Source: Bacteroidetes bacterium MED-G17
Lineage (GTDB): Bacteria; Bacteroidota; Bacteroidia; NS11-12g; UBA9320
Assembly (NCBI GenBank): GCA_002457675.1
Contig: NTKK01000005.1
Coordinates: forward strand, 1-64,000
Length of the DNA: 64,000 nt
Direction of reading: 5' to 3'
Shown: one piece after another, positions 1 through 64,000 of the stretch
Layout of the letters: every line of letters begins with the position of its first letter
Position numbering within the stretch: the first letter of the stretch is position 1
Program-made: the position numbers and the translations under genes
The notes under the pieces: model-generated
Database searches by the model: none
Seen by the model: only the letters and a program-made list of their open reading frames with translations
What the model was told of the DNA's origin: nothing

Positions 1-156
1 GTCATCCCTTGGGGGGGTGAGTGATGTTCCCATAAATGTTTCTCTAGAATAGCCCCGAAGTTTTATTGAGTTTGACAGCATGTAAGCATTACCATGGATT
101 TTTTTCGATTTTAATATGGTTTAACCTACTCCTAAAAAGTTTCCTAATACAAAGGA

Positions 157-609
157 CTACTTTAGAATTTGCTTGGTGTGGTCGTCTGTCTTGACCTTTT
201 TAATAATTTCCTCAACGATACCTTCTTCATTGATGATGAAGGTTGTTCTTTTTATGCCCATATAGGTTCTACCATACATGTTTTTTTCAACCCAAACACC
301 ATATGCCTCTGATACAGTATGCTCAGGATCTGCAAGTAAATCAAAAGGTAAGTCGTATTTGCCAATAAATTTTTGATGCTTTGCCTCATTGTCTGGGCTG
401 ACGCCCAAGACTTCGTAACCTTGCTTTTTTAAATCTGTGTAATTGTCTCGTAAATTACAAGCCTCTTTTGTACATCCTGGTGTATCATCTTTGGGATAGA
501 AATACAAAACCAATTTTTTCCCTTTGTATTGGGCCAAATTTACGATTTCACCTTGCTGATTTTTGGCCTCAAAATCTGGTGCTTTTTGATTTAATTCTAC
601 GGTTGCCAT
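157..609 (-). CDS. bcp: Thiol peroxidase of the BCP/PrxQ peroxiredoxin family
   Basis: Reduces hydrogen peroxide and organic hydroperoxides in the cytoplasm using thioredoxin. The 150-residue protein has the family's usual length. The thioredoxin-fold core starts with an APDF motif near residue 11. The motif PGCTKEACNLRD near residues 44-55 carries the peroxidatic cysteine and a second cysteine five residues on, the PrxQ arrangement. The start codon lies inside the end of the upstream M23 gene (13-base overlap), so it is probably the last gene of a FAH hydrolase-M23-bcp operon. No promoter of its own is visible. Confidence 0.95.
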   Translation of the reverse strand: MATVELNQKAPDFEAKNQQGEIVNLAQYKGKKLVLYFYPKDDTPGCTKEACNLRDNYTDLKKQGYEVLGVSPDNEAKHQKFIGKYDLPFDLLADPEHTVSEAYGVWVEKNMYGRTYMGIKRTTFIINEEGIVEEIIKKVKTDDHTKQILK

Positions 610-2312
610 TTTAATTCTTTTTTTATTGAAGTTGTATTGTATTTATAGTCTTTAACAAGTACTTCTATACTTAAGTTCGAACGCAGTTTTAAATCATTCA
701 AATCACCCAAAAGCATATTGTATTTCCTTTCATAGTATACCCTAAACCATTTGTTGTTTATTTTTACCTGGTAGTCCTTTATTCCGCTCAGCTTATCTAG
801 TATACCAATTCTTAATTGACTACCAATAATTTTTACGTACTTAACCTCAGGCGGTATATCATCTTTCAGAATTTTAAATTCTCCTAAAGAGTTAATTTTT
901 GCCTGTACCCATCCATTTTGACAATAACCACCAATGCTTCTAAAAGTATTGCCAATTTTTTGGCCAATCAATAGGTATTTATATTCCTCTTTACCATATT
1001 TTTCTGCGCGCAGTTTTAAAGTTGCCTGACCCTTAAATGGAACATCATTAGGTAGAATTTTTAATATGTCGATAATGCTATCGTATCGAAATCCTATATT
1101 TTTTTGTTCCAATACTTCCGAAGGTGAGCAGTAAAATTGATATTTTTCACTTTTTAATGATTCTTCTTTGCCCAAATAGAATTTTAATCCATGCAGCTTT
1201 CGAGCTTTAAAAATGTTCACCTCAGGTTTGGCTTCTAGATAAAAATCTAAGTGAGTTTTGTTGCCCGCTTCATCTTCTAAAAAAACTTGAACCTTTACTT
1301 TTTGCTTTGCCTGTAAATCAATTTTTCCATCTCCTTTGTAATAGGGTAAAATATTACCTTTTACTTTGTATAGGTTGGTGTAGCTTAAACCATTACGCAT
1401 TTTTAAGCCATAGTTGGTATGTAAATAGATGTATTTTCGATGATTGAATTGAAAGTCTTTTATCTCTGCTTCAAAAGCAATTTTATTATCCACAAATAAT
1501 TTCATTTTATTGACCCCAAGTTTGTTGTTGAAATCTACAAAATAATCACTCCAATAAGCAGCAATTGCATAGTGTCCTGCGGGCAGATAAACTATTTTAT
1601 TTTGTATATTTTGTTTGGAAATCGCCTTTGGGTAATAAGCAAATTGACTGTCAAGCGGAACAATCCCAATGGATTTAATAACCGGAGACAAAGTGTCTCT
1701 GAGCGTAAAATATTTAAGCGGATTGATAACCTTTCCATTTGATTTTCTCACTTCAAAATGAAGATGAGGAGCTGCTGAACCACCAGTATTCCCAGACTTT
1801 CCGATTTCTTCTCCCCTGCCAATCTGAATGGTATTTGGCTTTAGGTATTTGGTGATTTCATTTTTTTTCAAGCGATATTGTTCTGTCATTAAGTACCTTT
1901 CTATTTTATCTGAGAACCTAGAAAGATGCCCATAAACACTGGTGTTCCCATCGGGATGTTGTAGGTAAATTGCTTTCCCATAACCACTGGGCGAAACATT
2001 TATTCTACTAACATAGGCACGATCTGCTGCATAAACCGGCTTGCCCTCAACGCCTTGCGTTCTTAAATCAATGCCTGCATGAAAATGATTTCCTCTAAGC
2101 TCAGCAAAAGTTCCGGAAACACGCAATGGACTATCAAGAGGAAAAGCATAAGCATCTTGCCTTTCAATTTTCTTGTATTTTTTTATGATTTGTTTTGGGG
2201 TATCCACTTTGGCAGGTAAAGTATCTTGCTTTTCATGGATTTTTACGCTCTTTTTAGTGTCTTTTTGACAAGCAAACAACAGGCACAAGATGATGAAATA
2301 ACAATACCTCAT
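597..2312 (-). CDS. M23-family peptidase lipoprotein
   Basis: Probable cell-wall-associated LytM/M23 endopeptidase that cuts peptidoglycan cross-bridges or activates other hydrolases. A short hydrophobic signal ends in LLFACQ near residue 15, a lipoprotein box. The M23 domain spans about residues 55-200. Its zinc-ligand motifs are intact: HFHAGIDL near residue 77, YGHLS near residue 127 and HLHFEVR near residue 183. About 370 further residues look beta-rich, with no domain I can name. It overlaps the upstream FAH gene by 4 bases and the downstream bcp gene by 13. Confidence 0.88.
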   Translation of the reverse strand: MRYCYFIILCLLFACQKDTKKSVKIHEKQDTLPAKVDTPKQIIKKYKKIERQDAYAFPLDSPLRVSGTFAELRGNHFHAGIDLRTQGVEGKPVYAADRAYVSRINVSPSGYGKAIYLQHPDGNTSVYGHLSRFSDKIERYLMTEQYRLKKNEITKYLKPNTIQIGRGEEIGKSGNTGGSAAPHLHFEVRKSNGKVINPLKYFTLRDTLSPVIKSIGIVPLDSQFAYYPKAISKQNIQNKIVYLPAGHYAIAAYWSDYFVDFNNKLGVNKMKLFVDNKIAFEAEIKDFQFNHRKYIYLHTNYGLKMRNGLSYTNLYKVKGNILPYYKGDGKIDLQAKQKVKVQVFLEDEAGNKTHLDFYLEAKPEVNIFKARKLHGLKFYLGKEESLKSEKYQFYCSPSEVLEQKNIGFRYDSIIDILKILPNDVPFKGQATLKLRAEKYGKEEYKYLLIGQKIGNTFRSIGGYCQNGWVQAKINSLGEFKILKDDIPPEVKYVKIIGSQLRIGILDKLSGIKDYQVKINNKWFRVYYERKYNMLLGDLNDLKLRSNLSIEVLVKDYKYNTTSIKKELKWQP

Positions 2313-2917
2313 TTGATCTTAAAATTGAAGTTTTTTTCTCCCTCAATGTAGCCAGTAAGTTGATCACCTATTTCGATGGGGCCAACCCCACTTGGTGTTC
2401 CGGTAAAGAGTACATCACCTATTTTTATCATAAAAAACTGACTTACGAACGCAATCAATTGATCCACGCCAAAAATCATATCCTTGGTATGGCCTCTTTG
2501 TACTTCCTGACCATTTTTCTCTAAAGAGAAATGTAGATCTCGCAAATTGAAGGAAGAAATATCAAGCCATTTTCCAAAAACAGCCGAAGAATCAAAACCT
2601 TTTGCTAGTTCCCAAGGGAGTCCTTTTGATTTCAATTGATTTTGGAGGTCTCTAGCTGTAAAATCAATTCCCAAACCTATTTGGTTATAATATTTATGCG
2701 CAAATTTTGCGTCAATATTTTTGCCCTTTTTGTGAAATTTTATTATCAACTCTACTTCATAATGAATTTCATTGCTAAAATCTGGGTAATAAAAATCTTC
2801 ATTGTTTCGTAAAACAGCATTGTCTGGCTTGATAAAAACAAATGGGTCTTTTGATCTTGCATTATTTAACTCTAAGATATGCTTTGGATAATTTCTACCC
2901 ACACAAATTATTTTCAT
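2309..2917 (-). CDS. Fumarylacetoacetate hydrolase family protein (acylpyruvase-like)
   Basis: Small single-domain member of the FAH superfamily, resembling FAHD1/acylpyruvases, which cleave or decarboxylate beta-keto acids with a divalent metal. It opens with the typical MKIICVGRNYPKH. An HYEVEL motif near residue 50 supplies acidic metal ligands, and the family motif LFTGTPSGVGP lies near residue 170. At 202 residues it is close to the usual length. The substrate cannot be read from sequence. It leads the operon with the M23 lipoprotein (4-base overlap) and is divergent from aat. It is distinct from the full-length fumarylacetoacetase at 12.1-13.3 kb. Confidence 0.85.
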   Translation of the reverse strand: MKIICVGRNYPKHILELNNARSKDPFVFIKPDNAVLRNNEDFYYPDFSNEIHYEVELIIKFHKKGKNIDAKFAHKYYNQIGLGIDFTARDLQNQLKSKGLPWELAKGFDSSAVFGKWLDISSFNLRDLHFSLEKNGQEVQRGHTKDMIFGVDQLIAFVSQFFMIKIGDVLFTGTPSGVGPIEIGDQLTGYIEGEKNFNFKIK

Positions 2918-2921
2918 ATTT

Positions 2922-2953
2922 TTTGTTGAACAAAGATGACTTTGTTAAACAAA
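2922..2953. promoter_or_regulatory. Tandem TTTGTTnAACAAA palindromes between divergent genes
   Basis: The 61-base gap between the FAH-family gene and aat holds two near-identical 13-base palindromes, at 2922-2934 and 2941-2953, centred 19 bases apart. On the minus strand CATCTTTG, one mismatch from TAnnTTTG, lies 13 bases before the FAH start. On the plus strand TGACTTTG overlaps the second palindrome. They may be back-to-back promoters or an operator; the sequence does not decide. Confidence 0.45.
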
Positions 2954-2978
2954 TCTTCTTTATTATATTCCAACACCA

Positions 2979-3554
2979 TTGTCCAATTTAAAGAAAATAA
3001 CTTTAGATCAATTACTAACTGGATATGCTCAAGGGTTTTTCCCTATGGCCCATCAAGAATTGAATAATGACATTTTTTGGCATCTACCTGAAAAAAGAGG
3101 AATTATACCCTTAGATGAATTTGTCATCCCAAAAAATTTGAGACGACTTTATGAGAAACGAAGTTTTCAATTAGAAATCAACAAAAATTTTAAATCGGTT
3201 ATTCAAAATTGTGCAGATCGCAAAGAAACCTGGATTTCGCCCGAAATCATGGATGCCTTCCTCGACTTGCATAAAAAAGGCTTCGCTTATAGTTTTGAAG
3301 CATATCAAGAAAATAAATTGGTAGGTGGTTTGTATGGCGTAGCATTGAGAAGAGTATTTTTTGGAGAATCAATGTTCTTTAAAGTAAGTAATGCAAGTAA
3401 GGTAACCCTAATTTTTTTGGTAGAATTTTTGATTAAAAATGGATACAAACTTTTGGATACACAATATTTAAATCCACACTTAAAACAATTTGGTGCGATA
3501 GAAATAGAAAATGATGCATTCCAAAAACTTTTATTTGATGCCCTAGCTGACTAA
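2979..3554 (+). CDS. aat: Leucyl/phenylalanyl-tRNA--protein transferase
   Basis: Transfers Leu or Phe from aminoacyl-tRNA to N-terminal Arg or Lys of proteins, marking them for ClpS/ClpAP (N-degron pathway). The family signatures are present: GYAQGFFPMA near residue 15, a tryptophan-containing WHLPEKRGIIPL stretch and GGLYGVALRRVFFGESMF near residue 115, followed by NASK. At 191 residues it lacks the longer N-terminus of the E. coli enzyme, as is usual for short forms. The start is TTG; no in-frame ATG precedes the conserved region. It is 2 bases from the next gene and probably cotranscribed. Confidence 0.93.
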   Translation: MSNLKKITLDQLLTGYAQGFFPMAHQELNNDIFWHLPEKRGIIPLDEFVIPKNLRRLYEKRSFQLEINKNFKSVIQNCADRKETWISPEIMDAFLDLHKKGFAYSFEAYQENKLVGGLYGVALRRVFFGESMFFKVSNASKVTLIFLVEFLIKNGYKLLDTQYLNPHLKQFGAIEIENDAFQKLLFDALAD

Positions 3555-3556
3555 AT

Positions 3557-4174
3557 TTGATTTCTGTGGAAATTTATTTGATTCGACACGGTCAAACAGA
3601 CTTCAATAAGGTTGGAATTGTGCAGGGCCAAGGGGTCAACTCAAAACTAAATGCGCTAGGAAGAAGGCAAGCCAATCAGTTTTTTCAAGCTTATCAACAC
3701 ATCCCTTTCAATTTAATTTTTACTTCTGAACTGCAAAGAACCTTACAGAGTGTTGAACCATTCTTGAAGACTGGCTTACCTCACAAAATACATGCTGGTC
3801 TAAACGAAATTAATTGGGGAAAATTTGAAGGAAAGAAACCAAGTGAAAGCCAAAGAAATGCATTTAAAGCATTGGTGGCAAATTGGAAAAATGGACAATA
3901 TTCAGCAAAAATTGCAGATGGTGAATCAGCTATTGAGATGTGGAACAGACAAAAAAAGTTTATTGCCGATTTGATTAAAGAAGAGAAACAAAAAATTTTG
4001 ATTTGCTCTCATGGTAGAGCGATTCGAGCGCTACTTTGCCAAATGCTGGGCCTGCCTTTGTCAAAAATGGACACTTTTAACCACAGCAATCTTTGCTTAT
4101 ATAGATTGGGGTACAATTCAGGCAAGTTTTCTTTATTGCATGCCAATCTCACCGATCATCTCCGGATGGATTAA
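3557..4174 (+). CDS. Histidine phosphatase family protein (phosphoglycerate mutase-like)
   Basis: Member of the branch-1 histidine phosphatase superfamily. LIRHGQTDFN near residue 7 holds the phospho-accepting histidine, SELQRTLQS near residue 59 a second active-site arginine, and SHGRAIRALL near residue 151 the second catalytic histidine. At 205 residues it matches the small phosphatase/GpmB-CobC group; the physiological substrate cannot be inferred. It uses a TTG start 2 bases after aat. Its last 4 bases overlap the end of the convergent frr gene. Confidence 0.85.
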   Translation: MISVEIYLIRHGQTDFNKVGIVQGQGVNSKLNALGRRQANQFFQAYQHIPFNLIFTSELQRTLQSVEPFLKTGLPHKIHAGLNEINWGKFEGKKPSESQRNAFKALVANWKNGQYSAKIADGESAIEMWNRQKKFIADLIKEEKQKILICSHGRAIRALLCQMLGLPLSKMDTFNHSNLCLYRLGYNSGKFSLLHANLTDHLRMD

Positions 4175-4731
4175 ATTGTCATGATTTCTGTTTCCTTCAC
4201 TTTTAACAATGCTTCTGCCTTGTTTATGTATTGATTTGTCAATTCTTGAATTTCCAATTCTGCCTCTTTAAGTTCATCCTCCGATATTTCATCTTTAAGA
4301 GATCTAACCAATTCGTTCCCGTCTTTTCTTGCACTTCGAACACCAATTTTTCCGTTTTCTACAATTCCCTTGGCTTGTTTCACCAAGTCTATACGCCGCT
4401 CCTCGGTGAGCGGTGGTAAACTAATTATAATTCTTTCTCCATCGTTTTGGGGGGCAAAACCAAGATTAGAATTAATAATTGCCCTTTCAATATCCTGAAC
4501 CAAACTTTTTTCCCAAGGCTGCACAGTTATTGTTTTCGCATCTGGTGTATTTACATTGGCCACCTGCTGTAAAGGTGTTGGACTGCCATAATAAGCTACT
4601 TGCACAGGATCCAACATACTTGCACTTGCCTTGCCTGCTCTTATTTTTTTTAGCTCATTTTTTGTGTGCTCTAGTGCTTTGTCCATGCTTTCCTTCACAT
4701 CGCTAAGCACTTCTTTCAAATCATCTGTCAT
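4171..4731 (-). CDS. frr: Ribosome recycling factor
   Basis: Splits the post-termination ribosome together with EF-G. The 186-residue length and sequence fit the family throughout: a central PDAKTITVQPWEK segment near residue 66, NDGERIIISLPPLTEERR near residue 96, and the long C-terminal helix. A TTAATTTG element, one mismatch from TAnnTTTG, lies 8 bases before the ATG. It follows DUF6427 by 20 bases and may also be read from that operon. The 3' end overlaps the convergent phosphatase gene by 4 bases. Confidence 0.97.
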   Translation of the reverse strand: MTDDLKEVLSDVKESMDKALEHTKNELKKIRAGKASASMLDPVQVAYYGSPTPLQQVANVNTPDAKTITVQPWEKSLVQDIERAIINSNLGFAPQNDGERIIISLPPLTEERRIDLVKQAKGIVENGKIGVRSARKDGNELVRSLKDEISEDELKEAELEIQELTNQYINKAEALLKVKETEIMTI

Positions 4732-4751
4732 TGGTATTGCAAATTAAGTAT

Positions 4752-5735
4752 TTAGAAGAAATATTGTTTCGCTAACGGATAAAGGAAGCCAATTATACAG
4801 GTCAAAAAGCCCAAAAAAAACAATATTTTACTTTGAGTAATTAGGAGAATTCTGCTTAGCAAAATTGATAACGGTATGGAAAGTAAGACAAAATTATTTG
4901 TGAAAGTTGGTATAAATAGCAATATAATAAGGACAACTAGGATCAGACTTATCTTTAAAAAAGACTGAAAATAAGACAGGACTTTATACAGGTAAACTTC
5001 TTTAGGGAAAGGAAAAAAAATACCCAGAAATAAAAGTAAGTAGGCTAGATAAACCAAAATAAAACTCGGTGCGCTTGGTAAGAGTAAAACAGTAGACAGT
5101 TGTATATCTGATAATTGAGGCAATAACGAGCGATCCATATTAAGCCATTTGGTCAAAAAAGCCATAGGCAGTGCATAACAAGACAGGGTGATAAGAACTT
5201 GTAGGATGTCTTTCCGACCAAATCTTCCTAAGGAAAAAAATGAAAAAAGAATAAATACGAATAAAATCCAAGCCTTGTTACTGAATATAAATGCAATCGC
5301 CAAAAAAGCACCAAGATTTAATGGTACGTATCTGCTTATTTTATCTTGATTTGGGTACCTTAAAACTTGCCTTAATGTTAAAATCATAAATCCATTCATC
5401 ACTTGATTTTCACCTAAGAAATGGCCAGCATAGAAAAAGGCATTAAAAAAAATAAAGAGCCAAAAAGGGAGATAGGTGATTTCTCCAAAAAATCTCAAGC
5501 TATTTACTATTCTATTTAACCAATAGGCTTCAAAGACAATTACGATTTGAGCAAGCCCTAGACTTAGTAATGGATACTTAACATAAAGATTTGTGAAAAA
5601 TCCGTGACAAATACTATCGTCAAAAGCTAAAGACACGGAGCCAGGCGCAGAGTAAAGTAAAAATATGTTGCTAATCAATAAGAAGAATAACCCAAGTAGC
5701 ACACCTCCAAAGCTTAAATTGTTAAACTTATTCAT
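4752..5735 (-). CDS. DUF6427 family integral membrane protein
   Basis: A 327-residue inner-membrane protein with roughly eight to ten strongly hydrophobic segments along its whole length and no soluble domain. The N-terminal FGGVLLGLFFLL helix and an FYAGHF element near residue 100 resemble DUF6427 proteins of Bacteroidota. The function is unknown and no catalytic residues stand out. It overlaps the upstream secreted-protein gene by 8 bases and precedes frr by 20 bases. Confidence 0.7.
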   Translation of the reverse strand: MNKFNNLSFGGVLLGLFFLLISNIFLLYSAPGSVSLAFDDSICHGFFTNLYVKYPLLSLGLAQIVIVFEAYWLNRIVNSLRFFGEITYLPFWLFIFFNAFFYAGHFLGENQVMNGFMILTLRQVLRYPNQDKISRYVPLNLGAFLAIAFIFSNKAWILFVFILFSFFSLGRFGRKDILQVLITLSCYALPMAFLTKWLNMDRSLLPQLSDIQLSTVLLLPSAPSFILVYLAYLLLFLGIFFPFPKEVYLYKVLSYFQSFLKISLILVVLIILLFIPTFTNNFVLLSIPLSILLSRILLITQSKILFFLGFLTCIIGFLYPLAKQYFF

Positions 5736-7203
5736 TTAGCAAGTAATCTACTTTTACCAATGCCATTTTCCCTCGCACAAATAATTGTAAATAAAAACTA
5801 CCATCGGGCAGTTGCTTTACTTGTTTTGGGAAAAAACTTCCTACAGAAAATTCTTCGCGGTTTATTGAGTGAATCGATTGAAAGCCTTCTTGATTGAAAG
5901 AAATTTTTGAGATACCAAAATCTTTTGTCGCACTATTGAAAAGTAAATAAGGCTTAGAAAGCGAATGAATCAGCGCAAACGATGAAAACATTCCCTGGTC
6001 GTTGGAGCTTGTTTGTTCTTTAAAAAAAGTATCTCTATGTGAAATGATCAATTCATTATCAAAGTGTTCAAAGATTACATTGCCATAGAAATAAACCATC
6101 TGATTTCTCGTCACAGGAACATTGTTTACATAATCTATATAAGTATAACTACTTTCTTTAATCTCCTCTGAAAGCAACACAATACTTGAGTCGGAGAAAA
6201 ACATAAAATTCTTAGGTACCAATTCATTATATCTTTTTTTTGCTCTCCGCCATTCAGCATTTTTATCAGAGGTTATGTAATTTCTTGATAAAATTTTTTC
6301 AACTGGATTTGCTTTAACTGAATCCAACATCCTAAGAAGCATCAAGTTACCTAAATCGTATCCATCATTTTTTATAAAAGAAGTAGCCAAATAAATATGA
6401 CTACTAAAAGGACTTTCCTGCATAATTGGTGCAAAGTTTCCCTCGATTTTCTTATCGAATAAATCAATTTTTTGATATGCTGTAGAACGCAAATTGACGA
6501 CAAGCACAAAATTCGACTGATATTTTTTTCCCGCCTTACTACATGCCAAAAATAGATTTCCATTTTTGCTTTCAAGGATATTTTGGACGGATAAAAAGGC
6601 TTTACTGTATGCAATGGGAATCAGAATTTCTTGCACTTTTTCTAATGCCAAATTAAACTCTTTGATGCGTAAGATACACGTTTCTTTTTCTTGTCCATTT
6701 GTAATGGAAATGGAATAAATTTTTTCGTTTTTACCATAGATAGTATGCAATTGACGATAAAATTGTGTGGTTTGAAAAACTGTATCTAGTAAAGTTTTCT
6801 TCTGCAGTTTCAAACTTTCATTTAAGATTCGCACCCTTGTTGCAGCCCTTCGAGTGAGTCTGTCAAAAACATTTGATAGTACATAAATTTTTTCTCCATG
6901 AGAAAAACAGCTTCCCAAAATTTCTGATTCAAAAGGTATTTGTACCTTATCCAGGAATTGAAGTTTGCTATTGTATCGTTCCAATTCTAAAAATCTTCGT
7001 AAAAATTTCTCTCTTTTTCGCAGAACCAAAATGCCACTTGAATCTGCTTGCTCAATTTCCATTTGAAAGTTTCTACCCTTACTTTTTTGGAAATCTGAGA
7101 ACACCAGCTGCTGTGCAGTTAATTTTTGAAATACACATAGTAGTATAGCTAGCAATCCGAAGCTTATTTGTACTTTCGATGTTCTAACGAAGGAAATATT
7201 CAT
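5728..7203 (-). CDS. Secreted protein of unknown function
   Basis: I do not recognise this 491-residue protein. It starts with a signal peptide (basic residues, then ISFGLLAILLCVFQKLTAQ) and continues as an exported, beta-rich protein with repeated short aromatic strands, which could form a propeller-like fold; that is inference. No sorting domain is visible at the C-terminus. I chose the ATG at 7203 rather than the upstream extension to 7446, because the extension lies inside hflX and has no signal peptide. It precedes DUF6427 with an 8-base overlap, so the pair is probably coexpressed at the envelope. Confidence 0.7.
   Translation of the reverse strand: MNISFVRTSKVQISFGLLAILLCVFQKLTAQQLVFSDFQKSKGRNFQMEIEQADSSGILVLRKREKFLRRFLELERYNSKLQFLDKVQIPFESEILGSCFSHGEKIYVLSNVFDRLTRRAATRVRILNESLKLQKKTLLDTVFQTTQFYRQLHTIYGKNEKIYSISITNGQEKETCILRIKEFNLALEKVQEILIPIAYSKAFLSVQNILESKNGNLFLACSKAGKKYQSNFVLVVNLRSTAYQKIDLFDKKIEGNFAPIMQESPFSSHIYLATSFIKNDGYDLGNLMLLRMLDSVKANPVEKILSRNYITSDKNAEWRRAKKRYNELVPKNFMFFSDSSIVLLSEEIKESSYTYIDYVNNVPVTRNQMVYFYGNVIFEHFDNELIISHRDTFFKEQTSSNDQGMFSSFALIHSLSKPYLLFNSATKDFGISKISFNQEGFQSIHSINREEFSVGSFFPKQVKQLPDGSFYLQLFVRGKMALVKVDYLLNE
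7171..7178 (+). promoter_or_regulatory. Promoter -7 box (TACTTTCG) for hflX
   Basis: TACTTTCG fits the TAnnTTYG pattern seen before many genes here. It sits 28 bases upstream of the TTG at 7207 and inside the divergent gene's signal-peptide region. It excludes the upstream TTG at 7168 as a start, because that codon would lie before the box. Confidence 0.5.
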
Positions 7204-7206
7204 TTT

Positions 7207-8400
7207 TTGTCCAAACAACAAGGATATACAAATTATAACATACCAAAAGAAAAAGCCATCATTTTGGCAGTATTTCTTGGAAAATTGAAAGTAACTGCTT
7301 TTGAAGAGCAACTCCGAGAACTCAATTTTTTGATACAAACCGGTGGAGGAGATACCATCAAAACCTTTACACAATCTAGAGCTAACATCCATCCAAAATG
7401 GTATTTGGGTCAAGGAAAAGTAGAAGAAATTGCACATTATATTCAAGAAAAAAAAATAGATTTGGTCGTCAGCAACGATGATTTAAGCCCCGCTCAAATT
7501 AGAAATTTGGAAAGCCTTTTTAAAATAAAAATCATTGATAGAAGTGGCATCATATTGCACATTTTTGCAAATAATGCACGAACCAATCGTGCAAAAATTC
7601 AAGTAGAATTGGCTCAAAACCAATACCTTCTTCCAAGACTTACAAGGCTTTGGACACACTTATCAAAACAGAAAGGTGGAATTGGTATGAAAGGACCAGG
7701 TGAAACCGAAATAGAAACAGATAGGCGTGTAATTCGTGACAAAATAGCTAGACTAAAAAAGAAGTTACAAACGGTTGATAAGCAAGCAAATACCCAAAGA
7801 AAATGGCGTCAAAAACAAACAAGAATTTCTTTGGTGGGCTATACCAATGTTGGGAAATCTAGTTTGATGAACCTTTTAACAAAATCAGATGTATTCGCGC
7901 AAAACAAATTGTTTGCAACTTTGGATTCTACAACAAGGAAAATATTTTGGGAAAATGAAAACCCCATTAAAGCACCTTATCAACTTTTAATGAGCGACAC
8001 AGTGGGTTTTATTCGAAAATTACCACATGGGTTAATTGAAAGTTTTAAGAGCACTCTTGATGAAGTTTTGGAGTCTGATTTGCTTCTTCATATGGTGGAC
8101 ATTTCCAATGATTTTTTTGAGGATCAAATGAAAGTTGTTCTTAACACGTTGCACGAAATCGGCATGGGCGAAAAACCCATCATTACCGTTTTCAACAAAA
8201 TTGATAATTTTAAACCAAGTGCTACATCAGAAGATATTTTTGAAGATACTTCGATCAAAAGCATTGAACAGTTTAAAGACCTATGGATATCAAAGGAAAT
8301 AAGTCCTAGTGTATTTATTTCTGTGAAAACTAAAGAAGGCCTAGATGATTTAATTACAACTATTAAACATCAACTAGATCAGCTAACAAAAGCTCAATAA
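7207..8400 (+). CDS. hflX: GTPase HflX
   Basis: Ribosome-binding GTPase that rescues stalled or heat-damaged 50S subunits. The N-terminal HflX domain contains the QTGGGD stretch. A glycine-rich linker, GGIGMKGPGETEIE, is characteristic of the family and lies near residue 157. The G domain follows: VGYTNVGKSSL (G1), DTVGFIRKLPHGLIESF (G3) and NKID (G4). The start is TTG at 7207, giving 397 residues. The divergent gene starts only 3 bases away, so the two promoters must lie within each other's coding sequence. The 3' end overlaps mdh by 7 bases. Confidence 0.94.
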   Translation: MSKQQGYTNYNIPKEKAIILAVFLGKLKVTAFEEQLRELNFLIQTGGGDTIKTFTQSRANIHPKWYLGQGKVEEIAHYIQEKKIDLVVSNDDLSPAQIRNLESLFKIKIIDRSGIILHIFANNARTNRAKIQVELAQNQYLLPRLTRLWTHLSKQKGGIGMKGPGETEIETDRRVIRDKIARLKKKLQTVDKQANTQRKWRQKQTRISLVGYTNVGKSSLMNLLTKSDVFAQNKLFATLDSTTRKIFWENENPIKAPYQLLMSDTVGFIRKLPHGLIESFKSTLDEVLESDLLLHMVDISNDFFEDQMKVVLNTLHEIGMGEKPIITVFNKIDNFKPSATSEDIFEDTSIKSIEQFKDLWISKEISPSVFISVKTKEGLDDLITTIKHQLDQLTKAQ

Positions 8401-9326
8401 TCTAATTCATCCAATATATTAAGGGTACTTTTAACAGCATTCGCTGATTGTTTAAGGAGCTCTTTTTCGGCTTCATTCAACTGAAGCTCAATAATTTCTT
8501 CAATACCATTTTTACCCAATTTTACTGGCACACCGAGGTACATATCACTCAACCCATATTGACCTTCCAACCATGCACAGCAAGGAAAAATTCTTTTTTG
8601 ATCTCTGACGATTGCCTCAACCATTTGGGCAGCTGATGCGCCAGGTGCGTACCATGCAGAGGTCCCTAAAAGATTTACAATTTCTCCGCCTCCCTTTTTT
8701 GTGCGTTGAACAATTTGCTCTAGTTTAGAAGCAGAAATAAGCTCTGTTACAGGTATCCCTGAAACGGTTGTATACCTCGGAAGCGGCACCATGGTATCAC
8801 CATGTCCTCCCATCAGTACGGCTTGAATATCTTTGGGCGATACATTAAGTTCTAAAGATAAAAATGAACGGTACCGCGCTGTATCTAAAATTCCCGCCAT
8901 GCCAAATACTTCGGTTGAAGGTTTTTTTGCACTCAAATAGGCAGCATAGGTCATAACATCTAATGGATTTGAAACAACAATTATTTTGGCATTAGGAGAA
9001 TGTTCAACAACCTGAGTAGTTACAGATTTTACAATGCCTGCATTTGTTTTTATTAAGTCATCTCGACTCATCCCAGGCCTTCTAGGAATTCCAGATGTAA
9101 TGACAACCACATCGCTATCCGCTGTTTTTGTATAATCATTTGTAGAGCCAGTTATCCTTGTATCATAGTAATTTACTGGTGATTTTTCCCATATATCAAG
9201 GGCCTTACCTTCGGCAAAATTTTCTTTAATATCCAACAACACTACTTCATTGGCAAGTTCTTTTTCTGCACACACATCCGCGCAAGTTGCGCCTACGTTG
9301 CCTGCGCCAATAACACTTATTTTCAT
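8394..9326 (-). CDS. mdh: Malate dehydrogenase (NAD-dependent, LDH-like type)
   Basis: Interconverts malate and oxaloacetate in the citric acid cycle. The 310-residue LDH/MDH-fold protein has an N-terminal NAD-binding GAGNVGATCA, the malate-specific arginine in SGIPRRPGMSRDDL near residue 80, VSNPLDVMTY near residue 119 and the catalytic histidine in GGHGDTMVPL near residue 174. A strong promoter sits just upstream, with its TACCTTTG box only 5 bases before the ATG. The gene converges on hflX with a 7-base overlap. Confidence 0.96.
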   Translation of the reverse strand: MKISVIGAGNVGATCADVCAEKELANEVVLLDIKENFAEGKALDIWEKSPVNYYDTRITGSTNDYTKTADSDVVVITSGIPRRPGMSRDDLIKTNAGIVKSVTTQVVEHSPNAKIIVVSNPLDVMTYAAYLSAKKPSTEVFGMAGILDTARYRSFLSLELNVSPKDIQAVLMGGHGDTMVPLPRYTTVSGIPVTELISASKLEQIVQRTKKGGGEIVNLLGTSAWYAPGASAAQMVEAIVRDQKRIFPCCAWLEGQYGLSDMYLGVPVKLGKNGIEEIIELQLNEAEKELLKQSANAVKSTLNILDELDY

Positions 9327-9331
9327 GCCTT

Positions 9332-9363
9332 CAAAGGTATTATTTTGACCGAAGTCTTACAAA
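9332..9363 (-). promoter_or_regulatory. Full Bacteroidota-type promoter of mdh
   Basis: Read on the minus strand: TTTG (9363-9360), 20 bases, then TACCTTTG (9339-9332), matching the TTTG/TAnnTTTG consensus exactly. The mdh ATG begins 5 bases after the box, so transcription should start at or beside the ATG and the mRNA would be leaderless or nearly so. The TTTG lies in the last codons of the upstream CoA-transferase gene. Confidence 0.7.
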
Positions 9364-10010
9364 GAAATTTCTCTTACCGAAGAAGAAATCTTGACCCTTC
9401 CTTGTGTTTGTTTTAAGACTTCCGAAGGCTCAATTCCAGGAGCAACTTCTGTAATTAAAAACCCTTCAGAATTTATCTCCAAAACCGCCAAGTCGCTTAC
9501 TATTTTTCTGACACAAGATAGGCCTGTTACCGGCAAACTCAATTCTGAAACCAATTTTGGTTGCCCATTTTTGCTGCAATGCGTCATCGCTACAATGATG
9601 TTTTTTGCTGAAGCGACCAAATCCATCGCTCCACCCATTCCTTTAACCATTTTACCGGGAATTTTCCAATTGGCGATATCACCCTTGTCATTTACCTGCA
9701 TTGCGCCTAATACGGTAAGATTTACCCTTCCACTTCTAATCATAGCAAAACTTATCGAGGAATCAAAAAAGCTACCTCCTGGAAGCACTGTTACGGTCTG
9801 TTTACCCGCATTAATTAAGTCTGCATCAACTTGATCTTCCGTTGGGAATGGACCCATATCCAACAAACCATTTTCTGATTGAAGGTGTATCTTCATCCCT
9901 GATGGAATAAAATTGGCAACCAATGTAGGAATGCCTATGCCAAGATTTACGTAATATCCGTCTTGAAGTTCTTGTGCAATTCTCTGTGCTATTTGGTTTT
10001 TACTTAACAT
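9357..10010 (-). CDS. scoB: 3-oxoacid CoA-transferase subunit B
   Basis: Small (217-residue) beta subunit of a succinyl-CoA:3-ketoacid/acetoacetate CoA-transferase, which activates acetoacetate and related keto acids. The catalytic glutamate lies in the motif SENGLLDMGPF near residues 44-54, and a glycine-rich GKMVKGMGGAMDL segment lies near residue 118. AtoA/ScoB proteins have this length. The partner subunit is normally directly adjacent; here a glycosyltransferase gene stands between them. It begins right after that gene's stop codon (TAAATG junction). Confidence 0.93.
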   Translation of the reverse strand: MLSKNQIAQRIAQELQDGYYVNLGIGIPTLVANFIPSGMKIHLQSENGLLDMGPFPTEDQVDADLINAGKQTVTVLPGGSFFDSSISFAMIRSGRVNLTVLGAMQVNDKGDIANWKIPGKMVKGMGGAMDLVASAKNIIVAMTHCSKNGQPKLVSELSLPVTGLSCVRKIVSDLAVLEINSEGFLITEVAPGIEPSEVLKQTQGRVKISSSVREISL

Positions 10011-10709
10011 TTATTGACTGTTTTGGGGATTGATATGTCGAAATTTTTGAAGATGATGGGTTAATAGGTCTATTTTTTCTTTTTCATTTTTTGTGCAAAC
10101 TGCGTGGTGAAACAAGTGCGATGCTTCCACTTGATTTTTGCCCCAACAACAGTATTTTGTACTGATGAAATCTACTTTTATTTTTCTTTTCATAACTAGT
10201 TGATTTAACAAAGTTTGATCTGCTAAAAATAATTTTGTTAAGCCAACTTTGTAGAGTAAATATATTTGACGTAATGGGCTAGGAAGTTTGATATACCCTT
10301 GCAAAATTCTAGATGTATCTTTAAATAATTTTCTGTTTACTTCATTGGATCTTATCCAAAGAAAACCGCCATTTAACTCATTTCTAGTGTCCTCTTGCAT
10401 GGCAGTAAATGAGGAATGCTCAGCGCGTTCTAGTAGAAATTGAAAAAGTCCCACTTCATTATAAATGTAAATATTAATATCTAAAATTAAACAATGCTTA
10501 CCCCTATTCTGCTCTAGAATTTGCACAACTTTTTTTGTTTTTAGCAATAATGAATAAAACCACCCTTCGTTGCCAAACGCTGTTTCTCCGTGCTTATCTT
10601 CAATTTTATGTGCATTGAAAACAAACTTGGAAAAACCCCCGTGAAATTTCGAAAAATTTCTGTGCAATCGCGCCACATTATCTGACCATATATAATGTGC
10701 TTGGATCAC
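10011..10709 (-). CDS. Putative nucleotide-sugar glycosyltransferase inserted in the CoA-transferase operon
   Basis: A 232-residue protein resembling nucleotide-diphospho-sugar transferases of the PF03407 type. ILDINIYIYN near residue 75 stands where the metal-binding DxD normally lies, but reads DIN. Further family-like pieces are LNGGFLWIRSN near residue 112, DQTLLNQL near residue 161 and LFHHAVCTKN near residue 200. No signal peptide or membrane helix is seen, so it would act on the cytoplasmic side. It starts with GTG in a GTGA overlap with the scoA stop and ends one base before scoB, so the three genes are translationally packed. An ordinary role in CoA transfer is implausible; it looks like a captured surface-glycan gene. 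Confidence 0.62.
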   Translation of the reverse strand: MIQAHYIWSDNVARLHRNFSKFHGGFSKFVFNAHKIEDKHGETAFGNEGWFYSLLLKTKKVVQILEQNRGKHCLILDINIYIYNEVGLFQFLLERAEHSSFTAMQEDTRNELNGGFLWIRSNEVNRKLFKDTSRILQGYIKLPSPLRQIYLLYKVGLTKLFLADQTLLNQLVMKRKIKVDFISTKYCCWGKNQVEASHLFHHAVCTKNEKEKIDLLTHHLQKFRHINPQNSQ

Positions 10710-11398
10710 TTTTTCGTCGTTCTTTGTTCAATACGTTTTTGGTAATCTCTGCCTTGAAAAATGCGATCTACAAAAATTCCAGGCGTATGAATTTCGTTTG
10801 GATTCAACTCTCCGGTTTCTACCAACTCTTCTACTTCAACGATAGTTATCTTGCCCGCCATGGCCATCATTGGATTAAAGTTTTTGGCGGTATCTTTATA
10901 CATTACATTCCCGTAAGTATCTCCTTTCCAAGCTTTTATCAATGCAAAATCTGATTCAAAAGCATGCTCAAGGAGGTACATCTTTCCATTAAATGCCCGT
11001 GTTTCCTTTCCCTCGGCTACCTCAGTACCATAACCTGCAGGTGTATAAAATGCTGGGATACCAGCTCCTGTAGCTCTGCATCTTTCTGCCAATGTACCTT
11101 GTGGCAACAATTCAACTTGGAGCTCTCCTGCCAACAATTGCCTTTCGAATTCTTGGTTTTCACCAACATAGCTTGCAATCATTTTTTTTACTTGTCTATT
11201 TTTCAACATCAAGCCTATTCCAAAATCATCTATGCCTGCATTGTTTGAAATACATGTAAGATTCTTGACATTTTTTTTAACTAGTGCTGCAATGCTATTT
11301 TCTGGGATACCGCACAAACCAAAACCACCCAACATGATGGTTTGACTATCCTTTATATCAAAGATTGCTTTCTCTGCGTTTGCAAAAACTTTATTCAT
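10706..11398 (-). CDS. scoA: 3-oxoacid CoA-transferase subunit A
   Basis: Alpha subunit (230 residues) of the CoA-transferase completed by the gene at 9357-10010. It shows the subunit A pattern: the glycine-rich GGFGLCGIPEN near residue 24, NNAGIDDFGIG near residue 53, PQGTLAERCRATGAGIPAFYTP near residue 99 and TYGNVMYKDTAKNFNP near residue 160. It leads the scoA-glycosyltransferase-scoB run. The divergent promoter on its upstream side now serves only a gene fragment. Confidence 0.93.
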   Translation of the reverse strand: MNKVFANAEKAIFDIKDSQTIMLGGFGLCGIPENSIAALVKKNVKNLTCISNNAGIDDFGIGLMLKNRQVKKMIASYVGENQEFERQLLAGELQVELLPQGTLAERCRATGAGIPAFYTPAGYGTEVAEGKETRAFNGKMYLLEHAFESDFALIKAWKGDTYGNVMYKDTAKNFNPMMAMAGKITIVEVEELVETGELNPNEIHTPGIFVDRIFQGRDYQKRIEQRTTKK

Positions 11399-11433
11399 GA
11401 AGATAGAACTTTATCCTACAGCAATAATAGCCA

Positions 11434-11466
11434 TTTGGTATTTATTGCGATTCATCTTTATCTTTG
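11434..11466 (+). promoter_or_regulatory. Intact promoter in front of a broken gene
   Basis: TTTG (11434-11437), 21 bases, then TATCTTTG (11459-11466): an exact TTTG/TAnnTTTG promoter. The next in-frame start is TTG at 11473, six bases on. The earlier TTG at 11464 lies within the box and cannot be the start. The promoter still looks functional although the gene it drives is truncated. Confidence 0.65.
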
Positions 11467-11472
11467 GAGACC

Positions 11473-11865
11473 TTGTTTAAAATCCTAAGTATACCATTTT
11501 TGCTTCTGCCCTTCAATTTGCTTGGGCAAACGCTGGGTTTATTTGGAAATGAATGGGTAAATATAGACCGGAGCTACTATAAGTTTTATACCGCTGAAAA
11601 GGGTATTTATCAAATAACATATAGTGATTTAAAAGACGCTGGCATCCCAATTGACTCGATAAATCCTAAATCTTTACAATTGTTTCATAATGGCTTAGAG
11701 ATTCCGATTCATGTTGAGGGTGAAAAGGATAATTCCTTTGATACAGCAGATTTTATTTTGTTTTATGGAAACTACAATGATGGTAGTTTGGACAAACCAC
11801 TTTATCAAGATACTGCTCAACAAACAAACCCTTACCAAAGTTTATATACTGACTCAACGGCATAG
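11473..11865 (+). pseudogene. 5' fragment of a PorU-type T9SS sortase (C25 peptidase) gene
   Basis: The first 130 residues of a long C25-family protein of the type IX secretion sortase (PorU/PorU2) group. It has a signal peptide (LSIPFLLLPFNLLGQ), a YYKFYTAEKGIYQITYSDL strand region, INPKSLQLFHNG, and FDTADFILFYGNYNDGSLDK, which are typical of the N-terminal domain. The C25 catalytic domain and everything after it (hundreds of residues) are missing. The frame ends at a TAG directly beside unrelated glycosyltransferase sequence. The assignment rests on recalled family pattern, not a search. Confidence 0.6.
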
Positions 11866-12122
11866 GTGGTAAAGAATACTTTAATACGCATACAGGTTTT
11901 CCCATTGAAGAAAATGACCTTTTAGATTTTTTGAAAAAATCGTCTGAAATCATCGAGAATATCAATAAAAATTTCAATCACTACGATTCATTCTGTGAGA
12001 GAGCAACAAAACATATCTTAGAAAAATACCCGCTTCAAAATGAGGTGGATAAAATTTCGCAGGTTTTTTTAGAGTTTATTGACCAAGCAATTGCCCAACA
12101 CAATCACCAAAGCCAATCCTAA
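11853..12122 (+). pseudogene. 3' fragment of a family-4-like glycosyltransferase gene
   Basis: From about 11859 a different frame encodes IGGKEYFNTHTGF, then IEENDLLDFLKKS and a C-terminal helix with HILEKYP. This resembles the end of a GT4-type glycosyltransferase, from the nucleotide-sugar-binding segment to the last helix. The frame opens only at 11853, so the N-terminal two thirds are absent and no start codon is appropriate. Its last 47 bases overlap the end of the convergent fumarylacetoacetase gene, so its final ten or so residues may be read-through. Identification is tentative. Confidence 0.45.
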
Positions 12123-13302
12123 TTCCCTCCTTCTCAGCCCAAGCACGCATGCTTATAGTGTCCTTGTCTTCGATAAAAGTTCTTTTCTCGCCATTACTAA
12201 GTTCTATTGGCTCTTTACCGCCCCAGCTGAGTTCCAACATAGAACCAAATGAACTTTTGTCAGGCCCACTTATCGTGCCACTGGCCATAAGATCGCCCGC
12301 TTTAATATTGCAACCATTTACTGTATGATGCGCCAATTGTTGATAAATATTCCAATACAGATATTTGTGATTACTTCTTGAAATAATTTCTCTATTTCCA
12401 CCGTTTGGCGTTATGCCCACTTCTAAATGTATATCAAAACTTTTTTTTCCAGAATATTGAAGATAAGGAAGTACTTTATCTTGCTTTGGGCCTTGTGTTT
12501 TAAATGCATGCAAGGCCTCCATGGTAACTATCCACGGGGATACTGTACTGGCAAAATTTTTACCTAAAAAAGGACCTAATGGAACATATTCCCACTTCTG
12601 AATATCTCTCGCACTCCAATCATTAAATAATAACATACCAAAAATGTAATCCTCAGCTTCTTCTACCGAAACGGTTTCACCAAGCAATGTGTCTTTTCCA
12701 ACAACAAAAGCCATTTCCAATTCAAAATCCATTCTCTTGGAGGGTCCAAAAATTGGAGATTCCTGACCTGGGACTATTGTTTGACCATTAGGGCGAATAA
12801 TATTTGTTCCCGAAATAACAATTGAGCTTGACCTGCCGTGGTAACCAACTGGGATATGTTTCCAATTTGGCAACAATGGATTATCTGGCCTAAACATTTT
12901 TCCAACATTGGTAGCATGTTCTAAACTTGAATAAAAATCTGTATAATCTCCAATATTGATAGGCATTAGCATTTCTACTTCCGTTTGACGAACCAAATAT
13001 TTTGACTTATTTTTTGCTAAACAACTCCCCTCACTAGTCAATTGATCTTGCAAAAACCCCCGGAGAATAAGATGCTTTTCTTTGCCCAGTTGCATAAACC
13101 TATTCCATGTTTTTTGAGAAAAAACATATTTTTCATCTTCCGAAAATGGAAATTCTTTTTCTTGTGAAAAGTTTGAAACATCAATGATGTAATCACCAAT
13201 AGCGACACCTAACTTTTTTCTATTTGCATGAGAAAAAGTGCCAAAAGGCAAATTGTGAATCGAAAAATCACTGTTTGAAGAAATATCTAACCATGTTTTC
13301 AT
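12076..13302 (-). CDS. fahA: Fumarylacetoacetase
   Basis: Last enzyme of tyrosine/homogentisate degradation, hydrolysing fumarylacetoacetate to fumarate and acetoacetate; the acetoacetate could feed the CoA-transferase nearby. The 408-residue two-domain protein has YTDFYSSLEHATNVG near residue 120, YHGRSSSIVISG, RMDFELEMAFVVG with metal-ligand glutamates near residue 195, and FNDWSARDIQ near residue 227. I took the ATG at 13302 (MKTWLDISS) rather than one six codons upstream, which has no conserved residues. Downstream of RidA in the same direction. Confidence 0.94.
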   Translation of the reverse strand: MKTWLDISSNSDFSIHNLPFGTFSHANRKKLGVAIGDYIIDVSNFSQEKEFPFSEDEKYVFSQKTWNRFMQLGKEKHLILRGFLQDQLTSEGSCLAKNKSKYLVRQTEVEMLMPINIGDYTDFYSSLEHATNVGKMFRPDNPLLPNWKHIPVGYHGRSSSIVISGTNIIRPNGQTIVPGQESPIFGPSKRMDFELEMAFVVGKDTLLGETVSVEEAEDYIFGMLLFNDWSARDIQKWEYVPLGPFLGKNFASTVSPWIVTMEALHAFKTQGPKQDKVLPYLQYSGKKSFDIHLEVGITPNGGNREIISRSNHKYLYWNIYQQLAHHTVNGCNIKAGDLMASGTISGPDKSSFGSMLELSWGGKEPIELSNGEKRTFIEDKDTISMRAWAEKEGIRIGFGDCVGQLLGQ

Positions 13303-13329
13303 AGCAGCGAAAATAGGCATTTGGCTATA

Positions 13330-13743
13330 TCAAGGCAAAGCAATTACCTTAAGCTCAATAGCAATAGGAGTTGGCAGTTTATTTATTTCTACTGTTGTGC
13401 GAGTAGGTTGATTTTCTTTAAAATATTCAGCATAAATTTTATTATAGACTTTAAAGTCATCATCCATATTGGTGAGAAAAACAGTAACATCCACAATTTT
13501 ATCCCAAGAGCTTCCTGAGTCTTCTACTATAGTTCTTACATTCTGAAAAACAGCGTGGCACTGTTCTGCAATGTCATAGTCAATTATTTTCCCATCTTCG
13601 TCAAGATTAACTCCTGGAATCGCTTTACTATTTTTTTTCCTAGGACCAACGCCTGAAAGGAATAACAAGTCTCCAACACGACGGGCATGAGGATAAGCAC
13701 CTACTGGTTCAGGTGCTATATTGGATTCAAATTTTGAATTCAT
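13330..13743 (-). CDS. RidA family protein, possibly 2-aminomuconate deaminase-like
   Basis: A 137-residue RidA/YjgF-fold protein. Such proteins are trimers that deaminate reactive enamines or imines. It carries GAYPHARRVGDLLFLSGVGPR near residues 16-36 and VTVFLTNMDDDFKVYNKIYAE near residue 85. The YPHARR...GPR form resembles the branch annotated as 2-aminomuconate deaminase (kynurenine pathway), but no other kynurenine genes are in the window. Its ATG overlaps the stop of the upstream gene by one base (TAATG), and fahA follows after 27 bases. Confidence 0.8.
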   Translation of the reverse strand: MNSKFESNIAPEPVGAYPHARRVGDLLFLSGVGPRKKNSKAIPGVNLDEDGKIIDYDIAEQCHAVFQNVRTIVEDSGSSWDKIVDVTVFLTNMDDDFKVYNKIYAEYFKENQPTRTTVEINKLPTPIAIELKVIALP

Positions 13744-16172
13744 TATTCTTTAACAAACCTTGTAAAGGTAGTGTTGTTCTTTCCATAATTGAACTGTATA
13801 ACAAAGATCCCCTTAGGAAGCGCACTCACATCGACATGAGACACTTTTTCTCCTTGAGCAAATAATTTACCATTGAGTGAATAAATGGAATAACTGTTAA
13901 CTTCTTTCCCAAAGTATAGCATACTAGTTGTTGGATTTGGCCAAACTTTTATTTCACGCTTTTCATTATCCTTAACCGACACAACATTCTTTAGATCAGC
14001 AGTCCAAATACCTCTACCGTGGGTATAGATAAATAATTGACGATCAGAGTTTCTTAGCTGTAATTGATGAATTGCCACATTAGGGATTTGCTGTTCTTTT
14101 TCCCAAACTATTCCCCCATCTCTAGTGGTGTATAAGCCGAAATCAGTGGCAACATAAATCCAATTCGTATCTGCAGGATCTACTTCTACCCAATTTACAG
14201 GGAGAGATTCTGGCAGATTACCACTTATGTCTTTGTAGATAGGTTGTGGTGAGTCTGCATGATTTATTTTCCAAATTCTTCCTTGCGTAGAAATATTGCT
14301 GTAGGCTAAATAAACAGTACCTTTATTAAAAGGATTAACCTCAATACAAGCAACAAAAGAACCTCGAGCCTCTGGTGGTGATTTATCAAAAAGTCTAAAT
14401 TCTTTACCTGTTTCGGTAGTTGATGCATTATCAACTCGATACAAAATACTTGACGCTCCGCCTAGATATAGAGTTGGATTAACCTCATTTGAAAGACCTA
14501 TCGAGTATATATTTCCTGGGATATTAGCGGTTATTTTTTCAAAATTACTGCCTGCTTCGGTACTTCGCCAAACGCCTGACTTGGTAGGAACATAAATTTG
14601 ATCTCCGTCCAAAGGGTTTACTGTTAAAGGATTGATAAACCAAACTGGTTCACCTGACCAGGCAATATTCCCTGAAATGTATTGCCATCTTCCAGAATTC
14701 ACCGAAGATCTTCTGCTCAATGCCAAATTTTGTGATGATGCATAAACCTCTCCCGACTGTGGATTATAGGCGCAGAAAGCCCCATCTCCTCCCAAGATAC
14801 GAGTAAACAGACTACTTGAATTTTTTGAATACTGCGTGCCATTGTCTTGGGTTCCACCGATTACATCATCCCCTGAAGCCAAGTGTGCTCCTGCATAAAA
14901 TTGGGTAACATTAAAACCATTATTTAGTGTGCTGTAAGCATTGGGATTACTTTTTTGGTGTTTATAGAGTCCTCCATCATTGCCAATGATAAATGAATTA
15001 CCATTTGAAAAGAATTGTATTTCATGATAATCTGAATGGGTATTGGTCATATTAGACCAAGATTGACCACCGTTTCTAGAATATGCGGGCTCCACTCCAC
15101 CAACTACAACAAAGTTTGTATCGGTGGGGCTATTACCAAGCAATAAATCATACCAAGCTTGTGCAAAACTTGCACCTGTAGAAGTTTCAGGATTCGCTTT
15201 TTGTACCCATGTATTTCCTTGATCTGAGGATTTGTAAAACGCTTGGCAAGAAGTACCATTCGAGGCTGCGACGACTGCGTATATAACACGTTCGAAATTC
15301 TTATTTTTAGCAATATTAATTCTTCCTGAAAGGGTAGTTGCTAAGCCATTATTAACGGCCGTTGCCTTGTCTTCACCTTCCTTTAATTTAAAAACTCCAC
15401 TTCTTCGAACAGAAAATAAGATGGTTGAATCTTTAAATGTTTCAATATCATAAACATCATTTGAGGTCTTGTAAATCAATTCAAATGTTTTACCACCATC
15501 AGTAGTCTTAAACAACCCAGCATTATCTGTACCAACATATAAAGTATTTTCTTGGGTGAGTGAATGTTGAACTGACCAAATCTGCTCAAATTTACTATCC
15601 GCAGCAGTAGATTCAAGGGAATTAAAAGACTTACCACCATCTACAGATTTAAAAATACCCGCTCCGGGAACGCCTAAAGTTGACCCAATGCTTCCAGCCG
15701 AATTGCCCACAGATTCTCCAGTACCATAATAATAGATTTTTGAATCAAAAGGATTTTGGCACATAGTGGTTACTGCTAGACTTGAGCTAAAATCATTTAC
15801 CGCAGACCAAGACGAACCACCATTGTTTGATTCCCAAACACCGCCCGAAACCCCAGCTGCCAAAATATGATTTTCATTTGAATAATCTATGCAGATAGCT
15901 CTGGTTCTGCCGCCCACATTGCTCGGTCCAATCTCCCGCAAATTTAAAAAATTGGAAACTTTAGAGAATTTCACTTGTTGCTCATCATGCCAATTCTTTT
16001 GAAGACCATATGGAATTTTCCCACTTTCATCTGCTTTCATCTCCATGAATTGATCAAAATAGCCCATAGCCGATTTTTGTTCATCCTGCTCTTTTCTTTT
16101 TGAAAGAAAAAAAATGGACCCTAGGATTAATGCAATTGAGATAATTATAATTATATTTTTCGGCTTCATCAT
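13743..16172 (-). CDS. Type IX-secreted sortilin-like beta-propeller protein
   Basis: An 809-residue exported protein. An N-terminal hydrophobic segment (NIIIIISIALILGSIFFL) is followed by many repeats of the BNR/VPS10 propeller type, visible as SNNGGSSW, SVDGGKSF, TTDGGKTF, SSDQGNTW, SRNGGQSW and TRDGGIVW (Asp-box-like turns). The last 70 residues, starting VWPNPTTSMLYFG, form a type A T9SS sorting domain that directs outer-membrane passage and anchoring or release. Enzymatic function is not evident; such propellers occur in adhesins and glycan-binding proteins. RidA is translationally coupled downstream. Confidence 0.87.
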   Translation of the reverse strand: MMKPKNIIIIISIALILGSIFFLSKRKEQDEQKSAMGYFDQFMEMKADESGKIPYGLQKNWHDEQQVKFSKVSNFLNLREIGPSNVGGRTRAICIDYSNENHILAAGVSGGVWESNNGGSSWSAVNDFSSSLAVTTMCQNPFDSKIYYYGTGESVGNSAGSIGSTLGVPGAGIFKSVDGGKSFNSLESTAADSKFEQIWSVQHSLTQENTLYVGTDNAGLFKTTDGGKTFELIYKTSNDVYDIETFKDSTILFSVRRSGVFKLKEGEDKATAVNNGLATTLSGRINIAKNKNFERVIYAVVAASNGTSCQAFYKSSDQGNTWVQKANPETSTGASFAQAWYDLLLGNSPTDTNFVVVGGVEPAYSRNGGQSWSNMTNTHSDYHEIQFFSNGNSFIIGNDGGLYKHQKSNPNAYSTLNNGFNVTQFYAGAHLASGDDVIGGTQDNGTQYSKNSSSLFTRILGGDGAFCAYNPQSGEVYASSQNLALSRRSSVNSGRWQYISGNIAWSGEPVWFINPLTVNPLDGDQIYVPTKSGVWRSTEAGSNFEKITANIPGNIYSIGLSNEVNPTLYLGGASSILYRVDNASTTETGKEFRLFDKSPPEARGSFVACIEVNPFNKGTVYLAYSNISTQGRIWKINHADSPQPIYKDISGNLPESLPVNWVEVDPADTNWIYVATDFGLYTTRDGGIVWEKEQQIPNVAIHQLQLRNSDRQLFIYTHGRGIWTADLKNVVSVKDNEKREIKVWPNPTTSMLYFGKEVNSYSIYSLNGKLFAQGEKVSHVDVSALPKGIFVIQFNYGKNNTTFTRFVKE

Positions 16173-16236
16173 TACGTTAAGCGCACTAAGATAGTTAAAT
16201 TAATAAAAGATATCGAATTTTTAACGCTTTGTTTAA

Positions 16237-17307
16237 TTAGAATGTTTTATTCGGGTTAGCGAATTTATTTAAAGCAAGCGCACTCATCAACCAGTTGGGT
16301 AAATTTTTAGAACGGTCTCTATTGGATAAATTTACAAACCAACCCAGTTTTTTTAGTACAGGAACCTTGTAAGTTTCAACAAATTCAATTAAGGTACCGT
16401 CGGGGTCTTCTATATAGCTAAAATGACCTTGCGCATCTCCCATATCAAAAGACTCTGCGCTATCTACCGTAAAAGGGTGCCCATTTTTTTCAGCTTTTTC
16501 TTTTAGTTTATCCATATTGACTACGTCAAAACATAAGTGTATGAACCCTACATCTCCCCAAAATCTGTCTTGATAAATCTTTTTACCTTCATAATCGATG
16601 GCTTGAATGAGCTCCAGCTCTGTATCCCCTAAAAAATTCCCAAATGCGCCTTTTTTAGGTTGAGGGTGTTTTAATTTTACCCTTCTGAACTTTTTGCCCC
16701 CATTGAGTAAAAATTCAAATTCTGGGAATATGCTCGTTGTGTCAAAAATGACTTCAGTAAAACCTAGAATGTCTTGATAGACTTTAAGTGAATTTTCAAT
16801 ATTGCTGCAACCAATAACAGCACCACAAACGCCACCATTATTTTGATTGCCTTTTTTAAACCAGTCTTCAAAAGTGATGAATTCAAATATATTTTTAAAA
16901 GAATCTAGGAGGTAGAAGTTGTGTTGACCACAAGGCGTTTCGTGTATATCTGAAACATTTAAACCATTATCTAAAAGGCTTTTATGACATTTTTCGATAT
17001 CTAGTACTTTTATTTTTCCTGCATTGATCCCCAGATCGCCAAGCAACAAATCATCTTTGGACTTTTGTGGCTTTCTTGATTTAAACTGCCACAATTCAAA
17101 ACCACCACCACCTTGTGTGTGCAAAGCAAGTATTGCTTGTCTTTTATGTACTTCTCCTCCCGTATATGGGGTCATTAATTTAGCTTCTGCCTCATCATTA
17201 AATAATGGGATATTCATCCCAAAATGTTCTTTATAAAAATGCCAACCCTCTTTTAAGCTGCTCAAGCCTATCCCAAGTTGCTGGATACCGCTGATTGAAT
17301 ATGACAT
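16237..17307 (-). CDS. Two-domain VOC superfamily protein
   Basis: About 356 residues with two vicinal-oxygen-chelate (glyoxalase/dioxygenase fold) modules, near residues 5-145 and 155-325. Typical pieces are FELWQF and FEFITFEDW in the first, and GFIHLCFDV and DPDGTLIEFVE in the second. The second domain keeps a His and a Glu where metal ligands are expected. The first has glutamine in IQQLGIG instead of the usual histidine, so it may not bind metal. It is not a clear 4-hydroxyphenylpyruvate dioxygenase despite nearby fahA. The start MSYSISG at 17307 was chosen because the upstream extension overlaps the phosphopantetheinyl transferase gene. Confidence 0.72.
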   Translation of the reverse strand: MSYSISGIQQLGIGLSSLKEGWHFYKEHFGMNIPLFNDEAEAKLMTPYTGGEVHKRQAILALHTQGGGGFELWQFKSRKPQKSKDDLLLGDLGINAGKIKVLDIEKCHKSLLDNGLNVSDIHETPCGQHNFYLLDSFKNIFEFITFEDWFKKGNQNNGGVCGAVIGCSNIENSLKVYQDILGFTEVIFDTTSIFPEFEFLLNGGKKFRRVKLKHPQPKKGAFGNFLGDTELELIQAIDYEGKKIYQDRFWGDVGFIHLCFDVVNMDKLKEKAEKNGHPFTVDSAESFDMGDAQGHFSYIEDPDGTLIEFVETYKVPVLKKLGWFVNLSNRDRSKNLPNWLMSALALNKFANPNKTF

Positions 17308-17335
17308 AAAGTTTTCGAATTTAAATTTAAGTCTC

Positions 17336-17917
17336 TCATTTAACAAAAGATAAAACACCTTCTTCAAGAAAAACATAAGATAAGAGCAATTCGTGATATT
17401 CGTTTTCAGTCTTTATTGAACCAATCAATTGGCGCTCTTTTTTTTCATGGTGTAAAATTTTAATGTCATGTTTTAAGTTTAATCCTCTCTTCCCATGCCA
17501 TTTATACATACTTTCTTTGGCTGTCCAAAGCAATGTAAACCACTGTAATGGACTAAAATTTTGAGGTATTTCTTGCTCGTTTCTAGAGGTAAATTTATCA
17601 GTAAGATGAAGGATTTTCATTTTGAATTTTTGGACATCTATCCCGGTTTGTCCCATGAATTTATGGATTACAGCTACCCAAGCATCACTATGCGATATAC
17701 TTATTGCACCTTCCATATTTTTGAGGTAGGGCCTACCAAAAGTGTCTTTGACAATTTCTAATGATTCATCTTCTAGCAAAAATTGCATTGCATTGTTGGC
17801 CTCTATAGATTGTTTTTTTCTGAGTGCTGCGTGACTTAATTTGCCTACTGAAAAATTTTTTATTTTCCAAAGGCCCCATTGGAAAGAATCGTCTTTATAA
17901 AGTTTAACAAACGACAC
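17336..17917 (-). CDS. 4'-phosphopantetheinyl transferase superfamily protein
   Basis: Transfers the phosphopantetheine arm of CoA to a carrier-protein serine, most likely acyl carrier protein here. The 193-residue protein has the Sfp-type motifs SISHSDAWVAV near residue 73, GIDVQ near residue 92 (magnesium-binding Asp) and LWTAKESMYKWHG near residue 129 (catalytic Glu and Lys). It uses a GTG start. It lies 28 bases upstream of the VOC gene in the same direction. No polyketide or peptide synthetase is in the window, so a housekeeping role is most likely. Confidence 0.85.
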   Translation of the reverse strand: MSFVKLYKDDSFQWGLWKIKNFSVGKLSHAALRKKQSIEANNAMQFLLEDESLEIVKDTFGRPYLKNMEGAISISHSDAWVAVIHKFMGQTGIDVQKFKMKILHLTDKFTSRNEQEIPQNFSPLQWFTLLWTAKESMYKWHGKRGLNLKHDIKILHHEKKERQLIGSIKTENEYHELLLSYVFLEEGVLSFVK

Positions 17918-17992
17918 AAGGCAATATTAATTGAAATGTCAATAGTTTGTCGAAGACATTTAAAAAGTAATTAATTACTTCGCAATACAAAT

Positions 17993-18529
17993 ATGATTTT
18001 AAGTGATAAGCGAATCTTAGAAGAAATTGAAGCGGGTAACATTTTAATTGAGCCATTCGTAAAAGACAAACTAGGAACCAACTCATACGATGTCCATTTG
18101 GGAAGATATTTAGCCTGTTATGAAAATAGGGTTCTTGATGCCAAATCGCATAACAAGGTTGCACATTTTGAAATCCCTTTTGATGGTTTTGTGCTTGAAC
18201 CAAATACATTGTATTTAGGTGTTACCGAAGAGTACACTGAAACACATAAACATGTGCCTTTTTTGGAAGGAAAAAGCAGTACAGGCAGATTGGGTATAGA
18301 TATTCACGCTACTGCGGGAAAAGGTGATGTCGGATTTTGCAATACTTGGACTTTGGAAATCTCATGTATTCAACCAGTAAAAATCTACAGAGGCATGCCT
18401 ATTGGCCAACTTATTTACTTTGAAGTTGAAGGAGAGATAGAACAACTTTACAATAAGAAAAAAGGGGCCAAATACAATACCAGGACTATCAAGCCAGTAG
18501 AAAGCATGATGTGGAAAAATAAATTTTAG
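17993..18529 (+). CDS. dcd: dCTP deaminase
   Basis: Deaminates dCTP to dUTP for thymidylate synthesis. The 178-residue trimer-type protein begins MILSDKRILEEI, and has LGTNSYDVHLG near residue 27, the phosphate-binding KSSTGRLGI near residue 94 and GFCNTWTLEI with the catalytic glutamate near residue 118. A TTACTTCG element, one mismatch from TAnnTTYG, lies 10 bases before the ATG. It is divergent from the phosphopantetheinyl transferase gene. Confidence 0.95.
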   Translation: MILSDKRILEEIEAGNILIEPFVKDKLGTNSYDVHLGRYLACYENRVLDAKSHNKVAHFEIPFDGFVLEPNTLYLGVTEEYTETHKHVPFLEGKSSTGRLGIDIHATAGKGDVGFCNTWTLEISCIQPVKIYRGMPIGQLIYFEVEGEIEQLYNKKKGAKYNTRTIKPVESMMWKNKF

Positions 18530-18564
18530 GCGCCATTTTTGAGATTGCTTTGTTATACCTGTAA

Positions 18565-19434
18565 ATGTTAAGACAAGTAGACGCTATTTTGTTACCACCC
18601 CCGCCACATATGGTTGGAGACGGGTTTCGAGTGCATGGATTTTTTCCTGGCACGCATCGCTTAAGTTCTTATAGAACTTCGCCTTTTCTTCTTTTGGATT
18701 ACAATTCCGAATTTGAATTTCCACCAAGCGACAAAGCTCGAGGGGTAGATGTGCATCCACACAAAGGCTTTGAAACTGTTACCTTAGCGTTTAAAGGGGA
18801 AGTCGCTCATCATGACAGTTATGGGAATACTGGTGTTATTGAATCAGGAGACGTTCAGTGGATGACAGCAGGAAGCGGCATATTACATAAAGAATACCAC
18901 AGCGAAAAATTTACTAAATCTGGCGGCTTGTTTCAAATGATTCAATTATGGGTGAATCTGCCTAAAAGAGATAAATACACTAAACCAAAATATCAAGAAT
19001 TAAAAAAAGAAACATTTCAAAATGTGGTTCTAAAAAACCATGCAGGAGAGGCAAAAATTATTGCAGGAAAATTTGAAGGGCAGCAAGGGCCGGCAAATAC
19101 ATTTTCGCCTATTCAAGTGATTATTTTTGAATTAAAAAAAGGTAAAACAACCACATTTACCTCAAAAGAAAGTTGGAATACTTTTATCCTTGCAGCTGAA
19201 GGATCGGCTGAAATAAATGGACAAACACTCAAAACAAATAATTTAGCCATGTTAAAAAATGTGGGTTCTGAAATTCAATTTACCGCTTTTGAAGATTGTA
19301 AGTTGGTTTACTTAAGTGGTGAACCTATTGATGAGCCTGTTGTGCAATATGGCCCATTTGTTATGAATACCAAAGAAGAAATACAAGAATCGATAAACGA
19401 ATTTCATTCAGGTAAATTTGGTCATTTAGATTAG
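18565..19434 (+). CDS. Pirin family protein
   Basis: A 289-residue two-cupin protein. The N-terminal cupin has the iron-site pattern HPHKGFETVTLAFKGEVAHHDS near residues 67-88 and SGILHKEYHSE near residue 112, matching pirins with quercetinase-like metal centres. The C-terminal cupin begins near residue 175. Bacterial pirins act as redox sensors, dioxygenases or metabolic regulators; the exact role is open. TTGCTTTG lies 12 bases before the ATG as a weak promoter candidate. The gene ends 2 bases from the end of convergent lptD. Confidence 0.85.
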   Translation: MLRQVDAILLPPPPHMVGDGFRVHGFFPGTHRLSSYRTSPFLLLDYNSEFEFPPSDKARGVDVHPHKGFETVTLAFKGEVAHHDSYGNTGVIESGDVQWMTAGSGILHKEYHSEKFTKSGGLFQMIQLWVNLPKRDKYTKPKYQELKKETFQNVVLKNHAGEAKIIAGKFEGQQGPANTFSPIQVIIFELKKGKTTTFTSKESWNTFILAAEGSAEINGQTLKTNNLAMLKNVGSEIQFTAFEDCKLVYLSGEPIDEPVVQYGPFVMNTKEEIQESINEFHSGKFGHLD

Positions 19435-19436
19435 AC

Positions 19437-22043
19437 CTAATTTGCCCACCAATTTCTTCTTCTATTGATTTTTAAATCTTGCAGTGTCCTTGATTTTGGC
19501 CGAAGCGTGAAGACAAATTGCCTGTAAGTTCCTGATGGAATCCAATTAAAACTAAATTCCCAACAATGCAAATCTCTGTATAAGTTGACACGTGTTGCGA
19601 TCAACTCATTGTCAGTGAAATCATAGCCTGAATTAAGCTCTATTTTCCAATTTTCAGTCAAATTCATGCTACCACTAAATGACATTTTCTGATCTGAATT
19701 GGCTGGTTCAAATGGATTTTTGGAATACCTAAAATTATAATTTATGCGCAAATCCCAAGGAATTGAAAAATCAACAAATGCGTCTGGATAATCTATCAAT
19801 AGTTGGTAATCCAAGTCATTCTGCCTTCCTTGATCAGCAAGCCGTTTTTGTCTGTTTTCAAAAACCTTTTGATTTAGAGATGTAGACATAGATATATTGA
19901 CGGAGGTAAGCGCGCCGAGTTTTCCTTGAGCCAACCACAACTTATTGATTTTTCTTACACGTCCGTCTGCGTCTTGCATGTTTTGGTATGGATTAATATT
20001 TCCAGAAAAATTAATTCTCATTTTTTTGAACAAAGTGGTATTTCCATTCATTGTAATATTTCCTAAGTTTAGACTATCAGCTAAAAAGTTATAGTTTGAT
20101 GACAAACTGAAACTTTCAATTATTTTGACTTTTCTTTCTTGCTTTATTGTATCGCTTTCATCTCTTACTTTCATTTCCAAATTATTTCTCAAACTGAAAC
20201 CCATTCTTGCGCTAGAATTTCCCGAAGGCCTTCCTTGAAAATTACCATCATAAATATTGTAGTTCGATAAATTGCCTAAACTGTCAGTTTGAACAGAGCG
20301 GTACCCCAAGAAACTTCCTTTTGAATAATCAGGTCGCCAACTGGCGCTTATACTTGGCCATATAACATGTCTAATCGCTTTGATTTTACTGCCAGTAGCA
20401 AAATTCTTTTGACCATAAACAGTGGTTGTTAAACTTGCGCTTGTTGAAATTTCAGATAGGCGTGAAAAATTATTGATGGTTTGTGTCTCAACAGCTTTTA
20501 ATTCAGGATTGTATATTTTTTGAGTTTCTCTAAAATACCAATAATCCGAAAGATTAAGCGCCGGACTAAAACTAAAATATTTAAAAATCTTTGTAGAAGT
20601 AGAGATGGGAATTCTGTGCACAACTCCTAAGTCAAAACTGTCTTGAAAAGTACTTCTCATAAACAAATTACTATCGGCCACTGCTACTCTATTTTGAAAA
20701 GAAGAATTGTAACTAAATCCAAGCGTTTTCAATGCTTTAGATTGAACATTACTCTTTGAAAAAGGGAGTATTCTTGAAACGGATGTATTCATGTTTGGCA
20801 GGGTTAGGTTGATTTGATTTTTTGCTAAATCTTGATCCATTCTTGCATTGCTTGAAAAGTTTAACTTGCCTTTAAAGAAACTTTTGCTCCATGAGATATT
20901 TGAATTTGCATTATTTCTTGTAAGATCATTATATGACATGGAATTATTATTTTTCAAATAGTTCTTGGTGTTGTAATCAACGTTGGCTCTGAAATTAGAA
21001 TTTTTACTTGCTTTTGGATCCCTGTTAAAAAACCAACGCACAGAAATATCTTGGCTCCCAAGTCGCTCTAGTGACTCCGTCTGCTCAAAGAAATTTTGGG
21101 CATAACTTAATCGTAAATTGCCATTGTATTTGTAACGTTTTTTATAATTGCTTTGAAAATTAGCGGCCCAACTTCCTCGGAAATAAAAACTACCTGTCAG
21201 CATAGCGTCTAAATAATTATTTATAGGTAAGAAATAGCCAAAATCCCTCAGAAAAAAACCTCGCCTTGCATCTTCACCATAAGTTGGAAAGATTATACCT
21301 TTGGACTTTTCACTTTGCACTGGGAACAGAGCAAAAGGAACAACCAAAGGAGTTCTTACACCCTCAAAGATTAGGTTTGCAGGGCCACTTATAAAGAGCT
21401 TTTTTGGAATCACTTTTATTTTTTTTGATTCTATCCAAAAGTGAGGATGTTCCAAGTCACATGTAGTATATCTTGTTGTTCTCCCATAAATCTGACCTAC
21501 AGAATCACGAAGAATTTTTTTGCTGTGAATATACGCTTCACCCTCTTTGGTTATGACCTTTCCACTAAGACCTTTTCTCGATTCAAAGTCATATTCCATC
21601 CACTGAGCACCAAACTTCTTGCCTTTATCTGAAAAAATGGGTTTACCTTTAATTCTTCCAGAGGAATCTTTTCTTCCATAAGCGTATACTTTTTTAACCT
21701 TAAAATCAACGATTATAGAATCTGCCTCTAATTTCATTTTTTCAAAACTTACCCAAGCTTTATTGTATAAATAAATTTTTTGGTTCTCAAGATCAAAAAA
21801 TATGGAATCTTTCGAATAATAATTTACCTCACTTTCTAATGCATTTTTACTCACAGGAATGGTAAGTGAATCAATTTCTTCAATGCTTGAAGAATCATTT
21901 TGTGCACGGCTTTGTAAAAGACCAATGTGCAACATTGACACCATGAGAAATAGGAATCTAATTGAATGATAATTATATAATTTTAGCCTTCCCAATTTTT
22001 GGCAAATTAACAGCCCCTTTTTCAGAACCAAGTTGAAAAACAT
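19437..22043 (-). CDS. lptD: LptD-like LPS-assembly outer membrane protein
   Basis: Outer-membrane beta-barrel that inserts lipopolysaccharide into the outer leaflet. The 868-residue protein has an N-terminal signal region ending near GLLQSRAQ (residue 48), an OstA/LptA-like beta-jellyroll (about residues 70-200), the LptD segment GVRTPLVVPFALFPVQ near residue 228, and an approximately 600-residue barrel of alternating aromatic strands. This is the shape of LptD homologues in Bacteroidota. The exact start is uncertain: a TTG at 21995 would give a shorter signal peptide. Confidence 0.82.
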   Translation of the reverse strand: MFFNLVLKKGLLICQKLGRLKLYNYHSIRFLFLMVSMLHIGLLQSRAQNDSSSIEEIDSLTIPVSKNALESEVNYYSKDSIFFDLENQKIYLYNKAWVSFEKMKLEADSIIVDFKVKKVYAYGRKDSSGRIKGKPIFSDKGKKFGAQWMEYDFESRKGLSGKVITKEGEAYIHSKKILRDSVGQIYGRTTRYTTCDLEHPHFWIESKKIKVIPKKLFISGPANLIFEGVRTPLVVPFALFPVQSEKSKGIIFPTYGEDARRGFFLRDFGYFLPINNYLDAMLTGSFYFRGSWAANFQSNYKKRYKYNGNLRLSYAQNFFEQTESLERLGSQDISVRWFFNRDPKASKNSNFRANVDYNTKNYLKNNNSMSYNDLTRNNANSNISWSKSFFKGKLNFSSNARMDQDLAKNQINLTLPNMNTSVSRILPFSKSNVQSKALKTLGFSYNSSFQNRVAVADSNLFMRSTFQDSFDLGVVHRIPISTSTKIFKYFSFSPALNLSDYWYFRETQKIYNPELKAVETQTINNFSRLSEISTSASLTTTVYGQKNFATGSKIKAIRHVIWPSISASWRPDYSKGSFLGYRSVQTDSLGNLSNYNIYDGNFQGRPSGNSSARMGFSLRNNLEMKVRDESDTIKQERKVKIIESFSLSSNYNFLADSLNLGNITMNGNTTLFKKMRINFSGNINPYQNMQDADGRVRKINKLWLAQGKLGALTSVNISMSTSLNQKVFENRQKRLADQGRQNDLDYQLLIDYPDAFVDFSIPWDLRINYNFRYSKNPFEPANSDQKMSFSGSMNLTENWKIELNSGYDFTDNELIATRVNLYRDLHCWEFSFNWIPSGTYRQFVFTLRPKSRTLQDLKINRRRNWWAN

Positions 22044-22135
22044 AAATGAATCAAAAATTATTCCAAATTCATTTAAACAAAAAGCCCCAAGGGCAATTTG
22101 TATTGTTTATTTTTGGAGGATAACAAATAGGATAA

Positions 22136-23107
22136 ATGACATTGACATTTATATTCATGATTCTAGGAATTCTATTGGTGGTATTCCTATTTCTGTATTT
22201 TATTCCTGTAGGACTATGGTTTACCGCTATTGTTTCAGGGGTTCGAGTTAGTATAATACAATTGTTTTTGATGCGTATTCGAAAAGTTCCACCATCGCTA
22301 ATTGTAAACGCGCTAATTAATTCAACAAAAGCGGGGTTAAAATTAACCAGTAACGAGCTAGAAACACATTATTTAGCAGGAGGAAACGTAAATAACGTGA
22401 TACGCGCGCTCATTTCAGCAGATAAAGCAAATATTCCGCTCGAATTCAAAATGGCAACCGCTATTGACCTAGCTGGTAGAGACGTTAGTGATGCCGTTCA
22501 GCTTTCTGTAAATCCAAGGGTAATCAATACGCCTCCAGTAGCAGCAGTTGCAAAGGATGGGATACAATTGGTAGCCAAAGCTAGGGTTACAGTAAGAGCA
22601 AATATTCATCAGTTGGTAGGGGGTGCAGGAGAGGACACCATTTTGGCCAGAGTGGGTGAAGGAATTGTTACCACCATTGGATCGGCAGATGCACATACAG
22701 ATGTCCTTGAAAATCCAGATAGTATTAGTAGGGTCGTTCTTTCCAAAGGTCTAGATGCGGGAACTGCTTTTGAGATATTGTCAATTGACATAGCAGATAT
22801 CGATATTGGAAAAAATATTGGAGCTGAGCTTCAAACGGACCAAGCAGAAGCTGACCTAAAAGTAGCCAATGCAAAAGCAGAAGAAAGAAGAGCACAAGCA
22901 GTTGCAGCAGAACAAGAGAATAAGGCCAAAGCACAAGACGCAAAAGCTAAAGTAATTTTAGCTGAAGCAGAAATCCCCATGGCCATTGCAGAAGCGTTTA
23001 GAAATGGAAATTTAGGTGTTATGGATTATTACAAGCTCCAAAATATTCAAGCAGACACTGATATGAGGGGCAGTATTGGCAAGACAGAAAATAAAAAGAA
23101 AAAATAA
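22136..23107 (+). CDS. floA: Flotillin-like protein FloA
   Basis: Membrane scaffold of functional membrane microdomains. The 323-residue SPFH-type protein opens with an N-terminal hairpin ([22 protein letters not shown]), then [17 protein letters not shown] near residue 60, the SPFH core with [19 protein letters not shown] near residue 122, and an alanine/glutamate/lysine-rich coiled-coil near residues 230-290. A GGAGG lies 17 bases before the ATG, unusual for this phylum and too far for a good ribosome site. The gene ends 1 base from convergent msrBA. Confidence 0.93.
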
Positions 23108-23108
23108 T

Positions 23109-24182
23109 TTAATCCTTAAGTAAGGATGCATATTTTTTTCTAAATTTTGCCACTTTTGGGGCAATTACAAAAGAACAATAACCTTGTGTCGGATTGTTTT
23201 TAAAATAGTTTTGGTGATAATCTTCTGCAGGGTAATAATTCATTAAAGCTTCTATGTTTGTTACAATATCATCCTCCCATAAACGAGCATTTCTTACTTC
23301 ATTTAATACTTCTTCTGCTTGAACTTTTTGGTGGGGAGAATTAAAGAAAATAACACTCCTATATTGTGTTCCTTCATCTGCTCCCTGTTTATTTAAAGTG
23401 GTCGGGTTGTGCGTATGAAAAAATATATCTACCAATTGAGCATAGCTTATAGTTGCTGGATCAAAAACAACTTGCGCCACTTCTACATGACCAGTATTTC
23501 CCGAACAAACTTCTTTATAGGTAGGGTTTTTTAACTTACCACCTGAGTAACCACTTTCTACTTTTTTTACGCCTTTTAAATCTTGAAATATAGCCTCTAC
23601 ACACCAAAAGCAACCTGCACCAAATGTTGCCGTATCTGTTTTAGATAAATAATTTTCTTCTTCAGAATTTCTTAATGGAACAAATTGCAAACTGGCGCTA
23701 TTCACACAGTGACGTGTATTTGTTTCTGTAAATCCTTCTCCTAAAAAAACATGTCCAAGATGCCCACTACAATTGTTGCAAATTATTTCAGTTCGTCTGC
23801 CATCGGCATCAGCTTTTCTGTTAACAGCACCAAGAATTTCGTTATCAAAACTCGGCCAACCACAATGACTTTCAAACTTACTATCACTAGTATATAGAGG
23901 TGCATCACATCTTTTACATAAATAAACACCCTGTGCTTTGTGCGCATAATATTCGCCAGTAAATGCTCTTTCAGTTCCTTTATTTTCAATAATATACGCG
24001 TCAAACTCGCTAAGCAGGTTGAATGGTTCACTGGAACCATCTTTTTTTTGATTTTTTAAGTTTACGATGAAATTTTTCATATCCGAAAATTTGTCAGTTT
24101 TTGAGGCATATTTAGTACCAGGTTGGCCCACGCATGAGGTAAACAAAACCCAAATCAAGTGAGCAACATACCTTATTCTCAT
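23109..24182 (-). CDS. MsrB-MsrA fusion, exported
   Basis: Bifunctional methionine sulfoxide reductase that repairs both sulfoxide diastereomers. The N-terminus is hydrophobic and ends in LFTSCVG near residue 17, a likely lipoprotein box, so the enzyme would work outside the inner membrane. MsrB (about residues 45-180) has zinc pairs CKRCDAPL and CNNCSGHLG and the catalytic cysteine in RHCVNSASLQF. MsrA (about residues 185-345) has GCFWCVEAIF and GHVEVAQV. The B-then-A order is the reverse of the common MsrA-MsrB fusions. Confidence 0.9.
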   Translation of the reverse strand: MRIRYVAHLIWVLFTSCVGQPGTKYASKTDKFSDMKNFIVNLKNQKKDGSSEPFNLLSEFDAYIIENKGTERAFTGEYYAHKAQGVYLCKRCDAPLYTSDSKFESHCGWPSFDNEILGAVNRKADADGRRTEIICNNCSGHLGHVFLGEGFTETNTRHCVNSASLQFVPLRNSEEENYLSKTDTATFGAGCFWCVEAIFQDLKGVKKVESGYSGGKLKNPTYKEVCSGNTGHVEVAQVVFDPATISYAQLVDIFFHTHNPTTLNKQGADEGTQYRSVIFFNSPHQKVQAEEVLNEVRNARLWEDDIVTNIEALMNYYPAEDYHQNYFKNNPTQGYCSFVIAPKVAKFRKKYASLLKD

Positions 24183-24224
24183 TTAAGTTTAACATTCCAT
24201 GGATTGCTTAGTTTTTTCTACTTT

Positions 24225-24767
24225 TCAGAACGGACTTTGAAAATCATCCCAAAGACTTAATTTTTTATCTTTTTCTGACAAAATGGGTTGTTTTACTTGC
24301 CAATCTATATTTAAGAACTCATCCGACCATAATACACCACCCTCGGCACGCTGATTATAAAAATTGGTGCATTTATAAGCAAAAATTGCACTTTGGCTAA
24401 GCACGACAAAGCCATGTGCAAAACCAGGTGGCACCCAAAGTTGCTTTTTATTTTCTGCCGAAAGCTCCACTTGAAAACTTTGCCCAAATGTTAGTGATTT
24501 TTTTCTTATGTCTACGATAACATCTAAAACGGTTCCCTCCAAAACAAATACCAACTTGCCTTGATCGTAAGGTGGTGCTTGAAAATGCAAACCTCTAAGC
24601 GTTCCATAAGACGATTTGCTGATGTTATCCTGAACAAAACGCATTTCTATACCCGCATCTTTGTAACGCTCTTGTTGGTAGGTCTCCATAAAAAAACCAC
24701 GTTGATCTCCAAAAACTTTTGGAGTAAGTAACAAGGCATCTTTTAAGCCAATTGGTAAAACATCCAT
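24225..24767 (-). CDS. rfbC: dTDP-4-dehydrorhamnose 3,5-epimerase
   Basis: Epimerises dTDP-4-dehydro-6-deoxyglucose in dTDP-L-rhamnose synthesis, for surface polysaccharide. The roughly 180-residue cupin has FGDQRGFFMETYQQERY near residue 20, QDNISKSSYGTLRGLHFQ near residue 46 with the catalytic histidine, and PPGFAHGFVVLS near residue 113. The start is ATG at 24767; an upstream TTG at 24776 lies within the promoter-like TTTCTTTG box. The other rhamnose genes (rfbA, B, D) are not adjacent. Confidence 0.95.
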   Translation of the reverse strand: MDVLPIGLKDALLLTPKVFGDQRGFFMETYQQERYKDAGIEMRFVQDNISKSSYGTLRGLHFQAPPYDQGKLVFVLEGTVLDVIVDIRKKSLTFGQSFQVELSAENKKQLWVPPGFAHGFVVLSQSAIFAYKCTNFYNQRAEGGVLWSDEFLNIDWQVKQPILSEKDKKLSLWDDFQSPF

Positions 24768-24773
24768 CACTTG

Positions 24774-24781
24774 CAAAGAAA
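24774..24781 (-). promoter_or_regulatory. Promoter-like box (TTTCTTTG) of rfbC
   Basis: TTTCTTTG on the minus strand, one mismatch from TAnnTTTG, ends 6 bases before the ATG at 24767, the spacing seen at mdh and other genes here. Confidence 0.4.
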
Positions 24782-24834
24782 TAAGATGTGAATAAATAAA
24801 CCTGATACAAACAAAAAGAAGCTGTGGGGATTTC

Positions 24835-24842
24835 TACTTTTG
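24835..24842 (+). promoter_or_regulatory. Promoter -7 box (TACTTTTG) of uvrD
   Basis: An exact TAnnTTTG box ending 8 bases before the ATG at 24851. It decides the start: the in-frame GTG at 24824 lies upstream of the box. No TTTG is seen at the expected -33 distance. Confidence 0.55.
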
Positions 24843-24850
24843 ATGACTGG

Positions 24851-27121
24851 ATGGTTTCCTATCTTTCCCAATTAAATCAAGCTCAATGTGACGCTGTCAT
24901 AAATACTGAAGGGCCTTCTCTTATTATTGCTGGAGCAGGTTCGGGAAAAACAAGGGTATTAACTTACCGTATTGCACACTTAATCGAAAAAGGAATTGAC
25001 CCATTTCAAATTCTGGCACTAACCTTTACCAACAAGGCTGCAAGGGAAATGAGAGGACGAATAGAAAAAGTTGTGGGCACAGAAGCTAGAAATTTGTGGA
25101 TGGGGACATTTCACTCTGTATTTGCAAGAATTTTAAGAATTGAATCAGAAAAAATAGGCTATCCTAGAAACTTTACCATCTATGATGCAGATGACACAAA
25201 AAGTTTACTAAAATCCATCATCAAAGAAATGGGTTTAAATGATAAAGTCTATAAACCAAACATGGTGTATGGGAGAATCTCAAACGCTAAAAACAACCTT
25301 ATTTCCGCAGAATCCTATTTCCAAAGAGATGACCTTATCAGTGCAGATGCAGAAAGCGCAAAACCAAAAATTGTAGAAATCTATAAAACTTATGCTGATA
25401 GGTGCTTCAAATCCAGTGCAATGGATTTCGATGATCTTTTACTCAAAACCCATTTCTTGTTCAAAAATCATTTAGATGTTTTGAATAAATACCAACATAG
25501 GTTTTTGTACACTCTTGTTGATGAGTATCAAGACACCAATCACTGCCAATACATGATAGTGAAAAAACTAGCTGCGGTTAATGAGAATATAAGTGTTGTA
25601 GGAGATGATGCCCAGAGCATATATTCTTTTAGAGGTGCTACCATCCAAAATATTTTAAACTTTAAAAATGACTACCCGGATGCCAAAACCTTCAAACTTG
25701 AACAAAACTATAGGAGTACAAAAATTATAGTCGATGCTGCCAACTCCATTATTAAAAAGAATAAAAATCAACTTGATAAAACTGTCTTTACTAATAACGC
25801 AGATGGCGAAAAAATACAATTGATTAGAGCAGTCACGGATAATGAAGAAGGAAGGTTTATCGCTCAGTCCATTTTTGAAGAGAAAATGCAAAATCAATTA
25901 CCAAATCGTCATTTTGCCATTCTTTATAGAACCAACGCTCAATCTAGAAGTGTAGAAGAAGCTCTAAGACGCATGAATATTGCCTATAAAATTTACGGGG
26001 GACTAAGCTTTTATCAACGAAAAGAGATAAAAGACCTAATTGCCTATTTGCGTTTAGTGATCAACCCAAATGATGAAGAGGCAATAAAAAGAATTATCAA
26101 TTACCCTTCTAGAGGTATAGGGAAAACAACTTTGGATAAACTTATTGTTTTGGCTAACCAAAAGGATCAGTCAATATCTGACATTATTACTCAAGCCCAA
26201 AACTTCCACCAATTAAAAAGTCCATTTAAAAAACTGAAAGATTTTCATACAATGATGGAAACTTTCCGAATTATGGCGCATGAAAAGGATGCATATGATA
26301 CCGCCTATTATGTTGCCAAATCTACTGGTCTGCTAAAAAATCTTAGAGAAGATAAAACGATTGAAGGAGTAAGTCGATTTGAAAATATTGAAGAATTACT
26401 AAATGGGATCAAAGAATTCGTGGAAGACGATACAAGCGAAAAAGAAAAAACTTTGGCAAATTATCTGCAAGAAATTGCCTTATTAACTACCCTTGACCAA
26501 GCAGACGAAAATGAAGATCACGTTACGCTAATGACTATTCATATGAGTAAAGGGCTAGAATTCCCTTATGTATATTTATCAGGTTTAGAAGAAAATCTTT
26601 TCCCTTCAGCACTTTCAATTGATAGCCGAGAAGAATTGGAAGAAGAAAGAAGATTGTTCTATGTTGCCGTTACGCGCGCCATGAAAAAACTAACTTTTAG
26701 TTTTGCCACTTCCAGATTTAAATATGGTAATTTATTGCCTACAGAACCTAGTAGATTTATCAACGATATAGAACCAAAATACTATAATATGGATAGGAAA
26801 ACCCTTGAACAAAAACCACTGCCCATTGGTAAAAATAAAAGTTATGGTCGTTCCACTGGGTTTGCAAAGAAAAATCCACGTCAAACACCCGCCTATGCTA
26901 TTAAAACAAATAGACCTCCAAGTATCCAGAATTTTGTTCCAGAGAATATGGAGAATATCCAGAAAAATAGCAAAATACAGCATGAAAGATTCGGCGTTGG
27001 TGAAGTATTAGAAATAACAGGAGAAGGAAACAACAAAAAAGTTCAAATCAACTTTGAAGAATTTGGAGAAAAGACTTTGGTGCTAAGATTTGCAAAACTG
27101 AGGTATTTTAAACATGATTGA
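24851..27121 (+). CDS. uvrD: UvrD/PcrA-type ATP-dependent DNA helicase
   Basis: 3'-5' superfamily 1A helicase for nucleotide-excision and mismatch repair and for removing proteins from DNA. The roughly 756-residue protein has the Q-motif LNQAQCDAV, Walker A AGAGSGKTRVL near residue 30, TFTNKAAREM, DEYQDTN (Walker B), GDDAQSIYSFRGA, QNYRS, and motifs V/VI in HMSKGLEFPYVYLSG and FYVAVTRAM. The C-terminal tail (HERFGVGEVLEITG) resembles the Tudor-like RNA-polymerase-binding domain of PcrA. It overlaps truB by 8 bases and leads the uvrD-truB-ribF-M23 operon. Confidence 0.95.
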   Translation: MVSYLSQLNQAQCDAVINTEGPSLIIAGAGSGKTRVLTYRIAHLIEKGIDPFQILALTFTNKAAREMRGRIEKVVGTEARNLWMGTFHSVFARILRIESEKIGYPRNFTIYDADDTKSLLKSIIKEMGLNDKVYKPNMVYGRISNAKNNLISAESYFQRDDLISADAESAKPKIVEIYKTYADRCFKSSAMDFDDLLLKTHFLFKNHLDVLNKYQHRFLYTLVDEYQDTNHCQYMIVKKLAAVNENISVVGDDAQSIYSFRGATIQNILNFKNDYPDAKTFKLEQNYRSTKIIVDAANSIIKKNKNQLDKTVFTNNADGEKIQLIRAVTDNEEGRFIAQSIFEEKMQNQLPNRHFAILYRTNAQSRSVEEALRRMNIAYKIYGGLSFYQRKEIKDLIAYLRLVINPNDEEAIKRIINYPSRGIGKTTLDKLIVLANQKDQSISDIITQAQNFHQLKSPFKKLKDFHTMMETFRIMAHEKDAYDTAYYVAKSTGLLKNLREDKTIEGVSRFENIEELLNGIKEFVEDDTSEKEKTLANYLQEIALLTTLDQADENEDHVTLMTIHMSKGLEFPYVYLSGLEENLFPSALSIDSREELEEERRLFYVAVTRAMKKLTFSFATSRFKYGNLLPTEPSRFINDIEPKYYNMDRKTLEQKPLPIGKNKSYGRSTGFAKKNPRQTPAYAIKTNRPPSIQNFVPENMENIQKNSKIQHERFGVGEVLEITGEGNNKKVQINFEEFGEKTLVLRFAKLRYFKHD

Positions 27122-27809
27122 TTTTGCAGAGGGACATACTTTTCTTATTGACAAGCCATTTGGATGGTCATCTTTTCAATTGGTAAAAAAAGTCCGCTAT
27201 CTAACCAAAGTTAAAAAAGTAGGCCATGCTGGCACCTTAGATCCACTTGCAACTGGACTAATGATAATTTGTACGGGTAAAAACACGAAAAAAATCCAAC
27301 AATACCAGGATCAAAACAAAACTTATACGGGCATTATTCGGCTTGGAAGCACAACCCCAAGTTATGATTTAGAAACAGAGATAAACAAGACTTTTCCTAC
27401 TGCACATATCAACACAAAAAAAATATCAGATGCCGTTGGAAAACTCACAGGAAAAATTCTTCAAAATCCACCTGCTTTTTCTGCGATTAAAATCAACGGG
27501 AAGAGAGCTTATTTAAGCGCCCGAAAAGGAAATATTGAACCTCTTCCTGCTAGGGAGGTATTCATTGAAAACTTTGATGTTGAAGATGCACTTTTCCCGG
27601 ATATACAATTTACTATTCGCTGTTCGAAAGGAACTTACATTAGGAGTATTGCAGACACTCTTGGAAAATTACTTGATAGTGGGGCACACCTGGCCAAACT
27701 GTGTAGAACGCATATCGGAATGTATGATTTAAAAGATGCTGAAAGCATCAGAAATTTTGAAAACCGAATCAAAACAAACAAATCTACAACGCCCCAAAAA
27801 GAAAAATGA
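27114..27809 (+). CDS. truB: tRNA pseudouridine(55) synthase
   Basis: Makes pseudouridine 55 in the T-loop of tRNAs. The 231-residue protein has the catalytic motif GHAGTLDPLATGLM near residues 37-50 (Asp nucleophile), NPPAFSAIKINGKRAY near residue 117 and CSKGTYIRSIADTLG near residue 169. Bacteroidota TruB proteins are similarly short because they lack a full PUA domain. It overlaps uvrD by 8 bases and ribF by 4; the truB-ribF order is classical. Confidence 0.96.
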   Translation: MIDFAEGHTFLIDKPFGWSSFQLVKKVRYLTKVKKVGHAGTLDPLATGLMIICTGKNTKKIQQYQDQNKTYTGIIRLGSTTPSYDLETEINKTFPTAHINTKKISDAVGKLTGKILQNPPAFSAIKINGKRAYLSARKGNIEPLPAREVFIENFDVEDALFPDIQFTIRCSKGTYIRSIADTLGKLLDSGAHLAKLCRTHIGMYDLKDAESIRNFENRIKTNKSTTPQKEK

Positions 27810-28738
27810 AAGTATATTATTCCATCCAAGACTTTAACCCAAAAGACCATTATGTTGTTACGCAAGGTACATTTGATGGTGTTCATCTAGGACATCAAAA
27901 AATTTTAAAAAAAATTGTCGAAAAAGCAAAAAACCTTCAGCTTGAATCAATTCTCCTAACTTTCCATCCCCATCCAAGATCAATCATCTTTAATGGAGAA
28001 CAAAATATCAAGATGCTTAATACCATTGAAGAAAAAATAAAACTGATTGAACAAATGGGAATTGATCATTTAGTTATAAGTCCATTCACCAAAGAGTTTT
28101 CAAGAACCTCTGCTTTTAACTTCATTAAAGATATCCTTGTCGAAAAGCTAAAAGTCAAACATTTTGTTATTGGCTACGATCATCGTTTTGGAAAGAATAG
28201 AGAAGGATCCATCGATGACCTAAAAAAACATAGCGAAATTTTTAATTATACATTACATGAAATTGAAGCCAAAGAGGTTCATGAAAGTATAATCAGTTCT
28301 ACTAAGATTAGAATTGCCTTAGAGGAAGGAAAAGTCAACCTTACAAAAAAATTTTTGGGTAAAGCTTATTCAATAAGTGGTAAAGTAATAAAAGGCAAAG
28401 GCCGAGGGAAGCTTCTCAATTTCCCCACAGCCAATATTGAAATTATTCAGAGTGAAAAATTAATCCCCAAACACGGCGTTTATGCTGTTATAGTCAATAG
28501 AAAAAATACACGTTATAAAGCAATGATGAATATTGGTTTCAATCCTACATTTGACCAAAAAGAGAAATCTTTAGAGGTGCACCTGTTCAATTTTAATGAA
28601 AATATTTATGGAGAAACGATACGAATTTACTTTCACGAATATTTGAGAAATGAACAAAAGTTTGAAACCAAAGAAGACCTAAGCCGACAACTTAAGTTAG
28701 ACAAAAAAAATGCAGAAAAAGGGCTTCAAAATGCTTGA
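27806..28738 (+). CDS. ribF: Bifunctional riboflavin kinase / FAD synthetase
   Basis: Phosphorylates riboflavin to FMN and adenylates FMN to FAD. The N-terminal FAD synthetase domain has GTFDGVHLGHQKIL near residues 19-32 and YDHRFGKNREGS near residue 122, and a downstream SSTKIR. The C-terminal flavokinase domain has GRGKLLNFPTANIE near residue 197 and YGETIRIYFHEYLR. Full length at 310 residues. It overlaps truB by 4 bases and the next M23 gene by 29. Confidence 0.96.
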   Translation: MKVYYSIQDFNPKDHYVVTQGTFDGVHLGHQKILKKIVEKAKNLQLESILLTFHPHPRSIIFNGEQNIKMLNTIEEKIKLIEQMGIDHLVISPFTKEFSRTSAFNFIKDILVEKLKVKHFVIGYDHRFGKNREGSIDDLKKHSEIFNYTLHEIEAKEVHESIISSTKIRIALEEGKVNLTKKFLGKAYSISGKVIKGKGRGKLLNFPTANIEIIQSEKLIPKHGVYAVIVNRKNTRYKAMMNIGFNPTFDQKEKSLEVHLFNFNENIYGETIRIYFHEYLRNEQKFETKEDLSRQLKLDKKNAEKGLQNA

Positions 28739-29525
28739 AAAATATTTCCTTGGGGTTGTGCTCTTGCTTTTTAGCAAATTTGGTTTAGCGCAACTTGACA
28801 GCAACCTTGTTCCATGTGCCGATTTATACGACTTAATGTGGGATAGTCTAAACGTAAACAAACCACACGCACTTGTAAAAGATATAAATTTCAATACCAC
28901 ACTTTTACTTTCAGAAGATTCCAGTTGTTCTTTTCAACATCCTATAAGAGGAAAAATAAATTCAACATACGGTTGGAGAAAGTACCGTTTTCATAAAGGG
29001 ATAGATATTGATCTTGTAGTTGGTGATACCATAAAAAATGCCTTTGATGGTTTGGTTAGATACGTAAAATGGGACTACAGAGGATTTGGGCTATACGTTG
29101 TGGTGAGACATTACAACGGGCTAGAAACCATTTACGCTCACCTGAGCAAAGCTTTGGTAAAAAGGAATCAATTTATTAGAGCTGGTGAGTTCATTGGCCT
29201 AGGAGGTAATACTGGACGTTCAACAGGTCCTCATTTACATTTTGAAACCCGATTCCAAGGACAACCATTTGACCCCGAAAAAATAATTAATTTCCAAACC
29301 TTTTCACTACATGCCGATACATTACAAATAACCAAAAGTCTTTTTGACAAACTCTTAAAAGCACAATATGCAAAGGCGTATGGGGTTTATCACACCATTC
29401 GAAGTGGAGATTCCCTTTATGGATTGGCTGTTCGCTATGGTACTTCAGTGAGTAGAATTTGCCGTTTAAATGGTATTTCTAGTAAAACCATATTGCGAAT
29501 TGGGAGGAAATTACGGATAAAATAG
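28710..29525 (+). CDS. M23 peptidase with C-terminal LysM domain
   Basis: Secreted peptidoglycan hydrolase. The 271-residue protein has a signal peptide (YFLGVVLLLFSKFGLAQ), an M23 domain at about residues 70-195 with FHKGIDIDL, YAHLSKALV and GPHLHFETRF, and one LysM at about 225-270 (YHTIRSGDSLYGLAVRYGTS). All M23 zinc motifs are intact. An alternative ATG seven codons downstream (28731) also gives a good signal peptide and a smaller overlap with ribF. Probably last gene of the uvrD operon. Confidence 0.9.
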   Translation: MQKKGFKMLEKYFLGVVLLLFSKFGLAQLDSNLVPCADLYDLMWDSLNVNKPHALVKDINFNTTLLLSEDSSCSFQHPIRGKINSTYGWRKYRFHKGIDIDLVVGDTIKNAFDGLVRYVKWDYRGFGLYVVVRHYNGLETIYAHLSKALVKRNQFIRAGEFIGLGGNTGRSTGPHLHFETRFQGQPFDPEKIINFQTFSLHADTLQITKSLFDKLLKAQYAKAYGVYHTIRSGDSLYGLAVRYGTSVSRICRLNGISSKTILRIGRKLRIK

Positions 29526-29557
29526 AAACAATATTAAACTCCACTTCCAAAATAGTT

Positions 29558-29565
29558 TAAATTCG
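29558..29565 (+). promoter_or_regulatory. Promoter -7 box (TAAATTCG) of the pyrophosphatase gene
   Basis: TAAATTCG fits TAnnTTYG and lies 24 bases before the ATG at 29590 in a 64-base gap. No clear -33 TTTG is present. Confidence 0.45.
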
Positions 29566-29589
29566 CATCCCTAAAATAAAGTTTCCCAA

Positions 29590-31845
29590 ATGAATTTAAT
29601 TTACGTAGCTCCTCTTTTAGGAATTATTGGTCTAGTGTTTATGATAATCAAGTCTATATGGGTTAATAAACAACCTGCTGGAGATGAGAAAATGCAAAAT
29701 ATTGCTGACCATATAGCAAATGGAGCCATGGCTTTTTTGAAGGCCGAGTGGAAAGTCTTATCCATTTTTGCCCTTATCGCAGCCATACTTCTTGGCATTT
29801 CAGGTCAAATTGTAGAACATAGCGAATGGGTAATTGCCATCGCTTTTCTTATAGGTGCGTTTTTCTCTGCTTTCGCTGGCTATATTGGAATGAATATCGC
29901 AACACGAGCCAATGTTCGAACCACTGAAGCTGCAAAAACTAGTTTACCCAAAGCATTGAAAGTTTCGTTCGCTGGGGGATCAGTAATGGGTCTAGGCGTC
30001 GCGGGCTTAGCCATCTTAGGTTTGAGTGCGCTCTTTATCATTTTTTATAACAAATATGTTGGAGATGCTTCAGCAAACGGGCTGGAAATGCAGAAAGCTT
30101 TAGAAATTTTAGCAGGATTCTCCTTAGGGGCAGAATCTATCGCTCTTTTTGCAAGAGTTGGAGGTGGAATTTATACAAAAGCAGCGGATGTAGGAGCTGA
30201 CTTGGTTGGCAAAGTAGAAGCCAATATACCTGAAGATGACCCTAGAAATCCAGCAACTATAGCAGACAATGTAGGAGACAATGTAGGAGATGTCGCAGGA
30301 ATGGGTGCCGACTTGTTTGGCTCATATGTGGCAACCATATTAGCAACGATGGTTTTGGGAAGAGAAGTGATTGCACAGGATAATTACAATGGATTAAGTC
30401 CTATTTTAGTCCCTATGTTAATCGCAGGCGCCGGTTTACTTTTTTCTATTATAGCTACCTATTTTGTAAGAATAAAAAATGAAAATGACAGTGTCCAAAA
30501 CGCCTTAAACATTGGTAACTGGGGATCAATAATTCTTACCGCATTTGCTTCTTTTTTTATTATTACTCAATTAATGCCTGAAAAATTGGTTTTTAATCGT
30601 GCAGGCGAAGAATTTTCATTCAGCAACTTATCTGTTTACTTTAGTGTTGTTACAGGATTGGTTGTTGGAGCGCTGATGAGTTGGATCACAGAGTATTATA
30701 CTTCCATGGGGAAAAAACCAGTTTTATCAATTATCAATCAATCAGGTACAGGTCATGCAACCAATATTATAGGCGGTCTTGCAGTTGGGATGCAATCAAC
30801 TGTTATTCCAATTATTATTCTAGCTGCAGGGATTATGGTATCTTATGAATTTTCTGGATTGTATGGCGTAGCAATAGCAGCTGCAGGTATGATGGCCACC
30901 ACTGCTATGCAACTCGCTATTGATGCGTTTGGACCGATAGCAGACAATGCTGGAGGGATTGCTGAAATGAGTGAACTTCCTGATGAAGTTAGAGAGAGAA
31001 CGGATAATTTAGATGCTGTAGGAAACACTACAGCTGCAACCGGTAAAGGTTTTGCCATTGCTTCAGCTGCATTAACTGCACTTGCACTATTTGCTGCTTA
31101 CGTAGGTCTGGTTGGTATTACCAGCATAGATATTTATAAAGCTGATGTTCTTGCCATGTTGTTTGTTGGAGGTATGATTCCTTTTATTTTCTCTAGTCTA
31201 GCAATTGCATCTGTTGGAAAAGCTGCAATGGAAATGGTAAAGGAAGTTCGGCGTCAGTTTAAAGAAATCCCAGGCATTTTAGAAGGGACTAGTAAACCTG
31301 AATATGAAAAATGTGTTGACATATCAACTCAAGCATCTTTAAGAGAAATGCTATTACCGGGCGCAATTGCTATTTTATCCCCAGCTATTGTAGGTTTCAC
31401 CTTTGGACCAGAAGCATTGGGAGGTTTATTAGCTGGAATAACCGTGTCTGGTGTATTGATGGGTATTTTTCAGAACAACGCAGGCGGAGCATGGGACAAC
31501 GCAAAAAAATCTTTTGAAAAGGGTGTAGAAATTGATGGTGAATCTTTCAAAAAAGGTTCAGAACCTCATAAAGCGGCTGTAACCGGAGATACCGTTGGAG
31601 ATCCGTTCAAAGATACTTCAGGACCATCCATGAATATCTTGATAAAGCTCACTTCTATTGTCGCATTAATCATTGCACCTCACATCTCGACACCAAACTT
31701 TTCTAAATCTGAAAATCACCAAGCCAACGCTTGTTGTATGGAGGATGGGCAACTTACAAAAAATCACGAAATGAATTGCTCAATCTCATCATGCGCAATG
31801 TTCAAAACCGAAGTGAAAAAAATTGACAAGCCTAATCAGCCTTAG
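29590..31845 (+). CDS. hppA: Membrane-bound cation-pumping pyrophosphatase
   Basis: Hydrolyses pyrophosphate to pump protons or sodium across the inner membrane. About 16 membrane helices. Active-site loops are intact: [20 protein letters not shown] near residue 210 with the DDPRN and GDNVGD motifs, [12 protein letters not shown] near residue 445, and the C-terminal GGAWDNAKK and [23 protein letters not shown] has alanine where potassium-independent enzymes carry lysine, so a potassium-dependent type is inferred; sodium versus proton pumping is not decided. The last 45 residues are a polar tail with five cysteines. The L,D-transpeptidase genes follow closely. Confidence 0.95.
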
Positions 31846-31851
31846 CAAGTA

Positions 31852-32586
31852 TTGAGACGTATTGCTTTCATAGGGCTTATCGTTTTCTCTACATTTGGTT
31901 TCAAACAGTCAAAAAACTATGAACTTCTTGTTTCTTCCAAAGGAAGTGAGTTTAAAAATTTGGTCCTAAATTTTTATGATAGTCTCCAAATTGACTCTGC
32001 TGAAATTTCTAAAGAGGCCTTTTATTTCGCGGTAAAAGGCTATTTTCATTTAAACAATATAAACAAACTGAAAAAAACCAGATTCCTATCCATTATAGAT
32101 TATTCTAAGTCATGTAACCATGAAAGGTTTTATACGATTGATATGGAAAACCAAAAACTAGTTTTTTGTGAATTAGTAGCACATGGCCAGAAATCTGGTG
32201 AAGAATTTAGCACTCGATTTTCAAATAGCTATCGATCTCATAAAAGTAGTATTGGGTTTTATTTAACTGGCTCTACATATTATGGTCGACATAACTACTC
32301 TTTAAAATTGTATGGACTTGATAAAGGGTATAATTCAAATGCATTTAGCAGAGGAATAGTTATTCATGGGGCAAAATATGTTAGTCATAATTACATTTCT
32401 TGGAATAAACGTATAGGCAGAAGCTTCGGTTGTCCTGCTGTAAACCAAAAAGTTCATAAGGAGTTAATCAATACAATTCAAGGCGGTTCCTGCCTTTTTG
32501 CCTATTATCCAAATAAATTTTACCTTGAAAATAACCCAATTTTAAATCAAGAAGTGTATCTTCCGAAAGATAAGTTGTTTAATTGA
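31852..32586 (+). CDS. Murein L,D-transpeptidase catalytic-domain family protein (YkuD_2-like)
   Basis: Exported protein of 244 residues with a short N-terminal hydrophobic signal (IAFIGLIVFSTFGF). The conserved block GIVIHGAKYVSHNY near residue 168 and RSFGCPAVNQK near residue 190 gives the His and Cys of a YkuD-type L,D-transpeptidase of the YkuD_2 group. It would cross-link or trim peptidoglycan in the periplasm. It uses TTG, 6 bases after hppA, and is followed at once by a second L,D-transpeptidase gene. Confidence 0.8.
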   Translation: MRRIAFIGLIVFSTFGFKQSKNYELLVSSKGSEFKNLVLNFYDSLQIDSAEISKEAFYFAVKGYFHLNNINKLKKTRFLSIIDYSKSCNHERFYTIDMENQKLVFCELVAHGQKSGEEFSTRFSNSYRSHKSSIGFYLTGSTYYGRHNYSLKLYGLDKGYNSNAFSRGIVIHGAKYVSHNYISWNKRIGRSFGCPAVNQKVHKELINTIQGGSCLFAYYPNKFYLENNPILNQEVYLPKDKLFN

Positions 32587-32601
32587 TCACCAATTATAGT
32601 G

Positions 32602-34425
32602 ATGGAAACATATACAAGTAGAAAAGACTGGAAAGCAAGTGTTCTCTTTCTTTTCTATTGCTTACTGATCTTAGCATGTTCAAAACCTGAGACTGAGAAG
32701 GCGCCCATTGACTTTGAATTAAGTCAGCTATCCAGTGAAATCAAATTGCTTCTTACCAAAGAGATTTCGGATATCACTTATCCAGAAGAATTGAAGCAGT
32801 TCTATAAGTCCCATTCTTATAATTCTATTTGGCATCCGCTCAGAAATGATTCATTAAAAAAATTAGCGCTGATTGAGTTGTTATTCTCAGCAGAATTTGA
32901 TGGCCTGAATCCAACATTCTATCATGCAAATTCCATTAAGCAATCACTTCATAAACTGAGTAATGATTTTGATTCTCTTTACAAACAGCTTGCGCATATT
33001 GAAATTCTTATCTCTGATGGGCTAATAGCTTTACAGCACGATAAAGTATTTGGTAGAATAAACCCTTTACAACTCTTCGGGAGCAATTATATGTTGCCCA
33101 TTGACACACCTAATAACTTTGATATTTACGCTCCACTTGACTATAAATACTTCAAAAAAACTATTGAAAGTCCTTCCAATGAGAATCATATTGAATACCA
33201 AAAACTTAAGCTTGCTCTTTTACGAGAACTAGAGAATAATGAGGAGGATATACAAAATATTGAAGTACAAGCACTCAACACAATTAAATTAAGGCTAAAT
33301 GAGCCTTTCGATCATATTAGTGAATTGACTGCTATTTTGATAAACAAAGGATATTTAGATGTAAAAGATTCTGCACTGTCATCATCAGAAACTTACAACA
33401 GAAAACTATTTAATGCGGTAAAAAATCTTCAAGAAGACTACGGTCTCCATCCTGACGGGGTCTTAGGCTTAAATACTATCTTGGCGTTAAACTTTTCTAA
33501 ACAAGAGAAAATTGCACAGATACAAGCCAATATGGAGAGATGCAGGTGGTTTAAACTACAATCTATAAAAACTCCTTTTGTATACGTTAACCTGCCAGAA
33601 TACAAACTATATCTGCACTATTTAGACAGTATAAGGTCTCAAAAAATTTGTATTGGAAAGAAAAAGCCTAAAAACTATAACGAAAAACTCTCAAAATTTT
33701 TGGAAACAAAAAAATGGTACCACAAACCTGTCAATTTCGAAACACCACAAATTCACTCAAAAATTAGGTACATGGTAGTAAACCCCAAGTGGGGTGTACC
33801 AAAGAGTATTGTCATGAGAGAAATGTGGCATCTCATGAAAAAAGATTCCTGCTATCTATCAGACCATCACTACGAGGTCTATCAAAACAACAAACTAATA
33901 GACGGTGATACGATAAATTGGGACCTCTACAAGGCAGATAAACAACCCTTTCACATCAAACAAAAGGCTGGTGAATTCAATGCACTTGGAAGAATAAAAT
34001 TTATATTCCCTAACCCATTTAGCATCTATCTTCATGACACCCCGCAAAAATCGAAATTTGAAAACGCCCAAAGATCTGTTAGCCACGGATGCGTGAGGGT
34101 AGAAAAGCCAATCGAAATAGGTGAATTTTTAATTCGACAAAACAAAAAGATAAGTCGCGATGAATTTAGAATGATGATGGGGCAAAAACCATTAGATCAG
34201 GAATTAGAGAAGCAATGGGAAACGGATACCTTACTCTATGACCAAATTGAAGACAGCACCAAAATTATTTTTTTAGATGACCCAATTTGCATTTTCTTTG
34301 ATTACAGAACAATTTCATTTAGTGAGGACGATAAAATTCAATACTTTTTTGATATCTATGGGCAGGATAAGCTAATTATTGATGAGTTGTGTCGCAAACA
34401 ATCAAGAAACACCCTTGTTGAGTAA
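32602..34425 (+). CDS. L,D-transpeptidase, YcbB/LdtD-like lipoprotein
   Basis: About 607 residues, the usual size of YcbB-type enzymes that form 3-3 peptidoglycan cross-links. The N-terminus is a lipoprotein signal (VLFLFYCLLILACSK). A peptidoglycan-binding-like helical region lies near residues 260-300 (LQEDYGLHPDGVLGLNT). The catalytic YkuD domain has YLHDTPQKSKFE and SVSHGCVRVEKP near residue 494 with the nucleophilic cysteine. The C-terminal IQYFFDIYGQD is typical of the group. The annotated GTG precedes an ATG at 32602; I prefer the ATG. Confidence 0.88.
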   Translation: METYTSRKDWKASVLFLFYCLLILACSKPETEKAPIDFELSQLSSEIKLLLTKEISDITYPEELKQFYKSHSYNSIWHPLRNDSLKKLALIELLFSAEFDGLNPTFYHANSIKQSLHKLSNDFDSLYKQLAHIEILISDGLIALQHDKVFGRINPLQLFGSNYMLPIDTPNNFDIYAPLDYKYFKKTIESPSNENHIEYQKLKLALLRELENNEEDIQNIEVQALNTIKLRLNEPFDHISELTAILINKGYLDVKDSALSSSETYNRKLFNAVKNLQEDYGLHPDGVLGLNTILALNFSKQEKIAQIQANMERCRWFKLQSIKTPFVYVNLPEYKLYLHYLDSIRSQKICIGKKKPKNYNEKLSKFLETKKWYHKPVNFETPQIHSKIRYMVVNPKWGVPKSIVMREMWHLMKKDSCYLSDHHYEVYQNNKLIDGDTINWDLYKADKQPFHIKQKAGEFNALGRIKFIFPNPFSIYLHDTPQKSKFENAQRSVSHGCVRVEKPIEIGEFLIRQNKKISRDEFRMMMGQKPLDQELEKQWETDTLLYDQIEDSTKIIFLDDPICIFFDYRTISFSEDDKIQYFFDIYGQDKLIIDELCRKQSRNTLVE

Positions 34426-34449
34426 TGGATATTGTGAAAAATATACATT

Positions 34450-35034
34450 TTGAATAATTTGATAGAAAATATTGATTATGCCATATTCTCTTTTGTCAAT
34501 CAAGGTCTAAGCAACCCCATTTTTGATTCCCTACTACCAATAATTCGAAATAAGTGGATATGGCTCCCATTATACCTTTTCCTAATTGTATTTTTCATTT
34601 ATAAATATCAGCTAAAATCAATTTACGTTATTTTAGGTGCAATAATTACGGTGGCATTAGCAGACTTTTTCAGCTCAGGTATTATTAAACCATGGGTTCA
34701 AAGACCTCGACCGTGTAATACAGCTATTATCCAAGAAAGTATGTATTTACTAATTGATTGTCGCAACAGTTTTAGTTTCATTTCTAGTCATGCTTGTAAT
34801 CATTTTTCCCTGGCGATTTTTTTTTCATCTATGATAAAAAATAGAACCAATAGTAAACCCCTTACTAGTTTATTTTTGTTTTGGGCAAGTGCTATAGGGG
34901 TTTCCCAAATTTATGTGGGAGCCCATTTTCCTATAGATATTCTAGTTGGAGCAATTTTTGGTGGTTTCATTGGTTGGATTGTGGTAAAATTGTGCCGATT
35001 TATTCTCTGCGAGAGAATGGACCATAAGATTTGA
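34450..35034 (+). CDS. PAP2-family membrane phosphatase
   Basis: A 194-residue protein with about five membrane helices and the three lipid-phosphatase motifs: KPWVQRPRP near residue 77, SSHACNH near residue 111 (catalytic His) and SQIYVGAHFPIDILVG near residue 152. Substrates could be undecaprenyl pyrophosphate or phosphatidylglycerol phosphate. The start is a TTG; a second in-frame TTG at 34459 may be the real start because a TACATTTTG element (34444-34452) overlaps the first. The stop overlaps the next start by 4 bases (TTGA). Confidence 0.87.
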   Translation: MNNLIENIDYAIFSFVNQGLSNPIFDSLLPIIRNKWIWLPLYLFLIVFFIYKYQLKSIYVILGAIITVALADFFSSGIIKPWVQRPRPCNTAIIQESMYLLIDCRNSFSFISSHACNHFSLAIFFSSMIKNRTNSKPLTSLFLFWASAIGVSQIYVGAHFPIDILVGAIFGGFIGWIVVKLCRFILCERMDHKI

Positions 35035-35729
35035 AACTTTTAATTCTTCTTTCATTTGTTCCGTTGGTCGGAGCTGTTTTAGGAATTTTCTCACCTAAAA
35101 AACTAAAAAATCATCTAAAGTTATTCTTAGCTTTTGGGGGTGCATATATTTTATCCATAACCATGCTTCATTTAATCCCAGAAGTATTTTCTACTGGCTA
35201 TTCAAAAATGGGTTATTGGGTACTTTTGGGGTTTTTTCTACAAATTGTTTTAGATCTTTTCTCTCAAGGAATAGAACATGGGCACAGTCATAGTGACACA
35301 AAAAAACACCCCATAATTTTATTTTTTGCACTAGCAATACATGCTTTACTCGAAGGAACTGCAATTGGAGGAGAATTTTTTGAATCCAAAGTCCTGTATC
35401 AATTGGTAGTAGGAATTGGTTTTCATGAAATTCCCGCAGCATTCACCCTTATCATCTTGCTTAGAGCAATGAACTGGAAAATACACCAACTCATTCTTGT
35501 TGGTGTTGGTTATTCTTTATTGGTGCCAATCGGTATACTTTTAGGACATTATGTACTTCCAAATAATCCTGATTTTACTCGCACCATTTCAGCCATGGTT
35601 ATCGGAGTTTTTTTACACATAAGCACCACCATTATTTTTGAAAATAGTGAGGATCATAAACTAAATATTTATAAGGCAATTGCTATTTGTTCTGCACTTG
35701 CATTGGCCATTTTATCGAGTCTTTTTTAG
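35031..35729 (+). CDS. ZIP-family metal transporter
   Basis: Imports divalent metals, probably zinc, across the inner membrane. The 232-residue protein has about seven to eight helices, a short histidine-rich loop EHGHSHSDTKKH near residue 82, and the transport-site motifs HALLEGTAIGGEF near residue 104 and GFHEIPAAFTLI near residue 128, which supply His and Glu ligands. It uses TTG in a 4-base overlap with the PAP2 gene. Its last 18 bases overlap the end of the convergent GNAT gene. Confidence 0.87.
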   Translation: MKLLILLSFVPLVGAVLGIFSPKKLKNHLKLFLAFGGAYILSITMLHLIPEVFSTGYSKMGYWVLLGFFLQIVLDLFSQGIEHGHSHSDTKKHPIILFFALAIHALLEGTAIGGEFFESKVLYQLVVGIGFHEIPAAFTLIILLRAMNWKIHQLILVGVGYSLLVPIGILLGHYVLPNNPDFTRTISAMVIGVFLHISTTIIFENSEDHKLNIYKAIAICSALALAILSSLF

Positions 35730-36134
35730 GTGCATCGACCTGTGCAAGATGTTGGCTTCTACAAATTCATTTCCAAACACCTCAAAACCAAAAGAAGAAT
35801 AAAAATCTACTACCTGCACCTGAGCGTGCAAGTATATGTAGCTTTCATTTTGTAATATTTCTAGACACTTTTTTAGAAGCGCTTTTCCCACGCCCATTTT
35901 ACGATAATTTTTCAAAACAGCAAACCGCTCCAACTTTACTCCACTTTTCGTTTTCCTAATTCTACAAGTTCCAACAGGCTTTTTATCTATGCTAGCCAAT
36001 AAATGTGTACTAGCAAGTTCAAATTCATCATATTCTTCTTCTTTAGAAACATTTTGTTCCTCAACAAAAACTTTTTCTCGAATGGTATACACTCCTTCCA
36101 AAAAATTATCGTGAATCTCTAGAACCTCTATCAT
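35712..36134 (-). CDS. GNAT family N-acetyltransferase
   Basis: A 140-residue single-domain acetyltransferase. The acetyl-CoA-binding motif A is LERFAVLKNYRKMGVGKALL near residues 70-89, and the C-terminal VVDFYSSFGFEVFGNEFVEA plus ILHRSM matches the ElaA/YjcF-like group. The acceptor is unknown. Single-gene unit with the promoter region in the 103-base gap before fbaB. Confidence 0.85.
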   Translation of the reverse strand: MIEVLEIHDNFLEGVYTIREKVFVEEQNVSKEEEYDEFELASTHLLASIDKKPVGTCRIRKTKSGVKLERFAVLKNYRKMGVGKALLKKCLEILQNESYIYLHAQVQVVDFYSSFGFEVFGNEFVEANILHRSMHLKKTR

Positions 36135-36214
36135 TTTGATATTTGCAAGTTAGTCTGTTGTTAAAAAAGGAACAACATAAATGCCAAATGATTACCATAT
36201 TTAAAAGGGATATT

Positions 36215-36222
36215 TAACTTCG
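36215..36222 (+). promoter_or_regulatory. Promoter -7 box (TAACTTCG) of fbaB
   Basis: TAACTTCG fits TAnnTTYG and ends 15 bases before the fbaB ATG. Confidence 0.45.
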
Positions 36223-36237
36223 TATAAATTTTAGACT

Positions 36238-37293
36238 ATGACCCTCAATGATATAAAAAATCTATTGGGCCAAGATGCTGATAGTTTGCTTCAGTTTTCA
36301 AACCCCGCCATACCAAAATTTAACCTTCACTGCCCCTCTCCCACACATGTTGAAGATGTTTGGGCACATTCTGATCGTTCTATTCAAGTGCTGAAAAGTT
36401 TGCAAGCACTTTATGGATCCGGGCGTCTTGGGAATACTGGTTACCTTTCCATTCTTCCTGTTGATCAGGGTATAGAACACTCAGCATCAGCTTCATTTGC
36501 ACCGAACCCAATATATTTTGATCCTGAAAACATTGTAAAATTAGCACTAGATGCTGGCTGCAATGCGGTAGCTTCTACTTTTGGTGTTTTGGAGTCTGTT
36601 GCAAGAAAATATGCCCATAAAATTCCTTTTGTAGTAAAGATTAACCACAACGAACTTTTAAGCTACCCCAATACAAATAACCAAATTATGTTCGGATCTG
36701 TTGATAGGGCTTGGGAACTTGGCGCAACTGCCGTAGGTGCAACAATATATTTTGGTCATGAAACAGCCGAAAGACAAATACAAGAAGTGGCCCAGGCTTT
36801 TGAACGAGCACACGATTTGGGAATGGCCACCATATTATGGACATACACCAGAAACGACGCTTTCAAAAAAGATGGAATAGACTACCATACCTCTGCTGAT
36901 CTTACTGGTCAAGCCATTCACATTGGGTCAACAATTCACGCAGATATTATAAAGCAAAAGCTACCCACCAATAATGGCGGCTATAATGCCATAGGTTTTG
37001 GCAAAACACATCCAAAAGTTTATGGTGAATTAACATCAGAAAACCCTATTGACTTAACGAGGTATCAAATAGCGAACGCATACATGGGCAGAGCAAGTTT
37101 AATCAACTCAGGCGGTGCATCAGGAGAAAATGATCTTGCTGATGCAGTAAAGACTGCTGTTATCAATAAAAGAGCTGGTGGTGCAGGCTTAATTCTTGGG
37201 AGAAAAGCTTTTCAAAAGCCCATTGAAGAAGGCATTTTATTGCTCAATGCAGTCCAAGACGTTTACCTATCTAACGACATAAAAATTGCTTAG
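36238..37293 (+). CDS. fbaB: Class I fructose-bisphosphate aldolase (FbaB/DhnA type)
   Basis: Schiff-base aldolase of glycolysis and gluconeogenesis. The 351-residue TIM-barrel protein has [12 protein letters not shown] near residue 76, the lysine-bearing [12 protein letters not shown] near residue 131, [12 protein letters not shown] and the C-terminal phosphate-binding region with RKAFQKP. Class I FbaB is common in Cytophagales-like Bacteroidota, whereas many relatives use class II. It is 2 bases upstream of accD and probably cotranscribed. Confidence 0.93.
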
Positions 37294-37295
37294 AA

Positions 37296-38162
37296 ATGAG
37301 CTGGTATAAAAGACTTAGCGAAGGAATAAGAACCAAAACTGAGGACAAAAAATCAACCCCAGATGGTTTGTGGCACAAGTGTGAATCTTGCAAAATTGCA
37401 ATATCCACAAAAGATTTCTTATCAAATTTACAAGTCTGTCCAGAATGTGGACACCACCACAAAATCGATGCTGAAAGCTACTTCAAAATACTTTTTGACG
37501 ATCAAAAATTCACCAAATTATTTAACAACATATCGCCTGCTGATCCTTTAAATTTTCAAGATACAAAGAAATATAAAGACAGAATAGAAAAGGCAATTGC
37601 CAATACAAAACTTAATGAAGCTGCAAGTGCTGCAATAGGAAAAATAAGTGGCGTCAAAACAGTTATTGCAGCGATGGATTTTAGGTTTATTGGAGGATCT
37701 ATGAGTTCTGCTGTTGGTGAAATTCTTGCCAGGGCCATTGATAAAGCCACTCAAGAAACAACTCCTTTAATCATCATTTCAAAATCTGGCGGAGCAAGAA
37801 TGATGGAAGCCGCATTTTCACTAATGCAGATGGCAAAAACATCCGCCAAATTAGCCATTTACCAAAAGACAGGTTTACCCTACATTTCTCTACTCACAAA
37901 TCCAACAACCGGCGGTGTTACTGCTAGTTTTGCCATGCTTGGAGATTTCAATATTGCTGAACCTAAAGCACTTATTGGTTTTGCTGGCCCACGTGTAATA
38001 AAAGAGACTATTGGCAAGGATCTTCCGCAAGGTTTTCAGAGTTCCGAATTTTTAAAAGAACACGGATTTATAGATTTTATAGTGCATCGGTCAGATTTAA
38101 AACAAAAAATTGGCAACTTGATTTTACTTGTTGGAAAGAAAAAAGTTAAAAGCAACACTTAG
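37296..38162 (+). CDS. accD: Acetyl-CoA carboxylase carboxyltransferase subunit beta
   Basis: With AccA, moves the carboxyl group from biotin to acetyl-CoA to form malonyl-CoA. The N-terminal zinc ribbon is CESCKIAIS and CPECGHHHK (about residues 27-52). The crotonase-like carboxyltransferase domain has SKSGGARMMEAAFSLMQMAKTS near residue 162 and NPTTGGVTASFAMLGD near residue 203. At 288 residues it is full length. accB and accC are 18 kb away; accA is not in the window. Confidence 0.96.
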   Translation: MSWYKRLSEGIRTKTEDKKSTPDGLWHKCESCKIAISTKDFLSNLQVCPECGHHHKIDAESYFKILFDDQKFTKLFNNISPADPLNFQDTKKYKDRIEKAIANTKLNEAASAAIGKISGVKTVIAAMDFRFIGGSMSSAVGEILARAIDKATQETTPLIIISKSGGARMMEAAFSLMQMAKTSAKLAIYQKTGLPYISLLTNPTTGGVTASFAMLGDFNIAEPKALIGFAGPRVIKETIGKDLPQGFQSSEFLKEHGFIDFIVHRSDLKQKIGNLILLVGKKKVKSNT

Positions 38163-38203
38163 ATTTTTTCAAGCTATTTTTTTTACTTTTCTTCGCAATC
38201 ACA

Positions 38204-38581
38204 ATGAGATTTCCTGAGAATTTAAAGTACAGTAAAGACCACGAATGGGTATTAGTTGAAAACAACATTGCAACTGTAGGTATTACCGATTTCGCGCAGA
38301 GTGAATTAGGAGATATTGTTTTTGTAGAAATTGAAACAGAAGGTGAAAAATTGGGGCAAGGAGATACTTTTGGCACCATAGAAGCCGTTAAAACTGTATC
38401 TGATCTTTTTATGCCCGTTGCAGGTGAAATCATTGAGTTCAATAACTCACTGGAACAAAATCCCGAAAAAGTGAATGATCAACCTTATGAAGCGGGTTGG
38501 ATGATTAAAATAAAAATGGAAGACGAAAACCAGATGATTGAATTAATGACCGCTGAAGAGTACAGCAATCTGGTAGGTTAG
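38204..38581 (+). CDS. gcvH: Glycine cleavage system H protein
   Basis: Lipoyl carrier of the glycine cleavage complex. The 125-residue protein has YSKDHEWV near residue 8 and the lipoyl-lysine site GTIEAVKTVSDLFMP near residues 57-71, with lysine near 63. It lies 41 bases after accD in the same direction; other gcv genes are not nearby. Confidence 0.96.
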   Translation: MRFPENLKYSKDHEWVLVENNIATVGITDFAQSELGDIVFVEIETEGEKLGQGDTFGTIEAVKTVSDLFMPVAGEIIEFNNSLEQNPEKVNDQPYEAGWMIKIKMEDENQMIELMTAEEYSNLVG

Positions 38582-38627
38582 CATTTACTTTTACAGAGAA
38601 GAAAGAATAAACCAAGAAAAAAGCATT

Positions 38628-39314
38628 ATGAAAATTAAAAAAAATCCAGAAATTGACTTAGGCAAGAAACGCTCTATGTTCTTGCGAGTGGGAATGATTT
38701 TGTCATTAGGCACAGTCTTGGTGGCATTCAATTTAAAAAGCAAACCACAATATGAATCAAGCTTAGGAGACTTGGTAATTGACGAGGACATCGAAATTAT
38801 TGATGCAACAGTTCAAGAAAAGAAACTCCCTCCCCCGCCACCTGCTCCACCAGAGTTGGAGATTGTTGAGGACGATGAAATTATAGAAGAAGATCAACCT
38901 GAAATTGAAGAAACAGAGGTGGATCAAGAAACAGAAATTGAGCCCGTTGTAGATATTGATGACGGAGACGAAGTCGAAGAAACCAACGAAATTTTTGAAT
39001 TTTTCCAAGTACAAGAAAAAGCATCTTTCCCAGGCGGTGATGCTGCGAGAAATAGATATCTTGCTGAAAACCTAGAATACCCTCCTATGGCCAACGAAAA
39101 TGAAATACAAGGTAGGGTGATGGTTCAATTTGTTGTATGGAAAGATGGGTCAATCAGAGACGTTCAAATTCTTGGGAAAAGAAGATTTGGATTTGGTTTA
39201 GAAGAAGAGGCTATGCGTGTTGTGAAAGCCATGCCGAGATGGACACCTGCCAAACAAAGAGATAAAGCTGTACCTATGCGTTTTAGGTTGCCTATTTTAT
39301 TTCAATTAAATTAG
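38628..39314 (+). CDS. TonB-family energy transducer
   Basis: A 228-residue inner-membrane protein that couples the proton gradient to outer-membrane TonB-dependent receptors. It has an N-terminal membrane helix near residues 20-40, a proline stretch (KKLPPPPPAPPELE), a very acidic periplasmic linker (about residues 70-125), and a TonB C-terminal domain near residues 135-228 with ASFPGGDAA and GRVMVQFVVWKDGSI. The acidic linker is normal for Bacteroidota. ExbB/ExbD are not in the window. The 3' end overlaps the convergent SDR gene by 4 bases. Confidence 0.88.
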   Translation: MKIKKNPEIDLGKKRSMFLRVGMILSLGTVLVAFNLKSKPQYESSLGDLVIDEDIEIIDATVQEKKLPPPPPAPPELEIVEDDEIIEEDQPEIEETEVDQETEIEPVVDIDDGDEVEETNEIFEFFQVQEKASFPGGDAARNRYLAENLEYPPMANENEIQGRVMVQFVVWKDGSIRDVQILGKRRFGFGLEEEAMRVVKAMPRWTPAKQRDKAVPMRFRLPILFQLN

Positions 39315-40075
39315 AGAGAAGAGGTCCTACCACCGTCTACTACCAAATTGGTTCCATTGATGTAGGCCGCTTTCTCTGAGGACAAAAAACAAGCTGTAAA
39401 AGCAATTTCTTCAGGTTGGGCAAATCTACCTGCAGGAATTGCTTTTATCATTTTGTGGGCTGCCTGTTCTTGAGATATTGTCAAAGATTTTGCTTTTTTG
39501 CTGATAATCTCATCGAGTCTATCTGTTTGTGTCGCACCAGGTAGAATATTGTTTACCGTAATACCAAATGGAGCCAACTCATTTGATAACGTCTTGCTCC
39601 AATTGGCCATAGCACCTCTAATTGTATTACTTACTCCCAAATTATTAATAGGTTGCTTTACTGAGGTTGAAATTATATTTATGATTCTGCCCCAATTCCT
39701 TTGCTTCATTTTTGGAACCAACAAACGCGCTATAATTTGGCTACTTTTTACATGCAGATCGAAAGCTCTTTGAAGGTCATCAGCAGAAGAATCTAAAAGT
39801 GAACCACTTGGAGGACCGCCAGTATTATTTATAATTATATCTACGTCTAACAAACGAACTTTTTGTTCTAAAGACTGGTGATCTGTTACATCACATTGCA
39901 AAATTTCATGCCTTTCACCTTCCAATTTTTTTGCAATTTGTTCTAGCTTTTCTTTATCTCTCGCCATCAAAATACACCTACCTCCTGAAGATGCGATTTG
40001 GTCAGCAATCGACTTGCCAATTCCCTTGGAAGCACCTCCTATCAGCGCCGTTTTATTGTCTAAACGTATTTTCAT
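39311..40075 (-). CDS. Atypical short-chain dehydrogenase/reductase lacking YxxxK
   Basis: A 254-residue Rossmann-fold SDR. The cofactor motif GGASKGIGKSIA lies near residue 12 and a modified NNTGGP replaces NNAG near residue 86. Where the catalytic Tyr-x-x-x-Lys should lie (about residues 151-160) the sequence reads LGVSNTIRGAM, with serine/asparagine and arginine. It resembles the BKR_like_SDR_like group that lacks the active-site tyrosine, so its reaction is uncertain. It overlaps kbl by 4 bases downstream. Confidence 0.85.
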   Translation of the reverse strand: MKIRLDNKTALIGGASKGIGKSIADQIASSGGRCILMARDKEKLEQIAKKLEGERHEILQCDVTDHQSLEQKVRLLDVDIIINNTGGPPSGSLLDSSADDLQRAFDLHVKSSQIIARLLVPKMKQRNWGRIINIISTSVKQPINNLGVSNTIRGAMANWSKTLSNELAPFGITVNNILPGATQTDRLDEIISKKAKSLTISQEQAAHKMIKAIPAGRFAQPEEIAFTACFLSSEKAAYINGTNLVVDGGRTSSL

Positions 40076-41262
40076 TTTATCACATTTAATTTCTTACCTA
40101 TTTTTATGAATGCTTTTATTGCCGTTTCTAATTGCTCTTGTGAATGGGCAGCTGAAATTTGGACCCTAATTCTCGCCTCGCCTTTGGGGACAACAGGATA
40201 GAAAAAACCTATAACATAAATTCCCTCATCCAAAAGTTTATCTGCGAAAATTTGCGAGACTTTTGCATCATACAACATTACAGGCACAATGGGGTGCTCC
40301 CCCGGCTTGATGTCAAAACCTGCTTCCCCCATTTCTTTTCTAAAATAGAGTGCATTCTGTTCTAGTTTATCTCTTAAATCAGTAGTTTTTTCTAGCATAT
40401 CAAAAACCTTAATCGAAGCACCTACAATACTTGGAGCTAAGGTATTTGAAAATAAATAGGGTCTTGACTTTTGTCGAAGCATTTCAATAATCTCTTTTTT
40501 ACCTGTTGTAAATCCCCCCGAAGCACCTCCAAGAGCTTTGCCCAATGTTCCAGTTATTATATCAATTTCTCCTAATACACCCTTAAGCTCATGTGTTCCA
40601 CGCCCAGTTTTGCCTACAAAACCCGTGGCATGGCATTCATCTACCATTACCAATGCATTATATTTTTTAGCTAGGAAGACTATCTTGTCAAGTTTAGCAA
40701 TGGAGCCATCCATTGAAAATACGCCATCCGTAACGATAATGCGATTTTTTTGAGATTGACTTACAATAAGTTTTTCTTCTAAATCTTGCATATCTCCGTG
40801 CTTAAATCGATACCTAACTGCTTTACACAACCTTACACCGTCAATAATACTGGCATGATTAAGTGCGTCGCTAATAATTGCATCCTCCGCACCAAGCAAT
40901 GGCTCAAAAACGCCCCCGTTTGCATCAAAAGCCGCAGCATAAAGAATGGTATCTTCGGTCCCTAAAAATTGGGCAATTCTATTTTCAAGGATCTTGTGAA
41001 TATCTTGAGTACCGCAGATAAAACGTACCGAAGACATTCCAAATCCATGGGAGTCAATGGTATCTTTGGCAGCGCTGATAACTTCAGGATGTGAAGACAA
41101 ACCCAAATAATTATTGGCACAAAAGTTTAAAACCTCTTTGCCATCGCTTAACTTTATTTTAGCACCTTGCTCGCCCACAATTACGCGCTCTTTTTTAAAT
41201 AACCCTTGTTCTTTTAGGTCACTCAACTGTTTGCTCAAATCAATTGTTATTTCTTGGGACAT
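40072..41262 (-). CDS. kbl: Glycine C-acetyltransferase (2-amino-3-ketobutyrate CoA ligase)
   Basis: PLP enzyme that cleaves 2-amino-3-oxobutyrate to glycine and acetyl-CoA in threonine degradation. The roughly 396-residue protein belongs to the alpha-oxoamine synthase family: NFCANNYLGLSSHP, GFGMSSVRFICGT, DECHATGFVG, and the PLP lysine in TGTLGKALGGASGGF near residue 240. I chose the ATG at 41262 (MSQEITIDL); TTTATTTG ends 5 bases before it. The usual threonine dehydrogenase partner is absent; an unusual SDR gene overlaps instead. Confidence 0.93.
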   Translation of the reverse strand: MSQEITIDLSKQLSDLKEQGLFKKERVIVGEQGAKIKLSDGKEVLNFCANNYLGLSSHPEVISAAKDTIDSHGFGMSSVRFICGTQDIHKILENRIAQFLGTEDTILYAAAFDANGGVFEPLLGAEDAIISDALNHASIIDGVRLCKAVRYRFKHGDMQDLEEKLIVSQSQKNRIIVTDGVFSMDGSIAKLDKIVFLAKKYNALVMVDECHATGFVGKTGRGTHELKGVLGEIDIITGTLGKALGGASGGFTTGKKEIIEMLRQKSRPYLFSNTLAPSIVGASIKVFDMLEKTTDLRDKLEQNALYFRKEMGEAGFDIKPGEHPIVPVMLYDAKVSQIFADKLLDEGIYVIGFFYPVVPKGEARIRVQISAAHSQEQLETAIKAFIKIGKKLNVIK

Positions 41263-41378
41263 ATTTGCAAATAAATTAAAATATTCTGCCAATTTGACTT
41301 TTAGAAATCATTTACTGAGTTAATTTGTTCAATGTTTAACCAAAGGCATAGTCTTTGCCCTTCAATGCACAACTAACT

Positions 41379-43385
41379 GTGAACAATTCATCAAACCAAA
41401 ATAAAAAAGGAAACAACAACCCTTTTAATAAAACCAACAAACCCAATTCACCCAAAGGGAATAAATTCAACCCCATTTGGATATATGTTCTAATTGGTGG
41501 TTTGTTTCTTGCATTTAGCTTCCTACCAAATTCTAAGCCAAAAGACATTTCACAGCAAAAATTTTATGAATTGGTTCAGGAAGGAAAAGTAAAGGAAATA
41601 AAAGTTTACAATAGAAAAAGAGCGGAAATTTACCTTAGCCCTGAAGCCAAAAAAGAATTAGATAGTAAAGGAAAAAATAAAAATATTTTTTCCGTTCCGG
41701 GTGGAGCCAATTATGTGATTGAAGACATCGGCTATGATTGGAAGGATTTTTCAGATAAAGTACAAGAGTTACAAAAGGACATACCTGAAAAAAATAGGGT
41801 TGTATTGACACCAAAAAAAGAACAGACAGACTATTTTGGTACCATATTCAATTGGCTGATTTTTATTGGAATCTTTGGATTTTTCTGGTTTTTCCTTTTG
41901 AGACGGATGGGTGGCCAAAGTGGCGGAGGCGCTGGGCAAATTTTCAATATTGGAAAGTCTAGAGCTAAGCTTTTTGACAAAAACACCAATGTGAGCGTTA
42001 CTTTTAAAGATGTAGCGGGGCTAGATGAGGCCAAAATCGAAGTAGTGGAAGTTGTTGATTTCTTGAAAAATTCGAAAAAATACACTGATTTAGGAGGCAA
42101 AATTCCAAAAGGTGTTTTATTGGTTGGCCCTCCAGGTACAGGAAAAACACTATTGGCCAAAGCTGTTGCAGGAGAAGCAGAAGTCCCCTTCTTTTCACTT
42201 TCCGGTTCTGATTTTGTTGAAATGTTTGTAGGAGTAGGCGCAAGTAGAGTCAGAGACCTTTTCCGACAAGCCAAAGAGAAAGCCCCTAGTATTATTTTTA
42301 TTGATGAAATTGACGCGATTGGAAGAGCTAGGGGTAAAAATATGATGCAAGGTTCCAATGACGAAAGAGAAAACACCCTTAATCAGTTACTTACGGAAAT
42401 GGACGGTTTTGCAACAGATACCGCTGTTATCATTATTGCAGCCACCAACCGCCCTGATATTTTAGACTCTGCACTATTAAGACCTGGGCGTTTTGATAGG
42501 ACAATATCAATTGATAAGCCCGATTTGAAAGGCCGAGAAGATATTTTCAAGGTGCACCTCAAAAATATTAAAGTTGGTAACGATATTGACCAGTCTAAGC
42601 TCGCCGCACAAACTCCCGGCTTTGCAGGAGCTGATATAGCAAACGTTGCCAATGAAGCTGCACTTATTGCAGCAAGACATGACAAAAAGCAAGTTGATAA
42701 TCAAGATTTTAATGATGCAATAGATCGTGTAATTGGAGGGTTGGAGAAGAAAAACAAAATAATTTCACCAGAAGAAAAAAAGATCGTGGCTTACCACGAA
42801 GCCGGTCACGCCATAGTCGGTTGGAATTTAGAACATGCTGATCCTTTGGTAAAAGTTTCTATAATCCCTAGAGGAATTGCTGCACTAGGTTTTGCTCAAT
42901 ATTTACCAAAAGAACAGTATTTATACAGAACCGAGCAACTCCTTGACTCTATGTGTATGACATTAGGTGGGCGAGCTGCAGAGAAAATTTTCTTTGATAA
43001 AATATCAACTGGTGCTCAAAATGATTTAGAACGAATTACCAATATGGCTTATGCAATGGTTACCTTATATGGTATGAATGAAAAAATAGGGAATATGTCA
43101 TTTAATCCTCAAACCGAAGCCTACGCTTTCGACAAACCTTATTCTCAAAATACAGCAAAACTAATTGACGAAGAAGTTAGGGCGATCATCGATAAAGCGT
43201 ATAAACGAACGCTCCAGATTATAAAAAACAGGAAAGATCAAGTAGAAATAATTGCTCAAGCGCTTTTAGAGAAGGAACTTTTATTCAAAAGTGACATTGA
43301 AGACCTAATTGGATCAAGACCTTTTCAAGAAGGAGAAGATTTACCCAAAAAGGAAGAAGAAAAAACTACTGAAGAAAAGAAGTAA
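41379..43385 (+). CDS. ftsH: ATP-dependent zinc metalloprotease FtsH
   Basis: Membrane-anchored AAA+ protease that degrades misfolded and regulatory membrane proteins. Order of domains: two membrane helices (about residues 24-44 and 145-165) around a periplasmic domain, the AAA module with [32 protein letters not shown] and RPGRFDR, and the protease with HEAGH near residue 470. Full-length. I favour the GTG at 41379 (MNNSSNQ) over the TTG at 41355, which lies in a promoter-like TAGTCTTTG element. The 3' end overlaps the convergent peroxidase gene by 20 bases. Confidence 0.95.
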
Positions 43386-43932
43386 TTTTATCACTCTCAG
43401 GCTGGATTCCTGAATTAAAATGAGCCAACCAATCTCCTTCAGGAGAAACCAAGAATTTATTAAAATTCCAAGACACAGAAATGTCTTTTTTGCCATTTAC
43501 AACTTGATTGGTAAGGAATTGATATATAGGGTCTTGTTTATCACCTTTTACATCAACCTTATTTGCCATAGTAAAAGTTACGCCGTATGTAGTTTCGCAA
43601 AAACTTTGAATTTCTGAACTTGTTCCTGGCTCTTGCCATCCAAATTGATTACATGGAAATCCAATAATTTCTAATTTATCTTGGTATTTTTCATATAGAC
43701 TTTGCAAGGATTTATATTGCTTCGTATAGCCACATCTTGAGGCAACATTGACAATCAAGATATATTTGCCTTTAAAATCTTGCATAGAAACAGTTTCTCC
43801 ATTTAGCCTCTTAAAACTATATTCATAAATTGACTTTTTTACCAACTTCATGTTGCCTTGTCTACCTAAAGTCTTTGTACAAGACAAAAGAATTCCCAAA
43901 GGAAACACAAATGCAAGGTTTAGTTTGTTCAT
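43366..43932 (-). CDS. Glutathione peroxidase family lipoprotein
   Basis: Thiol-dependent peroxidase of the GPx fold, probably fed by thioredoxin. The start at 43932 gives a lipoprotein signal (FPLGILLSCTK), so it acts in the periplasm. The peroxidatic cysteine is in NVASRCGYTKQY; the other conserved residues are in GFPCNQFGWQEPG and WNFNKFLV. It uses cysteine, not selenocysteine. A longer reading to 44049 runs into the divergent DUF2452 gene and is unlikely. Confidence 0.92.
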   Translation of the reverse strand: MNKLNLAFVFPLGILLSCTKTLGRQGNMKLVKKSIYEYSFKRLNGETVSMQDFKGKYILIVNVASRCGYTKQYKSLQSLYEKYQDKLEIIGFPCNQFGWQEPGTSSEIQSFCETTYGVTFTMANKVDVKGDKQDPIYQFLTNQVVNGKKDISVSWNFNKFLVSPEGDWLAHFNSGIQPESDKITSFLQ

Positions 43933-43958
43933 GTAGTATAAACACCATAAATTAAAAA

Positions 43959-44411
43959 ATGGCTGAAAAAAAAGAAAATAAATCAAACGAATATTATACT
44001 GGACCCAGCCGATTGTCCCCAATACCTTTAAGTGTTTCTTCTCCACCAATTAATCCAATTGACAAGAACAAAGTGCAAGCCAACGCACTTGAAGCTATGA
44101 CGCATCAAGCCAATCAACAGATAAAGATGCTGAAAAGACAGGCAGAGGAGTTAATTAAGCAAGCCAAAGAAATTGAAAATCGGTTGGAAATTTCTCATCA
44201 GATTTACCAAGCTGAAATAAAATTTAAGCCAGTAATTGGTCAAAATTATTTTTTGTATAAAAAAGAGGGGAGAAATATTTTGAGTTTGTTGTCCCCAAAA
44301 GATTGGCGCAATGGCCATCCATTTGATGAATTTTTGAGTGGGGTACGTCTTTTAGCAGACCACACTTGGGAAGTAGAAAAGTCCTCACTGCAGCTCATTG
44401 AGCAACTCTAA
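43959..44411 (+). CDS. DUF2452 family protein
   Basis: A 150-residue cytoplasmic protein of unknown function. After a polar N-terminus (NPIDKNKVQANALEAM near residue 31) there is a helical coiled-coil segment rich in Gln, Lys and Glu (about residues 45-80), then YFLYKKEGRNILSLLSPKDW near residue 99, the most conserved-looking part and typical of DUF2452. Divergent from the GPx gene by 26 bases; its end overlaps rsgA by 27 bases. Confidence 0.75.
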   Translation: MAEKKENKSNEYYTGPSRLSPIPLSVSSPPINPIDKNKVQANALEAMTHQANQQIKMLKRQAEELIKQAKEIENRLEISHQIYQAEIKFKPVIGQNYFLYKKEGRNILSLLSPKDWRNGHPFDEFLSGVRLLADHTWEVEKSSLQLIEQL

Positions 44412-45293
44412 ATAATAATTGTACCTCCTTAACTGTATTTTTTTTTCTGCCACGGCCAATTTTACCTCGCAATGTGGTTCATTCTTATGCATACAGTCGC
44501 TAAACTTACATTTTTTTTGGTAGGGCAAAAACTCAGGGAATGTCCACCTCAATTTATCAGGTTTTATTGAATAAAGCCCAAATTCCTTTATCCCTGGGGC
44601 GTCTATAATCATGGTATTATTATTTTCTAAGAAAAGGAGTTCTGCAAGCGTTGTGGTATGTTTACCTTTTGAATTTGCTTCAGAAATTTTTCCCACTAGA
44701 CGATTTTTACGCTCATCTAAACTATTTACCAAAGTAGATTTACCAACACCGGAATTGCCAATAAGTAAGCTCAGTTTACCACGGACAATTTTTGATATTT
44801 CTATGATTCCATTCTTTTCTTTTAATGAAATTAATCTACATGTGTAACCCAATTTTTGATACGCTTCTTCACAATAGTAAGCTTGCTCAATTTCATTTTT
44901 TGAGAGTAAGTCAATCTTGTTAAATAGAATGCATGCTTTAACCTGGCTGCTCTCTGCTGAAACCAAAATTCTATCTAAAAAACCTAAGCTTGATTTAGGA
45001 TTTTTAAGGCTCATTATTATAACAACTTGATCAATATTTGCAGCAAGTATTTGTACTTGTTTGCCTATTTTAGTTGATTGTCTTTCGATGGAATTTTCCC
45101 TTTCGTAGATAAATTTTATCAACCAATCATCTTTTTCTCTTGATAGTTCAACCCAATCTCCAACAGCAATAGGATTATTGGATTCAAAATTTTGTAACCT
45201 TAATTTTCCTTTGAGTCTAGTTTTTACAATTTCACCAACCGAGGTTTGAACCACATTCCATGTACCTCCTGCTTTAAGTACACGTGCTTTCAT
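44385..45293 (-). CDS. rsgA: Ribosome small-subunit-dependent GTPase RsgA
   Basis: Circularly permuted GTPase that checks 30S subunit maturation. The 302-residue protein has an N-terminal OB domain, NKIDLL (G4) near residue 123 before GNSGVGKSTLVNSL (G1) near residue 180, DAPGIKEFGL (G3), and a C-terminal zinc site CKFSDCMHKNEPHC. Its ATG overlaps the M28 stop by one base (TAATG), so it is the last gene of the rpmH operon. Confidence 0.95.
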   Translation of the reverse strand: MKARVLKAGGTWNVVQTSVGEIVKTRLKGKLRLQNFESNNPIAVGDWVELSREKDDWLIKFIYERENSIERQSTKIGKQVQILAANIDQVVIIMSLKNPKSSLGFLDRILVSAESSQVKACILFNKIDLLSKNEIEQAYYCEEAYQKLGYTCRLISLKEKNGIIEISKIVRGKLSLLIGNSGVGKSTLVNSLDERKNRLVGKISEANSKGKHTTTLAELLFLENNNTMIIDAPGIKEFGLYSIKPDKLRWTFPEFLPYQKKCKFSDCMHKNEPHCEVKLAVAEKKIQLRRYNYYLELLNELQ

Positions 45294-46984
45294 TAAAATT
45301 GAACAGAAATGCCAATAACTTTGTCTTTTCTTTTGACTGCGCCCTCAGTTTTTTGTCCTTTTTTCAAACTTGACAAAATTTTCATATAATCCTGAATATT
45401 GGTGATCATTTTTCCATCCAAATTTACCAATATATCGCCTGCTTTTATCCCAGCCTTGTGCGCTGGTTTTCCTTCAGTAATTCCGTCTATTCTTAATCCC
45501 TCTCCGTCAAATACATAGTCTGGCATAATGCCAAGTGTAACTGGGAAACGCATTTTTGCACTTTGTTCTGATTTTGTTTTTTGAAAGTTTATTTTGCCTT
45601 TTTTATTTAAATCCTCAATCCAGTCTTCAACGAAATTTACAATTTGTACAATTCCATAATAATTTAGTTTCTCGTAATCATCTTCAGGTTTATGGTAATC
45701 TCCGTGCTGACCAGTAAAGAAATGTAAAACGGGAATATTTTTTAAGTAAAACGATGAATGATCAGAGGCGCCAATACCACTTTTGGTTACTTTCACTTTA
45801 TCGAATCCTAATTTTTTATACTTGCTTGAATCTTGCCAAAAATCAAAATTTAAAGAAGTTCCAACACCATTCACAACTAATGTAGTTGGGCTTTTTCTCA
45901 ATTTTCCTATCATGTCAAAATTGAACATGTAGTTGATTTTTTCTAGAGGAAAGCTTGTATTTTCAGCAAAAAATTTACTTCCTAATAAGCCCATTTCTTC
46001 TCCACTAAAAGTTATGAATAGGTAATTATTTCTTTTTGCTTTTTTGTTCTCTTTTAATTTTTTGGCCAATAGAAGCAACCCTGCTACTCCACTAGCGTTG
46101 TCATCTGCTCCATTATGTATTTTCCCGGAGTTGCTTGGATAAGCTCCTGATATTTCTCCATAACCTAGGTGATCATGGTGCGCACCAATTACAACGGTAT
46201 TTTTGGCTTTGTTATCTACAAATGCTACAACATTATTCCCAAAACCCTTTTGCGTAAGAATTTTTACATTAACTTGAATTTCTTGCCCTATACAATCATG
46301 TAAATCGCTATCTTCAATGAATAAAACGGGTATACTCGAAGTTTTTTTGATTTTTTTCAAGTGGCCTTGAGGTTTAGACATTTGACCATCAAAAGAATGA
46401 AAAATAACACATTTGGCTCCTTGGCTAGCTAATTCATCAACTCTCTTCTGAATGCCATGCCAAGCAAGGTGTTTTGAGTGAGGATGAATGCCATCCGGGC
46501 TTGAAATGTTTACTAAACAAATTTTTCCTAAAACATTTTTCTTTTTATATCCTTTTTTATAGGTCTCAGTATAGGGTATACCATAAGCAATATCAACCAG
46601 TTCAGCTTTAATATCCGAGGAATTGTTGCTATAACTTAATGGATAAAAACTTTTAAATACTTCAAAGTTTTGGGAATCTGTTTTGATGTAGCATTCTCCA
46701 GAAGCAATCCGCAAAGTGATAATTTCAAATTTTTGAATGTAATTGTCTTCTTCATATGCACCAATAGCTAATTTTTTAAATTGATTGCTAATATAATCAA
46801 CGGCCAATTTTTCGCCGTCAGAACCTGTAGCCCTTCCCTCTAAACGATCTGAGGCCAAAAATTTCACAACAGATTGCGTATACTTTATTTGCTTTTTTTC
46901 TTTTCTGTTCAGCTTTTGAGCTTTACCGGAAGGAAGGAAAGTAAATATGAAAATGGAAATACTAATAAAATATTTGTACAACAT
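45293..46984 (-). CDS. Secreted M28 aminopeptidase with PA and PDZ domains
   Basis: A 563-residue exported zinc aminopeptidase. It has an N-terminal signal (YFISISIFIFTFLPSGKAQ), a PA-like insert (about residues 120-240), and an M28 catalytic core with GAHHDHLGYG, HNGADDNASGVAG, FSGEEMGLLGS, NFDMIGKL and SDHSSFYLKNIPVLHFFTG, covering both zinc ligands and the catalytic glutamate. A C-terminal PDZ domain begins near residue 475 (GKPAHKAGIKAGDILVNLDG). It overlaps the upstream TauE/SafE gene by 23 bases. Confidence 0.9.
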   Translation of the reverse strand: MLYKYFISISIFIFTFLPSGKAQKLNRKEKKQIKYTQSVVKFLASDRLEGRATGSDGEKLAVDYISNQFKKLAIGAYEEDNYIQKFEIITLRIASGECYIKTDSQNFEVFKSFYPLSYSNNSSDIKAELVDIAYGIPYTETYKKGYKKKNVLGKICLVNISSPDGIHPHSKHLAWHGIQKRVDELASQGAKCVIFHSFDGQMSKPQGHLKKIKKTSSIPVLFIEDSDLHDCIGQEIQVNVKILTQKGFGNNVVAFVDNKAKNTVVIGAHHDHLGYGEISGAYPSNSGKIHNGADDNASGVAGLLLLAKKLKENKKAKRNNYLFITFSGEEMGLLGSKFFAENTSFPLEKINYMFNFDMIGKLRKSPTTLVVNGVGTSLNFDFWQDSSKYKKLGFDKVKVTKSGIGASDHSSFYLKNIPVLHFFTGQHGDYHKPEDDYEKLNYYGIVQIVNFVEDWIEDLNKKGKINFQKTKSEQSAKMRFPVTLGIMPDYVFDGEGLRIDGITEGKPAHKAGIKAGDILVNLDGKMITNIQDYMKILSSLKKGQKTEGAVKRKDKVIGISVQF

Positions 46985-47762
46985 AACGTATGACGATAAG
47001 AAGTAATAAAGTCGCGAAAATACTTTGAATAAGTCGGTTTGAGAGATTATTCGCTAAACGTATGCCCAAAGGTGAAAAAATAAAGACTGCACAAAATATG
47101 ATGACTTGTGCAAAAATATTTACATAACCTAAGTGATTTGAAAGGGGTAGTTCTGGTATTGATAAAAGATAATAGAGCGCATTTGGCAACATAAAGAATG
47201 CAATAGCCGTTATTGAAATTTGACTTGATTTTTTTAATTTCTCTCCGCAATAAAATGTCAAAAGTGGAACCATAATAACACCTCCTCCTAATCCAGAAAG
47301 GGCAGCAACTACTCCAGTTAATAGACCCACAAAAAAGTATTTTTGGTTTGACTGACTCATTACTTTCTCTTTAATTGGCAACAACATTTTTATCGCTACT
47401 AGTAGCAATAAAGATAGAAAAATCATCTTAAAATCTTTTATCTGATACCAATCCATCTGAGTAATGGAGTATGTGACAAGTAAGGAAGAAAATATAGCTG
47501 TAGAGGCAATTTTTAGGGATTTTCTATAAACTCTTGCGCCATTTTTATAATGTTTTATTGCGCTTGTAGTGCTGGCAAGAAGTGTCGCAGTGATAGAATT
47601 AGCTAATATATATCTTGGGATTTCATTGACTTGTAAATCAAATTGACCGTAAAAAAAATCTAATAAAGGAACAAAAACAATTCCACCACCTACGCCTAGC
47701 AAGCCTGAAAGTATTGCCCCTAATGAGGCAAAAACAAATAACAAAAGAAACAGTTTAATCAT
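46962..47762 (-). CDS. TauE/SafE-family sulfite exporter-like membrane protein
   Basis: About 266 residues with eight membrane helices. The duplicated motifs GLLGVGGGIVFVPLL near residue 20 and ALSGLGGGVIMVPLL near residue 155 define the TauE/SafE (DUF81) family, which moves sulfonates, sulfite or related organic anions. The substrate is unknown. The ATG at 47762 overlaps the S41 protease stop by 8 bases and replaces a longer reading that starts within that gene. Confidence 0.85.
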   Translation of the reverse strand: MIKLFLLLFVFASLGAILSGLLGVGGGIVFVPLLDFFYGQFDLQVNEIPRYILANSITATLLASTTSAIKHYKNGARVYRKSLKIASTAIFSSLLVTYSITQMDWYQIKDFKMIFLSLLLLVAIKMLLPIKEKVMSQSNQKYFFVGLLTGVVAALSGLGGGVIMVPLLTFYCGEKLKKSSQISITAIAFFMLPNALYYLLSIPELPLSNHLGYVNIFAQVIIFCAVFIFSPLGIRLANNLSNRLIQSIFATLLLLIVIRYVVQIFY

Positions 47763-49395
47763 GACTCTGTCGTAAAGTTTTATGGTACAAGGAATCATTT
47801 TTTAAGATATTTATGGTTTTTTCTAGAACTAAATCTGAGTTTAATGCATTTTGCACTGCGCCCTTATTGTGCCAATATCGTTTTACATATTCCATTTCAA
47901 TTTCTCTTTTTATGGCTGGCTTATAGTCGTCTAACTTTTTGGAATCAAGTAGTTTGGTAATTTCTAAGCTTTCTCTAAGTTTTTTTAGTAACTCTAGGTT
48001 GTCTTTCTCCTGCTCAGCATGGGCAATCAACTTTTCTAATCGAATTTGATTCGCCGATTTGTACAAACTATCTTTTTTGTTTATGAATTTTCTAAATTGA
48101 GCATAATCTTCATCATTCATTTTAAATTCTATTTTGCACTCACCATATTGTTTTTGTAATTGGGTGACAAAATCAAAAATCAGCCAGCCTCTTCGGAGCA
48201 TCTCCAAGGTCTCTTTTGCTTTTGGATTGCTTACCAAAATATCAGGCATTATACCTTGACCACTTTTGACGGTGCGACCATTTTTTGTTCTATAACTGGC
48301 CCTATTTTGATTCTTTTTTGATGAATTGGATTGCCTATAATCCAGCTCTTGAATAAGGCGGCCAGAAGGCAAAAAATATTTTGAAACGGTTATTTTCATT
48401 TGCGTATTATAGCTCAATGAAATAGGTTTTTGGACAAGTCCTTTACCGAAAGAGCGCTGACCGACTACAACTGCTCTATCATAATCTTGTAAACTTCCTG
48501 CTACAATTTCTGAGGCTGAAGCTGAATTGTTATCAATTAAAATGGCTACATTCACGTTTGTATCTATCGGAGTTCTAGACGTTTGGTAAGTTATATTTTC
48601 TTTTTCTAACCGTCCTTTGGTGTTCACAACCAGCTTGTTCTTATCTATAAAAATATTTACAATTTTTATAGCTTCTAATAACAGGCCTCCTCCATTTCCT
48701 CTTAAATCAATTACTATACCCTTTGGATCTTTTTCAGTGCTATGTTTTTTTATAGATGCTTCAACTTCTTTGGCGGCATTAAAAGAAAATCCGTTTAGTT
48801 TTATATAAATAATATCATCACTTACTTGCTGGGCATGCGTTACATTTTTCATCAACACCTTTTCTCTCATTACTATAAACTCCTTATCTTTTCCTCTTCT
48901 GTGCACACCCAAAACCATTTCCGTTCCTGGTGAGCCATTTAGTAAAGGCGCCAAATCCTTTGTCTTTTTTCCAGTTATTTCTTGTTTATTGACGTGTACA
49001 ATTTGATCACCTACTAAAATACCCGCTTTATCTGCAGGAAATCCTTTAAAGACATTGGTTACCATTATTTTACCCTCTCTGTTAGATAAAGTCAAACCAA
49101 TACCATTGTATGAGCCAGTCGCATGTAGTCTAAACTCTTCTGCTTGTGCTTCTGAATAATAATTTGTATAAGGGTCTAAGCTCTTGAGCATGGCATCAAT
49201 AGAAACTTGAATAAGCTCGCCCGGCAATACCTCATTAACGTATGTTTGGTTTACTTTTCTGTAAACTTCTGCGAAAATGTCCAGGTTTTTACTGATTTCG
49301 AAGTAATCAACAAGCGTTTTGTATCTCCAGGCGGATAGGCCAATGATAAATGAGACTACCCAAACCCAGTTATATTTTCTGAATTTATGATTCAT
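47755..49395 (-). CDS. S41 carboxyl-terminal processing peptidase
   Basis: A 546-residue periplasmic serine protease with an N-terminal signal anchor (VVSFIIGLSAWRY). The PDZ domain (about residues 95-170) contains GIGLTLSN and GFPADKAGILVGDQIVHV. The catalytic Ser-Lys dyad is in NNSASASEIVAGSLQD near residue 290 and RSFGKGLVQ near residue 317. The C-terminal 150 residues are helical. It processes or degrades envelope proteins, and sits 21 bases after yidD. Confidence 0.92.
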   Translation of the reverse strand: MNHKFRKYNWVWVVSFIIGLSAWRYKTLVDYFEISKNLDIFAEVYRKVNQTYVNEVLPGELIQVSIDAMLKSLDPYTNYYSEAQAEEFRLHATGSYNGIGLTLSNREGKIMVTNVFKGFPADKAGILVGDQIVHVNKQEITGKKTKDLAPLLNGSPGTEMVLGVHRRGKDKEFIVMREKVLMKNVTHAQQVSDDIIYIKLNGFSFNAAKEVEASIKKHSTEKDPKGIVIDLRGNGGGLLLEAIKIVNIFIDKNKLVVNTKGRLEKENITYQTSRTPIDTNVNVAILIDNNSASASEIVAGSLQDYDRAVVVGQRSFGKGLVQKPISLSYNTQMKITVSKYFLPSGRLIQELDYRQSNSSKKNQNRASYRTKNGRTVKSGQGIMPDILVSNPKAKETLEMLRRGWLIFDFVTQLQKQYGECKIEFKMNDEDYAQFRKFINKKDSLYKSANQIRLEKLIAHAEQEKDNLELLKKLRESLEITKLLDSKKLDDYKPAIKREIEMEYVKRYWHNKGAVQNALNSDLVLEKTINILKNDSLYHKTLRQSHD

Positions 49396-49416
49396 TTAGA
49401 AAGCGAAGATAAATAT

Positions 49417-49644
49417 TTAGGGAACAGGGTCGTGTCCATGGCTGCCCCACGGATGACAGCGACTTATCCTTTTAATTGACAACCAAGTACCCTTTATAAT
49501 ACCATGTTTTAAGATTGCCTCTACACTGTATCGTGAGCAAGTAGGCGTAAATCTGCAAGCATTGGGCAAAATTGGAGAGAGAAGCAGCTGGTATAACTTA
49601 ATTGGGAGAATAAATATCTTCCTAATAATTTGTTTCCAATTCAT
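49417..49644 (-). CDS. yidD: Membrane protein insertion efficiency factor YidD
   Basis: A 75-residue membrane-associated protein that helps YidC insert inner-membrane proteins. It has the full family signature: [20 protein letters not shown] with three conserved cysteines, [10 protein letters not shown], and the C-terminal [14 protein letters not shown]. Its start overlaps the end of rnpA by 23 bases, the classical rpmH-rnpA-yidD order; yidC is not next to it. Confidence 0.96.
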
Positions 49645-50023
49645 GCCAAACTTTTTTTATGCCTTTTTTCATTAACTCTTCTATATCAGATGCTTTTATC
49701 GGGTTTTCATTTTGGTAAATAAATGCCAAATGAATATACTGACCTTTTTGACTCAAGTATTCCTCAAAGGGTCCTTTGTTTTTTCTAATTCCTTCACGCA
49801 TACATCTTTTGATATAATTTCTCAAGACCGCCTTAGCAATCCGCTTTTTTGGAACAATTATTAGGTACTTCGATTGCAGGTTACGTTCTTCAAATAGAAT
49901 CCAGCGTGCCAACAACCCTTTAGAAATGCTTTTAGTTGCATGCGACCCAAAAAGAAGTTCTATATCTTTTTTAGAGTTTAGTTTCTGAGATTTTGGAAAT
50001 GTATTTGAATACTTTTTTTTCAT
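49622..50023 (-). CDS. rnpA: Ribonuclease P protein component
   Basis: Basic protein subunit of RNase P, which matures tRNA 5' ends. The 133-residue protein has a [15 protein letters not shown] start and the RNR-like signature [16 protein letters not shown] near residues 66-81, slightly altered from KRNRIKR. It lies 37 bases after rpmH. Confidence 0.93.
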
Positions 50024-50060
50024 GGCCTGTTTAAATTTATAACAGGCATCATTTCATTTT

Positions 50061-50216
50061 CTAACGGAAGCGAGGTTCGTCAGAAATCGTAAGCTTTTTT
50101 CTGCCCTTTGAGCGTCTTGAAGCCAAAACTTTTCTGCCACTTGCAGTGCTCATTCGCTCTCTAAAACCATGCTTATTTCTTCTTTTTCTTCTACTTGGCT
50201 GAAATGTGCGTTTCAT
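50061..50216 (-). CDS. rpmH: Ribosomal protein L34
   Basis: A 51-residue large-subunit protein read on the minus strand as [20 protein letters not shown] and then [20 protein letters not shown]; the family's start and arginine/lysine-rich pattern are complete. It heads the operon rpmH-rnpA-yidD-S41-TauE/SafE-M28-rsgA. A strong promoter lies 26-57 bases upstream. Confidence 0.97.
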
Positions 50217-50241
50217 AAATTCCTTGAAAAATTTTGGAGGG

Positions 50242-50273
50242 CAAAAATAGCATTTCTTCTTCTTCTTGACAAA
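50242..50273 (-). promoter_or_regulatory. Full Bacteroidota-type promoter of rpmH
   Basis: Read on the minus strand: TTTG (50273-50270), 20 bases, TATTTTTG (50249-50242), both elements exact and with the same spacing as at mdh. The box ends 25 bases before the rpmH ATG. It should drive the whole rpmH-rsgA run. Confidence 0.72.
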
Positions 50274-50289
50274 GAAATAATTTATATGA

Positions 50290-52087
50290 TCATAAAAGGG
50301 TAATTCTATATTTCTTTACCCACTTTTCCCCATCTGGATGATATACTTCTAATAGCCAAATATAGTTACCTACAGGCGCTGGCAAACCAGAACGGGCAAT
50401 ACCATTCCAAGATAGAATTTCCACTTGAGCACAATATTTATTGTTGGCCAGATTTTTTATTTCCCTTCCAAAGATGTCATAAATAGCAGAACTAAGTAAA
50501 AACCCGGATTTTTGGAATAGAATCTCCATGTTCAAGTGGTCTAAAAATTTCCCATTATTATGAGCCAAAATTTTTTGTTGATTTGAAAAATTCACCTCTG
50601 AAACAGCAGAAAAAAAACTAATTTTCTGTGAGTTCACATAACCTGGCGTTCCAAAATTGGCATAAGCAGATGCAGAAGTCCAGTTGTTTATATTACTGCT
50701 TGGCCAATCCAATCTTTTTCGCTCTAAACTCACACCTTTTGTATCAATTAATAGTTCATAGTGCATAGCGGTATTGTAATTTACCTCGTCTATAATAAAG
50801 CTATCTTTTTGCCTGAATAGTTGCAAATTACCCCCATCATTCTTTAATGATTTTTCAAAATTTATTTGATACAAATTTTGATTTAAAAAAGTGCCAAATT
50901 GTTGCCACGTTGCTGAGGTGTCTTCGGTAAAAGCAATGATCTGTTTTGGTAAAAGTAAACCAGTGCCAAGACCTTGTTTTTTGCCTAAAATAGAAATACC
51001 TATATCCTGTAGATCAAAAGTATCGTTAATAAAATTCGCTATTTCAAAAAACTCATGACCTTGCTGACCATGAAGTCCTTGGTAAGAAAAATCACCAGGA
51101 TCAAATAAAATTTCATTTATTACAATTTCACCAGCCTTGGGTAGTAGTGGCCACCTAATTCTAACTACAGTATCTAAATATTGACCGAAGAAATCTGGAA
51201 TGCGCTTCATGCTTACATGTAAAAAATCACCCGGTTCCCAGGCTTCGCCTATGGATAGTTCTAAACTTCTTGAATCAATTTGTTCAAATTGCCTTACCGA
51301 TATGTTTTGATCTAGATTTTTTCGCAAAAAAAAAATTCTCATTAGATAGGCTGTCAGTCGAAAAATTGTAGTTAAACACAAATAACAATTTCTCATCGGC
51401 TATTTTTTGAATTGATGTAATTTTAGGCAAGAAGAAATTGTGTCTTTTTTTACCTTGAACGGATACATAATCTACCTTGTGCTTTCCCCATCGAGTGGTG
51501 GTGCTCTTTACAGAAAATCCTGTAAATATGCTTTCAAAATGAACATCGTAAGAAAACCTTGCTAAAGGCAACCACTGACTTCCTGCTGTACTTGTATCCA
51601 TCATAAAACTCCACGTATGAAATTCATTCTTACTTATTTTTATTGAAATAGCGCTATGGTTTTGATTCAAAATTCCTTTCGCCCATGATTGTATTTTTTG
51701 CTCTTTCCCATTCACAAGTTGATAGAAGGTTAACTCATCTTCTGTTCCTCCAAACCTTAAGATATAAGCATTTGCACTACTTAAATTGGGAAAATCACTA
51801 AGTAGAATAAAATCAAAAAAATTGGCGCTAGAGGGATTAAAATCAAGTTGAAGCTTAAAGGCCCAATTTTCAATATCCTGCAAATGTGTCTTTCGAAATA
51901 TAGCAGCTATTTCATTTCCAGAACCTTTTGTTACCAACTCACCACCTTCAACGGTAAAATTGGCCGTATCTCCATACCAATGACCCGCCAAAAAATCAGT
52001 TTTGGACGAAAAGCTATCTAATATTTGAGAAAAGCAGGATTGAGCAGGAAAAAACCATAGCAATAAGAGGAAAAAAACATTTTTCAT
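50290..52087 (-). pseudogene. Lamin-tail-domain secreted protein interrupted by a homopolymer frameshift
   Basis: Two overlapping frames form one gene. The first (52087 to about 51326) gives a signal peptide (VFFLLLLWFFPAQSCFSQ) and a concanavalin-like beta domain. The second (to 50290) gives a lamin tail domain (VINEILFDPGDF, GHEFFEIANF, GTPGYVNSQ) and a C-terminal FlgD-like or sorting-like module (YDIFGREIKNLANN, PVGNYIWLLEVY). The frames meet at a run of ten T (ten A at 51326-51335 on the plus strand). Nine T would join them into one protein of about 598 residues. Either a sequencing error, a recent mutation or a switchable tract; as read, only 267 residues are made. Confidence 0.8.
51326..51335. 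repeat. Ten-base homopolymer at the frameshift
   Basis: Ten consecutive A on the plus strand, at exactly the point where the lamin-tail gene changes frame. Length changes by slippage here would switch full-length expression on or off. Confidence 0.9.
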
Positions 52088-52143
52088 TAAAGCAATTTAG
52101 CTATTTCTTCAAAAAAGACAATACATAGAATTGAAGGAAAGAT

Positions 52144-52151
52144 TTACTTTG
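52144..52151 (+). promoter_or_regulatory. Promoter-like box (TTACTTTG) of pdxA
   Basis: TTACTTTG, one mismatch from TAnnTTTG, ends 8 bases before the pdxA ATG in the 72-base divergent gap. Confidence 0.4.
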
Positions 52152-52159
52152 TACTCTTA

Positions 52160-53242
52160 ATGGGAGAAATTAATAAAAGGTTAAGACTCGGCATAACACC
52201 CGGGGATTTGAATGGTGTTGGTCCTGAAATCATTTTTTTTTGCTACCAGACAAATGAAATTTTTAATCACCACACGCCTGTACTCTACCTAAACCATTAC
52301 CATTTTAAAGAACTAATCAAATTACACCAATTTGAGATGGAAAATATTCACCTCATTGAGCATGCAAAAGAAGCAAAAGACGGTAAGCTTAATGTTTGTA
52401 GGGTAAATGATAAAAAATTTGATTTAGAAATAGGCAAATCAACCAAGGAAACTGGAAATTTTGCAGTAGCCGCACTTAAACAATCTATTCAAGATGTAAT
52501 GGACGGGCACATTCAGAATATTGTGACCGCTCCTATAGACAAACATAGTGTCCAGAATACAGACTTTGATTTTAGAGGACATACCGAGTTTTTTGCAAAA
52601 AAATTTGAAATTGAAACATACATGATGCTTATGGTCAGCGATGAAATGAAAATTGGCATGGTTACCACGCATATCCCAGTTAATCAAATTTCAGAATCCA
52701 TAAACGCAGATTTGATAATTAGTAAAGCACAAATGTTGAAGCAAAGTCTCGAAGAAGATTTTTTGATAAAAAACCCAAAAATTGCAGTTTTGGGATTAAA
52801 CCCGCATTCTGGAGACAACGGCTTAATAGGTAAAGAAGAACAAGAAGTACTCATTCCAGTTATTGATCAACTGCAAAATGATATGCACATTTTTGGTCCA
52901 TACGGTTCAGACGGATTTTTTGGGTCAAAAAATTATAAAAATTTTGATGGTATTTTGGCTATGTACCATGATCAAGCACTTATTCCATTCAAACTGGCGA
53001 GTTTTGAAACAGGTGTCAATTATACCGCAGGGCTTCCCATAGTTAGAACCTCACCAGATCATGGAGTAGCTTTTGATTTGGCAGGGAAAAAGAAAGCAGA
53101 TGCGGGTTCTTTTATTCATGCTGTCTTTCTTGCCAACACCATCCACCATAACAGACTAAATTATTTTGAAAGTGCTAAGAATCCACTGCAAAAATCCGAT
53201 TTAAAATCCGAAAAGTTCAATCTTGGACTTCCTAGGATTTAA
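52160..53242 (+). CDS. pdxA: 4-hydroxythreonine-4-phosphate dehydrogenase
   Basis: NAD-dependent enzyme of the DXP-dependent pyridoxal phosphate pathway. The 360-residue protein has ITPGDLNGVGPEI near residue 12, VTAPIDKHSV near residue 120, GHTEFFAKKF near residue 137, NPHSGDNGLIGKEE near residue 215 and MYHDQALIPFK near residue 271, including the metal-binding histidines. It stands immediately upstream of the yceD-rpmF fatty-acid cluster, but a separate promoter box precedes yceD. Confidence 0.95.
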   Translation: MGEINKRLRLGITPGDLNGVGPEIIFFCYQTNEIFNHHTPVLYLNHYHFKELIKLHQFEMENIHLIEHAKEAKDGKLNVCRVNDKKFDLEIGKSTKETGNFAVAALKQSIQDVMDGHIQNIVTAPIDKHSVQNTDFDFRGHTEFFAKKFEIETYMMLMVSDEMKIGMVTTHIPVNQISESINADLIISKAQMLKQSLEEDFLIKNPKIAVLGLNPHSGDNGLIGKEEQEVLIPVIDQLQNDMHIFGPYGSDGFFGSKNYKNFDGILAMYHDQALIPFKLASFETGVNYTAGLPIVRTSPDHGVAFDLAGKKKADAGSFIHAVFLANTIHHNRLNYFESAKNPLQKSDLKSEKFNLGLPRI

Positions 53243-53267
53243 TCAGCAGAAAAAATATATTTATTGC

Positions 53268-53275
53268 TATTTTTG
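53268..53275 (+). promoter_or_regulatory. Promoter -7 box (TATTTTTG) of yceD-rpmF
   Basis: Exact TAnnTTTG box between pdxA and yceD. It overlaps the TTG codons at 53264 and 53273, which rules them out as starts and points to the GTG at 53297. Confidence 0.5.
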
Positions 53276-53296
53276 CAATCCCTAAAATTAAAGGAG

Positions 53297-53824
53297 GTGC
53301 ATTCTTCCAGTTTATATGAAATAAAAATTGCAGGTTTACCTAACGGTACTTACGATTATGAATTTATTATAGACGATTTGTTCTTTGAAGTGTTTAAATC
53401 AAATAGTTTAACCAAAGGTTTAGTGAATGTTGGGATGGAAATGAACAAAAATTCAGGACTATTTCATACATCTTATCAGTTTTCTGGTTTTATTGAATTA
53501 ATCTGCGATAATTGTCTAAACAAAGGCAATTTCCCCATTCAATATCAACATAAAATGATTTACAAAATGTCTCTTGACACGGAAAATTTGAAAAAAAATA
53601 TTGATTCTGATATTGTTTTTATTCATCCAAATGCCGAAAAAATAAATATTCATCAAGAGCTATTCGACTACATTCATTTGGCAATACCTATGCGCACAAC
53701 CTGTGAGCTTTTCTCGAAAGATTGTAGTATTGATTTGAACAACTTTAACGAAGTAAACGATAAGGAAACACCCCCATATTGGGAAAAATTAAAAAAATTA
53801 AAAAGCGAAAATGGCACATCCTAA
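53297..53824 (+). CDS. yceD: YceD/DUF177 family protein
   Basis: Roughly 175 residues. DUF177 proteins are encoded just before rpmF in most bacteria and are linked to 23S rRNA/large-subunit maturation. It shows IAGLPNGTYDYEFIIDD at the start and paired cysteines CDNCLNKG and CELFSKDC, the usual metal-site-like pattern. GTG start chosen from the promoter position and the family's N-terminus. The end overlaps rpmF by 14 bases. Confidence 0.85.
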   Translation: MHSSSLYEIKIAGLPNGTYDYEFIIDDLFFEVFKSNSLTKGLVNVGMEMNKNSGLFHTSYQFSGFIELICDNCLNKGNFPIQYQHKMIYKMSLDTENLKKNIDSDIVFIHPNAEKINIHQELFDYIHLAIPMRTTCELFSKDCSIDLNNFNEVNDKETPPYWEKLKKLKSENGTS

Positions 53825-53996
53825 ACGCAAACAGTCAAAAGCAAGAAGAGACAAAAGAAGAACGCACTACAAGTTAGGTTCGAAAACTTTGTTTAAAGAT
53901 TCCAAATCTGGAGAAGTTTCCCAATACCATAGAGTAAATATGGACACGGGCATGTACAAAGGCGTTCAAGTAATCCCAGAAAAAGACGAAGAATAG
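53811..53996 (+). CDS. rpmF: Ribosomal protein L32, cysteine-free form
   Basis: A 61-residue large-subunit protein: MAHPKRKQSKARRDKRRTHY is a perfect L32 start, and SQYHRVNMDTGMYKGVQVI its C-terminal half. It has no cysteines, so it lacks the zinc ribbon of C-plus L32 proteins. It overlaps yceD by 14 bases and plsX starts 2 bases after its stop. Confidence 0.96.
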   Translation: MAHPKRKQSKARRDKRRTHYKLGSKTLFKDSKSGEVSQYHRVNMDTGMYKGVQVIPEKDEE

Positions 53997-53998
53997 TT

Positions 53999-54880
53999 TT
54001 GCGTCTAGGCATAGATTTGATGGGTGGAGATTACGCCCCTCACCTTCCCCAAAAAATGGTAAGCCAAATCTCCCAGAAAAGAGAGTTTGATGACCATGAG
54101 ATACACTGCTTTGCAAGCCAAGACATTCTGGATAAAACGTGTAATAAAAAAAACCTTATACCTCACACATGCTCAACCTTTATCCCTGCAAGTTTAAAAA
54201 ACCCTAGGGAGGTATTAAAGCAGCCAGAAAGTTCAATATTTAAAGGTATAGAAGCCCTTCAAAGAGGATACATTGACACCTTTATTAGTGCCGGTAATAC
54301 AGGTGCTATAGTCGTAGCAGCCAAAGTAATGATACCTGCAAAAGACGGAATAAGTAGACCCTGTTTGGCCATAAGAGTTCCTAAAATTGACGGCAATTTT
54401 GGACTTTTGGTAGATGTTGGTGCCAATGCAGAGGTAAAACATGAACATTTAACTCAATTTGCGAATCTGGGACTTGAATTTGCCTCAAAATCATTGGGTA
54501 TTCTTCAACCAAAACTTGGTTTAATTAATATAGGGTCAGAACCCACAAAAGGCGATAAATTAAGGGTGGAATCTTATAAAAATTTTCAGGACCAATTTGA
54601 CCATTTTGTAGGGAATGTGGAAGGCTGGGAAATTTTTATAAATAAGGCTGATGTTATGGTTTGTGATGGTTTTACAGGAAATGTAATTCTAAAGTTATCT
54701 GAAGGATTTGCGCACATTATCTTGAAACAAGATGTTACAAATCCATTTCTTAGTCAATTCAAAATGGAGAATCATGGAGGAAGCTTTTTACTTGGATTTC
54801 AAAAACCTATCGTAATCGGTCATGGAAGCTCAAATCAAGCAACACTTGAAAACATGTTGAAATTAGCGCTCAAAATGTAA
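53999..54880 (+). CDS. plsX: Phosphate acyltransferase PlsX
   Basis: Converts acyl-ACP to acyl-phosphate for phosphatidic acid synthesis at the membrane. The 293-residue protein starts LGIDLMGGDYAPH and has SAGNTGAIVVAAKV near residue 95, LVDVGANAEVKHEH near residue 139, GSEPTKGD, VCDGFTGNVILKLSEG and GHGSSNQATLENM at the end. It is about 20 residues shorter at the C-terminus than most relatives, but all conserved blocks are present. TTG start 2 bases after rpmF. Confidence 0.94.
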   Translation: MRLGIDLMGGDYAPHLPQKMVSQISQKREFDDHEIHCFASQDILDKTCNKKNLIPHTCSTFIPASLKNPREVLKQPESSIFKGIEALQRGYIDTFISAGNTGAIVVAAKVMIPAKDGISRPCLAIRVPKIDGNFGLLVDVGANAEVKHEHLTQFANLGLEFASKSLGILQPKLGLINIGSEPTKGDKLRVESYKNFQDQFDHFVGNVEGWEIFINKADVMVCDGFTGNVILKLSEGFAHIILKQDVTNPFLSQFKMENHGGSFLLGFQKPIVIGHGSSNQATLENMLKLALKM

Positions 54881-54888
54881 GTCCTTGG

Positions 54889-54921
54889 TTGTTTTCAAAT
54901 TATAAATTATATCTACTTTCG
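54889..54921 (+). promoter_or_regulatory. Promoter of fabH (TTG ... TACTTTCG)
   Basis: TTG at 54889 and TACTTTCG at 54914-54921, with 22 bases between the two elements. The box ends 9 bases before the fabH ATG, in a 50-base gap after plsX. Confidence 0.5.
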
Positions 54922-54930
54922 TTTTAGTTT

Positions 54931-55932
54931 ATGAGTCAATCAAAAACAACTGCTGCTATTTCTGCTGTTGGTGGATTTGTTCCAAAAAAAATTCTAAGCA
55001 ACTATGATCTAGAAAAAATGGTCGACACCACTGACGAATGGATAAAGACAAGAACCGGAATTGAAGAGAGAAGAATCCTTGACATTCCCGGTGAAGGCAC
55101 TTCCTATTTAGGCACAAAGGCAGTTGAAAATTTATTGCACAAAACAAATCTTGACCCCAAAGAAATTGACCTAATCATTTGTACTACGGTCACTGGAGAC
55201 TATTTATTCCCTGCGACAGCAAACATAATAAGCCACAATGTGGGTGCTACCAATGCATTTAGCTTTGACATTGGCGCGGCATGTTCAGGATTTTTATATG
55301 GAGTACGAACCGCTTCAAGTTTTTTGGAAGCAGGAACCTACAAAAAAGTGATTGTGGTAGGCGCAGACAAGATGAGCGCAATTGTAGATTATTCCAACAG
55401 AAATAACTGTATAATTTTTGGAGATGGTGCTGGAGCCGTTTTAATGGAACCCAATAAGGAAGGTTTTGGCGTTCAAGACTCGGTTCTCTATACAGACGGT
55501 ATAGGTAAAGAATATCTATTACAACCAGCGGGGGGGTCTGTAAAACCACCAAGTGTAGAAAGTATAAAAAACCGCGAACACTTTATCTACCAAGATGGTA
55601 AAACGGTTTTTAAATTTGCCGTAACCAAGATGGCAGAAGCCAGTGCAGAGGTCATGAGAAAAAATAAACTAACAGGTGAAGATATAAACTACTTATTGGC
55701 GCATCAAGCCAACAAAAGAATTATTGATGCCACAAGAGACAGAATGGGTATAGATGAAAGTAAAGTTTTAATGAACATTCAACGCTATGGTAATACCACA
55801 AGTGGAACTATACCACTGCTTATGTGGGATTTTGAAAAGAAATTAAAAAAAGGGGACAACCTTATTTTATCAGCATTTGGTGGTGGATTTACTTGGGGGA
55901 GTATCTACCTAAAGTGGCTTTATAATAGCTAG
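54931..55932 (+). CDS. fabH: Beta-ketoacyl-ACP synthase III
   Basis: Condenses acetyl-CoA (or branched starters) with malonyl-ACP to begin fatty acid synthesis. The 333-residue thiolase-fold protein has the catalytic cysteine in DIGAACSGFLYGV near residue 115, the histidine in LLAHQANKRII near residue 254 and the asparagine in RYGNTTSGTIPL near residue 284; the N-terminal TDEWIKTRTGIEERR is typical. Confidence 0.96.
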   Translation: MSQSKTTAAISAVGGFVPKKILSNYDLEKMVDTTDEWIKTRTGIEERRILDIPGEGTSYLGTKAVENLLHKTNLDPKEIDLIICTTVTGDYLFPATANIISHNVGATNAFSFDIGAACSGFLYGVRTASSFLEAGTYKKVIVVGADKMSAIVDYSNRNNCIIFGDGAGAVLMEPNKEGFGVQDSVLYTDGIGKEYLLQPAGGSVKPPSVESIKNREHFIYQDGKTVFKFAVTKMAEASAEVMRKNKLTGEDINYLLAHQANKRIIDATRDRMGIDESKVLMNIQRYGNTTSGTIPLLMWDFEKKLKKGDNLILSAFGGGFTWGSIYLKWLYNS

Positions 55933-55957
55933 TCATGTGTCGTCAAAAAGAAAAGCT

Positions 55958-55965
55958 TAAATTCG
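55958..55965 (+). promoter_or_regulatory. Promoter -7 box (TAAATTCG) of accB
   Basis: TAAATTCG fits TAnnTTYG and ends 16 bases before the accB ATG. Confidence 0.42.
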
Positions 55966-55981
55966 TGAAAAATCTTAACCA

Positions 55982-56464
55982 ATGGACATAAAAGACATCC
56001 AAGCGTTAATCAAATTCGTTTCTAGAGTTGGCGTAGATGAAGTTGAACTTGAAAAAGATAACTTCAAAATTTCAATTAAAAAAAATCAAGCAAGCCCTGT
56101 AACTTTTTCGGAAAATGCAGCACCAATTGCACAACCAATTTATCAAGCCGTTCCAGCATCCCAAGCACCATCTGAACCTTCGGAAGTGGCAAGTGCAAAA
56201 TCTACAAAAGAAGATAATATCAATCTTGTAGAATTCAAATCTCCAATGGTAGGAACGTTCTACAGATCCCCTGGACCAGATAAAGACACTTTCGTAAATG
56301 TTGGAGATCAAATAAATGTTGGTTCTATATTGTGTATCGTTGAAGCAATGAAATTATTCAATGAAATAGAATCTGATGTTGCTGGAAAAATCGTCAAAGT
56401 TCTTATAGACGATGCTTCACCTGTAGAATATGGGCAACCATTGTTTCTTATAGATCCATCCTAA
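55982..56464 (+). CDS. accB: Biotin carboxyl carrier protein of acetyl-CoA carboxylase
   Basis: Carries CO2 on biotin between AccC and the AccA/AccD transferase. The 160-residue protein has an N-terminal domain (IQALIKFVSRVGVDEVELEK), an Ala/Pro/Gln linker near residues 40-80, and the biotinyl domain near 85-160 with the lysine in VEAMKLFNEIESD near residue 122. accC follows after 3 bases. Confidence 0.97.
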   Translation: MDIKDIQALIKFVSRVGVDEVELEKDNFKISIKKNQASPVTFSENAAPIAQPIYQAVPASQAPSEPSEVASAKSTKEDNINLVEFKSPMVGTFYRSPGPDKDTFVNVGDQINVGSILCIVEAMKLFNEIESDVAGKIVKVLIDDASPVEYGQPLFLIDPS

Positions 56465-56467
56465 GTT

Positions 56468-57802
56468 ATGTTTAAAAAGATTCTTATTGCCAACCGTGGC
56501 GAAATTGCATTGCGCGTTATTCGTACCTGCAAAGAAATGGGTATAAAAACTGTTGCTGTGTATTCTGAGGCGGACCAAAACAGCCTTCCGGTAAAGATTG
56601 CTGATGAAGCGGTAAAAATTGGCCCAGCTAAAAGCACCGACTCATACTTAAATTACCAAAGCATATTGGCTGCTGCAGAAATCACCAATGCAGACGCAAT
56701 ACACCCAGGTTACGGATTTTTATCAGAGAATGAAAAATTCTCTGAACTCTGTCAAGATCACGGAATAAAATTTATTGGTGCTTCACCTGAAATGATACAT
56801 GCAATGGGAGACAAGTCCAACGCAAAAGATACCATGAAAAAAGCTGGTGTTCCTACAATTCCAGGATCTGATGGGTTATTAAAAAATATTGAAGAAGGAC
56901 TTCAAATTGCGAAGAAAATTAAATATCCAGTTATTCTAAAAGCTACCGCAGGTGGAGGTGGAAAAGGAATGCGTATTGTAAATAGTGATAGTGAATTTAA
57001 AGATGCTTGGGAAAAAGCAACAATCGAGGCCAAAGCTGCATTTGGAAATGATGGTATGTATCTTGAAAAATTTATTGAAGAACCACGCCACGTTGAAATA
57101 CAAATTGCAGGAGACCAATATGGCAACATCTGTCATCTTTCAGAAAGAGACTGCTCAATACAAAGAAGACACCAAAAGATTATTGAAGAAGTTCCCTCAC
57201 CATTTATAGATGAGAAAATTCGTGCAAAAATGGGAGAAGCTGCAATACAAGCTGGAAAGGCAATAAATTACGAAGGTTTAGGAACTGTGGAATTCTTGGT
57301 CGATAAGAACAAAGATTTCTATTTTATGGAAATGAATACAAGGATTCAAGTAGAACATCCAATTACTGAAGAAGTTATTGGCCATGATCTGGTTATGGAA
57401 CAAGTTAAAATTGCGGCTGGTATTCCCATAAGCGGGCACAACTATCATCCAAATGCTTTTGCTATGGAATGTAGAATAAATGCAGAGGACCCATTTAATA
57501 ATTTCAGACCTTCCCCAGGAATAATTGAGACATTGCATAAGCCTGGTGGATATGGCGTAAGAATTGACTCTCATATTTACTCTGGCTATACAATACCTCC
57601 ATATTACGACTCCATGATTGCAAAGGTGATTGTTAAAGCCAACTCACGAGAAGAAGTCATTAAAAAAATGGAAAGAGCACTTTCTGAATTTGTTATCGAA
57701 GGTATCAAGACAACTACACCTCTTCTTCTTAAGATTTTAAAAGACCCAGATTTTGTAGCCGGTAATTTTACCACAAAATTCATGGATACCTTTGAATACT
57801 GA
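56468..57802 (+). CDS. accC: Biotin carboxylase
   Basis: ATP-dependent carboxylation of the biotin on AccB. The 444-residue ATP-grasp protein has [20 protein letters not shown] at the start, the glycine loop [14 protein letters not shown] near residue 158, [17 protein letters not shown] near residue 287 and [16 protein letters not shown] near residue 337. Complete, 3 bases after accB. Confidence 0.97.
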
Positions 57803-58128
57803 GTAAATAAATCAACCGATTTTCTAACCAATAACGAAAAATTCTCGACTGCTGTTAGTTTGTTATGGTGTTCTTGATGCTTTTGATGTTGACTTAAAAA
57901 AAATGGTAAGCACCCGAGAAATGAAAAATGAAATCATGAAAAAATTTACCCCTTACTATGAAAAAATGATTGGGTACTTACCAAAGTCTTGATTTCTTAA
58001 AAGAGAATTCAAATATAACCTTCTTTCGTTAGTTTCTTTATTAATTTCAGAAAAAAATAAAATCCTCAATTTATCAACGTTTCTCTATTACAAGTAGAGA
58101 TAATAAAATAAATATTCAATTTTGTGCG
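57803..58128. other. 326-base gap with a possible gene remnant
   Basis: No complete gene. A plus-strand frame closed by the TGA at 57990-57992 reads YGVLDAFDVDLKKMVSTREM and then KNEIMKKFTPYYEKMIGYLP. The only good start in it is an ATG at 57903, giving 29 residues. Upstream the same frame continues without a start, so it may be the end of a degraded gene. I cannot name the family. The last 130 bases are AT-rich and lead to purL; TTATCAACG at 58071 is the only DnaA-box-like word. Confidence 0.4.
58117..58124 (+). promoter_or_regulatory. Promoter-like box (CAATTTTG) of purL
   Basis: CAATTTTG, one mismatch from TAnnTTTG, ends 4 bases before the GTG start of purL. No -33 element is evident. Confidence 0.35.
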
Positions 58129-60351
58129 GTGGAGGAAAAACAAATTGTATCGCAAGCCAAAGCACTTGGATTAACTGGAGAAGAGTATCTTAAAATCGAA
58201 GCTATTTTAGGAAGAACACCCAACTTTACTGAAATCTGTATATTTTCTGCAATGTGGAGCGAGCATTGCTCCTATAAAAATTCAATAAAATGGCTAAAAA
58301 CTTTACCAAAAGAGGGCCCTGCAACATTGGTTGCAGCTGGAGAGGAAAATGCAGGACTCATAGATATTGGTGAAGGTTTGGCTTGTTGTTTCAAAATAGA
58401 ATCGCACAATCACCCTTCGGCCATTGAACCATTTCAAGGTGCCGCAACAGGCGTTGGGGGAATAAATAGAGATATTTTCTCCATGGGTGCAAGACCAATC
58501 GCTCAGCTCAATTCACTGCGCTTTGGAAACATAAAAAACGAGCGCACTAAATGGCTTGTGGAAGGGGTAGTAAAGGGTATTGGAACTTATGGCAATTCTT
58601 TTGGTATTCCAACCGTAGGCGGAGAAGTTTATTTTGACGACTGTTACCAAACCAATATATTGGTAAATGCTATGTCTGTAGGCTTGGTAAAGGTTGGCGA
58701 ATCCGTTTCTGCAACAGCTGAAGGCATAAATAATCCAGTTTATATATATGGCTCAAGTACTGGAAAAGACGGAATACATGGTGCCTCTTTTGCTTCTAAG
58801 GATATTTCAGAGGATTCTGTAAACGACCTACCCTCTGTTCAAGTAGGTGACCCTTTTTGGGAAAAATTGTTGCTTGAAGCTACCTTAGAAATAATTCAAA
58901 CAAAAAAAATAGTTGGTATTCAAGATATGGGAGCCGCAGGAATCACTTGTAGCACTTCCGAAATGAGTGCAAAAGCAGGCGTTGGCATGCACATAGATTT
59001 GGACAAGGTTCCGCTCCGTCAATCTGGTATGAAAGATTGGGAAATTTTAATTTCTGAAAGTCAAGAGAGGATGTTGGTAGTTGTTGAAAAAGGTCATGAA
59101 AAAGAAATTGAAGCCATCTTAGACAAATGGGATATTACGTATGCACAAATTGGAAAAGTAACAGATACCAAAAACGTAGAATTCTATCAAAAAGGAATGC
59201 TTAAAGCGTCAATACCTTCAGAATCACTAGTCTTAGGCGGTGGCGCCCCAGTGTACGAAAGAAAATTTAGAGAGCCAAGCTATTTCGAGAAAATTTCCTC
59301 ATTTGATGATAAGAAAATTAATTGTCCAAAGGATTTAATTTCGGTTGCAAAATTTTTATTGGCCCAACCAAATATCGCTTCAAAAAACTGGATATCGAAA
59401 CAATATGATTCGATGGTAGGGACAATTACACAAACTACTGAAATGAAATCTGATGCTGCAATTGTAAAATTAGAAAACAGTGAAAAATCCTTGGCCATGA
59501 CTGTAGACTGCAATTCAAGGTATGTTTTTGCAAATCCAAAAATTGGTGGGTCAATAGCTGTAGCAGAGGCAGCACGAAATATCGTCTGTTCAGGAGGTAA
59601 ACCCTTGGCCATTACCAATTGTTTAAACTTTGGCAATCCCTATAATGAAGAAGTCTATTATCAATTTGTACATGCTATAAAAGGCATTACTGTTGCATGC
59701 GAAGCGCTTGAAACACCGGTTACTGGAGGCAATGTTAGTTTTTATAATCAATCTACCTCAGATGGTAAGTCCGTTTACCCTACACCAACTATTGGTATGG
59801 TTGGATTAATTGAAAAACAAAGCCACATCACCTCCATGTCTTTACAAAAAGTAGATGATGTTTTGTACCTCCTTGGCCCAATGTCAGAAGATTTTAATTC
59901 TTCACAATATTTAGCAAAATATCACCATGTTGAATACTCTCCTGCCCCAAGTTTTCAGTTAAGTGAGGAAGTTAAACTTCAACATTCACTCTTACAAGCT
60001 ATTCGAAATGGCTGGATTAGTTCTGCTCATGATCTTTCAGAAGGTGGTTTATTTTGTGCCTTAGCAGAGTCATGTTTTCAACATGAGATAGGATGCCAAA
60101 TTACATTAAATAGCAAGGTCCGCATGGACGCCCTTTTATTTGGAGAAGCACAATCAAGGGTTTTAATCAGTGTTGCAGAGGATAAAGCAAACTATATTGA
60201 GGAACACTTTCATTCCCATAATGTCCAATACACCAAACTTGGATGTACAGTGGGAGATGAACTAAAGATAAACGACCATAACTTTGGGACAGTTAGTGCG
60301 CTAAAAAAAATTTATTCAGGGAGTATTGCAAAGGAGTTGTCAAATGATTAA
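58129..60351 (+). CDS. purL: Phosphoribosylformylglycinamidine synthase subunit PurL (small form)
   Basis: ATP-dependent amidation of FGAR in purine synthesis. The 740-residue protein is the stand-alone PurL that needs PurS and PurQ, not the fused form of about 1,200 residues. It has [20 protein letters not shown] near residue 43, [20 protein letters not shown] near residue 91 and a second AIRS-like half with [12 protein letters not shown] near residue 531. GTG start directly before the conserved N-terminus. The end overlaps dnaA by 4 bases. purQ and purS are not in the window. Confidence 0.95.
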
Positions 60352-61781
60352 AGCGTATTGATCTTAATTCGCTTTTCTAATTCTTCAACATCTTCTTTAA
60401 ATCTTTTATCCGTATCAATTAAATCATTTACGGTCTGGCAAGCATGTATTACTGTGCTATGATCTCTACCTCCAAAGTAAGCACCAATATTTTTAAGCGA
60501 TGCTTTGGTGAGCTGTTTAGCAAAATACATACTTATTTGTCTTGCCTGGGTAATTTCTCTTTTTCTCGTTTTGGATTTGATATTTTCCACTGAAATACCG
60601 TAATAATCCGACACAAGTTTTTGAATGTATTCGATAGAAATTTCTCGTGAAGAATTTTGAATAAAATTTTTCATCATTTTCTTAGCCATTTCTAAGGTTA
60701 TTTCTTTTCTATTCAATGATGACTGAGCCAATAAAGACACTAGTGCTCCTTCAAGCTCTCTAACGTTGCTATCAATATTATGCGCCACATACTCCACTAC
60801 TTCGTTGGGTAGACTTATACCGTCGTGATACATTTTATGCTCCAAAATTGCTATCCTAGTTTCTAAATCAGGTAATTGCAAATCACAGCTTAAACCCCAT
60901 TTAAACCTCGACAAAAGTCTGTCATCTACATCTTTCATATCTCTAGGTGAGCGGTCACTGGTTAAGATAATTTGCTTATTGTTCTGATGTAAGTGATTAA
61001 ATATTTGAAAAAATATTTCCTGCGTCCGTTCTTTTTTTGCAAAAAATTGGACATCATCTACAACTAGAATATCTACTAGCTGATAAAAATTTAAAAAATC
61101 GCTGTTGGTACCATTTTTACAACTGTCTACAAATTGATTAATAAATTTATCTGCTTGAACATACAAGACTGTTTTTGTATTTGATATCTCTTTAATTCTA
61201 TTTCCAATAGCATGAGCTAAGTGGGTTTTACCGAGTCCTACCCCACCATAAATCATAAGCGGGTTAAAAGCTGTTCCACCCGGTTTGTTTGCAACTGCAT
61301 AACCAGCAGAGCGAGCCAATCTATTACAATCTCCTTCTAGGAAATTCTCGAATGTATATTTTGGATTTAGTTGTGAAGGGACATTAACCTTTTTAAGCCC
61401 TGGGATAATAAAGGGATTTCGTATATTCCCTGAGACATTGATTGGCATGCTCACCTCATTGTGGTTATTTTTTACTGAATTTGAAGTGGAAACGTTAATG
61501 GTATAAGGTACTTTCCCTCCTTTAGCCCCACTATTGTCAACAATAATATTGTATTCTAATTTAGCGCCAGGACCCAACTCTTTTTCTAATGTTTTTTTCA
61601 TTAAGGACACATAATGTTCTTCTAACCATTCGTAGAAAAACTGACTAGGTACTTGTATAGTCAAAACTTTATCTTCTAATCTTAAAGGTTTGATCGGCTC
61701 GAACCACGTCTTGTAACTTTGAGGTGAAATGTTGTCTCTTATCACCTTCAAAAATTTTGTCCATAACTCTTGATGCATCAT
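60348..61781 (-). CDS. dnaA: Chromosomal replication initiator protein DnaA
   Basis: AAA+ protein that melts the replication origin. The 477-residue protein has domain I at the N-terminus ([20 protein letters not shown]), a linker near residues 95-135, AAA domain III with [16 protein letters not shown] near residue 178 and [17 protein letters not shown], and DNA-binding domain IV with the signature [17 protein letters not shown] near residue 438. The start has two adjacent ATG codons. rpmH, often next to dnaA in other phyla, is about 10 kb away. Confidence 0.97.
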
Positions 61782-61910
61782 ATATTCTAAATATTTTTAC
61801 TAATGTTAATAACCTAAAAAAATCAAACTCCTGTTTTCCTCTGTTAGTAATCTATTTGAGCTTGCAATATGAGTTTTTTTTTAATTGAAAAAAAACATTT
61901 CCAAACTTGG

Positions 61911-61925
61911 TTTTTATTTAAAAAA
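61911..61925. repeat. Direct repeat, copy 1 (TTTTTATTTAAAAAA)
   Basis: TTTTTATTTAAAAAA followed by ATCA. The second copy begins exactly 90 bases later and both are followed by a TCA within two bases. Confidence 0.6.
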
Positions 61926-62000
61926 ATCAGTTAAAAATTTCTACCCTGACTTTAAGTAAATGTTATCTATTTTCCTGTCAGAATTTTGCCCTCCCACTGA

Positions 62001-62015
62001 TTTTTATTTAAAAAA
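62001..62015. repeat. Direct repeat, copy 2 (TTTTTATTTAAAAAA)
   Basis: Second copy, identical over 15 bases and preceded by GA as opposed to GG in copy 1. In an AT-rich gap such a repeat can arise by chance, but the exact 90-base spacing is suggestive. Confidence 0.6.
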
Positions 62016-62165
62016 TTCATTTTCAAATATTTATATATAACCTCTACGTTTATTAAACATTTCTTCATTCATTTGGTGTCTTTGATACATATTAATTTAT
62101 AGTTAAGTAGCTAAGCTTAATAGTTTATTAAAAAAGAAATAGTTAGGCGAAAACTCACTTTATTT

Positions 62166-62183
62166 TAGGCGTTTAAACACCTA
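62166..62183. promoter_or_regulatory. 18-base palindrome (TAGGCGTTTAAACACCTA)
   Basis: Perfect palindrome except for one mismatched pair, with GTTTAAAC at its centre. TAGGCG also occurs at 62145-62150, 21 bases (two helical turns) upstream of the palindrome's left arm. It is gapless, so it looks like a binding site for a dimeric protein and not a hairpin terminator. Confidence 0.45.
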
Positions 62184-62225
62184 TTTTTTACCTGGTTTTA
62201 TTTGAACAAAATAATGTTTATAACG

Positions 62226-62234
62226 TGTTGATAA
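62226..62234 (-). promoter_or_regulatory. DnaA-box-like word (TTATCAACA)
   Basis: Reads TTATCAACA on the minus strand, one mismatch from the TTATCCACA consensus, in the non-coding region between dnaA and the next gene. Confidence 0.35.
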
Positions 62235-62260
62235 GCTGTTCAAAAATGCCTTGTTTAAAG

Positions 62261-62791
62261 TTAAAAATATTGCTCCAATTCGCTCTTCAATTGCTGTAAA
62301 GTTCTTACAATCTGATTGTCTTCGTTTTGCATTGCATTAAATAATATCTGCTTACCCAAATCTGTTCCTGAACCCTGCTCAGGAATTGAATTATACGTTT
62401 TCTCAACTAATTGAATCACCCCCTCCTTAACCGCGACAATCTCACTCCACAAAATTGGACTTATGTACAGTTGTTGTGTAATGTTGTGGTAGTATTCATC
62501 TTGTATGTTTTTTACAAGTCTATGTTTTAACTCCGTTGCAGACTCTCTCTGCTTTGTGTGTCTCATTATTAGTTGATCTGGCGAAATTCTCTCTACAAAC
62601 AAAACCAATCTTTCAAAAGCTTTTAGCCTTAAATTCAATAATTGACTTTTACTACTAATCTTAATCTGCTGTGTTCTATGTGTACGAAATTCAGTAATGA
62701 TCTTAATAGACAACATATAAATTGACCCAAAAACTATGGCTGCAAAGACTATTAGGAAAATAAAAAGAATAAATACATTTTGTACTACCAT
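62261..62791 (-). CDS. DUF7935-like membrane-anchored protein
   Basis: About 176 residues of unknown function. One N-terminal membrane helix (VFILFIFLIVFAAIVFGSIYML) is followed by a long helical cytoplasmic part with LNLRLKAFERLVLFVERISP near residue 52, which I recall as the conserved core of a Bacteroidota family (DUF7935). No catalytic motif. The ATG at 62791 is preferred over a TTG at 62815, because an exact promoter box lies between them. Confidence 0.65.
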   Translation of the reverse strand: MVVQNVFILFIFLIVFAAIVFGSIYMLSIKIITEFRTHRTQQIKISSKSQLLNLRLKAFERLVLFVERISPDQLIMRHTKQRESATELKHRLVKNIQDEYYHNITQQLYISPILWSEIVAVKEGVIQLVEKTYNSIPEQGSGTDLGKQILFNAMQNEDNQIVRTLQQLKSELEQYF

Positions 62792-62796
62792 AAAAA

Positions 62797-62804
62797 CAAA
62801 TGTA
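62797..62804 (-). promoter_or_regulatory. Promoter -7 box (TACATTTG), minus strand
   Basis: Exact TAnnTTTG box ending 5 bases before the ATG at 62791. Same eight bases as the box of the divergent permease gene, 52 bases away. Confidence 0.55.
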
Positions 62805-62855
62805 GTTTCTACCAATTTATGTAGCGTTTTTAATCTACTATTCCTTTTCCTTGGC

Positions 62856-62863
62856 TACATTTG
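62856..62863 (+). promoter_or_regulatory. Promoter -7 box (TACATTTG), plus strand
   Basis: Exact TAnnTTTG box ending 7 bases before the TTG start of the ABC permease gene. Confidence 0.55.
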
Positions 62864-62870
62864 ACTTGTT

Positions 62871-64000
62871 TTGTCTAAAGTTTCTGAGATATTAAGACTA
62901 TCAACCCAATCTTTGAGAAAAAACTCTTTAAGGTCTTGGATTACTTCAGGGATTATTACTTTGGGCATTACTGCATTAATTGGAATTTTAACTGCTATCG
63001 AGGGCGTTGAATCCAGCATTTCAAAAAACTTTAGTTTAATGGGTTCCAATACCTTCAATATACAAAATAAGAGTAGTTCTATCGTAATTGGAGGAAGAAG
63101 GAGAGTTAAACGATTTCCAAATATTGATTATCGAGAAGCCAAAAGTTTTCAGAAGCAGTATAACTTTTCTGAATTTTGTTCGGTCTTTTTAAATGTCAGT
63201 TTTACTTCTCAAGCCAAATACAAAAGCAAAAAAACCAATCCAAATATATACATAGTGGGCGGTGACGCAAGGTATCCTAAAGTGGCTGGTTATCAAATAT
63301 TAGAGGGACGAAGCATTGGTGATTATGATGTAAATCAAAACTCGAAGGTTGTTGTGATTGGTCAAGAAATAAAGGAAAATCTTTTTGGTGCCCAAAAAGC
63401 TATTGGCAAAACAATTACCCTAGAAAATGGCAAGTTTCAGGTCATAGGCATTTTTAAAGAAAAACAATCTGCCTTTGATTTTGGGTTCAATAGAATTGCT
63501 CTAGTCCCCATTGAGTTGGGAAGACAAATGGCTAAAGGAAAGAATAACTACACCATCGGGGTGTCTGTAAATAATATCTATGAGCTAGAACAAGCAAGCA
63601 ATTCTTCAAGAGCCTTATTTCGAAGAATAAGAAGATTACCCGCCAGTGATGAAGACAATTTTACTGTTGTTAAAAGCGATAATGTCTCTGAGCAGTTAAT
63701 AAATAGTTTGTCAAAAGTGTCACTCTTTGCTCAGGTAATTGGCATCATCACACTGCTTGGTGCAGCCATTAACTTAATGAATATTATGTTGGTTTCTGTT
63801 ACTGAAAGAACTAAAGAAATTGGAACACTTAAATCAGTTGGGGCAAAACAAAGTGAAATCTTGTGGCAGTTTTTGTATGAATCTCTTGGTATTTGCCTTT
63901 TGGGCGCAGTTTTGGGAATCATTTTAGGCGTTGGCATAGGAAATTTAGTCTCCTCATTCTTGGGGGGAAGTTTCCTCATGCCATGGAATTGGGTAATAAT
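62871..64000 (+). CDS. MacB/FtsX-type ABC transporter permease (partial, runs off the right end)
   Basis: An open frame from TTG at 62871 to the window edge encodes the start of an ABC permease of the MacB group (lipoprotein or macrolide-type export). It has an N-terminal membrane helix in IITLGITALIGILTAIEG, a periplasmic MacB core domain (about residues 60-260) with VGGDARYPKVAGYQILEGR and VVVIGQEIKENLFG, then FtsX helices beginning near residue 285 with LMNIMLVSVTERTKEIG and LKSVGAKQ. About 376 residues are visible. The ATP-binding partner is not seen in the window. Confidence 0.88.
   Translation, partial: MSKVSEILRLSTQSLRKNSLRSWITSGIITLGITALIGILTAIEGVESSISKNFSLMGSNTFNIQNKSSSIVIGGRRRVKRFPNIDYREAKSFQKQYNFSEFCSVFLNVSFTSQAKYKSKKTNPNIYIVGGDARYPKVAGYQILEGRSIGDYDVNQNSKVVVIGQEIKENLFGAQKAIGKTITLENGKFQVIGIFKEKQSAFDFGFNRIALVPIELGRQMAKGKNNYTIGVSVNNIYELEQASNSSRALFRRIRRLPASDEDNFTVVKSDNVSEQLINSLSKVSLFAQVIGIITLLGAAINLMNIMLVSVTERTKEIGTLKSVGAKQSEILWQFLYESLGICLLGAVLGIILGVGIGNLVSSFLGGSFLMPWNWVI

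Follow-up and report, generated by a model that had tools for sequence, protein, structure and literature searches.

A probable deletion scar joins the start of porU2 to the end of a glycosyltransferase gene at a locus of apparently recurrent porU2 loss

We analysed a window of 64,000 nucleotides of contig C13 (166.7 kb), part of a 1.67-Mb, 99%-complete draft genome in 17 contigs (G000; probably a metagenome assembly), against a comparison set of 108 genomes of the order; for family f1, 38 genomes were searched (relatives are given G codes). Two truncated gene fragments lie next to each other on the plus strand at 11464–12122. To their left is the divergent gene for CoA-transferase subunit A (10706–11398, minus strand), which adjoins porU2 divergently in family genomes with both genes on one contig and marks the porU2 locus in the family; to their right is a fumarylacetoacetase-like gene (12076–13320, minus strand), which in relatives lies away from porU2. 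Among 80 CoA-transferase loci, adjacency of CoA-transferase A and porU2 was found only in members of family f1; in the genomes of family f2 examined, the two genes lie on separate contigs.

The gap between the CoA-transferase A and B genes is occupied here by a nucleotide-diphospho-sugar transferase-like gene (PF03407; 10011–10709, minus strand). In relatives it is empty, or carries a gene similar to the PF03407 gene (G013, G029 and G034), a sulfotransferase-like gene (G005) or a DUF3431-like gene (G017, with similar sequences in G009 and G014). With such varied content, the gap appears to be a hotspot at which glycan or surface genes are inserted.

The 5' fragment (11464–11864, plus strand) comprises the signal peptide and the first part of the N-terminal domain of PorU2. 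Its open frame has 133 codons (11464–11862), and the first stop, TAG at 11863–11865, falls at the join. In a profile search it matched PorU2 (NF052324) over profile positions 6–127 of 879 with 159.5 bits (E = 1.1e-46), under the curated cut-off of 450 bits because so little of the profile is covered, and it is 45–52% identical to the N-termini of intact PorU2 proteins from the orthologous locus. Against canonical PorU (NF033707), the same fragment scored far lower, at 48.5 bits (cut-off 420 bits). The initial annotation had called this piece PorU/PorU2-like; the piece is real and PorU2-like, but PorU itself can be dropped, the protein being the PorU2 paralogue. The profile search that scored the fragment also brought up a weak match to PorV2 (NF052325), and a scan of named genomes with the fragment found nothing.

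The fragment also holds the position beside CoA-transferase A that is orthologous in family f1. It is a remnant of a PorU2 family member and not a working member: about 130 of about 1650 amino acids are kept (about 8%), and the Peptidase C25 domain with its catalytic His and Cys is gone. That domain is present in the PorU2 of two intact relatives (702–719 bits against NF052324) and lies at about residues 407–753 of the intact protein, with H629 and C659 invariant in the intact set.

There is no ATG within the porU2 fragment, and the candidate start is the TTG at 11464; the porU2 start may thus also be damaged. A pattern scan, and comparison with the upstream regions of relatives, picked out a Bacteroidota-type promoter-like match, TTTG-N21-TATCTTTG (11434–11466, plus strand), that is possibly the remnant porU2 promoter. 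It had been described as a perfect promoter, and the pattern is indeed present; however, there are seven such matches in the window over both strands (about 1.15 expected per strand after shuffling), and the match is of doubtful function because its -7 box runs across the proposed TTG start. Among the intact relatives checked, most have a -7 box that begins about 23–48 nt upstream of the start.

These features bear on whether the remnant could still be expressed and serve some purpose, such as supplying a secreted piece of the PorU2 N-terminal domain about 110 residues long. Neither frame at the locus has an internal stop (133 and 86 codons), a promoter-like match is present, and the 5' end is kept in every located porU2 remnant. 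Nonetheless, a fragment lacking an ATG, with a -7 box lying across its start, is poorly equipped for such a role; the remnants in G015 and in G022 and G026 are shorter still, that of G015 carrying an internal stop, and the 5' ends may be kept merely because they adjoin the CoA-transferase promoter. We consider a useful remnant highly improbable. No RNA element was found.

The 3' fragment (11859–12122, plus strand) had been read as the C-terminal end, some 85 residues long, of a GT4-like glycosyltransferase in another frame, and this is what we find: about 86 codons (11859–12119) followed by a stop (12120–12122), out of frame with porU2. It is 29–36% identical to the C-terminal part of four glycosyltransferases and shares with them the invariant block G-x-GG-x-EYF. 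Outside the own genome, its matches among the 108 genomes of the order were to G030, G031, G032 and G060 only, in each case to the glycosyltransferase downstream of porU2 at the porU2 locus. The single-genome E-values (4.5e-5 to 6.3e-4) make this half weaker than the PorU2 half. A Pfam search with the tail alone gave no glycosyltransferase match above cut-off; the full-length homologue in G032 matches PF00534 (E = 1.3e-9). Given the modest similarity, orthology of the tail with the island glycosyltransferase is, on sequence grounds, probable rather than proven.

The change from one gene to the other, initially put at 11853–11865, can be placed at 11859–11865. Where PorU2 relatives read T-D-S-x-x-Y the window reads T-D-S-T-A-(TA), and the PorU2 alignment continues as T-A-(Y), so that PorU2 similarity can reach 11864; the glycosyltransferase alignment starts with an invariant G at 11859. 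The intervening GGCATA (11859–11864, plus strand) can be read from either parent and, judged from the alignments of relatives, is possibly a 6-bp microhomology at the join. Repeat-mediated deletion was rejected, since no long repeat was found at the join. A single known gene with a simple frameshift, which the initial annotation had raised against its own reading, was also looked at and excluded, as the fragments belong to two unrelated families.

As had been noted, neither gene is complete. Searching the own genome with an intact PorU2 returned only the remnant, and with an intact glycosyltransferase only the tail; the missing parts of both are absent from the 99%-complete genome. This weighs against a misassembly or strain chimera, in which the contig would join sequences that are neighbours in no cell, because a misjoin would normally leave the missing halves somewhere in the assembly. 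A draft of 17 contigs, probably assembled from a metagenome, could contain such an error, and strain mixture does affect the porU2 locus, two alleles of which coexist as contigs in G030. However, the contig that contains the join is 166.7 kb long and has no long repeat close to that point, the shared stretch of at most about 6 bp is too short for ordinary k-mer misjoins, and the same two locus partners are paired in other genomes. Misassembly is therefore unlikely.

Undeleted counterparts of the two parents, absent from the own genome, were found in relatives, which carry porU2 and then a co-directional glycosyltransferase on one stretch. Downstream of intact porU2 (~1650 codons), members of family f1 carry an island of glycosyltransferase-type genes that varies in content; in genus g10, and in some further genera, this island extends to an inositol-monophosphatase-like gene, and in G030 and G032 it is closed by a co-directional glycosyltransferase of the window-tail type. 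The undeleted arrangement of both parents is seen on contig C23 of G030, where a single nonsense codon interrupts porU2 close to the contig end, and on contig C248 of G032, which has only the 3' end of porU2. As the only homologues of the glycosyltransferase tail among the 108 genomes are at the porU2 locus, the two parents were probably co-directional on one stretch and were joined by deletion.

We read 11464–12122 as a gene-loss scar in which an internal deletion fused the start of porU2 to the end of the glycosyltransferase gene (probability about 0.83). A large deletion between two unrelated genes was among the initial proposals, and it agrees with the co-directional island in relatives and with other genomes that have independent deletions involving the same partners. 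That a single deletion made the join we infer from the two remnants, the missing halves and the undeleted arrangement in relatives.

A fumarylacetoacetase gene as right flank is not what relatives show, which calls for one or more additional rearrangements; the join might mark where a more complicated event ended. Monophosphatase-like and RND-like genes, which flank the island in several relatives, are found in the own genome on contig C11 (66859–67554, within L168), so that in this lineage a rearrangement has also split the porU2 locus. Both the displaced flank and the different gene after the scar would suit an inversion or translocation endpoint, with a glycosyltransferase tail from another locus brought beside a broken porU2; but the reciprocal halves are missing from the genome, and the tail has its only homologues in the 108 genomes at the porU2 locus itself. 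We give this account a slim chance.

Under the deletion reading, the ancestor would have had a divergent CoA-transferase A gene, porU2 and a glycosyltransferase island ending in a co-directional GT4-like gene. The deletion would have taken about 1,520 porU2 codons, all that lay between the two genes, and approximately the first three quarters of the last glycosyltransferase, leaving two remnants joined out of frame, perhaps at the GGCATA microhomology. A separate rearrangement must have relocated the right flank of the ancestor, whose inositol-monophosphatase-like and RND-like genes are now found on contig C11. The remnant would yield no functional sortase or glycosyltransferase, and the type IX system would carry on with canonical PorU and PorV. 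Deletion-scar pseudogenes are a general kind in reduced genomes; the present case resembles them in that two co-directional genes are cut short and fused in different frames, with the missing parts absent, but differs in that about eight lineages of the family have lost the same gene, all at one locus.

Remnants of porU2 with other breakpoints were found at the same locus in eight other genomes, and none was seen in two (G011 and G016). G031 has PorU2 residues 1–105 in frame with glycosyltransferase residues 251–355, and its monophosphatase gene is also internally deleted. In G060, PorU2 runs to residue 51 and is followed by glycosyltransferase residues 165–356; in G059 it runs to residue 214 and is followed by the monophosphatase gene. 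G022 and G026 have one common 46-residue remnant, G015 has a decayed 39-residue remnant with an internal stop, and in G027 about nine codons are left. On contig C16 of G030, PorU2 extends to residue 163 and is followed by broken glycosyltransferase pieces; compared with the near-identical undeleted contig C23, where porU2 is nearly whole apart from the nonsense codon and the glycosyltransferase is almost whole, 6,273 bp were removed with 0–1 bp of homology at the join.

The two G030 alleles (L037 on C16 and L038 on C23) are 96–100% identical, one with the 6.3-kb deletion, and their presence in one assembly suggests that porU2 loss may be segregating within the population. In G024 (L040, contig C201, about 1700–1830), a short run of A near residue 103 of porU2 seems to have lost two bases, which is possibly an early-stage inactivation or an assembly error. 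A porU2 frame break near the contig end in G001 might also be an assembly error.

Distinct breakpoints, and sister genomes that keep porU2, support several independent losses. With G030, G024 and G001 scored as retaining the gene, Fitch parsimony gave eight changes in porU2 presence, a value that is an estimate because the tree (CoA-transferase A and B and malate dehydrogenase sequences) is small and midpoint-rooted. Besides the loss described here, porU2 seems to have been lost from this place in relatives on about seven further occasions. The breakpoints of all eight distinct remnants are within the first 214 of about 1654 residues; under uniform breakpoints, the chance of such 5' clustering is 8e-8. 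The clustering would be explained by progressive erosion that stops at the border of the CoA-transferase promoter, and also by selection against secreted fragments of greater length; we tentatively favour erosion.

The initial annotation held that a working sortase must exist elsewhere if the system is active, and an intact one does. In the own genome (G000), canonical porU (1133 aa; NF033707, 1184.6 bits), porV and a porP-like gene are intact together on its contig C16, and there are 45 type A and 11 type B CTD cargo signals. With PorU and PorV intact and cargo signals remaining, the type IX system is probably active without PorU2 and, judging from these genes, probably still works in this genome. 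The idea that PorU2 loss amounts to loss of the type IX system was rejected, as PorU, PorV and cargo remain. Within the window, a sortilin/BNR-repeat protein (13743–16172, minus strand) has a type A sorting domain (TIGR04183, 35.4 bits), which fits a type IX system in use.

The paralogue of PorU2 that is intact here beside porV is the counterpart of Porphyromonas gingivalis PorU, which cleaves the cargo C-terminal domain and attaches the cargo to A-LPS delivered by PorZ (PMC8545088, PMC10202324). Intact PorU2 shares the peptidase domain of PorU, with a His and a Cys invariant in it, so it is plausible by analogy that it could carry out a similar reaction. In the literature searched, no paper naming PorU2 was found; the family name is a curated one (NF052324, 'putative type IX secretion system sortase PorU2').

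Cargo counts and genome sizes were also compared between genomes with and without PorU2, all p-values being uncorrected for phylogeny and multiple testing. Genomes without PorU2 have smaller estimated sizes (p = 0.001 in the family, p = 0.05 in g10), and within g10 their number of type A signals per Mb is lower (p = 0.0135) but that of type B signals is not (p = 1); type A counts reach at least about 113 in several larger genomes outside g10. The size and type A differences are a weak lead only. A role for PorU2 as the sortase of type B cargo is not supported, as no difference in type B density was seen within g10.

A more speculative view is that PorU2 and the adjacent variable glycan island form one exchangeable cassette, lost as a unit, in which PorU2 would serve as an additional sortase and attach part of the type A cargo to a surface glycan that is specific to the strain and produced by the adjacent genes. 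Where a locus could be read through to its flanks, PorU2 and the island are either both present or both reduced to remnants at most, and the lower type A density in g10, with no fall in type B, points the same way. However, one contiguous deletion alone explains the co-loss, and three genomes of the neighbouring family f2 have porU2 with no glycosyltransferases next to it; we think the cassette improbable.

The locus is thus a well-supported and ordinary gene-loss scar, of interest mainly because the loss recurs. PorU2 is apparently dispensable in family f1 and has been lost repeatedly. This natural series of PorU2 losses with PorU kept suggests that the type IX system can do without PorU2, and gives comparative work a handle on which cargo or surface glycan depends on it.
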